Shown piece after piece: positions 1 to 64,000 of a stretch of 64,000 nucleotides of DNA. Source of the DNA: Halomonas binhaiensis (GTDB lineage: Bacteria; Pseudomonadota; Gammaproteobacteria; Pseudomonadales; Halomonadaceae); contig NZ_CP038437.2 in NCBI RefSeq assembly GCF_008329985.2, positions 4,712,001 to 4,776,000 on the forward strand. Reading direction: 5' to 3'. The position numbers were made by a program, and so were the translations under genes. Under the pieces are notes generated by a model that worked only from the letters and a program-made list of their open reading frames with translations, had not been told where the DNA came from and ran no database searches. The stretch's first letter is position 1; every line of letters starts with the position of its first letter.

Positions 1-51
1 CAGGCTCATCGAGTGCTGGCCAAGGAACTGATTCGCCGGTTGTCTCTGTAG
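1..51 (+). CDS. parA: ParA chromosome-partitioning ATPase, C-terminal end only
   Basis: Only the last 16 codons and a TAG stop lie in the window, so the gene starts upstream. The visible tail (ending KELIRRLSL) is a basic helix of the kind that closes ParA/Soj ATPases. The call rests mainly on position: it lies 49 bp upstream of parB in the same direction, and parAB normally precedes the atp operon in gammaproteobacteria. No catalytic motif is visible here. Confidence 0.7.
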   Translation, partial: QAHRVLAKELIRRLSL

Positions 52-100
52 TAAGCGTTTTTTTGATGCAGTGTCTGCTTTGTGAGATGAGGGGAAGTCG

Positions 101-1012
101 ATGACCCGTAAACGCGCCTTGGGACGTGGCCTGGATGCTCTGATCGGTGCTGGAGCTCGCCGTCGCGAAAGCCTGGACTTGCCCGAAAGCGGACTCGATG
201 GCAACGAAGGCGCAGTCGATGCCGCACTTGGCGTTCAGGATCGCCTTGAACGCTTGCCACTTGGCCAGTTGAGTCGGGGAAAGTACCAGCCGCGTCGTGA
301 CATCCGTCCTGAAGCTCTGGAAGAGCTTGCAGACTCCATTCGTGCTCAGGGGGTCATGCAGCCCATTGTGGTCCGACCCATCGGGCCCGATCGTTATGAA
401 ATCATCGCAGGTGAGCGACGTTGGCGTGCATCCCAACTCGCCGAACTGGATGTTATTCCAGCAGTGGTGCGTGATGTTACCGATGAAGTTGCACTGGCCC
501 TGGCCCTGATCGAAAACATTCAGCGTGAAAATCTCAATCCTGTTGAAGAGGCCCTGGCGCTCAAGCGTCTGATCGATGAGTTTGAGTTGACCCAGCAGCA
601 GGTTGCCGATGCCGTGGGACGTTCCCGGGCACAGGTAGCCAACCTGTTACGTCTGTTATCTCTGGATCCTGAAGTTCAGACCTTGCTCGAGCGTGGTGAT
701 CTGGATATGGGACATGCGCGTGCGCTGCTTACCTTGCCGCCACTCAAGCAGCGCAAGGCCGCCCATGAAGTGGTCAACAAGGATCTTACCGTGAGGGCCA
801 CTGAAGCCTTGGTCAAGCAATTGACCAGCGATAAACCCAAGACCACCAAACCTTCTCCGCCAAGCCAGGATGTAGCGCGCCTGGAAACACGCCTGGCCGA
901 AGTGTTGGGAGCACCGGTAAAAATTCAGCATGGAAAGGCTGGCAAGGGAAAAGTGATGATTCAGTACTCCAGCCTTGACGAACTTGATGGAATTCTCGCG
1001 CATATTCGCTGA
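101..1012 (+). CDS. parB: ParB chromosome-partitioning protein (parS-binding CTPase)
   Basis: A 303-residue ParB/Spo0J protein. It binds centromere-like parS sites, spreads as a CTP-dependent clamp and works with ParA to segregate origins. The N-terminal tail (RKRALGRGLDALIG) is the usual ParA-contact region. The nuclease-like CTP-binding domain holds GERRWRAS at residues 104-111 and ENIQREN at 138-144. A helix-turn-helix follows at about 163-185 and a C-terminal dimerisation domain ends the protein. The start is an ATG behind a GAGGGGA ribosome-binding site at 88-94. Length is normal. I saw no parS site in the window. Confidence 0.96.
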   Translation: MTRKRALGRGLDALIGAGARRRESLDLPESGLDGNEGAVDAALGVQDRLERLPLGQLSRGKYQPRRDIRPEALEELADSIRAQGVMQPIVVRPIGPDRYEIIAGERRWRASQLAELDVIPAVVRDVTDEVALALALIENIQRENLNPVEEALALKRLIDEFELTQQQVADAVGRSRAQVANLLRLLSLDPEVQTLLERGDLDMGHARALLTLPPLKQRKAAHEVVNKDLTVRATEALVKQLTSDKPKTTKPSPPSQDVARLETRLAEVLGAPVKIQHGKAGKGKVMIQYSSLDELDGILAHIR

Positions 1013-1171
1013 AAAGAGCGGGAATGTGGAGTGTTCTACCGCTTTTATGATGAAAAGAGAATGTAGTAAATAGGCGTATTATTCTATTTGCTTGCTAATT
1101 AATATAGCGACAAGTTCTGCGCATTTAGTCGAAAACTTGCGACAAGTACGCGCAAATACATACTACTTCGG

Positions 1172-1200
1172 TTGAAGCAGTAAGTTCCCTTCCCTATAAT
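1172..1200 (+). promoter_or_regulatory. Sigma-70 promoter of the atp operon
   Basis: A -35 box TTGAAG at 1172-1177 and a perfect -10 box TATAAT at 1195-1200 are separated by 17 bp, the optimal spacing. It is the best promoter match between parB and atpI. Transcription should start near 1207 and give a leader of about 140 nt before atpI. Confidence 0.8.
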
Positions 1201-1211
1201 CGCGCCGAAGT

Positions 1212-1239
1212 CTGTCAGTGGTTTGGCATCCACTGACAG
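1212..1239 (+). other. Perfect 10-bp hairpin in the atp mRNA leader
   Basis: CTGTCAGTGG (1212-1221) pairs perfectly with CCACTGACAG (1230-1239) around an 8-nt loop. It begins about five bases after the predicted transcription start. There is no T-run, so it is not a terminator. A 5' stabilising stem or a regulatory structure are both possible. Confidence 0.6.
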
Positions 1240-1349
1240 CAAGACGATGGAAAATACGCTTGCACGAAAAGGCATCACCGGTAGGTTGATCAGTGAGTTA
1301 CTGGTGATACGCAAGTTGCACAGACCACGCGGCGCAGCAGGAGAGACCC

Positions 1350-1736
1350 TTGGCGGCCAGTATTCAACGACCCCAGGTAAAACGACTGCTGCAGGTGCAA
1401 TTGGCCGTGGTGGCACTGCTGAGTGCGCTTGCAGGGATTGGTTTTGGCGTATCCGGTGCGGCTTCAGCTGCAACGGGAGGGCTGGTTGCCTTTTTGCCCA
1501 ATGCTTTCTTTGCCTGGCGCGTATTTCGCTATCAGGGAGCGCGATACTCCCGAGCCATCGTCAATAGTTTCTATCGTGCGGAAGCCGGCAAGTTCGGTTT
1601 GACGGCGGCGCTGTTCACTCTAGTGTTCATCGCAGTGCCTCCTTCAAACCCAACTTTTTTCTTTGGCGCTTACGTGGTGACGTTGTTCGTTCATTGGCTG
1701 GGTCCCTGGCTGGTGAAACGTCCGTCGCACACATAA
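1350..1736 (+). CDS. atpI: ATP synthase protein I
   Basis: A small integral membrane protein of 128 residues with four hydrophobic segments. It is the usual first gene of the atp operon, where it helps assemble the c-ring and is not part of the finished enzyme. The start is a TTG with an AGGAG ribosome-binding site (1339-1343) six bases upstream. No in-frame ATG in the right place fits better. The motif GAASAATGGLVAFLPNAFFAWR in the second and third membrane segments is characteristic of the family. It is followed 13 bp later by atpB. Confidence 0.92.
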   Translation: MAASIQRPQVKRLLQVQLAVVALLSALAGIGFGVSGAASAATGGLVAFLPNAFFAWRVFRYQGARYSRAIVNSFYRAEAGKFGLTAALFTLVFIAVPPSNPTFFFGAYVVTLFVHWLGPWLVKRPSHT

Positions 1737-1740
1737 ATAA

Positions 1741-2951
<1,211 letters not shown>

Positions 2952-3014
2952 TGCGCTGGCTCGAGAGAGCCATCGACCCGTTAACCCCAAACCCGTAACG
3001 CGAGAGGTGCTGGC

Positions 3015-3485
3015 GTGAACCTGAACCTTACCCTAGTCGGCCAGGCTATCGCCTTTGCGTTCTTCGTCTGGTTCTGCATGAAGTTTATTTGGCCGCCGGT
3101 CATGCAAGCTCTGCAGGAACGTCAGAAGAAGATCGCCGATGGTCTGGATGCTGCCAGCCGTGCGGCGCGTGATCTTGAAGTGGCCGAGCAAGAGGCCAGC
3201 GAGACACTGCGCAAGTGCAAGGAAGAGGCAGCTGCGATTCTGGAGCAGGCCCAGAAGCAGGCTAACCAGAAGCTTGAGCAGGCTCGCGAGGATGCCCGTC
3301 TTGAAGGCGAGCGCATGATCGCCAAGGCCAAGGCCGAGATCGAGCAGGAAGTGACCCGTGCGAAGGAAGATCTGCGCGGACAAGTGTCACGCCTTGCGAT
3401 CCTGGGCGCTGAGCGAATCCTGGAGTCCTCCATCGACGAGAAGCAGCATGCTTCCATCGTCGACAAACTCGCCAAAGAGCTCTGA
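3015..3485 (+). CDS. atpF: F1Fo ATP synthase subunit b
   Basis: Subunit b, 156 residues. One N-terminal membrane helix anchors a long charged coiled-coil stalk (about residues 30-140, rich in E, K, A, Q) that reaches up to the F1 delta subunit as part of the stator. The GTG start follows GAGAGG at a suitable distance. The length equals E. coli subunit b. It is followed 10 bp later by atpH. Confidence 0.97.
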
Positions 3486-3495
3486 GGAGGTGACC

Positions 3496-4035
3496 ATGGC
3501 GGAAGCGTCAACTATCGCTCGCCCCTACGCCAAGGCTGCTTTCGAGTACGCCCTGGCGAAAGGCGCGCTCGACGACTGGTCCGGCATGTTGGCCCTTGTG
3601 GCGCAGGTCGTCAGCGATGACGATCTGCGTTCCCGAGTGCTCGATAATCCCAAGCTGTCCAGCGCACAGAAGGCTGATGTTGTCGTCGACGTCTGTGGTG
3701 AAGCCGTCAATGACGATCTCAAGAACTTCATCCGTCTGGTAGGCCAGAAAGGCCGCCTGATGGCGCTCGACGTCATCGCCGAGCAGTTCGAGGCGTTGAA
3801 GGCTCAGCAGGAGAAGCGCATGGAGGTGGAGATCCTGTCCGCCTTTGCGCTTTCCGAGGCACAGGAACAATCGCTCGCGAGTGCACTGGCCAAGCGTCTG
3901 GACCGCGAAATCTCCATTACCACTCAGGTGGATCCATCGCTTCTGGGCGGCGTGATCCTGCGTGCCGGTGATACCGTCATTGACGGTTCGGTACGTGGTC
4001 GATTGAGCCGTCTCCAGGACGTCCTTTCCGCCTGA
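3496..4035 (+). CDS. atpH: F1Fo ATP synthase subunit delta
   Basis: The 179-residue delta subunit that caps the F1 head and binds subunit b. The chosen start is the ATG at 3496 behind GAGGAGG (3484-3490). A longer open frame starting at 3358 would overlap atpF extensively and has no support. The N-terminal [12 protein letters not shown] is the standard opening of the family. The C-terminal [22 protein letters not shown] is the conserved delta signature. Confidence 0.97.
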
Positions 4036-4051
4036 GTCTGAGGGACATGGC

Positions 4052-5596
4052 ATGCAGCAACTGAATCCTTCCGAGATTAGCGACATCATCAAGCAGCGTA
4101 TCGAAAAGCTGGATGTCGCTTCTGAAGCCCGTAATCAGGGCACGGTCGTCAGTGTGTCTGACGGTATCGTGCAGATTCACGGCCTCGCCGACGCAATGTT
4201 CGGTGAGATGATTGAATTCCCCGGCGGCGTCTTTGGTATGGCCCTGAACCTCGAGCGCGACAGTGTCGGCGCCGTGGTCCTGGGAGACTATCTGCAGCTG
4301 GAAGAGGGCATGACTGCCCAGTGTACTGGCCGTATCCTTGAAGTGCCGGTGGGTCCTGAGCTGCGCGGTCGCGTAGTTGATGCCCTCGGTAATCCGATCG
4401 ATGGCAAGGGTGACCTGGGCACTTCCCTGACTGACGCAGTCGAGAAGGTTGCTCCGGGCGTTATCACCCGTCAGTCGGTCGATGAGCCGATCCAGACAGG
4501 CTTCAAGTCCATCGATGCCATGGTGCCGATCGGCCGCGGTCAGCGTGAGTTGATCATCGGTGACCGTCAGATTGGTAAGTCGGCCATCGCCATCGACACC
4601 ATCATCAACCAGAAAGGCAAGGACGTCACCTGCGTCTATGTGGCCATCGGCCAGAAGCAGTCGACCATTGCCAACGTGGTGCGCAAGCTCGAAGAGCATG
4701 GCGCGATGGATCACACTATCGTGGTTGCCGCTGGTGCCGCTGACCCGGCTCCGATGCAGTTCCTTGCTGCCTACTCCGGCTGCACCATGGGTGAGTACTT
4801 CCGTGACCGTGGTGAAGATGCCCTGATCGTTTACGATGACCTGTCCAAGCAGGCTGTGGCGTATCGTCAGGTGTCCTTGCTGCTGCGTCGTCCGCCGGGC
4901 CGTGAAGCCTATCCTGGTGACGTCTTCTATCTCCACTCTCGTCTGCTCGAGCGTGCAGCTCGCGTCAATGCCGACTATGTCGAGAAGTTCACCAACGGTG
5001 AAGTGAAAGGCAAGACCGGCTCTCTGACCGCTCTGCCGATCATCGAGACTCAGGCTGGGGACGTTTCCGCTTTCGTTCCGACCAACGTGATCTCCATCAC
5101 CGATGGTCAGATCTTCCTCGAGACCGACCTGTTCAACTCAGGTATCCGCCCGGCCATCAATGCTGGTCTGTCGGTATCTCGTGTGGGTGGTGCTGCTCAG
5201 ACCAAGATCATCAAGAAGCTTGGTGGTAGCGTGCGTCTGGCTCTGGCCCAGTACCGCGAACTGGCAGCTTTCTCCCAGTTCGCTTCCGATCTGGATGAAG
5301 CTACCCGCAAGCAGCTGGAGCATGGTCAGCGTGTCACCGAGCTGATGAAACAGGCTCAGTATGCGCCCATGTCCGTGGCCGAAATGGCTATCTCCCTGTA
5401 CGCCGCTAACGAAGGCTACCTGGACGATGTCGAAGTCAAGAAGGTACTCGACTTCGAACATGCTCTGCATGAGTTCATGAAGTCCGAGTATGGCGCGCTG
5501 ATCGACAAGATCAACGAGTCCGGCGACTACAGCAGCGAGATCCAGGACGGTCTGAAGCAGGGTCTCGACAAGTTCAAGGCCACTCAGAGCTGGTAA
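4052..5596 (+). CDS. atpA: F1Fo ATP synthase subunit alpha
   Basis: The 514-residue alpha subunit carries the non-catalytic nucleotide sites of the F1 hexamer. The Walker A segment GDRQIGKS lies at about residue 169. The conserved [17 protein letters not shown] is in the second half. Length matches E. coli (513). The start follows GAGGGA. It is followed by a UUCG-capped hairpin (5605-5624) before atpG. Confidence 0.98.
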
Positions 5597-5604
5597 TCCC
5601 CTCG

Positions 5605-5624
5605 GGCCCGCCTTCGGGCGGGCC
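5605..5624 (+). other. UUCG-tetraloop hairpin between atpA and atpG
   Basis: GGCCCGCC (5605-5612) pairs perfectly with GGCGGGCC (5617-5624) around a TTCG loop, one of the most stable RNA tetraloops. No T-run follows. It is therefore more likely an mRNA-stability or processing element within the operon than a terminator. Confidence 0.7.
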
Positions 5625-5667
5625 GTGTGGACAACATTCTGAGGGTCACGAACAAAGGTAGATCGCC

Positions 5668-6543
5668 ATGGCAGTCGGAAAAGAGATTCGCACCCAGATC
5701 GGGAGCATCAAGAACACGCAGAAGATCACCAATGCGATGCAGATGGTGGCGGCGTCGAAGATGCGCAAGACCCAGGATCGGATGAAGGCTACCCAGCCTT
5801 ACGCCCAGCAGATCCGTGCCGTCGTTGGTCACCTCTCCCAGGCTACCCCGGAGTACAAGCATCCGTGGCTGGAAGAGCGTGAGGTCAAGCGTGTTGGCTA
5901 CATCGTCGTTTCCACTGACCGTGGTCTGTGCGGCGGCCTGAACGTCAACCTGTTCAAGGCTGTGGTCAACGACGCCCAGGCATGGCACAACAAGGGCGCT
6001 GAGCTCGATTTCTGTGCCCTTGGCAGCAAGGCTGGCGGTTTTTTCCGTAAGTACGGTGGAAACCTGGTCGCCTCCAAGAGTGGCCTGGGTGAAACGCCGA
6101 GTCTTGATGACCTGATCGGTAACGTGAAGGTGATGCTGGATGCCTATGATTCAGGCTCCATCGATCGTCTCTACGTGGTGTACAACGAATTCGTCAATAC
6201 CATGACGCAGACGCCGGTCGTCCGTCAGCTGTTACCGCTGACCATGGACTCCGCTGCGGATGATGACGAGAACAAGCGTCCCAGCAGTTGGGACTACCTG
6301 TATGAGCCGGATGCCAAGGCGCTGCTCGATAGCCTGCTCGTGCGCTATGTGGAAGCGCAGGTGTATCAGGCTGTGGTCGAGAATGCGGCCTGCGAGCAGG
6401 CGGCACGCATGATCGCGATGAAGAGCGCCACCGACAATGCTGGCAACCTCATCGATGAACTGGAGCTGGTGTACAACAAGGCCCGTCAGGCGGCCATTAC
6501 CCAGGAAATCTCCGAGATCGTTGGTGGTGCTGCAGCGGTATAG
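5668..6543 (+). CDS. atpG: F1Fo ATP synthase subunit gamma
   Basis: The gamma subunit (291 residues) is the central rotor shaft. The N-terminal helix begins [18 protein letters not shown]. The conserved C-terminal helix contains [17 protein letters not shown] and [21 protein letters not shown]. Both are standard family signatures. It lies between atpA and atpD in the usual order. Confidence 0.98.
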
Positions 6544-6559
6544 CGTCGGTTGGTTCTGA

Positions 6560-8011
<1,452 letters not shown>

Positions 8012-8017
8012 TCCCTT

Positions 8018-8058
8018 AGGAAATGCCGGATGTGACCGAGTCACATCGGTATTTCCTT
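8018..8058 (+). other. Long hairpin between atpD and atpC
   Basis: The segment AGGAAATGCC-GGATGTGA (from 8018) pairs with TCACATC-GGTATTTCCT (to 8058) over about 17 pairs, with one G-U pair and one bulged G, around a loop of roughly four bases. The sequence TTCTTTCT follows. It may act as a leaky terminator or processing site that lowers epsilon expression relative to beta. Confidence 0.6.
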
Positions 8059-8077
8059 CTTTCTGGGAGACGTCTCA

Positions 8078-8506
8078 ATGACGAAGACCATTCAATGCGA
8101 GATCGTCAGTGCTGAAAGCTCTGTCTACTCCGGTAGCGTTGAGCAGGTGGTGGCGGCTGGCATCATGGGGGATCTCGGCATCCTGGCTGGCCATACGCCA
8201 CTGCTTACCGAGTTGGCTCCTGGTCCTGTCCGGGTGCTTACCGAGCAAGGTGAAGAACATTTCTATGTCTCCGGCGGCTTCATTGAAGTACAGCCCGACA
8301 AAGTAATTGTGCTCGCCGATGCTGCGGTACGTGCAGCAGATCTGGATGAAGCCGCTGCCGAGGAAGCCCGTCAGCAGGCCCTCAAGGATATGCACGAAAA
8401 ATCGGCGGAGCTGGATTATTCCCGTGCCACTGCCGAGCTTGCCGAAGCCATGGCTCAGTTGCGTACCATCAATCAACTGCGTCGCAAGGCTCGTAGCAAG
8501 AGCTGA
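8078..8506 (+). CDS. atpC: F1Fo ATP synthase subunit epsilon
   Basis: The epsilon subunit, 142 residues, is the rotor foot and inhibits ATP hydrolysis. The N-terminal beta-sandwich contains GDLGILAGHTPLLTEL. The C-terminal helical hairpin is rich in A, E and R. Length is normal. It is the last gene of the operon and is followed by a strong terminator. Confidence 0.97.
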   Translation: MTKTIQCEIVSAESSVYSGSVEQVVAAGIMGDLGILAGHTPLLTELAPGPVRVLTEQGEEHFYVSGGFIEVQPDKVIVLADAAVRAADLDEAAAEEARQQALKDMHEKSAELDYSRATAELAEAMAQLRTINQLRRKARSKS

Positions 8507-8541
8507 TCTTGTATTGCCAAGCGCTGATCCTCTATGAGGAC

Positions 8542-8578
8542 AAACGCCCCCGAATAGCGTATTCGGGGGCGTTTTTTT
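8542..8578 (+). terminator. Rho-independent terminator of the atp operon
   Basis: A perfect 15-bp stem (8542-8556 with 8560-8574, core CGCCCCCGAAT against ATTCGGGGGCG) around a 3-base loop runs directly into a T-tract. Confidence 0.93.
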
Positions 8579-8717
8579 ATCTGGCTTTTCATGGGTAACT
8601 TCGTTGCCTGTTGCGAGCATGGCATCATTGCTTACCATTGATGCGCCCAATCCTGGGCAAGTCTTCTCTGACAGCCCTTCCATGCCGTAGGAACCGCGGC
8701 AGAATCAGGAGATGTCG

Positions 8718-10088
8718 ATGAACCTTTCACCGACACTGGAAACCCACAAGCACGTGTTGATTCGGGCGCTGGCCGTGAAGGACCAGGCATTGCTGGATGA
8801 ACGCTTGCCTGAAATACGTTCAGCGGACCTGGCGGAAATCCTCGATCAACTGATTGAAGATGATGATCTGGCCACTGCCCTGGCATTATTTGCGTGCTTG
8901 CCGATTGAGCGGAAGGCCAGCGTGTTTGGCCATATCCCCAGTGATGGTCAGGAAAGGCTCAGTGCTTCCATTGGGGATGGCGACCTGGTTCGTATCCTGG
9001 ATCGCATGGGCTCGGATGAGCGTGCCGATGTCTTCAAGCTGTTCGATGATGATCGCAAGGAAGCCCTGTTGCGGCGTATGGCGCACCGTGAACGCGAGGC
9101 ATTGAAGCGCCTGGCCAGCTATGAGGAAGGGACGGCTGGGGCCTTGATGACCTCGGATTATGTTGCGATTCCCTCTGGACTCACCGTGGCTCAGGCGATC
9201 ATGAGGGTTCGCCAGACGGCACCGGATGCAGAAACTGTCTACCAGATCTATGTCATCGACAACCAAGGTTGTCTGATTGGCACCATGTCCTTGCGACAGC
9301 TGATGGTGGCACGTCCTCAAGCGTTGATTGACGATCTGATGATCCATGATGTCATCAAGATTGGCGTGGAAGCCGAACAGGAGGAAGTCGCCAGGGTCGT
9401 AGCCCGTTATGACCTCCTGGCCTTGCCGGTGATTGATGCTGAACAACGACTGATTGGCATCGTGACACACGACGATGCCATGGACGTCGTGGAGACCGAG
9501 GCAACGGAAGATATCCACAAGGGGATGTCGATAGGTCAGTTGAAAGATGGAGTTTCCCGGGTACCGTTATGGAGTCTGTACCGCAAGAGAGTGACCTGGC
9601 TGGTGCTGCTGGTGTTTGGCAACCTGTTTTCGGGGGCAGGAATTGCCTATTTCGAAGACACCATTGCAGCCCAGGTGAGTCTGGTGTTCTTTCTGCCTTT
9701 GCTGATCGGCAGTGGTGGGAATGCAGGTGCTCAGGCGGCTACTTTGATGGTCCGCGGTATGGCCACAGGTGATGTCGGAGTAAAGGACTGGGGCAAGTTG
9801 CTTGGGCGTGAGCTCCTGGTTGCTGGTTCGCTTGGCCTGACCATGGCGCTGGCAGTAGCACCCATTGGTGTCATGCGTGGCGGCGATGCTATTGCGATTG
9901 TGGTTGCCATCAGCATGGTCAGTATCGTGTTGTTTGGCAGTCTGTTGGGGATGTGCTTGCCTTTTGTCCTCAATCGGCTGGGATGGGATCCGGCCACTGC
10001 ATCGGCACCCTTGGTAACGACGTTGATCGATGCTTCTGGGGTCATCATCTATTTCTCCATCGCGACTGCCGTTCTTGCCGGGATTTAA
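8718..10088 (+). CDS. mgtE: Magnesium transporter MgtE
   Basis: A 456-residue magnesium channel of the MgtE/SLC41 type. It has an N-terminal helical domain (about 1-130), a tandem CBS pair that senses cytoplasmic magnesium (about 130-255) and a C-terminal membrane domain of five helices. The membrane domain contains the family motif LPLLIGSGGNAGAQAATLMVRG. The AGGAG at 8707-8711 abuts the ATG at 8712 but sits six bases from the ATG at 8718, so the latter was chosen. The gene stands alone, between the atp terminator and uppP. Confidence 0.92.
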   Translation: MNLSPTLETHKHVLIRALAVKDQALLDERLPEIRSADLAEILDQLIEDDDLATALALFACLPIERKASVFGHIPSDGQERLSASIGDGDLVRILDRMGSDERADVFKLFDDDRKEALLRRMAHREREALKRLASYEEGTAGALMTSDYVAIPSGLTVAQAIMRVRQTAPDAETVYQIYVIDNQGCLIGTMSLRQLMVARPQALIDDLMIHDVIKIGVEAEQEEVARVVARYDLLALPVIDAEQRLIGIVTHDDAMDVVETEATEDIHKGMSIGQLKDGVSRVPLWSLYRKRVTWLVLLVFGNLFSGAGIAYFEDTIAAQVSLVFFLPLLIGSGGNAGAQAATLMVRGMATGDVGVKDWGKLLGRELLVAGSLGLTMALAVAPIGVMRGGDAIAIVVAISMVSIVLFGSLLGMCLPFVLNRLGWDPATASAPLVTTLIDASGVIIYFSIATAVLAGI

Positions 10089-10209
10089 GCTTCCTCTAAC
10101 TGTCGACAGCGGACAATCTTTTCTGTGGCATGTATCCTTTTGCACGCCACCGGGGCGCTTTGTTTAGTTCAACGGACGCTTATTTTCTGCTTCTACTACG
10201 GGTTACACC

Positions 10210-11007
10210 ATGGATTGGCTTCAGATTGTTGTTCTCTCATTGATTCAAGGAGTGACTGAGTTCCTTCCAGTTTCCAGTTCGGCACACTTGATTCTGGTTC
10301 CCGTATTCAGTGATTGGCCTGATCAAGGGCTGGCTTTCGATGTCGCCTTGCACGTCGGCAGTCTTGCAGCAGTGATCATCTATTTCCGTGAAGAGCTGCT
10401 GCGCATGATCGGCAGCTGGTTCAAGAGTGCAACCGGCAAAGGTACCGATGAGGATGCGCGGCTGGCCTGGTGGGTGATTCTGGCCACCATTCCTGTAGGA
10501 ATGGTAGGACTGGCATGCAAGGATCTGATCGAACAATATGCCCGCTCTCCTGTATTACTGGCTCTTGGCCTGATTGTGTTCGGTATTGTGCTTGGCGTGG
10601 TTGATTGGCGCTTTCGTGGTTCGCGCAGCGAGTATCAGATGAACTGGCGTGATGCCTTGCTGATTGGGCTGTCCCAGGCCTTGGCGCTGATTCCTGGCAC
10701 GTCTCGTTCAGGCATCACCATGACCATGGCGTTGATGCTGGGATTAAACCGTGAAGCTTCAGCGCGCTTTTCCTTTCTACTGTCGATTCCGGTCATTGTT
10801 CTTGCCGGTGGACTGGAAACCCTGGACCTGGTGGAGTCCGGCATTGATGTGAACTGGGGTGACCTGGCGCTGGGCACCGTACTGTCTGGCGTCAGCGCCT
10901 TTCTCTGTATCCATTTCTTCCTGTCATTCATCAAGCGCATTGGCATGCAGCCTTTCGTGATCTATCGCATCCTGCTCGGCATCGCCCTGCTATGGCTGTT
11001 CGCTTGA
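10210..11007 (+). CDS. uppP: Undecaprenyl-diphosphate phosphatase UppP (BacA family)
   Basis: A 265-residue membrane phosphatase that recycles undecaprenyl diphosphate to the monophosphate carrier for peptidoglycan and other envelope polymers, and gives bacitracin resistance. The two signatures are QGVTEFLPVSSSAH (residues 13-26) and PGTSRSG (162-168). Together they build the active site at the membrane surface. About seven to eight hydrophobic segments are visible. The apbE start lies 27 bp past the stop. Confidence 0.96.
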   Translation: MDWLQIVVLSLIQGVTEFLPVSSSAHLILVPVFSDWPDQGLAFDVALHVGSLAAVIIYFREELLRMIGSWFKSATGKGTDEDARLAWWVILATIPVGMVGLACKDLIEQYARSPVLLALGLIVFGIVLGVVDWRFRGSRSEYQMNWRDALLIGLSQALALIPGTSRSGITMTMALMLGLNREASARFSFLLSIPVIVLAGGLETLDLVESGIDVNWGDLALGTVLSGVSAFLCIHFFLSFIKRIGMQPFVIYRILLGIALLWLFA

Positions 11008-11033
11008 TGGAATCCTTCTTGAGGAGACGTTTC

Positions 11034-12119
11034 ATGCCTGTGGCATATCATCGCAATCTATTGTTTCCCCTATATCTATTACTGTTGCTGCTGGTTGTGT
11101 CGCTTGCCGGCTGCAGTGATGAGGAAACCCACAAGAATGTGACGCTGGAAGGTGACATATTCGGTACTTTCTATCAGGTCACCATCGCGGATCCTGTCGA
11201 TACCGGACAGGTTGAAGAAATCGAGCAGGGCATGCTCGATGTGCTGCATGGCATCGATATGTCCATGTCCACCTGGAAAGAAGACTCGGAGCTGTCGACC
11301 TTCAATCGTTCCCCTATAGGAGAGTGGCAGCCGCTTTCCCCTGAGCTGATGGAAGTTCTGGACATCAGCCGTTCGGTTTACCAGGCAAGTGGCGGTGCCT
11401 TCGATGTCACCGTCGGCGATCTGGTCAACCTGTGGAGCTTTGGCCCGGAAGCGCGGCCCAAGGAAATCCCCGATGAGGCAACGTTGGAGCAGCGTCTCTC
11501 CGAGGTCGGCATGGATGCCGTGGAACTGGATATGGATAAACTTGAGGCACGCCGCTTGCGTGATGTCTATGTAGACCTGTCCGGCGTCGCCAAGGGCTAT
11601 GCCACTGATAAAGTGGCGGAATACCTGGAGAGTCAGGGCATCAGCAACTACATGGTCAATCTGGGGGGAGAGATCAAGGCCAAGGGGCATCGTAACGGAG
11701 AGACCGGGCTTTGGCGCATAGGTATCGAAGTTCCGCAAGATAGTACTCCCAAGGCCCAGCATATCGTCGGCCTGAGTGATGTGACCGTTGCCACCTCGGG
11801 TGACTATCGCCATTACTTCGAGCAGGATGGCAAGCGTTATTCCCACACTATCGATCCACGCACTGGGCGCCCGATCACGCATCGCCTGGCATCTGTAACG
11901 GTTTTTCACTCGTCGAATGGGTGGGCGGATGCATGGGCGACCGCCATCAATGTACTGGGGGAAAAGGAAGGCATGACCCTGGCCATTGAGGAAGACCTGG
12001 CTGTGATGTTGCTGGTACGTAATGGTGATGGCTGGGAGAGTTGGGTGAGTCCGGCCTTCGTCGAACGTTTTGGTGAAGAAATGGTCGATGCTTTGGGGCT
12101 GAAAGTCGTCACCGAGTAG
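11034..12119 (+). CDS. apbE: FAD:protein FMN transferase ApbE (lipoprotein)
   Basis: A periplasmic lipoprotein of 361 residues that transfers FMN from FAD onto threonine of target proteins such as NqrB/NqrC and RnfD/RnfG. A hydrophobic signal is followed by the lipobox LAGC with Cys27. Further on are the ApbE landmarks DVYVDLSGVAKGYATDK, YMVNLGGEIKAKG and the C-terminal YSHTIDPRTGRP. The start is the ATG at 11034, seven bases after GAGGAG. A longer frame from 10992 would overlap uppP. No flavinylation target is encoded nearby, so its client must lie elsewhere. Confidence 0.93.
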   Translation: MPVAYHRNLLFPLYLLLLLLVVSLAGCSDEETHKNVTLEGDIFGTFYQVTIADPVDTGQVEEIEQGMLDVLHGIDMSMSTWKEDSELSTFNRSPIGEWQPLSPELMEVLDISRSVYQASGGAFDVTVGDLVNLWSFGPEARPKEIPDEATLEQRLSEVGMDAVELDMDKLEARRLRDVYVDLSGVAKGYATDKVAEYLESQGISNYMVNLGGEIKAKGHRNGETGLWRIGIEVPQDSTPKAQHIVGLSDVTVATSGDYRHYFEQDGKRYSHTIDPRTGRPITHRLASVTVFHSSNGWADAWATAINVLGEKEGMTLAIEEDLAVMLLVRNGDGWESWVSPAFVERFGEEMVDALGLKVVTE

Positions 12120-12178
12120 GTGTTTACCTGAATGGCCTACAATAGAGCCCATGAATTTTTGAACGACAAGGAATTACG

Positions 12179-13546
12179 ATGAGCCTGGATGTGGTGATAC
12201 TCGCTGCCGGACAAGGCACTCGCATGCGCTCGCGTCTGCCCAAGGTGCTGCACGAGCTGGCCGGTAAACCTATGGTACGCCACGTCATCGATACTGCCAG
12301 TGGTCTTGATGCAGACCGCATCCATGTGGTCATCGGCCATGGTGGCGAGATGGTTCGCGAGGCCCTGGCCGACTGCAACAGGCCATTGCATTTTGCTGTT
12401 CAAGCCGAGCAGATGGGGACTGGCCATGCCGTTGCCCAGGCACTCGATGGTTTGGGGCAGGGAAAGGTGCTGGTGTTGTATGGCGATGTTCCGTTGATCC
12501 GTCGGGCTACCCTGGAGGCGCTGTTGGCCCAGGTCGACGAAAAGCACATGGGACTGTTGACCGTGACGCTGGATGACCCAGGTGGCTACGGGCGTATTGT
12601 GCGGGATGAAGGGGGCCAGGCGGTCGCGATCGTCGAGCAGAAGGATGCCAGCCCTGAACAATTGCTGATCAAGGAATGCAATACCGGCATCATGGCCATG
12701 ACAGCCAGCCAGCTGAAACGCTGGTTACCGCAGTTGTCTGCCGATAATGCCCAGGGCGAGTACTATCTGACCGATATCATTGCCATGGCTGCTGCCGAAG
12801 GTATCACCATTTCGACGTCTCAACCGGCTCGGGCCATGGAAGTCGAGGGAGTCAACAACCGTCAGCAGATGGCCTGTCTGGAGCGTGCCCACCAGCGGGA
12901 TATGGCCGAATACCTGATGACTCAGGGGGTGGCGCTGGCGGATCCGGAGAGGATAGATGTACGTGGCAGTCTGACCTGCGGACATGATGTCCATATCGAT
13001 GTGGGTTGTGTGTTCGAAGGTGATGTTGAATTGGGAGAAGGTGTGCGCATTGGCCCCTATTGCATAGTGCGCAGCAGCCGTATTGGTGCCGAAAGTGTCA
13101 TCGATGCCCATAGTGTGGTCGACGGTGCTGTGCTTGCCGGGTTCAATCATGTTGGTCCCTTCGCTCGTCTGCGTCCTGGCTCCCGGCTGGCGGTGCGTGC
13201 CAGGGTTGGAAACTTCGTCGAGACCAAGAATGCCGAGGTGGGTGAAGGCACCAAGATCAATCACTTGAGCTATATCGGTGATGCGCGTCTGGGCCGCGAT
13301 GTGAATATCGGTGCAGGTACCATCACCTGTAACTACGACGGTGCCAACAAGCACCGCACAGAAATCGGAGATGAGGCTTTCATCGGCTCCAACAGTGCTC
13401 TTGTTGCCCCTGTCAGTGTGGGCAAGGGAGCAACGGTAGGTGCTGGCTCCACTATCAGTCGTGATGTTGCCGATCATAGCCTGGCGGTTAGCCGTTCACG
13501 CCAGATTGGCAAGGACAATTGGCCGCGTCCGACCAAGGACGATTAG
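12179..13546 (+). CDS. glmU: Bifunctional GlmU: GlcNAc-1-P uridyltransferase / GlcN-1-P acetyltransferase
   Basis: This enzyme makes UDP-N-acetylglucosamine for peptidoglycan and lipopolysaccharide. The N-terminal pyrophosphorylase has the sugar-nucleotide signature LAAGQGTRMRSRLPK (residues 8-22). The C-terminal half is a left-handed beta-helix of hexapeptide repeats with the acetyl-CoA site around GAGTITCNYDGANKH. Length (455) equals E. coli GlmU. The RBS is AAGGA. It is followed at once by the heptamer array and then glmS. No glmR-like regulator gene lies between them, unlike my recollection of Pseudomonas aeruginosa. Confidence 0.97.
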   Translation: MSLDVVILAAGQGTRMRSRLPKVLHELAGKPMVRHVIDTASGLDADRIHVVIGHGGEMVREALADCNRPLHFAVQAEQMGTGHAVAQALDGLGQGKVLVLYGDVPLIRRATLEALLAQVDEKHMGLLTVTLDDPGGYGRIVRDEGGQAVAIVEQKDASPEQLLIKECNTGIMAMTASQLKRWLPQLSADNAQGEYYLTDIIAMAAAEGITISTSQPARAMEVEGVNNRQQMACLERAHQRDMAEYLMTQGVALADPERIDVRGSLTCGHDVHIDVGCVFEGDVELGEGVRIGPYCIVRSSRIGAESVIDAHSVVDGAVLAGFNHVGPFARLRPGSRLAVRARVGNFVETKNAEVGEGTKINHLSYIGDARLGRDVNIGAGTITCNYDGANKHRTEIGDEAFIGSNSALVAPVSVGKGATVGAGSTISRDVADHSLAVSRSRQIGKDNWPRPTKDD

Positions 13547-13550
13547 GCTC

Positions 13551-13648
13551 GCTACGAGCTACGAGCTACGAGCTACGAGCTACGAGCTACGAGCTACGAG
13601 CTACGAGCTACGAGCTAAGAGCTAAGAGCTAAGAGCTAAGAGCTAAGA
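13551..13648 (+). repeat. Heptamer tandem array 1 (glmU-glmS)
   Basis: Nine uninterrupted copies of GCTACGA (13551-13613) are followed by five of GCTAAGA (13614-13648), all in register. The array begins 4 bp after the glmU stop and ends 28 bp before the glmS start. Conceptual translation gives a repeated SYELRAT-like peptide in any frame, because three heptamers make seven codons. No such gene is likely. The whole family of arrays in this window fits AGCYNNN. Confidence 0.95.
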
Positions 13649-13676
13649 GCTCAATGCATTTTTCAGGAGCTAGTAT

Positions 13677-15515
13677 ATGTGTGGCATTGTCGCCGCTGTA
13701 GCCCAGCGTAATGTTCAGAATATTCTTCTCGAGGGCCTGAGGCGTCTCGAGTATCGCGGCTATGACTCTGCTGGCATGGCAGTCCGTGATGGCAAGGGGC
13801 AGCTCAAGCGACAGCGTGCCGTGGGCAAGGTAGCCGCACTGGCCGAGCGGCTGCAAGGCGAAGCGCTGGTGGGTACCAGTGGCATCGCTCATACCCGTTG
13901 GGCCACACATGGACGTCCTAGCGAGCCCAATGCACACCCTCACCAATCTCGTAATCGCCTGGCGGTGGTACATAACGGCATCATCGAGAACTACGAGGCG
14001 TTGCGTCAGGAACTGTTAGCTGAGGGGTATGATTTCGAGTCCGAAACGGATACGGAAGTCATTGCTCATCTTCTGGAGCGTGAGTCTCGCAAGGCTGGCG
14101 ATCTGTTGACTGCCTTCAAACAGGTGGTGGCGGGGCTGGATGGCGCCTATGCACTTGCGGTAATGGCGGTAGATGAACCCAATGTAGTGGTCGGCGCACG
14201 CAAGGGGAGTCCTCTGGTCGTGGGTGTCGGCATTGATGAAGCTTTCCTGGCATCGGACCCACTGGCGCTTTTGCAAGTTACCGATCGTTTCATCTATCTG
14301 CTGGAAGGCGATGTGGTGCGCCTTTCCGAGGGTGGCCGAATTGAAATCTTCGACTCGAGTGGCGCTGTTGCCGAGCGTCCCGTGCAGAAGTTCGAGCATG
14401 GCGACGGTGCTTCCAGCAAGGGCCAGTACCGCCACTACATGCTCAAGGAAATCCACGAGCAGCCTGCGGTGATTGCCGCTGCCCTGGAAGGGCGCTTGGC
14501 AGAGCATGCGGTACTGGTGGAAAGCTTCGGACCGTCGGCGGAAGGGCTGTTCCAGCGGGTGCGCAACATTCATATCGTGGCCTGTGGCACCAGCTATCAT
14601 GCTGGTATGGTGGCCCGTTACTGGCTCGAGCGTTATACCGGTGTGCCAGTTCAGGTTGAAGTGGCTTCGGAATACCGTTATCGCCAGGTGGTGGTTCCTG
14701 AAGACACCTTGTTCGTCACGCTTTCACAGTCCGGTGAAACGGCTGACACCCTGGCAGCATTGCGCTTTGCCATGGAACAAGGTAACTACCTTGGTAGCCT
14801 GGGTATCTGTAACGTTCCCGGCAGTTCTCTGGTGCGTGAAGCAGATCTGACCTTGATGACCCAGGCCGGCCCGGAGATTGGGGTGGCTTCGACCAAGGCC
14901 TTTACCACTCAGTTGACGGCGCTGATGCTGTTTACCCTGGCATTGGGCCGGGTCAAGGGGATGCCAGAGTCTGAGCAGTCCGAGTTGGTCGAGGCATTGC
15001 GACTCCTGCCTGGACAGTGTGCTGAAGTACTGAAGCTGGATGATGCCATTGAGGCGCTATCTACGGCTTTTGCCGAGAAGCAGCATGCCTTGTTCCTGGG
15101 GCGTGGCGCGCACTTCCCGATTGCCCAGGAAGGCGCTCTCAAGCTCAAGGAAATCTCCTATATCCATGCCGAGGCCTATCCGGCTGGAGAGCTAAAGCAT
15201 GGTCCTCTGGCGCTGGTGGATTCCGAGATGCCGGTTATCTCGGTTGCGCCTAACGACGAGCTGCTGGATAAGCTCAAGTCCAACCTCCAGGAAGTGCGTG
15301 CACGAGGTGGCGAGCTGTTCGTGTTTGCTGATGAGAATGTGGGGCTGGTGCCGGCAGAAGGCATTCAAGTATTACATTTGCCGCATATTCATGAAGCCTT
15401 GGCGCCAATTCTTTATACCTTGCCGTTACAGCTTCTGTCCTACCATGTTGCCGTGCTCAAGGGCACCGATGTGGATCAGCCTCGTAACCTCGCCAAGTCA
15501 GTCACTGTAGAGTAG
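13677..15515 (+). CDS. glmS: Glucosamine-6-phosphate synthase (isomerizing)
   Basis: This enzyme converts fructose-6-phosphate and glutamine to glucosamine-6-phosphate, the first step of amino-sugar synthesis. The N-terminal glutaminase begins MCGIV, so the nucleophile Cys is exposed after Met removal. HTRWATHG and HNGIIENYEALR complete the class-II glutaminase signature. Two SIS isomerase domains follow (SQSGETADTLAALR; ASTKAFTTQL) and the end is NLAKSVTVE. Length (612) is normal. The RBS CAGGAG lies beyond the heptamer array, so the array forms part of the glmS leader if glmUS are cotranscribed. Confidence 0.97.
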   Translation: MCGIVAAVAQRNVQNILLEGLRRLEYRGYDSAGMAVRDGKGQLKRQRAVGKVAALAERLQGEALVGTSGIAHTRWATHGRPSEPNAHPHQSRNRLAVVHNGIIENYEALRQELLAEGYDFESETDTEVIAHLLERESRKAGDLLTAFKQVVAGLDGAYALAVMAVDEPNVVVGARKGSPLVVGVGIDEAFLASDPLALLQVTDRFIYLLEGDVVRLSEGGRIEIFDSSGAVAERPVQKFEHGDGASSKGQYRHYMLKEIHEQPAVIAAALEGRLAEHAVLVESFGPSAEGLFQRVRNIHIVACGTSYHAGMVARYWLERYTGVPVQVEVASEYRYRQVVVPEDTLFVTLSQSGETADTLAALRFAMEQGNYLGSLGICNVPGSSLVREADLTLMTQAGPEIGVASTKAFTTQLTALMLFTLALGRVKGMPESEQSELVEALRLLPGQCAEVLKLDDAIEALSTAFAEKQHALFLGRGAHFPIAQEGALKLKEISYIHAEAYPAGELKHGPLALVDSEMPVISVAPNDELLDKLKSNLQEVRARGGELFVFADENVGLVPAEGIQVLHLPHIHEALAPILYTLPLQLLSYHVAVLKGTDVDQPRNLAKSVTVE

Positions 15516-15540
15516 TCTCAGTTCATCTTGGCTGGATGTA

Positions 15541-15564
15541 CAGCGCCCGCAATTGCGGGCGCTG
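15541..15564 (+). terminator. Hairpin terminator after glmS
   Basis: CAGCGCCCGC (15541-15550) pairs perfectly with GCGGGCGCTG (15555-15564) around AATT. The following T-run is weak, with a better one about 30 bases later, so termination is probable but not certain. Confidence 0.6.
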
Positions 15565-15699
15565 CTGTTATGGTCTGGCTGGACAGTTCCCTTGATTTTT
15601 TCTATCGATATTTGTGACATGGATCATATGTTTGTATTTCTCATTTGATGACTTCAATATTATTTAAGTTTGATTTCTATGATTGCTTTGAGAATTTTT

Positions 15700-15715
15700 A
15701 TTGTTAAATAACAAT
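15700..15715. other. AT-rich palindrome upstream of the pilin gene
   Basis: ATTGTTA, two A, then TAACAAT: a perfect 7-bp inverted repeat with a 2-bp centre, the size and symmetry of a dimeric regulator's operator. Confidence 0.4.
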
Positions 15716-15739
15716 GTATTATATTCTTAGAACCTCTCT

Positions 15740-15770
15740 GATATATTATTTTACAGGAAAATAATATATC
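15740..15770. other. Perfect 13-bp inverted repeat upstream of the pilin gene
   Basis: GATATATTATTTT (15740-15752) and AAAATAATATATC (15758-15770) are exact complements around ACAGG. It is nearly all A/T and lacks a following T-run. An operator or a DNA-structural element fits better than a terminator. Confidence 0.6.
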
Positions 15771-15854
15771 CAGTGGTGGTACAAGACATATAAATAAAGG
15801 GTTATTTTTTCAATGTCATGACGTTAAGTGGTAAGTTATGTAGTTTATATAGTA

Positions 15855-15885
15855 TTGATATGTAGGGGGGCAGGTGTCATATAAT
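15855..15885 (+). promoter_or_regulatory. Candidate fimbrial promoter with a G6 tract in the spacer
   Basis: TTGATA (15855-15860) and TATAAT (15880-15885) are separated by 19 bp, two more than optimal. The spacer contains six consecutive G (15865-15870). Transcription would start near 15892, about 60 bp before the pilin start. Both hexamers are good matches. Only the spacing is suboptimal. Confidence 0.5.
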
Positions 15886-15955
15886 ATTTATTAGCAGCCT
15901 AATTCTCCAATGATGCGAGAGAGGATTGGATGCTTTTTATTTTATTCATTGATAT

Positions 15956-16516
15956 ATGGATAACATCATGAAGAAAGTATTGACGATGCCTGTCCTTCTG
16001 GCCGCAAGTCTTTTTACCGCTTCTAGCGCTTTTGCTGCTGATGGCACTATCACCATCCAAGGCCAGGTTACGGATTCTGCCTGCCAGATTGCCGTCAATG
16101 GCGGTGATGCTGATACCAATGTAGTCCTACCTACTGTCTCCACCAGCTCGCTGACGAGCGATGGTGCTGTCGCAGGTGCCACGCCGATCGTCATGTCTCT
16201 GACTGGCTGCCCTTCCACCGGACATGTACGTGCCTACTTCGAACCTCAGAATGTGGATGTCTCCACTGGCTACCTGGTCAACAACGCCAAGTCCGGTGCA
16301 GATAACGTTCAGGTTCAGATCATCAATGGCTTTGATGGGAAGCCTATCAACCTGGCCACCAACGAAGGTAACAACTCTGTCAATTTCGTGGATGATGGAA
16401 GCGGCACTACGGGCTCTGCGACACTGAATTATGCAGCGCAATACATCGCCGTGAACGGTGCAGCATCTTCAGGTGGTGTCGAAACGGCTCTTGTCTACAC
16501 CCTGGACTACCTGTAA
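15956..16516 (+). CDS. Type 1-like fimbrial major subunit (pilin)
   Basis: A secreted structural pilin of the chaperone-usher class, 186 residues. The signal peptide (MKKVLTMPVLLAAS... SSAFA) is cut before ADGTITIQG. The mature part begins with the donor strand and has the conserved cysteine pair (ACQI and LTGCPS) that closes the pilin Ig fold. It ends in the beta-zipper motif with a penultimate aromatic (YTLDYL). The start could also be the ATG at 15968 (MKKVL). Neither has a clear ribosome-binding site. It is the first gene of a four-gene operon, and its promoter region is AT-rich. Confidence 0.88.
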   Translation: MDNIMKKVLTMPVLLAASLFTASSAFAADGTITIQGQVTDSACQIAVNGGDADTNVVLPTVSTSSLTSDGAVAGATPIVMSLTGCPSTGHVRAYFEPQNVDVSTGYLVNNAKSGADNVQVQIINGFDGKPINLATNEGNNSVNFVDDGSGTTGSATLNYAAQYIAVNGAASSGGVETALVYTLDYL

Positions 16517-16579
16517 GGCGTCACTCTGTTGCAGAGGGGCCTCCCTCTGCAAATCGCAGTAGGCTGGAGAGTCAAGGTG

Positions 16580-17323
16580 ATGACGGTGATGAAGAAATTG
16601 GCAAGTGGTGCACTGCTTGTTGCCCTGCTGGTACCGCTGCTGGCGTCAGCAAGTATTCAGGTGCAGGGAACCCGTTTTATCTACCCTGGTAATGTTCGTG
16701 AGATCACGGTGGATCTGCATAATGAAGCAGATCGGGCTGCCTTGGTGCAATCCTGGCTGGACAGTGGTGATCCATCCTCGGAACCAGGGGCCGAGCAATT
16801 GCCTTTCGTGGTTCTACCACCGCTTGTCCGTGTGGAACCTCAGGTCGGACAAACTCTGCGTATTGCCTATACCGGCCAGGTTCTGCCTGAGGATCGTGAA
16901 TCGGTATTCTGGCTCAATGTGCTGGATGTTCCTCCCAAGCCGCAGGCAAATGACGGTGAGGAACAGAACGTCATGCGTCTGGCCTTCCGTACTCGTGTCA
17001 AGATGTTCTTCCGCCCTGATGGGCTTCAGGGGTCTCCGGAAGAAGCGGTGAAACATATGAGCTGGAGCCTACAACCCGTTGGTAATGGCTACGCACTGCG
17101 TGCAACCAATGATTCGCCCTATCACGTCAGTTTTCGAGACCTGGCACTGACATCTGGTGGGCACACCTACCCAAGTATCGACAGTGGCATGGTCGATCCC
17201 TATGCGACAGCAGACTTCCCGCTGAAAGGCCTGACATCTGCGGTAATTTCCGGAGAGGTTGTCGGGCATTGGCTCAATGATTTCGGTGCCAGTGTCGAAC
17301 AGCACTATTCATTAATGCGATAG
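16580..17323 (+). CDS. Periplasmic pilus-assembly chaperone (PapD/FimC family)
   Basis: This chaperone binds unfolded pilin subunits in the periplasm by donor-strand complementation and delivers them to the usher. The protein is 247 residues. A signal peptide (MKKLASGALLVALLVPLLASA) precedes the first Ig domain (SIQVQGTRFIYPGN) with the G1-strand region LRIAYTGQVLPEDRESVFWLNV, a clear PapD-family signature. A second Ig domain follows. The ATG at 16580 follows a GGAGAG-type site. The ATG at 16589 is an alternative. It lies 63 bp after the pilin gene. Confidence 0.9.
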   Translation: MTVMKKLASGALLVALLVPLLASASIQVQGTRFIYPGNVREITVDLHNEADRAALVQSWLDSGDPSSEPGAEQLPFVVLPPLVRVEPQVGQTLRIAYTGQVLPEDRESVFWLNVLDVPPKPQANDGEEQNVMRLAFRTRVKMFFRPDGLQGSPEEAVKHMSWSLQPVGNGYALRATNDSPYHVSFRDLALTSGGHTYPSIDSGMVDPYATADFPLKGLTSAVISGEVVGHWLNDFGASVEQHYSLMR

Positions 17324-17545
17324 ATGTCATTGGTGCAATAGATGCCATGTCGGCAGATGGGCCAATACCGATGGCATGCCGTAGAGATGATCAGCCTCTG
17401 GGCTGGTAGTGATAGCACCAACCTAACCTGTTGGATCGGCTGACCAATAAGGGCAAGGGTCTCGAGGTTGGTTCCTTGAAAGTAGATGCCCTTGTAGAGC
17501 ATTCAGGCTTCCTTATTTATGTGTCTTTCAGGTTCCATCCAGTTA
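17324..17545 (+). other. Gap between chaperone and usher genes
   Basis: Two hundred and twenty-two bases without a recognisable gene or strong signal. Short inverted words (GATGCCAT and ATGGCATG near 17342-17377) could form a weak stem. I see no convincing promoter, no ribosome-binding site before the usher and no gene remnant I can name. Confidence 0.4.
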
Positions 17546-20080
17546 ATGGAAGGGCGTCTTTCGCTCCTGCGAAGATGGCCCTCGGCATTCAGTTCCAGGG
17601 CCCAATGCATGGTAATGGTTCTGTTAGCCAGTAGTTCTAGCATGGCAGCGACGAGTCATGATGTCGTTGCCAGTGAATTCGATAATCAGTTTCTGCGTGG
17701 TCTGGGGCAGGATGTCGACCTGTCTCTCTATTCTCAGCCCGGTATGGTGGTCGCCGGTGATTATGAACTGGATGTACTGATCAACGGCAAGGACATGCTG
17801 CGTCAGACAGTGCATGTCAAAGATGGCGAATCATCTGGAGAGCAACATTTCTGTTTCTCCAGGGCGGATGTACAGCGATGGGGGGTGATGATTGATCAAC
17901 TACCCGATCAGCAGAATACCCAACGTGTGCTGGAAAGCGGTTGTATTGAAGCTGATGTGTTGATTCCCGAGGCATCGTTCAGCATGGACGCAGCCAATCT
18001 GCGCGCTGATCTGAGCATACCTCAGGCCTACGCCGGTACCGTCAAGCGTGGGTATGTCGATCCTGAGGAGTGGGATGATGGCATCAATGCATTGATCTTC
18101 GGGTATCACGCTAATGCCTTCCACAGCAAGCAGGACAGCGGCGATAGCTCCACAGACTACAACGCCAACCTCAATGCCGGCGTCAACCTGGCTGGCTGGC
18201 GGTTCAGGCACAATGGCAACTATCACTACAGCGATGATATCGACGGATCGAAGTATGAGGCACAAAACACCTATGTGCAGACGGATGTGGATTCTGTGCG
18301 TGGACAACTCACCTTTGGTGAGTATTTTACTCCGGGCAGTGAATTCGAGAGTCTTCCTTTCACGGGGGTGCAGCTAGGCAGCGATGACAGCATGTTGCCT
18401 GAAAGCGAGCGTGGTTATGCACCGATGATCCGTGGTTCCGCCAATACCAATGCCAAAGTCACGGTACGTCAGGGCGGTAATGTGGTTTATGAGACAAGTG
18501 TCTCTGCTGGTGCCTTTGTGATCGATGATCTTTATGCTACGGGCTATGCCGGAGATCTGGAGGTCACGGTCACCGAGGCGGATGGTAGTGAAAGATCCTT
18601 CACTGTCCCCTATGCCTCGGTGGTGCAGATGCTGCGGCCCGGCTCATCCCGTTTCAATGTCGTCGTCGGCCGTTACCGCGATGACGAGATGCACGATGAG
18701 CCGAGTTTCGCCCAGGCCACCTGGAGACGCGGCATCAACAATGTCCTGACCGTCTATGGCGGTGGATTGGTTGCCGAGGACTACTACTCTCTGCTGATGG
18801 GGTCCGCCGTCGGCACGCCACTGGGAGCGGTGGCTATTGATGCCACTCTGACCCGTGCTGAAGGAATCCCCTACGCATACAGTGAACTGGAAGGACAGAG
18901 TTATCGGTTGAGTTACAGCAAGATGCTCAATGCCACTGGCACCAACTTCTCGGTGGCTGCCTACCGGTTTTCCAGTGAGGAATACATTACCTTCGCAGAC
19001 TTTGCGTACTTGAAGAATGGAGATGCCTCATCAAGCAGCCTGCGTGAGCGCAATCGTTTCCAACTCAGTGTCAGTCAGTCACTGGGAGAACTCGGCAATC
19101 TCAATCTCACGGGGCTGACGCATGATTACTGGAACGGTCGACCGGACCAGACAACCTATCAACTGGATTACAGCAAGGGCTTCCATTGGGGCAGCTTGAG
19201 CCTGTCGGCGACCCGAGATATCGAGGATGACGACGAGACCAATACCTACATGCTGACTGCCAGCATTCCACTGGGTGATGGCACTAATCACCCAACGCTG
19301 AGTGCGACGGCGACCTTCGACGATGATCACAGCAGTACCGTGCGCACCAACCTGTCGGGCACAGCGGGGGATGAGCGTCAGTTGAGCTACAACGCCTATG
19401 TATCGCGTGCCGACAACAACATCGATACCAGCACCACCTTCGGTGGTGATCTCAACTACCGTACCGCGGGTACTCAACTGGGTACGACTTACAGTCATAG
19501 TGAAAGTTTCGAGCAGTATTCGGCTTCAGCGACCGGCGTCGTGGTCGCTCATCCAGACGGCGTGGTGTTCAGCCCTGACCGGGCGGAGACGATGGCACTG
19601 ATACATGCCGATGGTGCTGCCGGCGCCTGGTTGAGTAATGGCATGGGCAATCGCCTGGATCGCGACGGCGAGGCACTCGATGCAGGGCTCACTCCGTATC
19701 GCCACAACAGCATAGCAATCAGTCCCAGAGGATTACCGGTGGATGTGGAGTTGAAATCCACCTCTCAGACCGTGACGCCGCGTCGTGGTGCTGTGGTGCG
19801 CGTCGATTATCAGACTCGCATAGGTCACCCGATGTTGGTGCATGTGGACAACGATGCCGTGCCTTTCGCCGCCGAAGTGGTCGATGGCAATGGTCAGCAT
19901 GTATCACTGGTGGGGCAGGGGCGGATGATCTTCCTGCGTGGAGAATATCCTGAATTGCAACTGAAGTGGGGCGAGGGTTCCGATCAGTCCTGTCGACTGC
20001 AGCTCCTGGCATCCCAACAGAACGATGATGTCAGCACAGCAGGCTATCAACAGGTTGAAGCGTTGTGTACTCCTCTATAG
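17546..20080 (+). CDS. Fimbrial outer-membrane usher (FimD/PapC family)
   Basis: A usher of 844 residues that threads chaperone-pilin complexes through its beta-barrel. After the signal (ending SSSMAA) come the N-terminal chaperone-binding domain (SEFDNQFLRG...DLSLY), the 24-strand barrel, the plug (YAPMIRGSANTNAKVTVRQGG, FVIDDLYATGYAGDLEVTV) and the C-terminal domains (GRMIFLRGEYPELQLKWG). The plug and C-terminal signatures are unmistakable. The ATG at 17546 gives a good signal peptide but has a poor ribosome-binding site. The frame extends to an ATG at 17519. A 222-bp gap precedes it, long for this operon type. Confidence 0.93.
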   Translation: MEGRLSLLRRWPSAFSSRAQCMVMVLLASSSSMAATSHDVVASEFDNQFLRGLGQDVDLSLYSQPGMVVAGDYELDVLINGKDMLRQTVHVKDGESSGEQHFCFSRADVQRWGVMIDQLPDQQNTQRVLESGCIEADVLIPEASFSMDAANLRADLSIPQAYAGTVKRGYVDPEEWDDGINALIFGYHANAFHSKQDSGDSSTDYNANLNAGVNLAGWRFRHNGNYHYSDDIDGSKYEAQNTYVQTDVDSVRGQLTFGEYFTPGSEFESLPFTGVQLGSDDSMLPESERGYAPMIRGSANTNAKVTVRQGGNVVYETSVSAGAFVIDDLYATGYAGDLEVTVTEADGSERSFTVPYASVVQMLRPGSSRFNVVVGRYRDDEMHDEPSFAQATWRRGINNVLTVYGGGLVAEDYYSLLMGSAVGTPLGAVAIDATLTRAEGIPYAYSELEGQSYRLSYSKMLNATGTNFSVAAYRFSSEEYITFADFAYLKNGDASSSSLRERNRFQLSVSQSLGELGNLNLTGLTHDYWNGRPDQTTYQLDYSKGFHWGSLSLSATRDIEDDDETNTYMLTASIPLGDGTNHPTLSATATFDDDHSSTVRTNLSGTAGDERQLSYNAYVSRADNNIDTSTTFGGDLNYRTAGTQLGTTYSHSESFEQYSASATGVVVAHPDGVVFSPDRAETMALIHADGAAGAWLSNGMGNRLDRDGEALDAGLTPYRHNSIAISPRGLPVDVELKSTSQTVTPRRGAVVRVDYQTRIGHPMLVHVDNDAVPFAAEVVDGNGQHVSLVGQGRMIFLRGEYPELQLKWGEGSDQSCRLQLLASQQNDDVSTAGYQQVEALCTPL

Positions 20081-20154
20081 AGGATCTGGCCTGGAAGCCT
20101 TTCAGCGTCACTACGTATAGCGCCATCACGGGAAGATCACGAGGACGAAATGAG

Positions 20155-21210
20155 ATGAGCCGGATAATTCATGCGATGAAGAGCGGAGGATGGAGCGCGA
20201 TCGGATTGCTGCTGGTCCTGATCTGTGCGCAACTGGTCCAGCCGTCGATCACGTTTGCAGACGGCGGCCACTGTACTTCAACACAGTTGCCGGCATCGAT
20301 GAGTCTACAGGCCAATGCCACCAGCCACACCGCGGTGGGGGAGGAGATACAGGGCTCCCATCAGTCTGCCGCCCTGGGGATCACCTGTAATCCCCATTGG
20401 GACGATGAGCGAAACTATTGCACCAACAGCAAGGGATGGGCCTTCATTCCCGATGGTGAGTATCCGGCCAGTACCTCGATACCTAATACCTATCGTTTCT
20501 CGACCTTTCCGCCGGGCGTGGGCTATCAAGCACTGGATCTCAACGGCAATCCCATGCCTCTGGTGGGGGAGAGCCATGACCGGCACGATACCCAGGTTCA
20601 CCCAAGAGATGGATACCAGCAGGTGCCACTGGCCTTTCGTCTGGTCAAACTGGATGATTCCACTCCCCAGTCGAGCGACTTCAAGTTTCAGTTTCGGGTG
20701 GCTTGCCAAAACACCGAATATGCCAATATCGATGGCCCGGGCAGCAGGATATACATTAATGCCCATCTGACCACCGTGACCCAGACCTGCGAGCTGGAAA
20801 ACCCGGATATCCAGGTCACCTTGCCGACCATCAGCAGCGGTCAGTTCAGTTCCGTTGGGGATACCGGGGGCGGCACTCTCTTTGCCTTGAAGTTGAACTG
20901 CATGGCGGATGCCAGGGCGAATGTGTTTTTCTCCGATATCAACGATCTGCCCAACGGCAGCTCCATTCTGACCCCGGGGGTGAACACAACGGCTGGCGGA
21001 ATCTCGTTCCAGATGCGGCATGCAGGAGAGCCAGTCATGCTGGTGCCAGGTGGTGCGGCGAATTCAAGCGGGACTTTTATCAATGTGAATGCCGTTGATG
21101 GCAGCGAGCATATCTTGATTCCACTTGAAGCCGAATACATCCAGAGCGGCAATAGCGTGACGGCGGGAAAACTGGAAGCCCAGGCCATGGTCACCATTGC
21201 CTATGACTGA
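20155..21210 (+). CDS. Fimbrial tip / adhesin-like protein
   Basis: A secreted protein of 351 residues, the last gene of the fimbrial operon. A signal peptide (GLLLVLICAQLVQPSITFA) precedes an unfamiliar N-terminal half with several cysteines, the position of a receptor-binding domain in two-domain tip adhesins. The C-terminal half looks like a pilin domain: TCELENPDIQVTLPTIS, LKLNCMAD and the closing AQAMVTIAYD beta-zipper strand. The ATG at 20155 follows GAGGACG. The frame extends upstream into the usher but lacks a signal sequence there. The receptor cannot be deduced. Confidence 0.75.
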   Translation: MSRIIHAMKSGGWSAIGLLLVLICAQLVQPSITFADGGHCTSTQLPASMSLQANATSHTAVGEEIQGSHQSAALGITCNPHWDDERNYCTNSKGWAFIPDGEYPASTSIPNTYRFSTFPPGVGYQALDLNGNPMPLVGESHDRHDTQVHPRDGYQQVPLAFRLVKLDDSTPQSSDFKFQFRVACQNTEYANIDGPGSRIYINAHLTTVTQTCELENPDIQVTLPTISSGQFSSVGDTGGGTLFALKLNCMADARANVFFSDINDLPNGSSILTPGVNTTAGGISFQMRHAGEPVMLVPGGAANSSGTFINVNAVDGSEHILIPLEAEYIQSGNSVTAGKLEAQAMVTIAYD

Positions 21211-21308
21211 AAAGCGTACCGACCAGGCAATATTGCAGGCTGATCGGTGCGGCTTGCGCGAGACATGATCTTCAGGGTGATACAGCATCAGGAATAGAGC
21301 ATTACCGG

Positions 21309-21350
21309 GCTAGCATATATATCCTTGAAAGATGTATATGCTGGCTTTTT
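21309..21350 (+). terminator. Terminator of the fimbrial operon
   Basis: GCTAGCATATATATC (21309-21323) pairs with GATGTATATGCTGGC (21331-21345), 13 Watson-Crick plus two G-U pairs, and runs into TTTTT. On the other strand it also lies just beyond the MATE gene. Confidence 0.85.
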
Positions 21351-21365
21351 CTTCGTCGGGAATAC

Positions 21366-22802
21366 TCAAGGACGTTTATTGGGGCTGTCGACTGGAGGAA
21401 CTGATGTGGCTGCTGTTTTCAAGGAAGCTTCGCCATCTTCGCCATCTATCAGGCGGTGGCGCTTCCAGCGGCCACTACGAAACCACATCCAGGCCACCAC
21501 GGCAGTGATGATGTTCTGGATCGGATAAGCCCAGTAGATGCCGATTTCCTGCAGAGATGTGCGTTCTGCCAGAATCCAGGCCAAGGGAAATTGCAGCACC
21601 CATAGTGAAACCAGGGCAATGGCCATGGCCATCACAGTATCGCCGGCACCGCGAAAGGCTCCCGCGATGACGATCTGGGTCCCCATCAGGCCAAAGGTAA
21701 GGGCTGTAATGCGTACGAAGAGAGCACCTTCTTCAATGACCTGATGGGCATCTGGCACGAAAATGGCTACCAGCGGATCGGCAAAAAAGAAGCACAGGAT
21801 GCCGACAGCGGTCAGCGAGACGAAGGCAATGGCAGCGCTGGCATAGGCGGTTTTCTCGGCACGTTCGGTCTTGCCTGCCCCGATGTTCTGACCGACCAGG
21901 GCCGAAGCTGCCTGGGATAGACCAAGAGCGGGAATGATCACGAAGCTGAATATACGAGTGCCAATACCGTAGGCTGCCAGGGTCACGGTACCAAATCCTG
22001 CCACCAGGGTGGTCATCAGCATCATACCCAAGGCTCGGGTACTCTGTTCCACTGCAGTAGGACCGCCTAGAGCAAACAAGCGCCACAACAGGTGATGATC
22101 AGGTTTTAGCTGGCTCAATTTCAACTGAATGCCCCAGCGCCCCGAGAACAGAATGTACAAACCAGCGACCGTGGATAACCCTTGAGTGATGACGGTGGCT
22201 ATTGCCGCGCCACTGACTCCCATGGCAGGAACAGGACCCCAGCCTAGAATCAGCAATGGGTCGAGGATGAAGTTCAGAATTACAGTGACAAAGACAATAA
22301 CCAGAGGCGTTTTAGCATCGCCCACGCCGCGCATCAACGATTGGAAGATGGCGTAGATGAACATGAACGGCAGGCCAATGAAGGAGATTTTCAGGTATAA
22401 AGCAGCCAATGGTTGGACATCATCGGCAGCGCCAAGAAAGTCGACTGCGGTTGGGCTGAGTACATAACCGACACTTCCCAGAATGAGTGACAGTACTATC
22501 ATGCCGAGCATGGCCTGGGCGGATACACGATTAACCGCATCTCTGTTACCACTGCCATGATATTGGGCTGCCAGCACTGTTCCCGCTACGGCCAGGCCGA
22601 TGCCTACCGAAAGCAGCAGGAAGATCAAGGGAAAGCTCAGTGACACCGCAGCCACTGCCTCGGCACCGAGGCGTCCGACCCAGAAAGCATCAATCAATTG
22701 GTAGGCAGTCTGCAGAACATTGGCCAGGACGATAGGCAAGGCCAGGCGAATGAGAGTGGAGAGAGTCGATCCATCTGTCAGACTAGGCCGGGTTGGGGGC
22801 AT
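21366..22802 (-). CDS. MATE family multidrug/sodium antiporter
   Basis: An integral membrane exporter of 478 residues with about 12 hydrophobic helices in two homologous halves. It is of the MATE (DinF/NorM) class that expels cationic compounds in exchange for sodium or protons. The first half opens with LIRLALPIVLANVLQTAYQLIDAFWVGRLG, a clear MATE signature. A second repeat starts near LFALGGPTAVEQSTRALG. The start has GGAGAG seven bases upstream. It is transcribed alone, convergent with the fimbrial operon. The substrate cannot be told from sequence. Confidence 0.9.
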   Translation of the reverse strand: MPPTRPSLTDGSTLSTLIRLALPIVLANVLQTAYQLIDAFWVGRLGAEAVAAVSLSFPLIFLLLSVGIGLAVAGTVLAAQYHGSGNRDAVNRVSAQAMLGMIVLSLILGSVGYVLSPTAVDFLGAADDVQPLAALYLKISFIGLPFMFIYAIFQSLMRGVGDAKTPLVIVFVTVILNFILDPLLILGWGPVPAMGVSGAAIATVITQGLSTVAGLYILFSGRWGIQLKLSQLKPDHHLLWRLFALGGPTAVEQSTRALGMMLMTTLVAGFGTVTLAAYGIGTRIFSFVIIPALGLSQAASALVGQNIGAGKTERAEKTAYASAAIAFVSLTAVGILCFFFADPLVAIFVPDAHQVIEEGALFVRITALTFGLMGTQIVIAGAFRGAGDTVMAMAIALVSLWVLQFPLAWILAERTSLQEIGIYWAYPIQNIITAVVAWMWFRSGRWKRHRLIDGEDGEASLKTAATSVPPVDSPNKRP

Positions 22803-22877
22803 TGCAGGCTCTCCGTAGCACTCGAGCTATAGCATTTAAGCCATGGCACTTAGAGGAATGTAGTACTTAAGGGAATA

Positions 22878-23756
22878 ATGAACAGTATTACGCATGTAGC
22901 GCCGCGACTGCGTCTTGGTCTTGCCATGTGGGCCAACCCTGATTGGCGTGGTGGCCTTTATCCTCCTCATGGTAGTCGTGAGGATTGGTTGGCGGATTAT
23001 GGCCAAGTGTTCAACAGCGTCGAGGGCAATACCACCTTCTATAGCGGAACACCTAAAGAACAGACCATACAGGCCTGGGCGCGTCAGGCTCCGGATGATT
23101 TTCGCTTCTGCTTCAAGCTGCCCCGACAGTTGACCCATGTCCAGCGCCTGAAGGGGGTCGAAGCTGAGCTGGAAGCATTCTGGGAAGCCCTGGAACCGTT
23201 GGTTGGACGACTTGGCCCAATGATGGTTCAGCTACCGAGAGATTTTGGCCATGCTGAACTGCCTAAGCTGGAAGTACTACTAAAGCATTGGCCGAAGCAA
23301 ATGCCTTGCGCGGTTGAGGTGAGACATAGTGATTTTTTCCACAAGGGGGAAGCAGAGAAAGCTTTCAACAGGTTGTTGATAAGTCATGAAGCTGATCGAG
23401 TAATGCTGGATGTTCGCCCTTTGTTTTCAACACCTGCAGGGAACCACCTCGGTATGATCAAAGCACAGGGAGAAAAGCCAAAACTCCCACTACACGTGAT
23501 CTCCACGGGAAAATTTCCTATTGTCAGGTTCATCGGGCATCTTGACAGCAGCATCAATGAGCGCTACTTCGCTCCTTGGCGTGAGCGTCTGGGCCTGTGG
23601 ATAAAACAGGGGAAAACCCCTTTCCTATTTGTTCATACTGCGGATAACCGAGCAGCTCCTGAACTGGCTCGTAGACTCTATACCCTGCTGACAGAAGATG
23701 CTGGCCTTCCTGATTTGGGAGCATTTTTGGGTGAACGTCAGAATCGTCTGTTATAA
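22878..23756 (+). CDS. DUF72 (YecE-like) family protein
   Basis: A 292-residue cytoplasmic protein of the DUF72 family, a TIM-barrel-like fold of unknown biochemical role. Family landmarks seen are FNSVEGNTTFYSGTP, FRFCFKLPRQLTHV, LGPMMVQLPRDFG and CAVEVRHSDFF. Near the end, TPFLFVHTADNRAAPELARRLY matches the usual closing motif. It starts at an ATG behind AGGGAATA and is divergent from the MATE gene with a 75-bp shared promoter region. Confidence 0.88.
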   Translation: MNSITHVAPRLRLGLAMWANPDWRGGLYPPHGSREDWLADYGQVFNSVEGNTTFYSGTPKEQTIQAWARQAPDDFRFCFKLPRQLTHVQRLKGVEAELEAFWEALEPLVGRLGPMMVQLPRDFGHAELPKLEVLLKHWPKQMPCAVEVRHSDFFHKGEAEKAFNRLLISHEADRVMLDVRPLFSTPAGNHLGMIKAQGEKPKLPLHVISTGKFPIVRFIGHLDSSINERYFAPWRERLGLWIKQGKTPFLFVHTADNRAAPELARRLYTLLTEDAGLPDLGAFLGERQNRLL

Positions 23757-24063
23757 CTAAAGAACCCTGGCGTTTTTATGGCTGTTCAGATAATTTGTCC
23801 GGTTGTTCGTCACTTGCCATGGGCGTGGGCGCTTTTCCGTTCCTATCTGAACCGATCTGATGCCTGACCCACCGGTCTTGACCGATTCGCCATTGCGTAT
23901 CGGAACGAGAGGTGTACCGGCAGTGATCCTGCTGACATCCGTCAGACCCCTTGTTAGACGACAGCACTGAGAACCAGACTGTCGAGGACGTGGCGACTAT
24001 AAACACAAATGCCGTTATCGCATCCGATCGATCGATGACGACACGTACTCATAAGGGTGAAAT
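23757..24063 (+). other. Intergenic region before the sodium symporter gene
   Basis: This 307-bp gap holds no credible gene. A TATAAA at about 23997 could be a -10 box for the symporter gene but has no good -35 partner. I see no terminator with a T-run, no riboswitch-like structure that I recognise and no repeats. Confidence 0.4.
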
Positions 24064-25404
24064 ATGTCGAAAACCAACCATGCGCAGTGGTCCTCGCGCT
24101 TTTCGTTCATTCTTGCCGCGACAGGCTCAGCGGTAGGCCTAGGCAATATCTGGAAATTCCCCTATATGACGGGGGAGAGCGGTGGCGCAGCGTTCGTTCT
24201 TGTCTATCTGTTATGTATCGCGCTGATTGGTTTGCCGATTCTGGTGACTGAGTGGATGCTCGGTCGCCGTGGACAGAGTAACCCGGTCAACACCATGGCG
24301 ACAGTAGCGGAGCAGGCGGGAAAATCCCGCGCTTGGCTTCTGGTCGGTGTGGCAGGTGTATTGGGTGCCTTCTTTATTCTATCTTTCTACAGTGTCATTG
24401 GCGGCTGGTCGCTGTATTACACGCTCGGTAGTGTCACTGGTGATTTCTCCGGCCAGGATGCCGATGGCATCGGGGCCTTGTTCAACGGCATGCTGGCCAA
24501 TCCTGGCTTGTTGTTGCTGTGGCACTCGATCTTCATGCTGCTGGTCATCGGCATTGTGGCTCGCGGTGTGACCAAGGGCCTCGAAGGGGCTGTCAATGTA
24601 CTGATGCCTGCCTTGGCACTGTTGCTGGTGATTCTGATCGGCTACGGCATGACCACTGGTCACTTCGGCCAGGCAGTGGAATTCCTGTTCTCGCCGGATT
24701 GGAGCAAGCTTAATGGTGAAACCGTGCTTGCAGCGCTGGGGCATGCTTTCTTCACCCTGTCACTGGGCATGGGCATCATGCTGGCCTATGGTTCCTACCT
24801 CGGCAAGGAAGTCAATCTGATCAAGACCGCGCGGACGGTCGTGATCATGGATACTGTCATTGCGCTTGGCGCCGGTCTGGCCATCTTCCCTATCGTATTC
24901 GCCAACGATCTGGATCTGGCATCAGGCCCGAGCCTGATCTTCGTGACTCTGCCCTTGGCCTTCGGCAACATGGGCGGGGGGACGATTCTTGGCTTGATGT
25001 TCTTCCTGCTGTTGACCTTTGCAGCCCTGACCTCGGCCATTTCTCTGCTTGAACCTGTGACCGAGTTCCTGGAAGAGCGTACGCCGCTCAGCCGTGCGGC
25101 TTCTGCCGTAGTGGCTGGCATCGGCGCCTGGGCATTGGGTATCGCTGCCCTGCTGTCGTTCAATGACTGGAGCAGTCTGACGCTGTTTGGTCTGGGTATC
25201 TTCGATCTTCTCGACAAGCTGACCAGCAAGTTCATGCTGCCTTTGACAGGCCTTGGAGCCATCATCTTCGCTGCCTGGGTGCTTGACAAAGATGTAGTGC
25301 GTGAAGAGCTGGGCCTTGGAGCCAATGGTTTCAAGCTGTGGAACCTGGTAACCCGCTTCGTTGCACCGATTGGTGTGCTGGTAGTGTTCTTCGCCAGCCT
25401 CTAA
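24064..25404 (+). CDS. Neurotransmitter:sodium symporter family transporter (LeuT-like)
   Basis: A 446-residue membrane transporter of the NSS/SNF family, which imports amino acids or related amines with sodium. The N-terminal GSAVGLGNIWKFPY (residues 21-34) is the family signature and carries sodium- and substrate-site backbone contacts in the unwound first helix. About 11-12 helices are visible. Sodium coupling suits a salt-tolerant host. Start: ATG behind AAGGGTG. The gene stands alone and is followed by a terminator. The substrate is unknown. Confidence 0.9.
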   Translation: MSKTNHAQWSSRFSFILAATGSAVGLGNIWKFPYMTGESGGAAFVLVYLLCIALIGLPILVTEWMLGRRGQSNPVNTMATVAEQAGKSRAWLLVGVAGVLGAFFILSFYSVIGGWSLYYTLGSVTGDFSGQDADGIGALFNGMLANPGLLLLWHSIFMLLVIGIVARGVTKGLEGAVNVLMPALALLLVILIGYGMTTGHFGQAVEFLFSPDWSKLNGETVLAALGHAFFTLSLGMGIMLAYGSYLGKEVNLIKTARTVVIMDTVIALGAGLAIFPIVFANDLDLASGPSLIFVTLPLAFGNMGGGTILGLMFFLLLTFAALTSAISLLEPVTEFLEERTPLSRAASAVVAGIGAWALGIAALLSFNDWSSLTLFGLGIFDLLDKLTSKFMLPLTGLGAIIFAAWVLDKDVVREELGLGANGFKLWNLVTRFVAPIGVLVVFFASL

Positions 25405-25429
25405 GAGCAACAAGCCACTGATAAATCAG

Positions 25430-25458
25430 AAGGGCTCGGCATTGGCCGGGCCCTTTTG
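25430..25458 (+). terminator. Terminator after the sodium symporter gene
   Basis: AAGGGCTCGGC (25430-25440) pairs with GCCGGGCCCTT (25445-25455), with one G-U pair, around a 4-base loop, and ends in TTTT. Confidence 0.82.
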
Positions 25459-25652
25459 CTGTTTCTGCTGTAGTGTTCCCGCAGAGAATCATGCGGCGAT
25501 GAAGCGGCAGAGCGCCTGCAGGCGAGCGCTCAGTAGATGACCGCATAGTCGCGTGTCGTTGTATATGACGAGGAGTATTCGTGGGGCTCCGCGCCAAACC
25601 TACGCCGCTTGTAGAAATAAGCTGGCGTCAGTGCACTTTGGTCATTCCAGCA

Positions 25653-25859
25653 TCAGTGCATGCCTTCATCATCTTCCGGTAATTCTGCAATATCTTCGGA
25701 TAGGCGTTTGAATTCTTCGTGAAGCTCGATACCGCGACGGGCGCGCAGGTTGCGCTGGGCGGCGGTACGCGAGCGCTGCTCGTGTTCAACGACTTCCATA
25801 CTCATGAAAATGTCGAGGAGCTCACTCTTGACGGAGGTTAACCTTTCGACATTGCGCAT
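25653..25859 (-). CDS. Small conserved-looking protein of unknown function
   Basis: A 68-residue, highly charged protein with no signal peptide or membrane segment. The sequence is largely helical (RLTSVKSELLDIFMSMEVVEHEQRSRTAAQRNLRARRGIEL) with an acidic tail ending EDDEGMH. The chosen ATG at 25859 has AAGGAGAG about eight bases upstream, an excellent ribosome-binding site, which is the main reason to believe the gene. The open frame continues upstream without another site. The arginine-rich middle recalls small pseudomonad PA3496-type proteins, a weak resemblance I cannot confirm. Confidence 0.6.
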   Translation of the reverse strand: MRNVERLTSVKSELLDIFMSMEVVEHEQRSRTAAQRNLRARRGIELHEEFKRLSEDIAELPEDDEGMH

Positions 25860-26228
25860 GATCGACTCTCCTTTGCAGTGAAGTGGGAAACGGGGCCGAT
25901 ATTGTCGGCATCTCCGACGTTTCCAGGGTGCCGGCATCCAGGACGCTGCTCGACACTGCACTTTTTACTATACCCCAGTTGACAGAAAGATGACGAATTG
26001 CTCCCTGTGGTCTGTGAAACAGCGAGAAGTGCCATGTGCTCTGGGTTTTGCAAAGATTCCATTGGTGGCCTAAACCCAAAGGAGGTAGACGCACAAGCGG
26101 CATAACGCGCATTCCCCTCAGGCTTGGGGCATACTGACAAGAGGCAATGGCGAAGGTCAGGCGAGTGCCGGCTCTGGAGCTGCCCCCATTAGCTAGAGCC
26201 CCCCATCAGCTAGAGAAAGGAGTCTAGG
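25860..26228 (+). other. Divergent intergenic region before hexR
   Basis: These 369 bp separate the small minus-strand gene from hexR and should hold both promoters. The only distinct element I see is a direct repeat immediately before the hexR ribosome-binding site (26184-26215). Longer overlapping frames on the minus strand look accidental. Confidence 0.45.
26184..26215 (+). repeat. 15-bp direct repeat in front of hexR
   Basis: CCCCATTAGCTAGAG (26184-26198) and CCCCATCAGCTAGAG (26201-26215) differ at one base and have a period of 17 bp. The second copy ends two bases before the AAAGGAG site of hexR. Each copy contains AGCTAGA, a unit also found in heptamer array 4. Confidence 0.75.
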
Positions 26229-27089
26229 GTGAGTCGTGCGCTGTTCGATGAAATGCGACGTCGCATGGAACACTTCCGGCGGTCCGAGCAGAAGGTGGCG
26301 CGTTTCGTGCTGCGTAACCCCGATGAAGTGATCCATATGCGTATCGTTGACCTCGCTACAGAAGCCAAGGTCAGCGAGCCTACGGTGGTGCGTTTCTGTC
26401 GTGCGCTGGGCTGCGGTGGTTTTCAGGATTTCAAGCTAAAGCTGGCTCAAATGCTGGCTTCGGGCAGTCAGTTCGCTCAGTTCTCGATGAACGATAGTGA
26501 CTCTGTTGCCGAATTTTCCCACAGCATCTTCGATTCCACGGTAGGGACTCTGTTGTCGGTGCGCGACCGCCTCGACAATGAAGCGTTGAGCAAGGCCATC
26601 AATGCCCTGGCCATGGCCAATCGAGTAGAGTTCTATGGCTTTGGTGCTTCCGGAGCCGTCGCCTTCGATGCACAGCACAAGTTCTTCCGTCTGCAGATTT
26701 CCACCGCGGCCTACGCCGATCCGCATATGCAGAATATGTCAGCAGTGACCCTCAACGACGGCGATGTGGTTGTGGCGATTTCCCAGACCGGGCGCACCCG
26801 AGCGCTGGTAGCGAGTGTCAAGCTGGCGCGGGAGGCTGGCGCTACTGTCATTGGCCTATGTCCCAGTGGCTCTCCGTTGGCAGAAGAAGTCAATTTACCG
26901 TTGTATATAGATGTACATGAAGACACTGAGATCTACACACCAATGAGTTCTCGCATCGCTCATCTGGTATTGATCGATGTGCTTGCCGTCGGTGTAGCCA
27001 AGACACGAGGCCCCAAGCTGGCTGAGCAACTGAAGTCGGTAAAGCGTAGCCTCAACCCTTTGCGCTTTCCGGAACCCGATGAAAGCTGA
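26229..27089 (+). CDS. hexR: HexR transcriptional regulator (RpiR family)
   Basis: A 286-residue repressor. In gammaproteobacteria HexR senses 2-keto-3-deoxy-6-phosphogluconate and controls Entner-Doudoroff and central sugar genes such as zwf, edd, eda and gap. An N-terminal helix-turn-helix (about residues 1-77, with KVSEPTVVRFCRALG) is followed by a SIS sugar-phosphate domain (about 120-260, GASGAVAFDAQHKFF and AISQTGRTRALV). The start is GTG, five bases after AAAGGAG. No target sugar genes lie nearby in the window, so the regulator here is separated from the pathway it usually governs. Confidence 0.88.
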   Translation: MSRALFDEMRRRMEHFRRSEQKVARFVLRNPDEVIHMRIVDLATEAKVSEPTVVRFCRALGCGGFQDFKLKLAQMLASGSQFAQFSMNDSDSVAEFSHSIFDSTVGTLLSVRDRLDNEALSKAINALAMANRVEFYGFGASGAVAFDAQHKFFRLQISTAAYADPHMQNMSAVTLNDGDVVVAISQTGRTRALVASVKLAREAGATVIGLCPSGSPLAEEVNLPLYIDVHEDTEIYTPMSSRIAHLVLIDVLAVGVAKTRGPKLAEQLKSVKRSLNPLRFPEPDES

Positions 27090-27112
27090 AAAGACCATGC
27101 GGTAAGCTGTAG

Positions 27113-27154
27113 AGCTATAAGCCATAAGCCATAAGCCATAAGCTATAAGCTATA
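27113..27154 (+). repeat. Heptamer tandem array 2, left arm
   Basis: Six in-register heptamers: AGCTATA, three AGCCATA, then two AGCTATA. They are flanked by degenerate copies (AGCTGTAG before, AGCGAAG after). The orientation is AGC-forward on the plus strand, opposite to the right arm. Confidence 0.92.
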
Positions 27155-27198
27155 AGCGAAGGAATCTTTACACGGTTCTGTGAAGCTTTTGAATCACT

Positions 27199-27322
<124 letters not shown>

Positions 27323-27397
27323 CTTTTCCCCTGTCCATTCATCCAGCATTGCTGTGATAGACTAGCCCTCCATTTATGATCATGGCGGTGCCAGCCC

Positions 27398-29599
27398 ATG
27401 GATGATTTGGCGATTCTTGATGCGCTCAACCCAGCCCAGTGCGAGGCGGTCAAAGCTCCCCAGGGCAATATGCTGGTGTTGGCTGGTGCCGGCTCCGGCA
27501 AGACTCGGGTGCTGGTGCATCGTATCGCCTGGTTGATGCAGGTCGAGGGTCTTTCTCCTTACGCCGTACTGGCAGTGACCTTTACCAACAAGGCAGCCCG
27601 GGAAATGCGTACACGCCTGGAGGCGTTGCTCAATATTTCCCTGCGCCATGTCTGGGTAGGCACTTTTCACTCCATTGCCCACCGCCTGTTGCGTACCCAC
27701 TGGCAAGATGCCCGCCTGCCCCAGCACTTTCAAATCATCGACAGTGATGATCAGCTCAGGCTGGTCAAGCGTCTGCTCAAGGACAACAGCATCGATGATG
27801 AACGCTATCCACCGCGCCAGGTGCAGTCGTTCATCTCCGGATGCAAGGAAGAAGGCCTGCGCCCACATCAGGTGCGCACCCATGGCGATGCCTATGTAGA
27901 AACCATGGTGTCGCTGTACGACATCTATCAATTGACCTGTGAACGTGGCGGTCTGGTGGATTTCGGTGAGCTATTGCTGCGCAGTCTGGAGCTGTTACGC
28001 GACAATCCTGCGTTGTTGGCGCATTATCAGGAACGCTTTGCCCATGTACTGGTCGACGAGTTCCAGGACACCAATACGCTGCAATATGCCTGGTTGAAGC
28101 TTTTGACCGGGCAGAAGACGCCGATGACGGTTGTCGGTGACGACGACCAGTCGATCTATGGCTGGCGTGGCGCCAGGGTGGAGAATATCCGGCGTTTCGA
28201 AGATGAGTTTCCCAATACCAAGGTGGTGCGCCTGGAACAGAATTATCGTTCCACCAGTGCCATCCTCGATGCCGCCAATGCGTTGATTCGCCAGAATACG
28301 GATCGACTAGGCAAGGAGCTGTGGACCGAGGGTGAGCATGGCGAGCCCATCTCCGTATATGCTGGCTTCAACGACATGGAAGAAGCACGTTTCATCGTTG
28401 ATACGATCAAGGAGAAGGTGGATGAAGGCTTCCTGCGTCGTGATATAGCCATACTCTACCGTTCCAATGCGCAGTCTCGTGTCATCGAAGAAACCTTGAT
28501 CCGGCAGGGCATGCCCTATCGTATCTATGGTGGTCAACGCTTTTACGAACGCCTGGAAATCAAGAATGCCCTCGCGTATCTGCGCCTGCTGCTCAACCGT
28601 GATGACGATGCTTCCCTGGAACGAGTGATCAATGTGCCGGCGCGCGGGATTGGCACCCGTACCGTGGAAGTCTTGCGTGAGCGTGCCCGGCATAGTGAGG
28701 TGTCATTATGGCAGGCGCTTCATGATGCCTTGTCAGATGGAATGCTGAAGGGGCGGGCAGGCAATGCAGTCAAAGCCTTTGCCGACCTGATCGAGAGCCT
28801 GGACAACGAGACGTCTGGCCTGCCGCTTCACGAAATTATCGAGCACGTCAATGAACACTCGGGACTCATCGAACATCATCGCAGTGAAAAGGGCGAAAAA
28901 GGCCAGGCTCGGGTAGAGAACCTGGAAGAATTGATCAACGCAGCTCGTGCTTTCACCCAAGGGGAGAGTCTGGAGACCATTGAAGCGGGTGAGGGCATGG
29001 CAGCCCTGGAAGCTTTCCTGGCCGAGGCAGCGCTCAATGCGGGCGAGCATGAGGCAGATGAGTTCGAGGACTGTGTGCAGCTTATGACGCTGCATTCTGC
29101 CAAGGGGCTGGAGTTTCCGGTGGTCTTCATTGCTGGTGTCGAGGAAGGGCTTTTCCCGCACCGGATGTCCATCGAAGAGGATGGAAGACTCGAGGAAGAG
29201 CGTCGTCTGTGTTACGTCGGCGTGACTCGGGCCATGCGCAAGCTCTATCTTACCCATGCAGAAATTCGTCGCATGCATGGCAAGGAAACCTTCCAGCGTC
29301 CTTCACGTTTCCTGCGGGAAATTCCTGACTCCTTGCTTGAGGAAGTGCGCTTGCGTGGTCAGATCTCGCGGCCTGTCAGTTCCCGTCCTCAACCTGCTCG
29401 CTGGCGCCAGACCGAAGTGGCTGCCAGCGACAATCATCCTGCACTGTCCCTGGGCCAACGTGTGATGCACCCCGTCTTTGGTGAAGGTGTCATTCTCAAT
29501 GCTGAAGGAGAAGGTGAGCGTGCCAGAGTTCATGTCAGCTTCGAAGGTGTCGGAGACAAATGGCTGGTACTGGGGTTCGCCAAACTGACACCGCTATGA
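27398..29599 (+). CDS. uvrD: DNA helicase II (UvrD/Rep superfamily 1)
   Basis: A 3'-5' DNA helicase of 733 residues for nucleotide-excision and mismatch repair. The Walker A loop is AGAGSGKT (residues 29-36), motif II is DEFQDT (220-225), and motif III is GDDDQSIYGWRGA. Later motifs include QNYRSTSAILD, MTLHSAKGLEFPVVFIAG (motif V) and EERRLCYVGVTRAM (motif VI). The C-terminal tudor-like segment (VFGEGVIL...KLTPL) is typical of UvrD rather than Rep. Length matches (E. coli 720). Its upstream region is the repeat structure described separately. Confidence 0.95.
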   Translation: MDDLAILDALNPAQCEAVKAPQGNMLVLAGAGSGKTRVLVHRIAWLMQVEGLSPYAVLAVTFTNKAAREMRTRLEALLNISLRHVWVGTFHSIAHRLLRTHWQDARLPQHFQIIDSDDQLRLVKRLLKDNSIDDERYPPRQVQSFISGCKEEGLRPHQVRTHGDAYVETMVSLYDIYQLTCERGGLVDFGELLLRSLELLRDNPALLAHYQERFAHVLVDEFQDTNTLQYAWLKLLTGQKTPMTVVGDDDQSIYGWRGARVENIRRFEDEFPNTKVVRLEQNYRSTSAILDAANALIRQNTDRLGKELWTEGEHGEPISVYAGFNDMEEARFIVDTIKEKVDEGFLRRDIAILYRSNAQSRVIEETLIRQGMPYRIYGGQRFYERLEIKNALAYLRLLLNRDDDASLERVINVPARGIGTRTVEVLRERARHSEVSLWQALHDALSDGMLKGRAGNAVKAFADLIESLDNETSGLPLHEIIEHVNEHSGLIEHHRSEKGEKGQARVENLEELINAARAFTQGESLETIEAGEGMAALEAFLAEAALNAGEHEADEFEDCVQLMTLHSAKGLEFPVVFIAGVEEGLFPHRMSIEEDGRLEEERRLCYVGVTRAMRKLYLTHAEIRRMHGKETFQRPSRFLREIPDSLLEEVRLRGQISRPVSSRPQPARWRQTEVAASDNHPALSLGQRVMHPVFGEGVILNAEGEGERARVHVSFEGVGDKWLVLGFAKLTPL

Positions 29600-29629
29600 G
29601 TGCCAGGAAGCACAGGGACTGCTGACAAA

Positions 29630-29670
29630 GGTCACGAGCGTAGTTTGTCTGCAACCTCGTGGCCGTTTTC
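29630..29670 (+). terminator. Probable terminator after uvrD
   Basis: GGTCACGAG (29630-29638) pairs with CTCGTGGCC (29656-29664) with one G-U pair, around a long 17-base loop, then GTTTTC. Confidence 0.55.
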
Positions 29671-29782
29671 TTGCCCGGCAATTTACCTATACCGCATACT
29701 GCCTGACGGACATTGCACCGGGACTGTGCAAGCCACGACCTTGTACCCGGTGCCGAAATAACAAACTCAGGAGCATGCCTTC

Positions 29783-30880
29783 ATGCAGCGCCGTTCTTTC
29801 CTCAAGACTGCAAGCCTCGGTGCGGCCGGTGCCGTTGCAGCCCCCTTCATCAATACCAGGACCGCCAATGCCCAGGACACCATTACCTGGAACATGGTGA
29901 CATCCTGGCCCAAGAACTTTCCTGCGCTAGGAACGGGGGCCAATCAGTTGGCCGAGCGGATCGAAGCGATGTCCGGTGGCCGCCTGAAGATCAAGGTACA
30001 TGGCGCTGGCGAGATGGTGCCTGCAATGGAAGTATTCGATGCCGTCTCGCAAGGGACGGCCGAAATGGGCCATTCCGCGTCTTATTATTGGCGTGGCAAG
30101 GTCGCAGCCTCCCAGTTCTTCACTGCCGTGCCTTTTGGCATGACGACCACGGAAACCAATGCTTGGTTGTATAACGGCGGCGGCATGGAGTTGTGGGACG
30201 AGCTCTATGCCAAGCACAACCTCAAGCCCTTTGCGGTAGGCAATACCGGAGCTCAGGCGGCGGGGTGGTTCAAGAAGGAAATCAAGTCGCTGCAAGACAT
30301 GCAAGGCCTCAAGTTGCGCCTGCCTGGCTTGGCCGGCGAAGCCATGAATGAGATTGGCGTTACGACCATGACCACTCCAGGGTCCGAGATATTCACCTCT
30401 CTGGAAACCGGAGTACTGGATGCTGCTGACTGGGTCGGCCCATATAACGACCTGGCTTTTGGACTGCACCAGGTTGCCAAGTATTACTACACGCTGGCCT
30501 GGAATGAACCGAGTGCAATCCTTGAAGGGACAGTGAACCTGGATGCCTGGAATGCACTGCCGGATGATCTCAAGGCTGTGGTGAGCGAGGCCACCAAGGC
30601 TGCCAATCTGTCCATGATCAGCGAATTTGCCATGCGCAATGCTGAAGCACTGAAGACGTTGGTGGACGAGCATAGCGTCGAAGTGCGTGCCTTCCCCGAT
30701 GATGTCATGGAGGCATTGTATGCCGCTTCCAGGAAAGTCATTCAGGCCCAGGTCGATGACGACCCCGATTCTGCCAAGGTCTATGAATCCTACAAGAACT
30801 TCCAGACCAAGTTGCGTACGTTCACGGATGTGAGTGAGTTCGCTTACCTGAAGGCCCGCGATAAGGTTGTGACGGACTGA
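29783..30880 (+). CDS. TRAP transporter substrate-binding protein, DctP/TakP type
   Basis: A periplasmic solute receptor of 365 residues. The N-terminus has a twin-arginine-like signal (RRSFLK, residues 3-8, then an alanine-rich core ending TANAQD). The body matches the DctP fold: GAGEMVPAMEVFDAV, GNTGAQAAGWF, LRLPGLAGE and the anchor LETGVLDAADWVGPYND. The WVGPY motif and length recall TakP-type receptors of 2-oxo acids, as dimers with sodium. The membrane subunits DctQ and DctM are not adjacent, so the receptor is an orphan here. It is transcribed just ahead of, and overlaps by one base, the PstS-like gene. Confidence 0.88.
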   Translation: MQRRSFLKTASLGAAGAVAAPFINTRTANAQDTITWNMVTSWPKNFPALGTGANQLAERIEAMSGGRLKIKVHGAGEMVPAMEVFDAVSQGTAEMGHSASYYWRGKVAASQFFTAVPFGMTTTETNAWLYNGGGMELWDELYAKHNLKPFAVGNTGAQAAGWFKKEIKSLQDMQGLKLRLPGLAGEAMNEIGVTTMTTPGSEIFTSLETGVLDAADWVGPYNDLAFGLHQVAKYYYTLAWNEPSAILEGTVNLDAWNALPDDLKAVVSEATKAANLSMISEFAMRNAEALKTLVDEHSVEVRAFPDDVMEALYAASRKVIQAQVDDDPDSAKVYESYKNFQTKLRTFTDVSEFAYLKARDKVVTD

Positions 30881-31926
30881 TGCATATGCAGCAGGAGGGA
30901 GCGACAGTCGTTCGCGGCTGGAGAAGGTGTCTTCTGCTGCAATGCCGTGTGGCTTTTCACGGCATGTTTGTCCGCCGTCTCTCCAGGCTGATGCAAGCCC
31001 TGGTGCTGGGGCTTCTGGGGTTCTTGCCGCCTATGTCGCATGCCCATGATGTGCTGGGAAACCTCAATGCCGTAGGGTCTGACACCATGGCGGAACTCAT
31101 TCTGCGTTGGGGCGAACGCCTGGAGCAGAGTCATCCCGGTGTTCGCCTGCAATTGCAGGCCAGTGGTTCTGCCAGTGCTCCGGCAGCACTGATAGCAGGT
31201 ACGACCCTGCTGGGCCCCATGTCACGCCGGATGCTGCCCAGAGAGCGTGCCAGATTCACCGAACGCTATGGTTATCCGCCAACGGCCATTACAGCGGGAA
31301 AGGACGCTCTGCTGGTCGTGGTCAATCGCCACAATCCGATTGAATCCTTGAGCTTGCGCCAATTGGACGCGATCTTTTCCGATAATCGTCAGTGTGGCGG
31401 TGAAGAAGCCATCGAACAGTGGCAGCAGCTCGGTCAGGATGAACCTCAGGGCCGTATCCATCTGTATGGGCGCAACCGCGTTTCGGGGACCCATGCCATG
31501 TTCCGGCGCATTGCGCTCTGTGGTGGTTATTTTCGTACCAAGGTCAATGTCTTTCCGGGATCCGCCGCTGTGGTTTCCGCCGTGGGCAGCGATCCCTTGG
31601 GAATCGGTTATGCTGGTCTGAACCATCTCACTGCGGATGTGCATGTGGTGGGCGTTGGGGAGCCAGGGCAGGCCGTTGTGCCTAGCCGCCAGACATTGCG
31701 CAACAATCAGTATCCGATGGCCCGTCATCTGCTGATCTATGCCAACCTGCCGCCCGGTGGCAGTTTGCCGCCAACGGAACAGGCTTTCCTGGACCTGGTG
31801 CTTTCTCCATCTGGGCAGGAAATCGTGGAAGAACTGGGCTTTGTCACTTTGTCGATTCCGCAGTTGAACCAACAGCGTCGTCAACTTGGATTGCCTGAAC
31901 TGGGCAGCAAGGGTGAGGTACGTTGA
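30880..31926 (+). CDS. PstS-like periplasmic phosphate-binding protein
   Basis: A substrate-binding protein of the phosphate class, 348 residues as called. After a signal region (MQALVLGLLGFLPPMSHAHD) comes NAVGSDTMAELILRW, the usual PstS opening, and GRNRVSGTHAMFRR, whose R..SGT loop is the phosphate-binding turn. The likely start is the ATG at 30880, overlapping the dctP stop as TGATG. Starts at 30964 or 30991 would give a shorter signal peptide. It is very divergent from E. coli PstS. It lies 263 bp before pstC but outside the Pho-box promoter, so it may be expressed differently from the permease. Confidence 0.75.
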   Translation: MHMQQEGATVVRGWRRCLLLQCRVAFHGMFVRRLSRLMQALVLGLLGFLPPMSHAHDVLGNLNAVGSDTMAELILRWGERLEQSHPGVRLQLQASGSASAPAALIAGTTLLGPMSRRMLPRERARFTERYGYPPTAITAGKDALLVVVNRHNPIESLSLRQLDAIFSDNRQCGGEEAIEQWQQLGQDEPQGRIHLYGRNRVSGTHAMFRRIALCGGYFRTKVNVFPGSAAVVSAVGSDPLGIGYAGLNHLTADVHVVGVGEPGQAVVPSRQTLRNNQYPMARHLLIYANLPPGGSLPPTEQAFLDLVLSPSGQEIVEELGFVTLSIPQLNQQRRQLGLPELGSKGEVR

Positions 31927-32007
31927 CGATGAGCACGTTGAACATGAGGCGATTCCATCGTTATCCGGTCTTGGATAGAACTTCATTGGATAAAGCTTCA
32001 GGCATCG

Positions 32008-32036
32008 CTGTCATCTTAATGTCATGAATCTGTCTT
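32008..32036 (+). promoter_or_regulatory. Pho box upstream of pstC
   Basis: Three PhoB half-sites with the canonical 11-bp period: CTGTCAT (32008-32014), ATGTCAT (32019-32025) and CTGTCTT (32030-32036), with AT-rich 4-bp spacers. A possible -10 box TACGCT lies about 7 bp downstream, as expected for a PhoB-dependent promoter that has a poor -35. Confidence 0.88.
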
Positions 32037-32189
32037 AACTTTACGCTAGGGAAACACAGCAAGATTATCTACAAGGGTGGCCTGAAAGTGGCGGTGCTTA
32101 TCCCGGCGGCAGGCTGATTCAACATTTCCTCATATCCCGGACCGTACATTGCTTGCGGCCTTGCAGTCGTTCCTGTTGGACACTCGTAC

Positions 32190-33398
32190 ATGCCAGAACC
32201 CGCGCCATTCAGCTCGCTTCATCGCCATCGCCAGCGTCGTGATCGACTCGCTACTGCCCTGATCACCGCAGGAGGTGTCGGCGTGCTGCTGGCGGTACTG
32301 GCGATCGGTATCTTTCTGGTGACAGAAGTATTGCCGCTGTTTCTCTCGGATAGCGGGCCAAGCCTGACCGCATTATGGCAGCCACAGGCCAATGTCGATG
32401 GTGTGGTCGAATATCGCTGGTTACCGGAAAGCCTGAAAGGGGGAGGGATTCCCCAGTTGAATCTGCTACCCCTCGTCTGGGGGACCCTGGAAGCCGCGTT
32501 GTGGGCTCTGGTCCTGGCCATTCCACTGGCCCTGGGGGCAGCCGCACATTCCAGTCTCTTCATGTCGCCCAGGCTGCGTCACCGCATTCGCCCGACCCTG
32601 GAGTTGATGGAAGCCATGCCCAGTGTGGTCCTGGGTTTCATTGCCGGGCTCGTTCTGGGCCCATGGGCTGAACGCCACCTGGCCGAAACCTTCACGGTCA
32701 TTGCTGCCCTGCCCTTGGGAATATTGCTGGTGGCAGGATTGCGACGCTGCCTGCCGGGGTCAATTCGACATTGGCTCTCGTTGCGCTGGGCGGCGCTGTG
32801 GTTGATTCCATGCCTGGCAGGCAGCGTCATCGTTGCGCTGTGGGGGGCATCATACTGGGAAAACCTATGGTTTGACGGTGACTTGCGCGCCTGGATGGAA
32901 ATACATCTGGGGCTTGATGTCCAGGCTCGTAATGCGTTGATTCTGGGGTTGGCCATGGGCTTTGCTGTCATGCCTGGGATCTATGCCCTGGCTGAAGATG
33001 CACTCTCGGACGTGCCCAAGGAGCTTTGCGAAGGTGCCCAGGCCATGGGCGCGACTCGCTGGCAAACCCTGACCAAGGTGATGCTGCCAGTGGCATTACC
33101 CGGGATTTTTTCTGCTGTCATGATCGGGGCTGGGCGTGCCGTCGGAGAGACCATGATTGTTCTGATGGCCAGTGGCAATACAGCCCTGATGAGTGCCAAC
33201 CCGCTTGACGGACTTCGGTCGCTGGCATCCAGCATTGCCATTGAGCTGCCTGAAGCGGTAGTGGGAAGCTCTCATTATCGGTTGCTTCTGCTGGCGGCCC
33301 TGGCACTGTTCATCTTTACTTTCGTGGTCAATACCCTGGCTGAAGTGGTTCGTTCTCGGCTGCGTCAGCGTCTGGTACGCCAGCGGAGCATGCGATGA
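32190..33398 (+). CDS. pstC: Phosphate ABC transporter permease PstC
   Basis: A membrane subunit of the high-affinity phosphate importer, 402 residues. The binding-protein-dependent transport signature is EGAQAMGATRWQTLTKVMLPVALPGIFSAVMIGAGRAVGETM near residues 285-325, which contacts the ATPase PstB. The N-terminus has an extra membrane segment (ALITAGGVGVLLAVLAIGIFLV) and a short periplasmic insert (about residues 45-85) compared with E. coli (319). It starts the Pho-controlled operon pstC-pstA-pstB-phoU and overlaps pstA by four bases. Confidence 0.92.
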   Translation: MPEPAPFSSLHRHRQRRDRLATALITAGGVGVLLAVLAIGIFLVTEVLPLFLSDSGPSLTALWQPQANVDGVVEYRWLPESLKGGGIPQLNLLPLVWGTLEAALWALVLAIPLALGAAAHSSLFMSPRLRHRIRPTLELMEAMPSVVLGFIAGLVLGPWAERHLAETFTVIAALPLGILLVAGLRRCLPGSIRHWLSLRWAALWLIPCLAGSVIVALWGASYWENLWFDGDLRAWMEIHLGLDVQARNALILGLAMGFAVMPGIYALAEDALSDVPKELCEGAQAMGATRWQTLTKVMLPVALPGIFSAVMIGAGRAVGETMIVLMASGNTALMSANPLDGLRSLASSIAIELPEAVVGSSHYRLLLLAALALFIFTFVVNTLAEVVRSRLRQRLVRQRSMR

Positions 33399-34960
33399 AG
33401 ATCCCCGGGCATGCAGCAGCGAAGGGAGCGCCTCGACGCTGGCAAGGAGAAGGGCCCTGGGCTTGGTTGTCTGCCGCTGCCGTGGCGCTTTCACTGTTGC
33501 TGCTGGGAGCATTGCTGGTATTGCTGGCCACTCGGGGTCTGGGGCACTTCTGGCCAGCGGATCTGCATCAACTGAGACTTGCCGATGGACAGCGCCTGAT
33601 AGGGGTTCCTGTAGAGACGCGCCAGCTTCCTGATGACTCTGGGTATGAACGGCGTTATTTCACTGCCAATCGTGACCATCAGGGTGGAATCTGGACCTGG
33701 GTGGCAGAGGATGCCATTGAACAGGATCGTACGCCGGATGATCTGATTGTTCTGCAGCGTGGGCGCTGGGGCGCTTTCTTTGGGCGCCTGGTGGCCGTGG
33801 TGACAGAAACGGAACGCTTCGGAGGCGATCGGGCCTGGCAGGCATTGCGGCAACGCCTCGACCATCTTGATGAGCTGCGCCAGCAGAGTGAATCTCTGAG
33901 GCGTGACCATATCCTTCCGCTGATTCGGCAGATGGAGGGGATGGATGAGCATTCACGACTGAGTGAACAGCTCTCCAAGCTGGAGCAGCAGGCACTGACA
34001 TTGCAGCGGGCCATGACGGGCACGGTACTGGTGCTTGAAACAGCCGATGGCAAGCGTTTTGAGCAACCGCTGGCAAGTGTGTTGGATGCATGGCATCCCA
34101 ACAGCATGGGAAGTGTCGAGAAGCTGACTCGCTGGGCCAGGGGAGTCTGGCAGTTCCTTTCTGAAGGGCCGCGTGATGCCAATGCTGCGGGAGGCGTCTG
34201 GCCGGCTATCTTTGGTACGGTGCTGATGGTGATGCTGATGTCACTGCTGGTCACTCCCTTTGGTGTGTTGGCAGCGGTCTATCTCAATGAGGTCGCTCAC
34301 CAGGGGCGACTGACTCGCTGGGTGCGTATCGGCGTACGTAACCTCGCTGGGGTACCGTCCATCGTCTATGGCGTATTTGGTCTAGGGGTCTTTGTCTATG
34401 GTATCGGCGGCAGCCTGGATCGACTGTTCTATGCCGATACTTTACCGTCACCGACTTTTGGTACCGGAGGCCTGTTGTGGGCCTCATTGACGCTGGCATT
34501 GCTCACGCTTCCCGTGGTGATCGTGGCAACGGAGGAAGGGCTTGCGCGGATTCCGCTACATCAGCGTGAGGGAGCGCTGGCCCTGGGAGCGACTCATTTC
34601 GAGACACTGACGCGGGTAGTGCTGCCCATGGCGACACCGGCCATGTTGACGGGAGTGATTCTGGCCGTGGCCCGAGCGGCGGGAGAGGTGGCACCGTTGA
34701 TGCTGGTCGGAGTGGCCAAGCTGGCACCTCAAGTACCGGTGGACGGGGAGTTTCCTTTCCTCCATCTTGAAAGGAAGTTCATGCATCTGGGATATCACAT
34801 CTACGATGCTGCTTTTCACTCCAATGATGTACAGGCTGCATTACCTCTGGTCTATGCCACAGCGCTATTGTTGGTACTCGTTATTCTTGTCCTTAACCTG
34901 ACTGCAATATTCTTGCGTCATTATCTGCGTTTGCGTCACGGCGTGCCTGTGCGTCGTTGA
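33395..34960 (+). CDS. pstA: Phosphate ABC transporter permease PstA with large N-terminal insertion
   Basis: The second permease subunit of the phosphate importer, 521 residues against 296 in E. coli. The C-terminal 260 residues hold the transport domain with [35 protein letters not shown] and the EAA-type loop [41 protein letters not shown]. Between the first helix and this domain is a roughly 200-residue, probably periplasmic insert with a charged helical stretch (about residues 145-205) likely to form a coiled coil. Long PstA forms of this kind also occur in Pseudomonas. The insert's role is unknown. Confidence 0.92.
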
Positions 34961-34970
34961 GGCTGGGAGA

Positions 34971-35828
34971 GTGTCGGTATTGGTCAACAGCACATCCGTC
35001 CATCAAGCGTCTTCTCATGAAGAAGCGCCGGAGCACCCGGTTCGCGGGGCGATCATGGAATTTTCCCGCGAAAAGGCCAGCCTGGACATACAGGGGCTGA
35101 CCTTGTCATATGCCGGAAGACCAGCCCTGAAGGACCTGACCCTGCGTATACCTCGCAACAAGGTGACGGCATTCATTGGTCCGTCCGGTTGTGGCAAATC
35201 GACCTTGTTACGTTCGCTGAACCGCCTCCATGACCTTAACGAGGATGTTACCCGCGAGGGCAGTATCCACCTGGAAGGTCACGATATTCATGACCCCCGG
35301 GTCTCGGTGGCGGAGTTGCGTCGCCGGGTCGGAATGGTGTTCCAGGCACCGAACCCTTTTCCCATGTCGATCTACGAGAATGTCGCTTTTGGCTTGCGTC
35401 TGCAGGGAAGGATGAGCAAGCGCCGTATCGATGATGTCGTGGAATGGGCACTGAAATCTGCAGCCTTGTGGGATGAGGTCAAGGGGCGTCTGCGGGCTTC
35501 GGCCTGGTCGTTGTCCGGTGGTCAGCAGCAACGTCTGGTGATTGCCCGGACTCTGGCAGTAGAGCCGGAAGTGTTGTTGCTGGATGAACCAGCGTCTGCT
35601 CTGGACCCGATTTCAACACTGAAGATCGAAGAGCTGATCCACACACTGAAGCCGCATCTGACCCTGGTCCTGGTCACCCACAACATGCAGCAGGCTGCAC
35701 GCGTCTCTGACTACACAGCTTATCTGCACAACGGTGAACTGGTGGAGTATGGCCCGACTGACACGCTGTTCACGCATCCGCGCCTGAGGCGCACAGAGAA
35801 CTACATTACCGGGCGCATGGTCGGCTGA
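34971..35828 (+). CDS. pstB: Phosphate ABC transporter ATPase PstB
   Basis: The cytoplasmic ATPase of the phosphate importer, 285 residues. Walker A is GPSGCGKST (70-78), the ABC signature is LSGGQQQR, Walker B is [13 protein letters not shown], and the H-loop is LVLVTHNM. The GTG start at 34971 follows GGGAGAG. The first 30 residues (to about MEFSREK) are an extension over E. coli PstB (257), and an ATG at 35058 could be the true start. It follows pstA by 10 bp. Confidence 0.94.
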
Positions 35829-35849
35829 CCGCCCCGTCAGGAGAGACTC

Positions 35850-36581
35850 ATGGAGATCACCAGCGATACCCATAGCCAGCATATCTCACGTCAGTTCAAC
35901 CACGAACTTGAAGAGCTCAAGACCCATCTGATGGCCATGGGAGGCCTTGTCGAGAAGCAGGTGCAGGATGCCGTCAGCGCTTTGCTTGATGGTGACTCCG
36001 AGCTGGCCGAGCGAGTGGTCGACAATGACCGTGCTGTCAATGACATGCAAATCAAGATCGATGATGAATGCACTCGTGTACTGGCCCGTCGTCAGCCGGC
36101 CGCTTCTGACCTGCGTCTGGTATTGGCGGTGATTCGCGCAGCTTCGGATCTTGAACGGATCGGCGACGAAGCCAGCAAGATCGCGCGAAATGCCATCGAT
36201 CTGGTGGAATCCAACAGTGGCAGCAAGGGGTTCGTCGAAGTACGCAACATCAGTGAGCATGTGCGCCGCATGGTGCGCGATTCTCTGACATCTTTTGCTC
36301 GCTTTGACACTGAGCTTGCTCTGGAAGTGATGCAGGAAGATGATCGTGTCGATTCTGAATACCAGAGCGCGATGCGCTCCTTGATGACGTTCATGATGGA
36401 AGATGCACGCTCGATTTCCCCTGTTCTGGGGATCATGTGGGTACTGCGTGCATTGGAACGTATCGGTGATCATGCCAACAATCTGGCAGAATATGTCATC
36501 TACCTGGTCAAGGGGCTGGATATTCGCCATACCGATCCTGATGACCTGGACCAGGACATGATCAACAGCCCCAAGACTTGA
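35850..36581 (+). CDS. phoU: Phosphate-signalling regulator PhoU
   Basis: PhoU couples the state of the Pst importer to the PhoR kinase and keeps the Pho regulon off in phosphate excess. The 243-residue protein has two three-helix repeats with the metal-binding motifs ASDLERIGDEASKIA and LRALERIGDHANNLAEY, both clear PhoU signatures. It closes the pst operon and is followed by a stable hairpin. Confidence 0.95.
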   Translation: MEITSDTHSQHISRQFNHELEELKTHLMAMGGLVEKQVQDAVSALLDGDSELAERVVDNDRAVNDMQIKIDDECTRVLARRQPAASDLRLVLAVIRAASDLERIGDEASKIARNAIDLVESNSGSKGFVEVRNISEHVRRMVRDSLTSFARFDTELALEVMQEDDRVDSEYQSAMRSLMTFMMEDARSISPVLGIMWVLRALERIGDHANNLAEYVIYLVKGLDIRHTDPDDLDQDMINSPKT

Positions 36582-36638
36582 CCTGAAGGTCATCAGCGGC
36601 GTCAATTATCCCGCCCGCAAGTGGTTGGATAAGATCCT

Positions 36639-36662
36639 CAGGGCCACCGACAGGTGGCCCTG
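36639..36662 (+). terminator. Hairpin after phoU
   Basis: CAGGGCCACC (36639-36648) pairs perfectly with GGTGGCCCTG (36653-36662) around GACA. No T-run follows, so it may be a stabilising or partial-termination stem closing the pst operon mRNA. Confidence 0.5.
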
Positions 36663-36664
36663 TG

Positions 36665-36698
36665 CATTGGGACATATTCAGGTATTGGGGCATATTCA
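36665..36698 (+). repeat. 16-bp direct repeat upstream of cysZ
   Basis: CATTGGGACATATTCA (36665-36680) and TATTGGGGCATATTCA (36683-36698) agree at 14 of 16 positions with an 18-bp period. They lie 30-63 bp before the cysZ start. They could be regulator half-sites or a chance duplication. Confidence 0.5.
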
Positions 36699-36727
36699 TC
36701 AGGAATCTCGATTACAGGAATTGCGAC

Positions 36728-37462
36728 ATGCTGAATGCGCTTGACGCGCTGAGACGTGGTACACGTGCGGTCTACAGTAATGGTCTACGCCGCTACGTGT
36801 TTCTGCCGATACTGATCAATCTACTGGTCTATATCGGTACTCTCAGCTATGTGCTGACTCATTTCGGAGGCTGGCTGGATGGTTGGATGGCCATGGTGCC
36901 TAACTGGCTCAGTTGGCTGGAATGGCTGATCTGGCCATTGTTCCTGGTCAGCCTGGTGGTGATCGTGCTGTTTTCCTTCACCTTGGTCACCCATCTGATC
37001 GCTGCACCCTTCTATGGCTTTCTGGCTGCCAAGGCTGAGGTCGAGCTGACTGGGCGTGAACCGAGTGACGACCGCGGCCTGCTCAAGACAGGGATTGATA
37101 CCCTGGGGCGCGAGCTGGTCAAGCTGGTATATATTCTGCCGCGCATGCTGGTGCTGTTCATCATCAGCTGGATTCCTCTGGTCAACCTGTCGGCCCCCAT
37201 ACTATGGGCCATGTTCAGTGCCTGGATGATGGCTATCACCTACCTTGATTACCCCATGGATAACAACAAGGTCAGCTTTGCTGACATGCGCAAACGCTTA
37301 TCAACTCGTTGGTGGCCAAGCATGACCTTTGGTGGTTGGGTGACCCTGATTACCTGGATTCCGTTGGCCAACCTGTTCCTGATACCGGGAGCCGTAGTGG
37401 CAGCAGTACTGATGTGGGATCAGCACTATCGGCAACTGCCTGCCCTTACCAAGACATCCTGA
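36728..37462 (+). CDS. cysZ: CysZ-type sulfate transporter (EI24 family)
   Basis: A 244-residue membrane protein with about four to six hydrophobic segments, of the EI24/CysZ family that admits sulfate for cysteine synthesis in enterobacteria. Seen are the opening LNALDALRRGTRAVYSNGLRRYVFLPILINLLVY and the closing LDYPMDNNKVSFADMRKRL with FLIPGAVVAAVLMWDQHYR, both characteristic. The ATG at 36728 was preferred over an upstream frame because the family begins with this sequence. Its position between phoU and phoR, without cysteine genes nearby, does not explain its role. Confidence 0.88.
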   Translation: MLNALDALRRGTRAVYSNGLRRYVFLPILINLLVYIGTLSYVLTHFGGWLDGWMAMVPNWLSWLEWLIWPLFLVSLVVIVLFSFTLVTHLIAAPFYGFLAAKAEVELTGREPSDDRGLLKTGIDTLGRELVKLVYILPRMLVLFIISWIPLVNLSAPILWAMFSAWMMAITYLDYPMDNNKVSFADMRKRLSTRWWPSMTFGGWVTLITWIPLANLFLIPGAVVAAVLMWDQHYRQLPALTKTS

Positions 37463-37479
37463 TATACCTCCTGCAGTAG

Positions 37480-37514
37480 ACAAGAAAGGCTCCTGAATCA
37501 GGAGCCTCTCTTGT
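37480..37514. terminator. Bidirectional hairpin between cysZ and phoR
   Basis: ACAAGA and AGGCTCCTGA (37480-37497) pair with TCAGGAGCCT and TCTTGT (37498-37514), apart from one mismatch. It is symmetrical and sits between convergent genes, so it probably terminates both. Its T-runs are short. Confidence 0.6.
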
Positions 37515-37562
37515 CTTTGTGCCATTGATGGTCGGGTGTTTTCGCAGGTCTGATCGACAGCA

Positions 37563-38885
37563 TCAGGCTTGATTGACGTGAGCATCGTTGGCGGCTTCGT
37601 CCACTAGCCGCTTGGTCGGAAACACACAGCGGAAGGTGGCACCAGCACCAAGCTGGGAGCTGATATCCAGGCGAGCTTCGTGGCGCAGCAAGACATGCTT
37701 GACGATGGCCAGGCCCAGGCCGGTACCACCGGTGGCAGTGCTGCGGCCCTTGTCGACGCGATAGAAGCGTTCGGTCAGGCGTGGGATATGGCGTGGGTCG
37801 ATACCTTCTCCATCATCTTCGACCTCAAGACAGGCTCCTCCCTGGCAACTACGCCAACGCAATTGAATATGGGCATCATCACCGGCATAGCGCACGGCAT
37901 TGAAGGCCAGATTGGACAAGGCACTGTGGATTTCCTTCTCGCTGCCCCACAGGCCGTGTGAATCCTCGATACTGACCTCGATGGTCTGACGGCCATTGGA
38001 CAGGGCCTGGGCATCACGCTGTACTGCACTCAGAAGAGAGGCGGGGTCGAGGTGCACATGATCGCTACCCCCTTGATCATTCTCCAGCCGGGACAGCAGC
38101 AGCAGGTCTTCGACCAGATGCTGCATGCGCTGGGTCTGGCCCTGCATTTGTTCGATACCTCGGCCCAGGCGAGGCGGCAACATGTCGGCCATATCGCTGT
38201 AGGTTTCCAGGTAACCGGTCAATACGGTCAGTGGAGTACGCAGTTCATGGGATACATTGGCCACGAAATCCCGGCGAATCTGTTCAAGGCGATGCAGCCG
38301 AGTGATGTCGCGGGCCATGAGCAGGCGTTCATCATCACCGTAAAGGGTGATCTGGAACTGCAGCATCATGTTCTCGTCGATAGGGGAAGGTAACGACAGA
38401 GGCTCACGATAGTCTCGGGCGTTGAAGTAGCTGACGAAGCGCGGGTCCCGTAACAGGTTGGTGATGTGCTGGCCGCGATCCAGGGCAGCCTTGAGCCCCA
38501 GCATGCGCTCAGCAGCACTGTTCCACCATTCCAGGTCGCCATGACGGTCCAGCATGACCACGCTGTCGCGCATGGCCTCTGAAGATTCCTGGATACGCTG
38601 AAGCGTGGAGCGCAGGCGTCGCTGAGTGATGCGCTGGCCTTTCTGATATCGGTAAAGGCGATCGAACAGTTCACCCCAGACGCCGCTGGCCGTTGGGGGC
38701 TCCTGCTGCGGGCGGTGGGTCAGCCAGTCATACATGGCATGCAGCTGACGCAAATGGAAGATCAGGGCGATGACCAGACCCAGGATGATGCCAATGGTCG
38801 ACAGAGAAAACGGCCAGCCAAGAATGCCGCCGACGGCGACCAGAATAGCCAGTCGCCAGAACTCACGTCGCCACAGGCGTCCCAC
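37563..38885 (-). CDS. phoR: Phosphate-regulon sensor histidine kinase PhoR
   Basis: The membrane histidine kinase that phosphorylates PhoB when phosphate is scarce. Two N-terminal membrane helices are followed by a PAS domain, the H-box VANVSHELRTPL and the ATPase domain (VEDDGEGIDPRHIPRLTERFYR, GGTGLGLAIVKHV). The GTG at 38885 gives 440 residues and puts the phospho-acceptor at His213, the number in E. coli PhoR. An in-frame ATG at 38954 would give 463 residues but lies inside the conserved end of phoB. It is cotranscribed behind phoB. Confidence 0.94.
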   Translation of the reverse strand: MGRLWRREFWRLAILVAVGGILGWPFSLSTIGIILGLVIALIFHLRQLHAMYDWLTHRPQQEPPTASGVWGELFDRLYRYQKGQRITQRRLRSTLQRIQESSEAMRDSVVMLDRHGDLEWWNSAAERMLGLKAALDRGQHITNLLRDPRFVSYFNARDYREPLSLPSPIDENMMLQFQITLYGDDERLLMARDITRLHRLEQIRRDFVANVSHELRTPLTVLTGYLETYSDMADMLPPRLGRGIEQMQGQTQRMQHLVEDLLLLSRLENDQGGSDHVHLDPASLLSAVQRDAQALSNGRQTIEVSIEDSHGLWGSEKEIHSALSNLAFNAVRYAGDDAHIQLRWRSCQGGACLEVEDDGEGIDPRHIPRLTERFYRVDKGRSTATGGTGLGLAIVKHVLLRHEARLDISSQLGAGATFRCVFPTKRLVDEAANDAHVNQA

Positions 38886-38919
38886 TTCAGATCTGCACCT
38901 TAGCCAACGCCAGGGCCCT

Positions 38920-39609
38920 TCAGACCTTGGCCGAGAAGCGATAGCCGGTGCCACGCACCGTCTGGATCAATTGCTGATGCGGCTCACCGAGTGCCTTGCG
39001 CAGGCGACGGATATGCACGTCCACAGTACGTTCCTCCACATAGACATTCCCGCCCCATACCTGGTCGAGCAACTGGCCGCGCGTGTAAGCACGCTCCTGA
39101 TGTGTCATGAAGAACTGTAGCAGGCGATATTCGGTAGGGCCCATTTCCAGGGACTTGCCATCAATGCTGACCCGATGGCTGACCGGGTCCAGCATCAGGC
39201 CATCGACTTCGACGGGGTCTTCGACACCACGCGGCGTTGCCCGACGCAGTACGGCCTTCAGCCGCGCAACCAGCTCACGGGGTGAGAACGGTTTGGTGAT
39301 GTAATCATCCGCGCCGGACTCCAGTCCCTGGATCTTGTTATCTTCTTCGCCCTTGGCGGTGAGCATGATGATGGGAAGCTCCGCCGTGGTTTCCTCACGC
39401 TTGAGTCGGCGTGCCAGCTCGACGCCACTGGTACCGGGCATCATCCAGTCCAGCAACACCAGGTCAGGTTGATGGTCGACGATCATGGCATGGGCGGATT
39501 GGGCATTGTTGGCCTCAATCACGCGATAGTCGGCCATTTCCAGGGCCACCGCGATCATCTCGCGAATCGGCGCTTCATCGTCGACGATCAGTACGGTTTT
39601 AGCAGTCAT
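38920..39609 (-). CDS. phoB: Phosphate-regulon response regulator PhoB
   Basis: A 229-residue OmpR-family regulator that binds Pho boxes. The receiver domain has the acidic pair DDE (10-12), phospho-acceptor Asp54 in [10 protein letters not shown] and the conserved lysine in ITKPFSP at 106. The C-terminal winged helix ends [10 protein letters not shown]. Its own Pho box lies about 50-75 bp upstream (39659-39686 and beyond), implying autoregulation together with phoR. Confidence 0.96.
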
Positions 39610-39652
39610 CCTGGGGGCCTCGTGATCTGGAACTTTTGACAGGACGGTGAAG

Positions 39653-39686
39653 ATGACAGCATGTATTTATGACAGTCACGTTACAG
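39653..39686 (-). promoter_or_regulatory. Pho box upstream of phoB
   Basis: Reading the minus strand, CTGTAAC (39686-39680) and CTGTCAT (39675-39669) are spaced exactly 11 bp apart with a GTGA spacer, and AAAT follows, matching the PhoB consensus. A further CTGTCAT lies at 39659-39653, out of the 11-bp phase. Placement 44-77 bp before phoB suggests autoregulation. Confidence 0.8.
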
Positions 39687-39745
39687 TCTGGCGTGAAACG
39701 CGCAGAAATCCCAGAAAAAGGGCCTTTTGAAGCCATATTTTCCGT

Positions 39746-40636
39746 TTACAGCCCTGGATAGAGGCTGAGCGCGACACCTGCAAAGACCATCAGGCCAGAC
39801 CAGTGATTGTTGAGGAAGGCCTGAAAACAACGGTCGCGATCACGATCGCGGATCAGGCGCTGCTGATGGATGAAAGTGGCAGCCATACCGGCCAGACCAA
39901 GCCAGTAGAACCCTCCCAGGCCAAGCTGGCCCCCGGCGATGATCAACAACACCAGTGTGGCAATCTGCAGCAGGCCAATGATCAGACAGTCGTATTTGCC
40001 GAACAATACGGCAGTGGACTTGATGCCGACTCTGAGATCATCGTCGCGGTCGACCATGGCGTACTGAGTGTCATAGGCTACGGTCCACAGCACATAGGCA
40101 AAGAACAACCACCAGGCCACAGGGGGCACCGTTTCCTGTACCGCACCGAAGGCCATGGGAATACCCCAGGAAAAAGCCGCACCCAACACGACCTGGGGGA
40201 AATGGGTGTAGCGCTTCATGAACGGATAGGTGGCGGCCAGGGCGGCACCGATCAATGATAGCCAGACCGTGAAACCGTTGGTGAACCAGACCAGCACAAA
40301 AGCGGCCAGCAACAGAGTGACGAACAGCACCTTGGCTTCACGTTCACTGATGCGTCCGGTAGCCAATGGACGGTTCCTGGTGCGCTTGACATGGCCATCG
40401 AAGTTACGGTCCGCATAGTCATTGACGATGCAGCCTGCTGCACGCATCAGATATACCCCTGCCACGAAAATCAGCAGGATGTCACGCGGCGGAACACCCT
40501 CGGCAGCGATCCATAGTGCCCACAGGGTTGGCCACATCAGCAACCAGGTACCGATAGGACGATCCAGGCGCATCAGGGCGAGGAAGTCAGGTAAACGGGT
40601 CAGCAGTCCAGTCGGGCGCAGCAGGGATCGGTCCAT
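39746..40636 (-). CDS. ubiA: 4-hydroxybenzoate octaprenyltransferase UbiA
   Basis: A membrane prenyltransferase of 296 residues that attaches the polyprenyl tail to 4-hydroxybenzoate in ubiquinone synthesis. The two aspartate-rich magnesium/diphosphate motifs are [15 protein letters not shown] (about residues 71-85) and the second-half [20 protein letters not shown]. Eight to nine hydrophobic segments are present. It lies downstream of ubiC on the same strand, with a striking perfect hairpin between them. Confidence 0.95.
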
Positions 40637-40661
40637 CGGGCTTTCTCGTAGATTGTTTCAG

Positions 40662-40700
40662 TGTCATCCCGTGCATCGAAAAACGATGCACGGGATGACA
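40662..40700. other. Perfect 17-bp hairpin between ubiC and ubiA
   Basis: TGTCATCCCGTGCATCG (40662-40678) and CGATGCACGGGATGACA (40684-40700) are exact complements around five A (five T on the coding strand). Neither strand has a T-run after the stem. It lies 26-64 bp upstream of the ubiA start. Confidence 0.8.
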
Positions 40701-40871
40701 ATGTTTGAAAAGAGCGCTAGGGAATCTCTGAAGTAGCTCGTCGAGCGGGCCAGGATGCCGTGATGGGGCCGCCTAGACACTTGATGAGAGATTCCTTGAG
40801 AAGAACGTTTGATAACAATGCGCTGGGCCAGACTAGCGCGGCAGGGAACGCTTTGCCAGTTCGGCAATGCT

Positions 40872-41393
40872 TCAGCAGGGTAGTCCCAGGGCCTCGGCCA
40901 TCTGTGGCAGGAAAGCTTCCTGGACCAGCACCGTCCAACCTGAATGACGAAATACCGAGCGGCGTTGCCACAAGCCAGTATGTCCCTGTATCGAACGTGG
41001 CGCATGGCTGATTTCGATGGGGCCACGCTCCAGGTCCGGCTGGCGAAACAGCCAACTGCCTAGCGAAGTCTCGCCCAGGCTCCGAAATGGTGCTGCATGG
41101 CGTGAACCCAGCGGTGCGATCGAGCGTGCCACGACCCAGGGAGTATCGTCGACGCACAGTGCTACTTCGCGCACCCAGGTGCGCCGCTCTGGTGGGAGCA
41201 GAAGCGCCATGGACTCGTCGCGATAGGGCTGGTCGCTGCCTTCATTGAGCAGCTGGACACGAAAGGGGTGCTCGCCAGCGGCTTGGATCAGACGGTGAGT
41301 CAGAGAATCACGGGAGGCGACCCAATGCCACCAGGCCACACTCATTCTAGGACGGGCGGTGGACACGGGATGCCAGTGCGGGTCTTGTGCCAT
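40872..41393 (-). CDS. ubiC: Chorismate--pyruvate lyase UbiC
   Basis: This enzyme converts chorismate to 4-hydroxybenzoate and pyruvate, the committed step of ubiquinone synthesis, and supplies UbiA. The protein has 173 residues. The family features ALLLPPERRTWVREVALCVDDTPWVVARS, LGETSLGSWLF and RRSVF with the late glutamate-bearing LVQEAFLP are all present. The UbiC pairing with ubiA supports the call. Confidence 0.92.
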   Translation of the reverse strand: MAQDPHWHPVSTARPRMSVAWWHWVASRDSLTHRLIQAAGEHPFRVQLLNEGSDQPYRDESMALLLPPERRTWVREVALCVDDTPWVVARSIAPLGSRHAAPFRSLGETSLGSWLFRQPDLERGPIEISHAPRSIQGHTGLWQRRSVFRHSGWTVLVQEAFLPQMAEALGLPC

Positions 41394-41554
41394 GGAGCTT
41401 CGGGGATTCCAGTGTAAAGCGGTCGATACGACAGGACGGTCCTCTCAGCGGACGATCCATTCAGTGTGAGGCTGAGTGCAGTTTGTCAGCTGTCCCAGCG
41501 TTGGCATAGTGTAACATCTCGGCTTCAGCGCCATCAGGACATGAAGGAACCACA

Positions 41555-42715
41555 ATGCAAGCTCCCTTGACCATCATCGGCACCGGCATGGCTGGCATCG
41601 GTCTTGCTCGTCAGGTACGTACACTGGACAGCAGCCGTCCTATCACCTTGATCAGTGCAGATTCCGCCGATGACTACTCCAAGCCGCTATTGTCGACGGG
41701 GTTTGCCAAGCGTTTGCCTCCCCACAAGCTGGCGGCGCGCTCTGCCCTGGAACTTGCCGATCAACTGAGCGTGGTGGTGCGTTCCAGTACGCGAGTGGAC
41801 AGCATTGATTGTGCTGCCCATGAGCTGGTGCTGGGGCCTGAGAGGCTGCCGTACGGGAATCTGGTCATTGCCACCGGAGCGGTGCCTGTACCGCCCTTCT
41901 CGTTGTCGGAGCAACTTGCGGGGCGAGTATTCTCGATCAATGATCTGGATGATTATCGTATCTTCCATGCGGCACTTGAATCGCTGGGTCGACCGGCCCG
42001 AATTGCCATTATTGGACTCGGCCTGGTGGGCTGTGAGTTTGCCAACGACCTGCATGCTGGTGGACACAGCGTGTCTCTGATCGGTCCCGAACGAGCCCTG
42101 CTGCCGCGTCTGTTGCCGGAACCCCTGGGGCTGGCCCTGGGGCAGGCATTCCTGCGCGCTGGCATGCATCTGCATTACGGCCGTCTGGTGACAGCGATTC
42201 ACCCGGCGGGCGAGGATGTCGATCTGACCCTGGATGATGGTGAAGGGATCGGTGCTGATCTGGTATTGATTGCCACCGGGCTGCGACCGCGCGTTGAGCT
42301 GGCTGAAGCTGCAGGCATCGATGCTGGTCCAGATGGCATTCGGGTGAATCGTTACCTGGCCACCAGTGTCGAAAATATCCACGCACTGGGTGATGTGGCT
42401 TCAGTGGATGGGATCAACGCCATGTATGTCCAGCCATTGCAGGCCTCGGTAAAAGCGCTGGCGGCAACGCTCACTGGCAACCCTACCCAGGTTCGCTACG
42501 GCCCATGGCCCGTGCTGGTCAAGACGCCGTTGCTGCCAGTGGTATCGCTGCCTCCGATCCATGAGCAAGTGACGTGGCGCATCGAAGCTGACGGCGAAGA
42601 TATGACGGCGCTAGCCGAGGATGAAAGCGGCCAACTTCAGGGTTTTGCGTTGACTGGTAGATGTGTTCGTCGAAAAGTCGAACTGGCGCGTTCAGCCCCG
42701 CCGTTGCTAGGCTAG
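41555..42715 (+). CDS. Rubredoxin reductase-type FAD/NAD(P)H oxidoreductase
   Basis: A flavoprotein of 386 residues resembling rubredoxin:NAD+ reductase (RubB/AlkT), which passes electrons from NADH to rubredoxin. The FAD site is IIGTGMAGIG (7-16). LVIATGAVP follows, then the NAD(P) site IIGLGLVGCEFANDL (about 151-165) and the second FAD motif NIHALGDVASVDG. In Pseudomonas the reductase lies next to rubredoxin genes, between hup and ubiC. Here no CxxCG rubredoxin gene is present in the neighbourhood, so its partner is elsewhere. Confidence 0.82.
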   Translation: MQAPLTIIGTGMAGIGLARQVRTLDSSRPITLISADSADDYSKPLLSTGFAKRLPPHKLAARSALELADQLSVVVRSSTRVDSIDCAAHELVLGPERLPYGNLVIATGAVPVPPFSLSEQLAGRVFSINDLDDYRIFHAALESLGRPARIAIIGLGLVGCEFANDLHAGGHSVSLIGPERALLPRLLPEPLGLALGQAFLRAGMHLHYGRLVTAIHPAGEDVDLTLDDGEGIGADLVLIATGLRPRVELAEAAGIDAGPDGIRVNRYLATSVENIHALGDVASVDGINAMYVQPLQASVKALAATLTGNPTQVRYGPWPVLVKTPLLPVVSLPPIHEQVTWRIEADGEDMTALAEDESGQLQGFALTGRCVRRKVELARSAPPLLG

Positions 42716-42914
42716 ATGGGTCAACACCTTCGTTCGGCTCTGGACCGCAGGACGTAGCGTCGTTGCAAGTGCCACTTTTCCGTCATGTTTTATCGTTGAG
42801 TTGCGTATCAAGCCTCAGTGGCATGAATGGACGGTGGATCTAATAAAGGATATGAAGGTATAAGAATGACACCGGTGACATTTTTTCCGGTGATGCCAAA
42901 CTCAGGAGGGCTGT

Positions 42915-43190
42915 ATGCGCAAGCCAGAACTCGCTGCGGCGATTGCCGAGCGTGCTGATCTTTCCAAGGACAAGGCCAGTCAAGTGCTGAACGTGATTCT
43001 CGATGAGATCACAGGTAGTGTGGCACAGGGCCAGGATGTGGCGCTGATCGGCTTCGGCACCTTCACCGTGCGCGAGCGTGCCGCCCGCACCGGTAAGAAC
43101 CCGCAAACCGGCCAGCCTCTGGCCATTCCTGCAAGCAAGACTGTTGCCTTCAAGCCTGGCAAGGGGCTTAAGGACGCCGTCGCGAAGTAA
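42915..43190 (+). CDS. hup: HU family DNA-binding protein
   Basis: A 91-residue histone-like protein that bends DNA as a dimer. The HU core is complete: KPELAAAIAERADLSKDKASQVLN, GFGTFTVRERAARTGKNPQTG with the DNA-intercalating proline in the arm (TGQPLAIPASKTVAFKPGKGLKDAV). The RBS is a strong AGGAGGG. A short stem (CACCGG/CCGGTG, 42870-42892) lies in the leader. It is followed by a GNRA-capped hairpin. Confidence 0.95.
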   Translation: MRKPELAAAIAERADLSKDKASQVLNVILDEITGSVAQGQDVALIGFGTFTVRERAARTGKNPQTGQPLAIPASKTVAFKPGKGLKDAVAK

Positions 43191-43233
43191 GCTATCGGCT
43201 GGTAACAGTCACGGCTACTGAGACGTGTGACAT

Positions 43234-43257
43234 CGCGGCCCGGGAAACCGGGCCGCG
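43234..43257 (+). terminator. GAAA-capped hairpin after the HU gene
   Basis: CGCGGCCCGG (43234-43243) pairs perfectly with CCGGGCCGCG (43248-43257) around a GAAA tetraloop. A very stable stem, but without a T-run, so it might stabilise the abundant HU mRNA as well as terminate. Confidence 0.6.
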
Positions 43258-43312
43258 CATTGTGTCCTCTGGGATTGTGACCTTGGGATAGTGAGCGGAA
43301 CTTCGAGGCGAT

Positions 43313-43669
43313 ATGACGCTGAAACTGATGCTGTGGCTGTTGGGTGTCATGCTGAAACGTGCTAACCGAAAGAAACCACGTTTCCGTGAACGGCTTGCAG
43401 AGATGGGTGATCTGGATTGGGGTATTGCTACCGAGGACCTTTCCATCGCCCGCCACTATCGAATGAGTCAGGACGAGATGATCAGCAAGCCGGGTCTTCC
43501 GGTGGACCTTGATCTGGAACTGCGTTTTCGTGATGCCCAGAGCGCAGTCGCACTACTCAAGCGCCCCACTCAGCGTGCTTTTCTCGATGCCCTGGTTGAT
43601 GGGCGTCTGCGTGTGGTGGGTGATGCCAAGGATCTGGATCGGTTGCAGCGCCTGCTCAAGCATCTTTGA
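43313..43669 (+). CDS. Small protein of unknown function
   Basis: A 118-residue protein whose start (ATG at 43313 after GAGGCG) gives a short hydrophobic N-terminus (LKLMLWLLGVMLKRA) followed by a soluble body. The C-terminal part (LDLELRFRDAQSAVALLKRP, then a final GDAKDLDRLQRLLKHL) vaguely resembles SCP2-like lipid-carrier folds. That is a weak impression, not an identification. Its stop codon TGA is the first base pair of heptamer array 3. It lies between the HU gene and the recG repeats and could be part of neither operon. Confidence 0.65.
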   Translation: MTLKLMLWLLGVMLKRANRKKPRFRERLAEMGDLDWGIATEDLSIARHYRMSQDEMISKPGLPVDLDLELRFRDAQSAVALLKRPTQRAFLDALVDGRLRVVGDAKDLDRLQRLLKHL

Positions 43670-43738
43670 GCTACGAGCTACGAGCTACGAGCTACGAGCT
43701 ACGAGCCACGAGCCACGAGCCACGAGCCGCGAGCTAAG
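43669..43738 (+). repeat. Heptamer tandem array 3
   Basis: Ten in-register units: five AGCTACG, three AGCCACG, one AGCCGCG and one AGCTAAG, then a degenerate AGTCGTA. It shares AGCTACG and AGCTAAG with array 1 near glmS. It begins on the last base of the preceding stop codon. Confidence 0.93.
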
Positions 43739-43742
43739 AGTC

Positions 43743-43888
43743 GTAACCCACCTCGAATCCTGGCTTTTGTCTGTGTCCGATGAGGCAGCATTGACTGCTA
43801 GAAGCTAGAAGCTAGAAGCTAGAAGCTAGAAGCTGTAACCCACCTCAAACCCTGGCTCTTGTCCGTGTCCCATGGTGCAGCACCGATC
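43743..43888 (+). repeat. Duplicated spacer of about 48-54 bp between heptamer arrays
   Basis: Two imperfect copies start at 43743 and 43835, 92 bp apart, both opening GTAACCCACCTC and continuing to GCAGCA, with about seven differences over 48 bp. Each is followed by its own heptamer array (4 and 5). The spacer is not coding in any frame I can support. Confidence 0.85.
43797..43834 (+). repeat. Heptamer tandem array 4
   Basis: Five copies of GCTAGAA (43797-43831) plus a partial unit, directly between the two spacer copies. Confidence 0.92.
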
Positions 43889-43889
43889 T

Positions 43890-43945
43890 GCTCGAAGCTC
43901 GAAGCTCGAAGCTCGAAGCTTACAGCTCGTGGCTTGAAGCTTATA
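43890..43945 (+). repeat. Heptamer tandem array 5
   Basis: Four copies of GCTCGAA, then GCTTACA, GCTCGTG, GCTTGAA and GCTTATA, all in register. The last unit overlaps the recG stop codon (complement of TTA at 43941-43943), so the recG coding end lies inside the array. Confidence 0.9.
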
Positions 43946-46022
43946 CCTGGCCATAACGACCCGCTTCTTCTCCCAGCCAACGACGAATCAATGGCTGTCC
44001 GGCATTTGCGTCCCATGCCAGCAAGGCATCGGCCAATGGCGTGATACGTGGTAGTAGATCGGCATCACGCTCGAGATCGGCAATCTTCATCTGGGCAAGC
44101 CCCGTCTGACGAGTTCCCAGTACTTCACCAGGCCCGCGAATCTCCAGGTCGCGCTCGGCAATACGAAAGCCGTCGGTGGTTTCACGCATGACGGCCAGGC
44201 GTTGTCTCGATGTCTGTGATAGAGGGGGGTGGTAGAGCAATACGCAGAAACTTGCGGTACTTCCTCGCCCTACTCGGCCACGTAACTGATGCAATTGCGA
44301 CAGACCGAGGCGCTCGGGGTTTTCGATGATCATCAAGCTGGCATTGGGGACGTCCACTCCGACCTCGATCACCGTGGTCGCGACCAGAAGATCCAGTTCC
44401 CCTGACTTGAAGGCATCCATGGCCTCGGCTTTCTCGCTGGCTTTCATACGCCCATGAACAAGCCCGATGGATAGCTCTGGGAGAGCTTCGGCAAGATCCT
44501 CCCTGGTGACTTCGGCAGCCTGGCAGGTCAGTACTTCGGATTCCTCGATCAGGGTGCATACCCAATAGGCTTGCCGACCTTCGGCGCATGCCGCGCGAAT
44601 TCGGCGGATGACCTCTGGGCGACGTTCGTCGCTGATCACGGCGGTAGTGACAGGTGTGCGCCCCGGGGGCAGTTCATCGATGACAGAGACATCCAGGTCC
44701 GCGTAGGCACTCATGGCGAGCGTACGCGGGATAGGGGTGGCTGTCATGACCAGTTGGTGTGGAGTAAGGCCGCCAGCTTCACCCTTTTCTCGTAGCGATA
44801 GCCGCTGATGCACGCCAAAACGGTGTTGTTCATCGATGATGGCCAAACCGAGGCGCTGGAAGCTGACATCATCCTGAAAGATGGCGTGGGTTCCGATGAT
44901 CATTCGTGCCCGGCCATCGCTGATGGCGGCCTTGGTATCAAGGCGTGCCTTGCCCTTGAGCTTGCCCGATAGCCAAGCCACATCGATATCCAGCGGCTCG
45001 AACCAGCTGCAGAAAGTGCGATAGTGCTGCTCTGCCAGCAACTCCGTAGGGGCCATCAAGGCTGCCTGGCAGTCACCGGCAATGGCGGTCAAGGCTGCCA
45101 TTGCTGCCACCACTGTCTTTCCCGAGCCGACATCGCCTTGTACCAGACGCAGCATGGGCGCTGGACGAGCCAGATCCTGGCCGATTTCATCAAGTACCCG
45201 ACGCTGAGCGGTAGTCAACGAGAATGGCAACTGAGCGAGAAAGCGGGTCTTGAGACTGCGTCCGCTGGGGAGTGCTGGCGCTCCATCATGCTGAATGCGC
45301 AGGCGCACTTCTCTCAAGCTCAACTGGTGGGCAAGGAGTTCTTCCATGGCCAGTCGGCGAGAGGCTGGGTGAAGGCCCTGACTGAGAGCCTCGGCATCGC
45401 TGTCCGGTGGTGGGTGATGCAGCGTTTTGAGGCATTCCAGCAGCGGTGGCAGAGAAAAGCGCTGACGCAGATGCTCAGGAATATGGTCCGGCAAGGCATC
45501 GGGAGCCGATTCCAGAATTTCCATAGCCTGGTCGATCAGGGCACGCAGGCGCGCCTGGTTGAGGCCTTCGGTGGTGGGGTAGATGGGCGTAAGGTGGTCT
45601 TCTACCGGGGGTTCGTTGTGACCCAGCAGGCGATACTCGGGATGATAGATTTCAAGCCCCGTTGCCCCGGCGCGGGCCTCGCCAAAGGCGCGCACCCGTA
45701 CTCCAGGTTGGAACTGCTGCTGCTGGGCGGGAGAGAAGTGAAAGAACCTCAAGCTGAGAATGCCGCTACCATCGCGCAGGCGTACCAGCAAGCTTCGCCG
45801 CCGTCCGCGCACCACTTCGGCTGCGGCGACCTCTCCTTCGACGACGGCTTCATGGCCACTACGCAAAGTGGCAATGGGGGTGATGCGAGTGCGGTCCTGA
45901 TAGCGCAACGGCAAGTGGAACAGCAGGTCAGCAATGCTCGCTATCTTGAGCCGGGCAAGTTTGAGGGCCAGGGCCTCTCCGACCCCCTTCAGCGCCGTGA
46001 CCGGGCTGCTCAGTTTACTCAC
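43941..46022 (-). CDS. recG: ATP-dependent DNA helicase RecG
   Basis: A 693-residue helicase that reverses stalled forks and processes branched intermediates. An N-terminal wedge/OB domain precedes the helicase core with Walker A GDVGSGKT (about residue 302), the DEAD-type box DEQH, TATPIPRTLA, and motif VI region HQLRGRVGRG. The length equals E. coli RecG (693). Its last codons run into heptamer array 5. It is divergent from nothing and reads toward the small protein at 43313. Confidence 0.95.
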   Translation of the reverse strand: MSKLSSPVTALKGVGEALALKLARLKIASIADLLFHLPLRYQDRTRITPIATLRSGHEAVVEGEVAAAEVVRGRRRSLLVRLRDGSGILSLRFFHFSPAQQQQFQPGVRVRAFGEARAGATGLEIYHPEYRLLGHNEPPVEDHLTPIYPTTEGLNQARLRALIDQAMEILESAPDALPDHIPEHLRQRFSLPPLLECLKTLHHPPPDSDAEALSQGLHPASRRLAMEELLAHQLSLREVRLRIQHDGAPALPSGRSLKTRFLAQLPFSLTTAQRRVLDEIGQDLARPAPMLRLVQGDVGSGKTVVAAMAALTAIAGDCQAALMAPTELLAEQHYRTFCSWFEPLDIDVAWLSGKLKGKARLDTKAAISDGRARMIIGTHAIFQDDVSFQRLGLAIIDEQHRFGVHQRLSLREKGEAGGLTPHQLVMTATPIPRTLAMSAYADLDVSVIDELPPGRTPVTTAVISDERRPEVIRRIRAACAEGRQAYWVCTLIEESEVLTCQAAEVTREDLAEALPELSIGLVHGRMKASEKAEAMDAFKSGELDLLVATTVIEVGVDVPNASLMIIENPERLGLSQLHQLRGRVGRGSTASFCVLLYHPPLSQTSRQRLAVMRETTDGFRIAERDLEIRGPGEVLGTRQTGLAQMKIADLERDADLLPRITPLADALLAWDANAGQPLIRRWLGEEAGRYGQV

Positions 46023-46097
46023 ATGGACTCCTTGTGCATGCTTCCTGTCCTTGTATGGCGTATCAGGTATTGCGTCTCAAGCGTCGCGTTTCAAACT

Positions 46098-47015
46098 TCA
46101 GGCAGCCTTGGGCTCGGCTGCACGGCAGCGGGCAATGGCTTCGGTTACGGCATCAATGGCCTTGGGTCTCGGGAAGCTGGCACGCCAGGCAATGGCAACC
46201 GTACGTCCTGGCGGGTCGATGAACGGCCGGCTGATCAGCAAGCCGTCCTCGTAGTGGCTGGTCCCGATAGCGGACTTGGGGAGTACCGTGATGCCGAGCT
46301 TCGAGGCGACCATATGGCGAATGGTCTCCAGCGACCCACCTTCAGCGGTGAGGGTCGAGTCGGGACTGTTGAGCTTGCGGCTGATGGCCGGGCAGGCCTC
46401 GAGCAATTGGTCGCGGAAGCAGTGGCCTTCGCCCAGCAGCAGTAGACGCTCATCGAGCAGGTTTTCCTTGTCGATGACATCACGCTTGGCCCAGGGATGA
46501 TCGGCCGGCATCAACACTTCGAAGTCCTCATCGTAAAGGGACTTGGTCACGACATCTGTCTCGGTGAATGGCAGAGCCACGATGATGGCATCCAGTTCGC
46601 CGGTGCGTAGCTTCTGGCGCAGTACACCGGTGAAACTTTCTTCGATGTAGAGAGGCATCTGGGGCGCACTCTTGATCAGTTCTGGAACCAGGTGCGGGAA
46701 CAGGTACGGACCAATGGTGTAGATCGCACCAATGCGCAACGGGCTGGCCAGCTGGTCTCGACCGGCAGTAGCCAGTTCCTTGATGATGCTGCTTTGTTCC
46801 AGCACGCGCTGGGCCTGTTCGACGATTTTCTCGCCTAAAGGGGTGACCTGTACCGTGGACTTGGAGCGCTCGAAGAGTGCGACATCAAGCTCTTCCTCCA
46901 GTTTTTTCACTGCTACGGAGAGAGTTGGCTGGGAAACAAAGCATCGCTCTGCGGCACGCCCGAAATGGCGCTCCTGAGCCAAGGTTACGATATAGCGGAG
47001 TTCTGTTAGAGTCAT
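46098..47015 (-). CDS. oxyR: Hydrogen-peroxide sensor OxyR
   Basis: A LysR-type regulator of 305 residues that switches on catalase, peroxiredoxin and other defence genes on oxidation. The N-terminal winged helix contains RYIVTLAQERHFGRAAERCFVSQPTLS. The redox pair is Cys199 and Cys208 in HCFRDQLLEAC, exactly the E. coli numbering, so peroxide sensing is expected. It lies upstream of recG on the same strand, with the SDR gene divergent. No peroxidase gene is nearby. Confidence 0.94.
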   Translation of the reverse strand: MTLTELRYIVTLAQERHFGRAAERCFVSQPTLSVAVKKLEEELDVALFERSKSTVQVTPLGEKIVEQAQRVLEQSSIIKELATAGRDQLASPLRIGAIYTIGPYLFPHLVPELIKSAPQMPLYIEESFTGVLRQKLRTGELDAIIVALPFTETDVVTKSLYDEDFEVLMPADHPWAKRDVIDKENLLDERLLLLGEGHCFRDQLLEACPAISRKLNSPDSTLTAEGGSLETIRHMVASKLGITVLPKSAIGTSHYEDGLLISRPFIDPPGRTVAIAWRASFPRPKAIDAVTEAIARCRAAEPKAA

Positions 47016-47096
47016 GGTGGCGCCAGGGCAATCTCAAGTTTTAGGGTTGGGGCGTCTTTTCTAATAGGGATTTTATATCAAGGGGACGAGGTACAG

Positions 47097-47972
47097 GTGA
47101 AGACAACGACACTGATTCTCGGCTGCGGTGATATTGGCACGAAGCTGGGAAGCGAACTGCTCGAACAGGGCCACAGGGTGATTGGCGTGCGTCGTCATGC
47201 TGAACGACTTGTGGATACGGGTATTGAGGGTGTGAGCCTGGACCTCAATGATCCCGATGCCTTGGAAACTCTACCCTCTGCTGACTTCGTGGTCTATGTC
47301 GTCAGTGCCGATCATTTCGAGGAAGAGGCATACCGTGCGGCTTATCCAGATGGACTCAAGGCAGTGCTGGCCGTGTTGGCCAAGCACAAGACGCCACCAC
47401 GCCGTGTTTTCTTCGTCTCTTCAACCAGCGTCTATGCGCAACAGGATGGCGAAGTGGTGGACGAAGAGAGTCCAGCTGAACCCAGTGGCTTCTCCGGGAT
47501 TCTGATGCGAGAAGCCGAACAGGCATTACTGGAACATTCTCTGCCGGGTACCGTGGTACGTTTTTCGGGTATCTATGGCCCCGGACGTGATCGCTTGATT
47601 CGCCAGGTCAGTGAAGGGCGTATCGCTCCTGCCTCCCCGACCATGTTCACCAATCGTATTCATCGTGATGACTGTTCAGGCGTATTGGCGCACTTGATTC
47701 GCAAGAGTGCCGATGAAGAAAGCGTCGCGCCGCTGTATCTGGCCAGTGATTCCGACCCTGCTCCATTGCATGACGTCATGAGCTGGCTGGCCAAGCAGTT
47801 GAAGGTCGAAACCACCGAGATCATCCAGTCCCCGCTGCGGCGCCGGGCCAGCAAGCGTTGTGATTCCAGCCTGTTGATCGAGAGCGGTTATCGCTTTCGT
47901 TACCCCAACTATCGCGACGGCTATGCACAGGTGCTCAAGAAGGGCGGCTTTCTCAAACCAGAGCGGGCCTGA
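47097..47972 (+). CDS. NAD(P)-dependent epimerase/SDR-like protein (YeeZ type)
   Basis: A 291-residue extended SDR/NAD-binding protein. The dinucleotide loop is LILGCGDIGTKLG (residues 6-18). Conserved FFVSSTSVYAQ and the later FSGIYGPGRDRLI follow the epimerase pattern, but the classical YxxxK is not evident, as in YeeZ-type proteins. The start is GTG behind ACGAGGTACAG. It diverges from oxyR across an 80-bp gap and may respond to the same region. The substrate is unknown. Confidence 0.8.
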   Translation: MKTTTLILGCGDIGTKLGSELLEQGHRVIGVRRHAERLVDTGIEGVSLDLNDPDALETLPSADFVVYVVSADHFEEEAYRAAYPDGLKAVLAVLAKHKTPPRRVFFVSSTSVYAQQDGEVVDEESPAEPSGFSGILMREAEQALLEHSLPGTVVRFSGIYGPGRDRLIRQVSEGRIAPASPTMFTNRIHRDDCSGVLAHLIRKSADEESVAPLYLASDSDPAPLHDVMSWLAKQLKVETTEIIQSPLRRRASKRCDSSLLIESGYRFRYPNYRDGYAQVLKKGGFLKPERA

Positions 47973-48010
47973 ATTACACATTCACTTGCTACATTGACTC
48001 GGCTCGTGGC

Positions 48011-48066
48011 AGGACTCTCTGCGGGATGAAGGACTCTCTGCGGGATGAAGGATTATCTGCGAGATA
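48011..48066 (+). repeat. 19-bp tandem repeat at the 3' end of thpR
   Basis: Two perfect copies of a 19-bp unit (48011-48029, 48030-48048; AGGACTCTCTGCGGGATGA) and a degenerate third (48049-48066). The third copy overlaps the stop codon and the last codons of thpR on the minus strand. Confidence 0.85.
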
Positions 48067-48583
48067 GTGTTGAAGACGCCAGGCACAGGTAGTGACTACC
48101 AGTGCTTGTCAGGGTCGACTGGACCAGATGTACCTGATCGTAATGCCAGCGCAGGCCACCCTCGGGGAGATGGGTGGCCTGCAGCACTGGCGAATGCACT
48201 TTGCGCAATAAAGAAATATGCGGCATGAAGTGACGGTGTGGCTGATGGGCTATGCCCATGCTGCTGAGCGTTCTGGATAGCCCGGCCCGCAGCTCCAACA
48301 GCGTATCGGGTGGGTGCTGCGGGCCAATCCAGACAATGCCAGGTCTTGTGAACTGCCCCAGGTGATCCAGCTCGAGGCTGGAGGGAAAGACTTCCAGGTT
48401 GTGCAGCCAGGCGGTGAGGCGTTCTGAAGTCTCGCTATCCTGTTCGCCGAGAAATGCCAGGGTCAGGTGGAGGTTGGTGTCCGGGATGCGGCGCCCGCCT
48501 AATTCAGCCTGCAGTCTGTCCGCCAATGCTCCCAGGCGCTGGCGAAAGGCGAGTGGTGGTGTCAGGGCCAGAAACAGTCGCAT
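48053..48583 (-). CDS. thpR: RNA 2',3'-cyclic phosphodiesterase ThpR (LigT family)
   Basis: A 2H phosphoesterase of 176 residues that opens 2',3'-cyclic phosphates on RNA. The two catalytic H-x-T/S-x motifs are HLTL (39-42) and HISL (122-125). The opening RLFLALTPP is typical. It reads toward the SDR gene. The last codons lie in the 19-bp repeat. Confidence 0.9.
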   Translation of the reverse strand: MRLFLALTPPLAFRQRLGALADRLQAELGGRRIPDTNLHLTLAFLGEQDSETSERLTAWLHNLEVFPSSLELDHLGQFTRPGIVWIGPQHPPDTLLELRAGLSRTLSSMGIAHQPHRHFMPHISLLRKVHSPVLQATHLPEGGLRWHYDQVHLVQSTLTSTGSHYLCLASSTLSRR

Positions 48584-48796
48584 GGGAAATACTCGACACC
48601 CAGGAATATGACAAAGGCCTGTGCGCCAAAGGCGGCGGCGTGATGCCGCGAGCCATTCCCAGACAGCGATGGATCAATAGAAGGCTGGTTGCCGTCGGAA
48701 CACAACTGACCGAAACCTGCATGCAGGGATAAGCTTACATGCAGGTCAGCGGGGGCCGCGAGTACCGTCGGCAGCCAGCGCTTGTCAGCGGTAGAG

Positions 48797-49186
48797 TCAG
48801 TCGCCGATGACCATGACCGCTTCAGCTTCCACCTGAACGCCCTTCGGCAGTTCGCGGACACCCACAGCGGCGCGGGCCGGATACGGTTGCTGGAAGTACT
48901 CTTCCATTATCTTGTTGACGATGGCGAACTGGCTCAGGTCGACCAGATAGAGGTTGAGCTTGACGATGTCCTGCAGAGAACCAGCTGCTTCTTCACAGAC
49001 TGCCTTGAGGTTGGCGAAGACCTGGCGAGCCTGGGCTTCAAAGTCCTCGGAAACAACTTCCATGGTGGCGGGGTCGAGAGGAATCTGGCCAGACATGTAC
49101 ACGGTATTGCCGGCCTTCACGGCCTGGGAGTAAGGACCGATGGCGGCAGGGGCCTTGTCGGTATTGATGATGGCCTTGTTACTCAT
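48797..49186 (-). CDS. ridA: RidA family enamine/imine deaminase
   Basis: A 129-residue RidA/YjgF protein that hydrolyses reactive enamines such as 2-aminoacrylate from PLP enzymes. Family residues seen are [32 protein letters not shown] and the substrate-binding arginine in [14 protein letters not shown], ending VEAEAVMV. It lies downstream of spoT, separated by a strong terminator, so it probably has its own promoter in the 40 bp between. Confidence 0.94.
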
Positions 49187-49225
49187 TGTTTGCTCCTTGA
49201 AGGATGCCGATGGAGGTCGGCAGCG

Positions 49226-49270
49226 AAAAAAACATCGCCCCGGCCATCGCCACAGCGATAGCCGGGGCAG
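49226..49270 (-). terminator. Terminator of the gmk-rpoZ-spoT operon
   Basis: On the minus strand TGCCCCGGCTATCGC pairs with GCGATGGCCGGGGCG around TGTG, one mismatch, then a T-run (six A at 49227-49232 on the plus strand). Confidence 0.85.
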
Positions 49271-49278
49271 TGGTTTTA

Positions 49279-51414
49279 TCAGTTACCTAATCGAGTGATC
49301 TTGCCGATATGGGACAAGTTGCGTAGTCGCTTGATGATACGGGCCAGATGAATGCGGTCGCGAACCAGGAGCGTCAGATTGACGATCGCCAGGCGCGCGT
49401 CACGCTCTTCGATACCGATTCTTTCGATGTTGGCATCGGCATCGGTGATCAAGCCAGCCAATTCGGCTACCAGACCACGGCGGCTCTCGACTTCCAGGCG
49501 CAGGGCGACAGGGAAATCTTCGTCAATGTCGTCGGACCAGCTCAAGGAGAACAGCTTTTCGGGATCGCCCTTGAGCTCATGCAGATTACGACATTCGGCG
49601 CGATGCACCACAATCCCCTTGCCTACTGACAAGTGGCCCACTACGGGGTCGCCTGGCAAGGGGTGGCAGCAGCGAGCAAATTTGATGACCAGGCCTTCGG
49701 TACCGCTGATGGTGATCGGCCCATGAACTGCCGGATGGGCAGCGTCACCGTCGATGGCTTCGCCGCGATGTAGCTCGACCAGGTGCCGTGCGATCACATG
49801 AGTGACGCGGTTACCGAGACCGATGGCTTCCAGCAGCGTATCACTGTCCTTGAGATCCAGCTCGCTGAGCAGCTGGTCCATGGTGGCTTCGGTTATCTCT
49901 TCGAAGTTGATGTCGAACTCGGCCAGGGACTTGGTCAGCAGGCGCCGCCCCAGTTGAACCGCCTCTGTATGCTGGCGGTGCTTGAGGGCATGGCGAATGG
50001 CCGAGCGCGCCTTGGCCGTGACAACGAAGTTGAGCCAGGAAAGGTTTGGTTTGCCACCCGGAGAAGTGATGATTTCCAGAGTCTGGCCGCTTTCCAGGCG
50101 AGATGACAAGGGTGCCAGATGCCGATCGATGCGACAGGCAATACAGCTATTGCCGATCTCGGTATGCACGGCATAGGCGAAGTCGACCACGGTTGCGCCC
50201 TGAGGCAGCTCCATGATGTCGCCTTTTGGCGTGAACACGTAGATATCGTCCGGGAAAAGGTCGTTCTTGACGTGCTCGATGAACTCCAGGGAATCGCCGG
50301 CGTGGCGCTGCATCTCGAGCAGGCCCTTGACCCACTGCCGGGCCCTGGCGCGGCTGCCTTCCGCGATGGGCTTGTCAGTCTGGCCAGCCTTGTACAGCCA
50401 ATGCGCGGCAATGCCGTTATTGGCCATGGCTTCCATTTCCCGCGTACGAATCTGTACTTCGATCGGCATGCCACTGGCACCAAACAGCGTGGTATGCAGG
50501 CTCTGGTAGCCGTTGGCCTTGGGAATGGCGATGTAGTCCTTGAAACGCCCTGGCACCGGCTTGTACAGGTTGTGCACCATCCCCAGGATGCGATAGCAGC
50601 TGTCCACGTCATCAGCGATGATGCGAAAGCCGAACACATCCATGATTTCAGCAAAGGATTTGCGTTGATCACGCATCTTGCGATAGATCGATAGCAAATG
50701 CTTCTGACGCCCGATGACTGTGCCCTTGAGCCCATCTTCATCCAGGCGAGACTGGATTGCATTCTGTACTTGGCGAATGGCCGAACGGCGATTGCCACGA
50801 GCACTGGCTACCGCACGCTTGATACGTTCGGCACGCATCGGATGAATGGCCTGAAATGACAGGTCTTCAAGCTCGACACGGATGGTGTTGATGCCCAGGC
50901 GGCTGGCAACCCGGGCATAGATCTCCAGGGTCTCGCGGGCGATGCGGCGCTTCTTGTCGGGACGCAGTGCCCCTAGCGTGCGCATGTTGTGCAGGCGATC
51001 AGCAAGCTTGACGATGATCACGCGGATATCCCGTGACATCGCCAGCACCATCTTCTGGAAGTTTTCGGCCTGGGCGACGGCCTTGTCCTCGAAGGTGATC
51101 TGAGTCAGCTTCGAGACGCCATCAACCAGCTCTGCCACGGGCTCACCGAACTGCTGAGCCAGCGCTTCCTTGGATACTCCAGTGTCTTCGATGACGTCAT
51201 GCAGCATGGCAGCCATCAGGCTCTGATGGTCCATGTGCATGTTGGCCAGAATATTGGCAACCGCCAGCGGGTGAGTCACATAGGGCTCACCAGAACGGCG
51301 CTTCTGCCCATCATGGGCCTGCTCGGCATAGTAAAAGGCACGCCTGACCTGCTTAATTTCTTCGGCGGGCAGGTAGCCCCCGAGGCGGTCGGACAGATCA
51401 TCGATGGTGAACAT
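49279..51414 (-). CDS. spoT: Bifunctional (p)ppGpp synthetase/hydrolase SpoT
   Basis: The stringent-response enzyme, 711 residues, that makes and degrades (p)ppGpp. The HD hydrolase motif (HDVIEDT from 72) and RLHNMRTL indicate an active hydrolase. The synthetase domain holds the [16 protein letters not shown] and GYQSLHT regions, followed by the TGS domain ([25 protein letters not shown]) and a C-terminal ACT domain. It ends the gmk-rpoZ-spoT operon. Confidence 0.96.
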
Positions 51415-51478
51415 ACGGCGTGCCCTGATCTAGATGAGGGTCCCTCAAGTGCTCTCACTCAAGAACAAATGGTGGACA

Positions 51479-51736
51479 TCACTCCTCGGCGGGCGAGGCC
51501 GTATAGGCAGGGCGGAAGCTGCGTGGTGCTTCGACAGGTTCATCGAGAACGCTGTCATCGATCAGGCCATCGGCGATTTCCCGCAGTGCCATGACCGTGG
51601 GCTTATCGTTTTCCCAGGGCAGCAAGGCATCGCGGGAGCCGCGAGACAGCTGACGTGAGCGCCGGGAGGAAATCATCACCAGCTTGAAGCGGTTTTCTAC
51701 GTGTTCCAGACAATCTTCAACGGTAACTCGCGCCAT
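51479..51736 (-). CDS. rpoZ: RNA polymerase omega subunit
   Basis: An 85-residue omega subunit. The chosen ATG at 51736 begins MARVTVEDC, the standard N-terminus, with AGGAAG upstream. The conserved core [16 protein letters not shown] and [13 protein letters not shown] is intact. A longer frame upstream has no ribosome-binding site. It lies between gmk and spoT as in most gammaproteobacteria. Confidence 0.95.
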
Positions 51737-51943
51737 GGGGCCCTTCCTGAAGTGACATGTAGTGTGTCTGGCAGGTGCCGATTTAACGAGCAACTTAACG
51801 AGCTATGCCCCGGCGGCGCGCAGCGCCCGGGGTTGCACCTGCGAAGAGACAGTCTAGATTACTTGAGTTCAGGCGGTTCTGACAAGATTCTGACGCCAGT
51901 CGACTGAGTGTTGTACAGCAAGGTGCCCCTGGTAAGGCGAAAA

Positions 51944-52582
<639 letters not shown>

Positions 52583-52715
52583 CTAGGGGTGAAGGGCGCG
52601 AAGTATCGCATAAAACCTTGAGAGACTGTAGCCAGGCTATCCTGGACTTGGTCAGAATGGACATGCTCAGAGCTCTGGCATAAGAACCAAGCCTGATATG
52701 CACAGGGAACAGCAC

Positions 52716-53384
52716 ATGCAGGGGATATTGCAAAGATGGGGCGCGGTCGGCATCGGGGTGCTGGTGCGTCTGCTGGCACGCCTGGTAACCGCTGCCAGGC
52801 CTGTATGGCAGGGCATTGAGCCATTGCCGAAGCAGCGAATCTATTACGCCAACCATGCCAGTCATGGTGATTTCGTACTGATCTGGATGACCTTGCCTCC
52901 ACGCCTGCGCGCGCAGACCCGCCCTGTGGCAGGTGCAGACTATTGGCAGACCTCTGCTATCCGTCGTTTCCTGATTCAAGATGTGTTCCACGCCGTATTG
53001 ATTGACCGTCGTCCTGAGCAGCGCCAAGACGATCCTCTTGAGCAGATGGGCAAGGTCCTGGAAGACGGGGATTCCCTGATTCTGTTTCCAGAAGGTACAC
53101 GTAATACTGGCGATACACCGCTGCTGCCATTCAAGTCTGGCCTTTACCATCTCGCGAAGGCTTATCCACAGGTGGAGCTGATTCCCGTGTGGATCGACAA
53201 TCTCAACCGCGTATTGCCCAAGGGCGAGATAGTCCCGGTTCCGTTGTTGTGCACTGTGACCTATGGCGCTCCCCTGGCACTTGAAGCAGGGGAGGACAAG
53301 GCTGTCTTTTTGGCCAGAGCTGAGCGGGCATTGCTTGCGCTTTCCAATTCGTCTGATCCGAGTGCCAGGGAGTGGACCCAATGA
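52716..53384 (+). CDS. PlsC-type lysophospholipid acyltransferase
   Basis: A membrane-associated acyltransferase of 222 residues. The catalytic NHxxxxD motif is NHASHGD (46-52) and the glycerol-phosphate loop is FPEGTR (124-129). The ATG at 52716 has AGGGA eight bases upstream. The ATG at 52698 has none. It heads an operon of four overlapping genes, all for phospholipid-type chemistry. It is likely a dedicated paralogue rather than the housekeeping PlsC. Confidence 0.85.
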   Translation: MQGILQRWGAVGIGVLVRLLARLVTAARPVWQGIEPLPKQRIYYANHASHGDFVLIWMTLPPRLRAQTRPVAGADYWQTSAIRRFLIQDVFHAVLIDRRPEQRQDDPLEQMGKVLEDGDSLILFPEGTRNTGDTPLLPFKSGLYHLAKAYPQVELIPVWIDNLNRVLPKGEIVPVPLLCTVTYGAPLALEAGEDKAVFLARAERALLALSNSSDPSAREWTQ

Positions 53385-54340
53385 TGGGCAATGTGATGGT
53401 TCCTGCTGGGCTTGTCACCCTGCTTGGTGTGATTGTGGGCATTCTGGTGTTGGCTAGCGTGACGGGCTATGTCCTGCAGCGGCGATTCTCGCCCCAGGGT
53501 GACAATGAGGTGATCGAGAACCTCAATCAGCGCATTCATTCCTGGTGGATCATGGCGATCCTGATGGGTGTGGCTCTGCTAGGGGGCCGCACGGGAGTCG
53601 TGTTGCTGTTTGCCTTTGCTTCCTTCTCTGCCCTGCGTGAATTCATCAGCCTGATACCTGCGCGGCGCGCTGATCACTGGACACTGGCCCTGGCATTTTT
53701 TGTCGTGCTGCCGGTTCAATATGTGTTCATCTGGCAGCAGTACTATGGCATGTACTCGATCTTCATTCCTGTCTATGCCTTCCTGTTATTGCCTGTGATC
53801 TCTACATTGCGTGGGGATAGCCACGGCTATCTCGAACGTGTCAGTGAAGTGCAGTGGGCATTGATGATCTGTGTCTTCTGCGTGTCCCACGTACCGGCAC
53901 TATTGAGCCTGGATATCCCGGGGTATGAGGGCCGCAATGTTCTGCTTATCGCCTTCTTGATCGTGGTAGTGCAGCTGAGCGATGTTCTCCAGTACGTTTG
54001 GGGCAAGCTGCTGGGGAGGCGCAAGATTGCTCCCAACCTGTCGCCATCCAAGACCCTGGAAGGCTTTGCTGGCGGGGTTCTCAGTGCCACTCTGGTGGGG
54101 GCTGTCCTGGCCTGGATGACCCCTTTCAGTGTGCTGCAAGCTGCTGTATTGGCACTGATGATTGCCCTGCTGGGCTTCTTCGGGGGGTTAGTGATGTCAG
54201 CGATCAAGCGAGACCGAGGTATCAAGGATTGGGGCCACCTGATCGAGGGGCACGGCGGCTTTATCGATCGCCTTGATTCTGTAGTGTTTTCTGCACCGAT
54301 CTTCTTTCATGTCGTGCGTTATTTCTGGTCGGCATCGTGA
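53381..54340 (+). CDS. CdsA-like phosphatidate cytidylyltransferase
   Basis: A 319-residue membrane protein that activates phosphatidic acid to CDP-diacylglycerol. About eight hydrophobic helices are followed by the CdsA signature S-K-T-L-E-G-F-x-G-G (SPSKTLEGFAGG, with KRDRGIKDWGHLIEGHGGFIDRLDSVVFSAP near the end), carrying the metal aspartates. The start was placed at the ATG at 53381, overlapping the acyltransferase stop by four bases and eight bases after AGGGAG. It is a second, operon-linked CdsA homologue, since housekeeping cdsA normally lies with dxr and rseP. Confidence 0.88.
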   Translation: MMGNVMVPAGLVTLLGVIVGILVLASVTGYVLQRRFSPQGDNEVIENLNQRIHSWWIMAILMGVALLGGRTGVVLLFAFASFSALREFISLIPARRADHWTLALAFFVVLPVQYVFIWQQYYGMYSIFIPVYAFLLLPVISTLRGDSHGYLERVSEVQWALMICVFCVSHVPALLSLDIPGYEGRNVLLIAFLIVVVQLSDVLQYVWGKLLGRRKIAPNLSPSKTLEGFAGGVLSATLVGAVLAWMTPFSVLQAAVLALMIALLGFFGGLVMSAIKRDRGIKDWGHLIEGHGGFIDRLDSVVFSAPIFFHVVRYFWSAS

Positions 54341-54744
54341 GAGCACGGCTTTCGAGCACGCCACTGCACATGCTGGTCGCCTTCATGGCCATGGGTGCCT
54401 GGGCGGCCTGGGCCAATCATGACCATGCAAGCTCACAGATGTGGCGGGCAGCATTGCTGCAGGGTGCCCTCTCTGCGCTGCTGACGCTGTATCTCAAGCG
54501 TGTTGTCGAGACCATCAATCGGCGTTGCGAAGGCGTTACGGCACTATGGTTGCCACCCCTGGTTGCTGTGGCAGGGTCGGCGGCCTTGCTGGTTGCTCTA
54601 CACCTGGTGGCAGGAACTCCTGCCATTGTTGCTACTGTGGCGGTGCCTCTGCTGGTATCGAGTAGCTATGTCTCCTTGTATAACCTGACGCTGGTACGAA
54701 ACCGGCGTCGTTCTCGGGGGAAATCCTTTGATGAAGAACGGTGA
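54337..54744 (+). CDS. Small membrane protein of the phospholipid operon, unknown function
   Basis: A 135-residue membrane protein with about four hydrophobic segments and a basic, soluble tail (NRRRSRGKSFDEER). The GTG start overlaps the previous stop by four bases (GTGA), so translation is probably coupled. I know no function. Position between CdsA-like and CDP-alcohol transferase genes suggests a partner in the same pathway. Confidence 0.72.
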   Translation: MRARLSSTPLHMLVAFMAMGAWAAWANHDHASSQMWRAALLQGALSALLTLYLKRVVETINRRCEGVTALWLPPLVAVAGSAALLVALHLVAGTPAIVATVAVPLLVSSSYVSLYNLTLVRNRRRSRGKSFDEER

Positions 54745-55405
54745 TCGGCGACCACTGGCCAGTCGCGATACTTCCTGGGCTCGAACCATCAGCCAGCGCC
54801 TCGCACGAACATCCATTACGCCTAACCAGGTCTCGCAACTGAGCATGGTTCTGGCGACGATAGCTGGTCTGGCGCTGTGGATATCCCATGGTGCCGAAGG
54901 TATCGGGCGAGTCCTGTTGCTGGTGGTTGCTGTACTGGGAATGCAGGGGCGGCTGCTGTGCAACCTTTTCGACGGCATGATCGCCATCGAATCCGGCAAG
55001 GCCTCACCGACAGGGGCTCTGTGGAATGAAGTGCCTGACCGGGTTTCAGATGCCGTCATTCTGGTGGGCGCTGGGCTGGCCATCGGCTCTCCGGCCCTGG
55101 GCTGGGCTGCCGCCGCGATGGCCATTCTGACGGCCTACGCGCGTGCTTTTGCCGACAGTCTCGGTCATCGTGGCGATTTCGGTGGTCCCATGGCCAAGCC
55201 TCAGCGCATGGCGGTACTGACAGCTGCTTGCATCATTGCTGTCTTCGCGCCTATGTGGGATTGGCGTGACGAACCATTATGGTTGGCGTTATGGGTCGTC
55301 ATCCTGGGCGGTGCCTTGACGGCCCTGCTGCGGGGACGACGCCTTCATCGGCATTTGCGGCAACAAGTGGCAAGGGGCTCCGATGAAAACAAAGATACCG
55401 CCTGA
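54731..55405 (+). CDS. CDP-alcohol phosphatidyltransferase with variant signature
   Basis: A 224-residue membrane enzyme of the CDP-alcohol phosphatidyltransferase family, which joins a CDP-lipid to an alcohol. The classical signature D..DG..AR........G...D...D is replaced by N..DG..AI........G...N...D (NLFDGMIAIESGKAS, GALWNEVPDRVSD). The first and third aspartates are Asn and the arginine is Ile. The N...D form resembles E. coli YnbA, but the Arg to Ile change goes further. The start at 54731 has a GGGGGAA site eight bases away. It overlaps the preceding gene by 14 bp. Confidence 0.82.
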   Translation: MKNGDRRPLASRDTSWARTISQRLARTSITPNQVSQLSMVLATIAGLALWISHGAEGIGRVLLLVVAVLGMQGRLLCNLFDGMIAIESGKASPTGALWNEVPDRVSDAVILVGAGLAIGSPALGWAAAAMAILTAYARAFADSLGHRGDFGGPMAKPQRMAVLTAACIIAVFAPMWDWRDEPLWLALWVVILGGALTALLRGRRLHRHLRQQVARGSDENKDTA

Positions 55406-55415
55406 TGGCGGTATC
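55384..55415 (-). terminator. Terminator of the MFS gene
   Basis: GATACCGCC (55394-55402) pairs perfectly with GGCGGTATC (55407-55415) around TGAT, which holds the stop codon of the plus-strand gene. On the minus strand it ends in TTTGTTTTC. A third GGCGGTATC copy at 55421-55429 allows an alternative fold. Confidence 0.7.
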
Positions 55416-55454
55416 CGGGTGGCGGTATCTGTGATGGAAGATGAACGCGACTGA

Positions 55455-56672
55455 CTAGTCGGCACTATCGCTCATCTTCAGCGCCTTGCGCCGGTCACTG
55501 CGCTTTTCCATGCGCAAGCCAATGTAGAACACCACGATTCCGCCAAGAGCCAGAGCTGCGCCGACCAGTCCACTGGATGACCAGGTGGCGCCGGCCTTGA
55601 TGGTCACGCCGGCCAGGTAGGCTCCGAGCGCATTGGCGCAATTGAAGGCTGCGTGGTTCATGGAGGCAGCCATGGTCTGGGCATCTCCGGCCACATCCAT
55701 CAAGCGGGTCTGCAGAGCAGGGCCAAGAGCCATACTGGTACCGACCAGGCCGACGAACAGAATACCGGTATAGAGGTTGTTGGCAGCAAAATAAAAGCCT
55801 GCCTGCACCAGCAGGCACCACAACAGGATGCGCGGCACAGCCTTCATCAGGTTCCTGTCCGCCAGGCGTGCCCCGATCAGGTTGCCAAGGATGCCGCCGA
55901 TACCAAAGATGGCCAGTACCCACGGGCCTACCACTTCAGGCATGTCGGCTTGAGTGCGCAGGGTCGGCACGACATAGCTGAAGACGGCAAACATGCCGCC
56001 GAAGCCGATGCTCGCCACTCCTAGCGTAAAGAGCACGCGTTGCTTGACCAAGGCAGTCAGCTCGCGTTTTGGGCTGGCCTCGACATCGTGAGGCTGGCGC
56101 GGCACGAACAGGCGGATCATGCCCATGGTGATGAACGCGATGATCCCGACGGCATGGAAGGCGAACTGCCACCCCATCCATTGACCAGCCCAGGTAGCCA
56201 GTGGCGCACCAATCACGATCGCTGTGGTCAAGCCCAACATGACCCTGCTGACAGCCCGTGCACGTTCTTCAATGGGGACCGCGGCAGCGGCTACCAGTGC
56301 GGCAACACCAAAATAGGCGCCATGGGGTAGTCCAGCGATAAAGCGGAGCGCGACGAAGGACCAGAAGCTTGGTGCCATTGCGCTGGCAATATTGCCAAGC
56401 GCAAACACCAGCATCAGGGATATCAGCAGTGTGCGTCGTGGCACTCGGGCTGCGAGCGCTGAAATCAGTGGCGCACCTACCACGACACCTAGTGCATACG
56501 CGGAAATGGCATAACCGACATCCGCAGCGCTGACGGAAAGGTCGCCTGCAACGCGCTCCATCAACCCCATGATGACGAATTCACTGGTACCGATACCAAA
56601 CCCACCGAGGGCCAGGGCGAGCTCTGCCAAGCGCGGGTAGCGTGCTCGGATGGCAGTAATCTTGAACGGCAT
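55455..56672 (-). CDS. MFS transporter, AraJ/DHA1-type exporter
   Basis: A 405-residue major-facilitator protein with 12 predicted helices. The N-terminal TSEFVIMGLMERVAGDLSVS and the loop motif LAARVPRRTLL resemble DHA1 sugar/drug exporters (AraJ, YdhP). The RBS is GGGAGG six bases upstream. It is monocistronic and has a convergent terminator with the phospholipid operon. The exported compound is unknown. Confidence 0.88.
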   Translation of the reverse strand: MPFKITAIRARYPRLAELALALGGFGIGTSEFVIMGLMERVAGDLSVSAADVGYAISAYALGVVVGAPLISALAARVPRRTLLISLMLVFALGNIASAMAPSFWSFVALRFIAGLPHGAYFGVAALVAAAAVPIEERARAVSRVMLGLTTAIVIGAPLATWAGQWMGWQFAFHAVGIIAFITMGMIRLFVPRQPHDVEASPKRELTALVKQRVLFTLGVASIGFGGMFAVFSYVVPTLRTQADMPEVVGPWVLAIFGIGGILGNLIGARLADRNLMKAVPRILLWCLLVQAGFYFAANNLYTGILFVGLVGTSMALGPALQTRLMDVAGDAQTMAASMNHAAFNCANALGAYLAGVTIKAGATWSSSGLVGAALALGGIVVFYIGLRMEKRSDRRKALKMSDSAD

Positions 56673-57075
56673 GATGACCTCCCGGCGCCGGATGGTGGCC
56701 AGAGATGATGATTGAAGGTGGTTAATTTACGACCAAAGTATAAGGCATGCAGAATGCCATTGCGAGAGACAAACAAGAAACTTGCCGCGTTCTGCAGGGT
56801 AAAAAGCTGTAATCCGCAGTTAATAGAACAGAAATGGTCCGTATCAGTATTTGATGTTGCGGGAAGTGCTTTGTTGGAAAAGTATGAAATATTCCGCAAT
56901 AGTCATGCTGTATGCAGCAGGTTGGCAATATTAGGGTGAATCTCGCTCGAGATGAAGTGGATTTTTTCAGGCACTTTTATACGGGTAAATGAGTCGCATG
57001 GAGTGAAGATCACTGGAAGCTGGCAGGAGTCACCACTGCTGAGTGAGCAAAGTTCCACTACCAGCGAGACCGAGC
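56673..57075 (+). other. Intergenic region between MFS and the small protein gene
   Basis: About 400 bp somewhat richer in A and T than its surroundings. It includes the divergent promoters of the MFS gene and the small-protein/protease pair. A 75-residue frame (56712-56939) lacks a ribosome-binding site and family features. I see no distinct repeat or operator. Confidence 0.4.
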
Positions 57076-57456
57076 ATGAGCAATGACCGCTTTTCTCCCG
57101 AGCAATTGGCGAGACAATGGGTGGAGATTCAGGAGCAGGAGCAGCCTGGCCATTGGGTATGGCGCGAGATATCAGCCGATATCGCCCCAAGGCGCCAGCC
57201 GCGTCGCCGCCTGTACCTGAATGCCGATGGTCATGCCATGCTGCTGAAAGGGGCCCCTGACGACAGGCTTGAATGCGAGTCTGAAGGACACTGGAGCTGT
57301 GTCGGTCAGGTGCTTAGCTTGACGTTGCCGGGGTGGGAGGGCGACTACCAGATCATCCAGGTAACAGCGGATACCCTTGTACTACAGTCACAACAACAGT
57401 CACAACAACAGTCACAACAGCAGTCACTCCAGCCAGGAGACGGTGGGGATCACTGA
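57076..57456 (+). CDS. Small beta-rich protein upstream of an M43 protease
   Basis: A 126-residue protein with no signal peptide or membrane segment. The body has regular W/G spacing (GHWVWREIS, RRRLYLNADGHAMLLKG, GHWSCVGQVLSLTL, YQIIQVTADTLVL), the look of a small beta-barrel of the lipocalin-like kind. The C-terminus is a low-complexity run of QSQQ encoded by a 12-bp tandem repeat (57385-57420). The ATG at 57076 was chosen. A GTG at 57043 is possible. It precedes the protease by 25 bp. I do not recognise the family. An inhibitor or chaperone of the protease is inferred. Confidence 0.6.
   Translation: MSNDRFSPEQLARQWVEIQEQEQPGHWVWREISADIAPRRQPRRRLYLNADGHAMLLKGAPDDRLECESEGHWSCVGQVLSLTLPGWEGDYQIIQVTADTLVLQSQQQSQQQSQQQSLQPGDGGDH
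57385..57427 (+). repeat. 12-bp tandem repeat encoding QSQQ
   Basis: Three copies of CAGTCACAACAA (the last with one A to G change), plus a partial fourth, in frame. Gain or loss of a unit keeps the frame and only changes the glutamine-rich tail length. Confidence 0.85.
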
Positions 57457-57481
57457 ACACGCAGATCAAAGGAGGATCATC

Positions 57482-58423
57482 ATGGCTGACAATCAGCAGA
57501 CATCTTCGGCGGCAGTCTGCCGTGGCTGTGGCACAATGCAGGTACATCATCGCCTGCTCGATAGTGATCCAGATTATGTTCGGCGACAGGCACAGCTCGA
57601 GGAGCTGGCTTATCGTGCCAGGCGTTCAAGTGCTCCATTACGTGAAGGGTGTACAAGGATTCCGGTGGTGGTGCATGTCGTTTACCAGACCTCTGAGCAG
57701 AACATCTCTCGCGAACAGGTTGATAGCCAGATTGCCGTGTTGAACCGGGATTTTCGCCAACAGAACCCTGATCGTGAGCAGATCCCTGAAGCCTTCATTG
57801 AACTGGCAGGTGACGCCAGACTCCAGTTTGCCCTGGCAACGGTCGATCCTGATGGTAATCCCACCGAGGGCATTACCCGCACCCAGACTCCGCATGACAG
57901 CTTCGATGTCGACGATAGCGTCAAATCCAGTGCCAGTGGTGGTCAGGATGCCTGGCCGGCGGATCGCTATCTCAATATATGGGTTTGTCAGTTGCGGGCC
58001 GGGCTGCTGGGATATGCTCAGTTCCCGGGTGGGCCAGCCGTCACCGACGGCGTGGTGATCACTTATACCGCCTTTGGTACCACGGGTACTGCCAGAGCCC
58101 CTTCCAATTTTGGTCGCACGACCACCCACGAAGTCGGCCATTGGCTGAACTTGCGCCATATCTGGGGAGACGATGGTGATGGTTGTTCAGGCAGTGACTT
58201 TGTCGATGACACTCCCAATCAGGCCGGGCCCAACAGTGGCAAGCCGACCTTCCCCAGTATTTCCTGCGATAACGGGCCGAATGGCGATATGTTCATGAAT
58301 TTCATGGACTATGTCGATGACGATACGATGGTGATGTTTACCCGCGGACAGGTGCAGAGAATGCAGGCTGCACTTGATGGAGCTCGGAGCAGCATCGGCG
58401 AAGAGGTAGCCTGCACGTCCTAG
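57482..58423 (+). CDS. M43-family (pappalysin/cytophagalysin-like) zinc metalloprotease
   Basis: A zinc metalloprotease of 313 residues. The metal-binding motif is HEVGHWLNLRH (His216, Glu217, His220, His226) and the Met-turn is NFMDY (Met275), diagnostic of M43 metzincins. Two cysteines near GCSGSDF and SCDNG are typical. The N-terminal part has CRGCGTMQVHHRLL, resembling the prodomain of bacterial M43 enzymes. The ATG at 57482 follows AAAGGAGG. No secretion signal is visible, which is unusual. It follows the small protein by 25 bp, probably as an operon. Confidence 0.88.
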   Translation: MADNQQTSSAAVCRGCGTMQVHHRLLDSDPDYVRRQAQLEELAYRARRSSAPLREGCTRIPVVVHVVYQTSEQNISREQVDSQIAVLNRDFRQQNPDREQIPEAFIELAGDARLQFALATVDPDGNPTEGITRTQTPHDSFDVDDSVKSSASGGQDAWPADRYLNIWVCQLRAGLLGYAQFPGGPAVTDGVVITYTAFGTTGTARAPSNFGRTTTHEVGHWLNLRHIWGDDGDGCSGSDFVDDTPNQAGPNSGKPTFPSISCDNGPNGDMFMNFMDYVDDDTMVMFTRGQVQRMQAALDGARSSIGEEVACTS

Positions 58424-58450
58424 GTCGTGCAGGCCTTGGTTTTTCCTGCG

Positions 58451-59314
58451 CTATCCATCTCGGCCATGCAGTAGAGGGAACAGCGGGTGCTCCATCGGGG
58501 CGCCCGCGAGCAGTTCCTTGTCGAGTCCAGGGAAGGGCGGGGACGTGGTCCATTGGCGTGGTGCGTGGGTCATGTCGTCGCCGAGCAGGCGCACGGAGAA
58601 GGCACGACGTCGGGTGCTGCCACTCACGCCACCGGAAGCGTGCAAGGTCAGCATGTTGAAGAACACGGCATCACCAGGCTCCAGTTCCCAACCAAGAATA
58701 TCGTAACGCTCACGATTGGCCTCGATATCCGGCAGGTCTGCCAATGAGCCTTCCGGAAACCATTTGGCTTCATTGTCCATGAAGGTACGCGGCATCAGCC
58801 AGGGGCCCTTGTGTGATCCGGCCACGAATTCCAACGTGGCCTCCCGGGAAACCGGATCCACGGGCATCCACATGCTGACGTTCTGCTGTCCTTCCACGTT
58901 GTAGTACGGCTGATCCTGGTGCCATGGCGTGCGCTGGCGCGTGCCAGGCTCCTTGACCAGCAGGTGGTCGTGGTAAAGGCGCACCTGACGGCTATCCATC
59001 AGTCTTGCACCAATTTCCCCCAACCCTGACTCGAAAATGAAACGGCGATAGGCCGGGTTGTCCTGCCAGTTGCAGAAATCCTCGAAAAACCAGCCTGGGT
59101 CATCCGGTTGGCTGGCGACCTTGGCCCTGGGGCTAGGGTTGTTGAGGTTGTGCTCGATACCTTCAGCAAGCTCGGAGAGTAGCCGAGCATCGAACAGGCC
59201 ACGGATACAGACTGCGCCATCCCGCTGAAAGGCGGCACAGATCTCCGGGGTGACTTTTTGTCCCGCGCTATTGGGGGCGAATGACGTGGTTGCCGAGGAA
59301 AACGTGGCTGACAT
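58451..59314 (-). CDS. PhyH-type Fe(II)/2-oxoglutarate dioxygenase
   Basis: A non-haem iron oxygenase of 287 residues. The iron triad is His132 and Asp134 in WHQDQPYYN and His225 in LHASGG, with RAFSVR supplying the 2-oxoglutarate-binding arginine. The ATG at 59314 follows GGAG at nine bases. The GTG at 59338 overlaps the previous stop. It is not EctD: that enzyme's conserved active-site motif is missing. As the third gene of the YfcC-ArgE operon, it may hydroxylate a free amino acid or related product. The substrate is unknown. Confidence 0.85.
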   Translation of the reverse strand: MSATFSSATTSFAPNSAGQKVTPEICAAFQRDGAVCIRGLFDARLLSELAEGIEHNLNNPSPRAKVASQPDDPGWFFEDFCNWQDNPAYRRFIFESGLGEIGARLMDSRQVRLYHDHLLVKEPGTRQRTPWHQDQPYYNVEGQQNVSMWMPVDPVSREATLEFVAGSHKGPWLMPRTFMDNEAKWFPEGSLADLPDIEANRERYDILGWELEPGDAVFFNMLTLHASGGVSGSTRRRAFSVRLLGDDMTHAPRQWTTSPPFPGLDKELLAGAPMEHPLFPLLHGRDG

Positions 59315-59337
59315 GGACGATTTCTCCGCATGAAGCA

Positions 59338-60522
59338 CTAGTTGAATGAAGGAAGACCGGCGTGCAAATGGGTGATCAGGCGCTCGAAAAATGCCTCGCA
59401 GGCAGAGATCTGATCCAGTGTGATGTATTCATCAGGGAGGTGTGCCTGGTGAATGCTTCCGGGCCCGCAAACCACAGCGGGAATGCCCAGTTGAGCAAAC
59501 AGCCCGGCTTCACAGCCGAAACCAAGGGGCATCGGCGTGGCATCGCCTTGAGTCAACTCAGCGATCCAGTGCAGATAGCTGCTGCATGTCTCATTGAGCT
59601 GGGGATATTGGCCTGTGCATTCCAGCTCCAGGCTGGCCTGTCGGGCCAGCGGCTGAATATCCTCAGCCAGTCCATCAGGAAAGGCCTCTCGTACCTGGTC
59701 GAGCAACTCATCAGGTCGCTGGTCGGGCAACGTGCGCATTTCGAAGTCGAAGGTACAGCGATCGGGAATCTTGTTCAGCGCACTGCCGCCCTGAATCAAA
59801 CCGGTATGGACGGTGGAGTAGGGAGGGTCGAAGCGTGAGTCGCGCTGGTCCAGGCGCTTCTGGATGCCAAAGCGGCGCAAGTGGGTGATGAGTTCCGCTG
59901 CCAGGTCGATGGCGTTGATGCCTCGCTCCGGATATCCCGAATGGCCACCCTTCCCAATGATCGTCGCGCGAGCCGCGATATGTCCCTTATGGGCATTGCC
60001 GATACGCATCTCGGTGGGTTCGCCGATGATGGCACCGCGCAGGCGCGGTGCCAGATCCCTCAAGTTCGGCATCATCAGCGGAGCACCCAGACAGCCGAGT
60101 TCTTCATCGAAGGACAGGGCCAATATCACACTGGAGGTCTTCAACTGATGGTGCAGGGGGATCAGCTTGCTCAGCGCGATACCAATGAAGCCCTTCATGT
60201 CGGCGCTGCCCCGGCCGTACAGGCGGCCATCGAGACGGCGGGCCTGGAAAGGGGGCGTGACTGTCCACTGCGCACTATCAGCAGGTACCACATCCGTGTG
60301 ACCGGAGACGATGATGGCGGGAGTATCCTGAGGGCCTATCTCGGCAATCAGATTGGCCTTGGTGCCTTCCTTGTTGTGCACCAGAGTGCAAGGGATGCCT
60401 TCTGCCTCCAGCATGGCCTTTATGTCGTCAATCAGCTCAAGATTGCTGAGGCTGCTGGTGGTATCGAAGGCAATCAGCCTTTCTATCATCGCCAGGCTTT
60501 CTTCTGTAGGCATCGCGACCAT
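59338..60522 (-). CDS. ArgE-type M20 deacetylase
   Basis: An M20 zinc hydrolase of 394 residues. Metal ligands lie in SGHTDVVPAD, GRGSADMKGF, the catalytic FDEELGC and the late GSIHQAHLPDEY, and NAHKGHI is an ArgE signature. Thus it is of the acetylornithine deacetylase subfamily. The ATG at 60522 (sixth codon of the longest frame) has CGGAG seven bases upstream, so it was chosen. The neighbouring transporter and dioxygenase, rather than arginine genes, suggest catabolic use on an imported N-acyl amino acid. Confidence 0.85.
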   Translation of the reverse strand: MVAMPTEESLAMIERLIAFDTTSSLSNLELIDDIKAMLEAEGIPCTLVHNKEGTKANLIAEIGPQDTPAIIVSGHTDVVPADSAQWTVTPPFQARRLDGRLYGRGSADMKGFIGIALSKLIPLHHQLKTSSVILALSFDEELGCLGAPLMMPNLRDLAPRLRGAIIGEPTEMRIGNAHKGHIAARATIIGKGGHSGYPERGINAIDLAAELITHLRRFGIQKRLDQRDSRFDPPYSTVHTGLIQGGSALNKIPDRCTFDFEMRTLPDQRPDELLDQVREAFPDGLAEDIQPLARQASLELECTGQYPQLNETCSSYLHWIAELTQGDATPMPLGFGCEAGLFAQLGIPAVVCGPGSIHQAHLPDEYITLDQISACEAFFERLITHLHAGLPSFN

Positions 60523-60550
60523 GCAAAGCTCCGTCATGAATGAGAGTGGT

Positions 60551-61981
60551 TCAGGCTGCAGGCCATATGAACTGGTTGGCGATTAGTACCAGTACGGCAC
60601 AGGTGCCATAGAGAACAACGATCAATGGCAACATGAAACGCATCCACCGGCTCCAGGGAACACCGGCAATGGCCAGTCCCGCCATCAACCAGCCAGCAGT
60701 AGGCGTGAAGGCATTGGAAATGCCATCGCCGAACTGAAAAGCCAGCACTGCCACCTGACGGTTGACGTCCGCGAGATCTGCCAAGGGAACCATGACTGGC
60801 ATGGTCAGCGCTGCCTGGCCACTACCGGAAGTGACAATAAAGTTCATCAGGCTTTGGGCGGCGAACATACCGAGTGACGCCAACGTGGAAGATGCGCCGC
60901 TGACGATATCGGAGAGGAAGTGAATGATGGTGTCGATGGTCTGGCTTTCCTGCACGATCACCACAATGGTGTAGGCCAGGCCTACTGCCAGAGCACCTTC
61001 CATCATGTCCTTGCAGCCATTGGAGAAGGCCCGGGCGATGTCGTTGACCTTCATGCCGCCAAGGATGCCTGTGACGATGCCCAGCAGGAAGAACATGCCA
61101 GCCATTTCCTTGAGGTACCAGCCGAGAGTGCTGGAACCATAGATCACGACAGCCAGGGAAATGGCGAAGGCTGCGAGAATCCACAGGTGCCGGCGATTGA
61201 GCTCAGCGATGGCAGGAGCATCGTCGGCATCCGCAGTCGCGGTGTCATGAACGATGTCATGAACATAACTACGTAGCGGGTTGGCCTGCACACGGCGGGC
61301 ATAGAGCATCACATAACCCGCGCTGAGACTGACCAGTATCACCCAGCACAGAATTCGAAATGACATGCCGGAGAACAGCGGCAGCCCGGCAATGGTCTGG
61401 GCAACCCCGACGTTGAAGGGGTTGAGGAAGGAGCCTGTATAGCCGATGGCGGTGCCGATCAGGGGAATGGCGGCGGCAACGATGGCGTCGTAGCCAGCAC
61501 GGCGGACCAGCGGCAATAGGATGAAGATGTAGATGATACTGCCTTCGATCATGCCGTAGGTGGCGGAGCAAGTGGCGAAGAACACCATCATGATCGGGAT
61601 GATCAGGATCTCGCGACCGGCAAGCTTGCGCAGAATCAAGGCAACAAGGCCTTCAATGGCGCGGGTCTGGCGCAACACACCGAAGGTGCCGCCAATGATG
61701 ATCAGATAGAAGATGATCGAGGAACCCGCGCTCATGCCCTGGAACAAGGCATTGAAGAAGTCGAGCAGGCCGATGGGCGTGCTATCGGTCATCTGATAGG
61801 TGCCATTGACGATGATGCTGCGGCCCTGATCATTGACCACGCGCTCATAGGCGCCGCTAGGGATCAGATAAGTGGCCACCGTCGCTACAATGGCAAGAAA
61901 GAACAGAATGACAAAGGGATGCGGAAGCTCGCGACGTGGCGCATCGCTGGTTGCCGATGACATGGCGCTGGTTTTCTTCAT
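60551..61981 (-). CDS. YfcC family (DcuC/ArcD superfamily) transporter
   Basis: A 476-residue membrane transporter with about 12 hydrophobic segments. ELPHPFVILFFLAIVATVATYLIPSGAYER at the N-terminus and SGSGQAALTMPVMVPLADL with GDGISNAFTPTAGWLMAGLA near the end are typical of the YfcC family, which includes putative C4-dicarboxylate and basic amino-acid carriers. The start is the ATG at 61981. A GTG at 61993 is possible. It is the first gene of a three-gene operon with argE-type and PhyH genes. Confidence 0.88.
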   Translation of the reverse strand: MKKTSAMSSATSDAPRRELPHPFVILFFLAIVATVATYLIPSGAYERVVNDQGRSIIVNGTYQMTDSTPIGLLDFFNALFQGMSAGSSIIFYLIIIGGTFGVLRQTRAIEGLVALILRKLAGREILIIPIMMVFFATCSATYGMIEGSIIYIFILLPLVRRAGYDAIVAAAIPLIGTAIGYTGSFLNPFNVGVAQTIAGLPLFSGMSFRILCWVILVSLSAGYVMLYARRVQANPLRSYVHDIVHDTATADADDAPAIAELNRRHLWILAAFAISLAVVIYGSSTLGWYLKEMAGMFFLLGIVTGILGGMKVNDIARAFSNGCKDMMEGALAVGLAYTIVVIVQESQTIDTIIHFLSDIVSGASSTLASLGMFAAQSLMNFIVTSGSGQAALTMPVMVPLADLADVNRQVAVLAFQFGDGISNAFTPTAGWLMAGLAIAGVPWSRWMRFMLPLIVVLYGTCAVLVLIANQFIWPAA

Positions 61982-62025
61982 TGTTGCGTCCACTGTGGGA
62001 TTGTTCGTTGTGATTATTGAATTTT

Positions 62026-62037
62026 ATGTATAGACAT
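62026..62037. promoter_or_regulatory. Candidate operator 1 (ATGTATAGACAT)
   Basis: An imperfect 12-bp palindrome 45 bp upstream of the YfcC start, within a likely promoter (minus strand TATACAT). It matches operator 2 at 10 of 12 positions. Confidence 0.5.
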
Positions 62038-62103
62038 TATTTTTAGCGCCTGCATCATTTTAGTGCGAGGCAGGAGCTATCGAGTTTACAAGGGATATGA
62101 TTA

Positions 62104-62122
62104 TTCTATTGATAATAGAATG
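62104..62122. promoter_or_regulatory. 8-bp inverted repeat in the divergent region
   Basis: ATTCTATT (62104-62111), GAT, AATAGAAT (62115-62122): a perfect inverted repeat with a 3-bp centre. It could bind a regulator but differs from the two palindromes flanking it. Confidence 0.4.
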
Positions 62123-62209
62123 ATTATTTGGATTTTATCCTTGTCTTCTCAAGGTGCTTTCTCTCAAGGCATTCTGAATGTGGCGAATGTGACAGAGTAA
62201 GTCGAGGCA

Positions 62210-62225
62210 AATGTATGTACATTTA
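62210..62225. promoter_or_regulatory. Candidate operator 2 (AAATGTATGTACATTT)
   Basis: A perfect palindrome with 7-bp arms and a TG centre. Its core ATGTATGTACAT is close to operator 1, 184 bp away. The TGTNNNNACA form resembles GntR-family sites, which is only a family-level hint. Confidence 0.5.
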
Positions 62226-62357
62226 TGGCTGTTAATAGACGCCATCCATGCCCTCTCGAGACGTGTTCTTGCCATCATACATGCGCTGAAGAGCCTTCAG
62301 ATATATGCGGCGCCAACACAAACTGTGCTGTATCGAGCCTTGGTGTCTCTATAAAAA

Positions 62358-62410
62358 GTATCTCTAACGAAGTATCTCTAACGAAGTACCTCTGGATGTA
62401 TCTCTGGGTG
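62358..62410 (+). repeat. 14-bp tandem repeat upstream of the tautomerase gene
   Basis: Two perfect copies of AGTATCTCTAACGA, then degenerate copies (AGTACCTCTGGAT and GTATCTCTGGGTG). It ends about 75 bp before the tautomerase start. Confidence 0.8.
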
Positions 62411-62486
62411 AGGTAACATCGGCTGGCGCAATGCCAGAAGTCTCATGACGACTGGTTTTACATTGAATGATCAAGGGTAAAAAACC

Positions 62487-62681
62487 ATGCCAATCATCAA
62501 CATCAATATTCTCAAAGGCCGCAGTGACGAGCAGAAGGAAGCTCTGATTCATGAGCTCACGGAAGCCTGCCAGCGGGCGCTCGGTTCACCGAAGGAAAGT
62601 ATTCACGTCATGATCAGCGAAATGGACAAGCAGCATTACGGCGCAGGTGGTGTGTCGTACAAGAAGAAAACGGACGGATGA
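62487..62681 (+). CDS. 4-oxalocrotonate tautomerase family protein
   Basis: A 64-residue tautomerase subunit. The sequence begins MPI, so Pro1 becomes the catalytic N-terminal base after Met removal. The core NINILKGRSDEQKEALIHELTEACQRALG is typical of the 4-OT/DmpI group. Length is normal (about 62). The C-terminus ends with a lysine-rich YKKKTDG. No aromatic-degradation genes are adjacent, so the natural substrate is uncertain. Confidence 0.88.
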   Translation: MPIININILKGRSDEQKEALIHELTEACQRALGSPKESIHVMISEMDKQHYGAGGVSYKKKTDG

Positions 62682-62706
62682 CAGGTTGCCATCCGCCTGC
62701 TTTTTT
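62675..62706 (+). terminator. Possible terminator after the tautomerase gene
   Basis: CGGATG (62675-62680) pairs with CATCCG (62690-62695) plus one further pair, then TTTTTT after a 5-base spacer. A weak but plausible terminator between convergent genes. Confidence 0.45.
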
Positions 62707-63995
62707 CATGATGCATTTGCGATGAGTTCGCCAAGCCTCTTGAACACTCTGTCATCCTGACGCAGGCCGTCGTGTTCGTATTCGTTGGTGATCCAGTAGC
62801 GCAGGTTGCCGATCGCTTCGGCACTGGCCACCGACAGTTTTGCATCCACGTACATGTCATCGAAGTAGATCAGCGCCGCCACCGGGATCTGGTTGTTCGC
62901 CAGCCGCTCGGGGTCGTAGAAGGGCCGAGACAGGCGCCTCTGGGCGAGGCAGTGCACCGCATCTCGGAACGGCTTGAGGACATGGATCTCATCGAACATC
63001 CAGGGGTAGATCATCTCGCCGGTCAGTTGCAGTGGTCGGTGGGACTCTGCGAACTCAGAATGTTGCTCCCGCTGGCGTTGTGCCGCCCAGTCGCAGGGCG
63101 TATCGGGAGTCGCGTAGATGTGCTCGTGGATGGCGGCATAGAGCGGATTCTCGTCGAATCCGGTGTGGTGCATCACCTCCACCAGGAAGTGATGATTGAG
63201 CTCCTGCTGACTGTCATCGGTGAAGGCTTCCTCCAGTAACCAGTGCAGGCGTTCGGCACCGTCGCCCATGCCCAGCAGCATTCCCAGCGTCTGGAAGCGC
63301 CTGACCGTCAACGGGTCGCCATTGGGCAGGCGTGGTTGATGCTGTTGGATGAAGTCGGCAATGGCATCCAGCTTGGGGCCGTCCTCCGGAAAGTTGGCGC
63401 GAAACGCTGACATCTTGCGCAGCACGCGCTGGTAGGTGAGGCGATAGACCTTATCGGCATCCGGTGTCAGGCTCGGAATGCCTCCGGTGACAAGACATCT
63501 TTCCAGCCCCTGCGGTGCCCAGGACAGATAGCTGAGCGTGAGAAAGCCACCATAGCTCTGGCCCAGTGTCTGCCAGCTTACGCCACCATAGACCTCGTTC
63601 CGAATGTGTTCGAGGTCGGCGATGATGGCATGGGTATCGAAGCAGGCCAGGTAGTCGGCACCGGCCTCGGGGCTGTCGAAGGCGGCCATGGTGGTCGCCG
63701 TGATCCGGGAACTGCGTCCGGTGCCGCGCTGATCGGGCAGTATCACCCGGAAATGCTTGACCGCTTCCAGCAGCCAGCCAGGTCCGTTCTCGGAAGGGCG
63801 GGGTGACTTGCCTCCAGGCCCGCCCTGAAGGTAGACCAGCAACGGAAGGTCTGCATCACGCTGGTTGATGTGGCAGACCTCGCGGAAGAATACCTCGATG
63901 GTCTCGCCACTCTCCGGTCGGGACCAGTCCAGAGGGACTTCGATGCGATGATCGACGAGATGCAGGCCGGGGAGGCGGTGGTCCTGGAGTCGCAT
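62706..63995 (-). CDS. Prolyl aminopeptidase-like alpha/beta hydrolase (S33)
   Basis: A 429-residue alpha/beta hydrolase of the proline iminopeptidase family that removes N-terminal residues from small peptides. The oxyanion region is QGGPGG (57-62), DQRGTGRS follows (88-95), and the nucleophile elbow is GQSYGG with Ser147. The start is the ATG at 63995, five bases from the edge, so any ribosome-binding site and a possible further N-terminus are outside the window. Confidence 0.85.
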   Translation of the reverse strand: MRLQDHRLPGLHLVDHRIEVPLDWSRPESGETIEVFFREVCHINQRDADLPLLVYLQGGPGGKSPRPSENGPGWLLEAVKHFRVILPDQRGTGRSSRITATTMAAFDSPEAGADYLACFDTHAIIADLEHIRNEVYGGVSWQTLGQSYGGFLTLSYLSWAPQGLERCLVTGGIPSLTPDADKVYRLTYQRVLRKMSAFRANFPEDGPKLDAIADFIQQHQPRLPNGDPLTVRRFQTLGMLLGMGDGAERLHWLLEEAFTDDSQQELNHHFLVEVMHHTGFDENPLYAAIHEHIYATPDTPCDWAAQRQREQHSEFAESHRPLQLTGEMIYPWMFDEIHVLKPFRDAVHCLAQRRLSRPFYDPERLANNQIPVAALIYFDDMYVDAKLSVASAEAIGNLRYWITNEYEHDGLRQDDRVFKRLGELIANAS

Positions 63996-64000
63996 GATGT

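Follow-up and report, generated by a model that had tools for sequence, protein, structure and literature searches.

The window, by which we mean the whole stretch of 64,000 nucleotides analysed here, belongs to a genome of 4.895 Mb (window included), and the closest named relative of a protein neighbouring the site is a Halomonas MAG (98% identity). The site studied is the gap between two convergent genes, a 118-aa reading frame and recG, and it is laid out as follows.

43313 to 43669, + strand: 118-aa ORF without Pfam or NCBIfam match; its stop overlaps the first array
43668 to 43740, + strand: left arm of AGCTACG, AGCCACG, AGCCGCG and AGCTAAG heptamers (YRAG sense on the + strand), beginning inside the TGA stop
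43743 to 43796, + strand: core copy 1, the first spacer (covariance-model match 43759-43809, E 1.2e-8, a model seed)
43797 to 43834, + strand: middle array of GCTAGAA, directly 3' of core copy 1 (TRF)
43835 to 43890, + strand: core copy 2, the second spacer, 92 bp after copy 1 (covariance-model match 43850-43902, E 7.9e-12, a model seed)
43890 to 43920, + strand: perfect part of the right arm, GCTCGAA, inverted with respect to the left arm (TRF)
43921 to 43940, + strand: degenerate heptamers of the right arm, up to the recG stop codon (direct reading)
43941 to 46022, - strand: recG, convergent, for the ATP-dependent DNA helicase RecG (NF008163, 1093.2 bits, cut-off 796)

The stop codons facing the gap lie at 43667-43669 (118-aa ORF, + strand) and 43941-43943 (recG, - strand), and the entire gap between them consists of three heptamer arrays and two spacers; the element reaches both stops, as a first-pass annotation of this DNA had stated. 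TRF resolved the arrays as GAGCTAC (10.4 copies, 43668-43740), GCTAGAA (5.4 copies, 43797-43834) and GCTCGAA (4.4 copies, 43890-43920), the first of which proved on direct reading to be mixed, mostly AGCTACG and AGCCACG with single AGCCGCG and AGCTAAG units. The 92-bp period that the annotation had described was confirmed: the spacers start at 43743 and 43835, lag 92 gave the most matches among lags 80-104 when the spacer region was compared with itself, and 45 of 54 aligned bases are identical, including 41 of the first 48, in agreement with the roughly seven differences it had counted. Its further statement that the arrays had changed unit completely does not hold for the middle and right arrays, because GCTAGAA and GCTCGAA differ at one position of seven. 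This difference is present in every copy of each array, which fits the local homogenisation that the annotation had proposed. The element is not a CRISPR either, as had been recognized: CRISPRs are made of constant direct repeats of ~25-40 bp separated by unique spacers, whereas here a ~54-bp segment is what repeats and the arrays are heptamers.

In a shuffle control (one mononucleotide shuffle per segment, four segments, 1.54 Mb in total), a single period-7 run of ≥18 bp was found and none of ≥21 bp. Since period-7 runs as long as those of the window are absent from shuffled sequence, chance is excluded for the arrays; they are 7-base tandem units far above chance length, like heptanucleotide LSSRs in general. 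The window contained no Rfam match and no tRNA. Between 43509 and 43808 the AGCTACG array is open in one reading frame, as ELRATSYELRAT repeats, giving a 99-aa ORF that is probably spurious; open array tails of this sort may be annotated as protein ends elsewhere. Other short tandem repeats of the window lie at 48011-48065 (19-base unit), 57384-57427 (12-base unit) and 62356-62393 (14-base unit).

A dispersed core followed by heptamers

By exact-motif and DNA searches the spacer appeared to be unique to the window, a view that profile searches overturned. The exact motif GTAACCCACCTC occurs twice in the whole genome, both times in the window, and a DNA search of the same genome with the 154-bp region returned only the region itself as significant (next best E 0.655). 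In 90 genomes of the genus, DNA searches matched 29 at E≤0.1, mostly across the heptamers; matches over the spacer were obtained twice in the relative G017 (80% over 44 bp and 72% over ~73 bp) and once in the relative G075 (E 0.097), and these, read in context, comprise the second half of the spacer with heptamers adjoining. A profile was then made of five copies (the two of the window, two from G017 and one from G075) and run on own-genome sequence, part of which consisted of stretches chosen for holding arrays. It detected non-seed copies at 4597036 (E 2.7e-6), 3904590 (E 2.4e-5) and 594848 (E 1.2e-4), the last sitting between an AGCTACG array and a GGCTTAC array, and weaker ones at 3886011 (E 0.0024) and 1810086 (E 0.031). 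The genome-wide spacer search suggested by the first-pass annotation thus had a divided outcome, with no exact copy beyond the two and diverged copies found by profile. The annotation had intended to take a spacer found nowhere else as a sign of a single local duplication; because diverged copies are present where exact ones are absent, such a test on exact copies would have misled.

A 20-base core pattern allowing ≤3 mismatches matched in 8 of the 90 genomes: 14 times in G017, three times each in the own genome, G075 and G037, and once each in G031, G041, G043 and G055, while its reversed control matched at 3 places in total. We also built a sequence-only covariance model from 27 copies, after removal of one chance match (L255, G037:C1:4641172). 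At E≤0.05 this model gave at least 69 matches in G017 (15 of them seeds), at least 35 in G037 (2 seeds), at least 16 in the own genome (7 seeds) and at least 5 in G075 (3 seeds), the seeds matching by construction. Forty of the 90 genomes had some match, 36 of them outside these four carriers (best E 0.001), more than the ~4 that would be expected were the E-values, which the tool itself calls rough, to hold. Among the matches listed, E fell below 1e-4 only in the four carriers, and many of the weak matches outside the clade cover only the heptamer side. Since strong matches among those listed are confined to the carriers, the core is, judging from these searches, an element dispersed within a small clade, outside which it may have faint relatives. 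Its consensus, ~50 bp long, reads GGCTTTTGTCTGTGATCCATGGGGCGGCACTGGACAG and is followed by CTCG heptamers.

The core and the heptamers are associated. Of the 23 pattern-found copies in the four genomes, a set that keeps L255 though it is probably a chance match, 19 have at least three phased CTYR words within 80 bp downstream and 17 have at least four; 0.5% of 2000 random 80-mers drawn from the window reached three, and phased CTYR heptamers followed 0 of the 4 core-pattern matches outside the clade. A heptamer-carrying module, as the first-pass annotation had supposed, therefore exists, its diverged core recurring at other loci here and in three relatives. In 24 copies (28 aligned, minus L255 and the same-site copies own_4597, G075_C4 and G075_C11), five of which (both window copies, G017_C30, own_3904 and own_1810) had been found with array or heptamer-side letters in the query, CTCG is retained in the heptamers that follow the core, and so, for the most part, is the G before it, while the two bases after it vary almost freely: from one heptamer to the next, identity is.67,.90,.86,.83 and.83 for G-C-T-C-G and.35 and.42 for the two free bases. 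From the sequences compared, four spared positions beside two scrambled ones should not be expected of a slipped array undergoing neutral decay. The flanks of perfect arrays elsewhere have a much weaker constant and variable pattern, with weak differences between positions.

Duplication of the module as a whole, also proposed before, is supported by tandem module-plus-heptamer units at other places. In the own genome, five model matches at 56-bp spacing, made of core tail and degenerate heptamers, lie within 2746443-2746691, and G017 has tandem clusters of model matches (for example C12:122100-122276 and C26:38306-38497). The element at 4597036 is identical to the one at the equivalent site of G017 in 121 of 125 positions, with flanks identical in 151 of 185 and 116 of 153, whereas G075, which is much closer (flanks 164 of 188 and 129 of 139), holds a different element at this site (70 of 113 aligned, 12 gaps). 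As the element is closer to that of G017 than the flanks are, elements or pieces of them have probably been exchanged between lineages or loci.

Two side observations concern the core. A weak match to model positions 3-43 (or 4-43) recurs at E 0.009-0.016 in several genomes outside the clade (G032, G011, G014, G002, G054, G085 and G013; the L283-L290 region group), and may represent either a faint relation of the core or some unrelated stretch that these genomes share. At L239, L237 and L231 of G017, palindromes that we take to be REP-like (CCCACATCCATGTGGG and similar, with CGTGTTCCCGACACGAACACG) are interleaved with heptamers; G017 itself has no PF01797 match.

Placement, conservation and predicted folding of the arrays

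We surveyed the own genome in 2.0 contiguous Mb and in 16 stretches chosen for holding listed arrays, with gene calls made in the present analysis from ORFs scored by codon usage. Forty period-7 loci were present, 36 of them of the AGC type, of which 34 are intergenic, in keeping with the mostly intergenic character of LSSRs. Where the nearest stop is no more than 30 bp away, 26 of 28 rows (rows being arrays, not all independent) have the YRAG sense on the strand of that stop's gene; the rule weakens with distance, holding for 11 of 19 rows between 31 and 150 bp and for 0 of 4 farther away. Counted once per stop at ≤30 bp, it holds for 25 of 31 stops (p 4e-4). Of the six cases that break it, five belong to convergent gaps and are near both stops, and the sixth (1130484) is a plain exception. 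The stop-side arrays lie within 10 bp of the stop in 24 of 31 cases. The Xanthomonas/Nostoc arrangement, in which the repeat follows the stop by no more than 50 bp and lies on the coding strand, was hence found here too, at the 30 bp used.

Convergent gaps hold 14 of the 34 intergenic loci, against an expectation of 18% (p 0.0015), and divergent gaps hold two, against 21% (p 0.016), counts that include the 16 array-selected stretches; the contiguous 2.0 Mb alone gave 6 convergent loci of 16 intergenic ones and 1 divergent. Arrays were also seen in 11 ++ and 7 -- gaps (36 loci). Six loci have perfect arrays in both orientations, and in each of them the + array precedes the - array. After stops without perfect arrays, YRAG phasing was weakly raised, with 25 at lag 7 and 6-24 at other lags.

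Other arrays were noted along the chromosome, over which period-7 runs look unevenly spread: the first 400 kb (G000:C1:1-400000) have no run of ≥18 bp, and the last 400 kb have 15 runs. In the window, a GCTACGA array at 13551-13651 (TRF 14.4 copies) begins 4 bp beyond a stop codon, its unit changing to GAGCTAA ahead of the next gene. At 27113-27322 lies an inverted pair, with AGCYATA heptamers, a gap of ~41 bp and 17.7 perfect copies of GGCTTAC; G075 has a GGCTTAC unit at the site matching it by coordinate arithmetic (contig 8, 267136-267231).

The recG site was followed in relatives through the 118-aa ORF. A homologue was found by tblastn at 30 of 30 loci (L050-L079, own included, the best 30 of 89 genomes matching the stretch of HU plus the 118-aa ORF), and recG adjoins in 27. 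These 27 gaps contain perfect period-7 runs of ≥17 bp in 10 cases, period 14 in 3, period 8 in 4, period 11 in 1 and none in 9. The 8- and 14-base units are unexplained by a strict 7-base mechanism; the former (GCTTGACC, CTGCTTGG, GCTTGGCC and TTGGCAGC) were read in L067, L069, L077 and L079, and the latter in L058, L063 and L076. In G017 the gap opens with an AGCTACG array at the stop codon, as in the own genome. By eye, the G037 gap has the 5' part of the core, and the G075 gap has degenerate heptamers including one GCTAGAA copy, a fragment of the core's end (CTGGACAGCTCG) and a large GCTTACC array. That the closest relative has another unit at this site also fits local homogenisation. In the order, 63 of 244 genomes (own included) and 43 of 112 genera have at least one run of five AGCY heptamers, thus the unit type is not restricted to the host genus. 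For such AGC-type scans the reversed pattern is not a clean null, because it also matches other heptamer families; in G013 the reversed control (143/140) exceeds the pattern itself (3/1).

For the window gap the predicted folding energy is -115.1 kcal/mol, against -90.7 in shuffles (z -4.43), and in the predicted structure the left array pairs with the right one. Among gaps of 80-400 nt, convergent ones with arrays have a mean predicted z of -5.5 (n=11) and convergent ones without arrays -3.2 (n=40), and the predicted folding of array-bearing gaps that are not convergent is weaker (mean z -2.6, n=17). Array-bearing convergent gaps are thus predicted to fold strongly. Across 16 genomes (gaps of ≥95 nt at the recG site, near relatives L079 and L071 removed), arms were more complementary within genomes (-31.8 kcal/mol) than between genomes (-24.8 kcal/mol), with p 5e-5 for 40-nt arms, 0.0013 for 30-nt arms and 2e-4 without the own gap; another cut-off, with 25 gaps, gave p 5e-5. 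Within the own genome, matched arms of 27 array-bearing gaps pair no better than mismatched ones (z +1.1, p 0.86), so that the covariation between genomes may only reflect each genome's own heptamer family set in inverted orientation. Own-genome gaps without arrays (the first 90 per class) gave no arm-arm coevolution (p 0.12-0.51).

No conserved RNA pairing was predicted within the core alignment, and a terminator consensus scan of the window gap found 0 (shuffles mean 0.2). Two copies, 594848 and 3886011, contain by eye a perfect terminator-like hairpin followed by TTTT, of which the first part of the core supplies the 3' half and the T-tract.

Readings of the element

We read the window site as one locus of a family of gene-end elements, in which inverted heptamer arms at stop codons surround a dispersed core, and give this reading a probability of roughly 0.58. 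In each element, heptamer arms would begin at the stop codons of the two adjacent genes or close to them, as approximately YRAG-NNN on the strand of the preceding gene, and flank the ~50-bp core; since each arm reads YRAG on the strand of its own gene, the two arms are mutually inverted. At the window site the core-plus-array module would have been duplicated once in tandem (92 bp), and each array would then have been expanded anew and homogenised locally by replication slippage, the putative motor. Cores would be copied between loci. In the transcript of either gene, arms and core may form a long, imperfectly paired hairpin by which the 3' end is terminated or protected, and the arms would be kept inverted at the stops because they form this hairpin around a core that is possibly terminator-derived. 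The hairpin role at the 3' end, suggested by predicted folding, is the weakest step of the explanation.

The alternative that survives best takes the arrays for plain heptanucleotide SSRs without function, products of slippage at gene ends that is tolerated because nothing needed is disturbed, and the 92-bp duplication for a chance unequal exchange. It is a possible reading, if rather an unlikely one. In most genomes heptanucleotides are reported to be more abundant than any other class of long SSR (Mrazek 2007, as related in the available text of PMC4679880), the unit does change between the middle and right arrays and among relatives at one site, and the failure of matched arms to pair better within the own genome agrees with it. 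Slippage alone, however, leaves unexplained the dispersed core, the constancy of CTCG beside free NN, and the stop-codon strand rule with its inverted order of arms.

The element could also be non-autonomous and mobile (a MITE, or REP/BIME-like), spread by a transposase and with the heptamers as its terminal repeats, which we consider improbable. The core copies are dispersed and many are nearly identical in G017, where REP-like palindromes adjoin them, and the likeness of the 4597036 element to G017 despite diverged flanks, with the closer G075 differing, is what a mobile element might produce. Against this, the Y1 transposase domain (PF01797), expected in a genome with REP/BIME and RAYT, had no match in any of the four carriers (G000, G017, G037 and G075) and is found in 42 of 90 genus genomes; one core copy was without match in plasmids or phages, no exact pattern match was obtained in viral contigs, and array sites coincide with those of G075 in 3 of 3 cases (one 335-kb stretch, coordinate arithmetic).

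That the site is a single local duplication unrelated to anything else, as the two exact copies and the insignificant remainder of the 154-bp search might suggest, is very improbable, being contradicted by the non-seed copies of the five-copy profile and by the similar heptamer neighbours of the diverged copies.

All together, the window site holds one copy, duplicated in tandem, of a gene-end element that is specific to a clade and based on heptanucleotide repeats.

Comparison with known repeat systems

A literature search found no publication describing these heptamer repeats in Halomonas. REP/BIME are dispersed inverted repeats of gene ends able to form hairpins, and the Halomonas elements are likewise dispersed, inverted, hairpin-capable and placed at gene ends. 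Their arms, however, are heptamer arrays instead of a fixed palindrome, and the carriers lack a Y1 transposase match.

Heptanucleotide LSSRs are tandem 7-base units for which polymerase slippage has been proposed (Mrazek et al. 2007, as cited in the accessible parts of PMC4679880 and PMC4692102). Unlike LSSRs as described there in general, the Halomonas arrays are strand-oriented, inverted and tied to stop codons and to a shared core. The TAACTGA repeats of marine Beggiatoaceae, as far as the text available to us goes (MacGregor 2015, PMC4679880), are also intergenic heptamers of Gammaproteobacteria; they have one fixed unit, in contrast to the Halomonas arrays, and lie, in the main Beggiatoaceae genome, mostly just upstream of putative start codons.

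The closest family is that of Xanthomonas and Nostoc. According to the accessible part of Rehm et al. 2015 (PMC4692102), the heptamers GGGAATC and GGGGA(C/T)T are mostly intergenic, adjacent to stops on the coding strand and few between divergent genes; in Xanthomonas the units are heterogeneous with a constant part, GGGANTN, inverted pairs number 70 in Xcc and 75 in Xac, and sites are mostly kept between the two while length and sequence vary. The Halomonas arrays resemble both families in their 7-base intergenic units, their placement at stop codons and their scarcity in divergent gaps, and the Xanthomonas ones in the constant-plus-variable unit, the inverted pairs and the conserved sites. 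The claim of the first-pass annotation that the element matches nothing known is consequently too strong, stop-placed intergenic heptamer arrays being on record in that source. The units differ, those of Xanthomonas and Nostoc being G-rich and quadruplex-forming and that of Halomonas being CGAG/TAAG plus NNN without G-tracts; in tandem, GAGCTAC, GCTAGAA and GCTCGAA contain no GGG run. Nor does the part of that paper at hand report dispersed cores or tandem core-plus-array modules.

As a Xanthomonas-type placement rule is obeyed here without any G-tract, quadruplexes cannot be its general cause. It is tempting, if doubtful, to see in the stop-codon arms of Halomonas, Xanthomonas and Nostoc a general bacterial class of gene ends, in which a constant tetramer spaced by 7 bases would be selected, read by a fold or a factor, while the unit drifts and re-expands, and which here would have taken up a terminator-derived core that disperses. 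Widespread as they are in bacteria, heptanucleotide repeats are unexplained; with its shared core, many loci and close relatives, the present family allows slippage, arm pairing and 3'-end function to be told apart by experiment in an environmental bacterium. The kind of repeat is thus already known, as heptanucleotide long repeats with the Xanthomonas/Nostoc family as the closest; new are a unit without G-tracts, a dispersed core and tandem core-plus-array modules.
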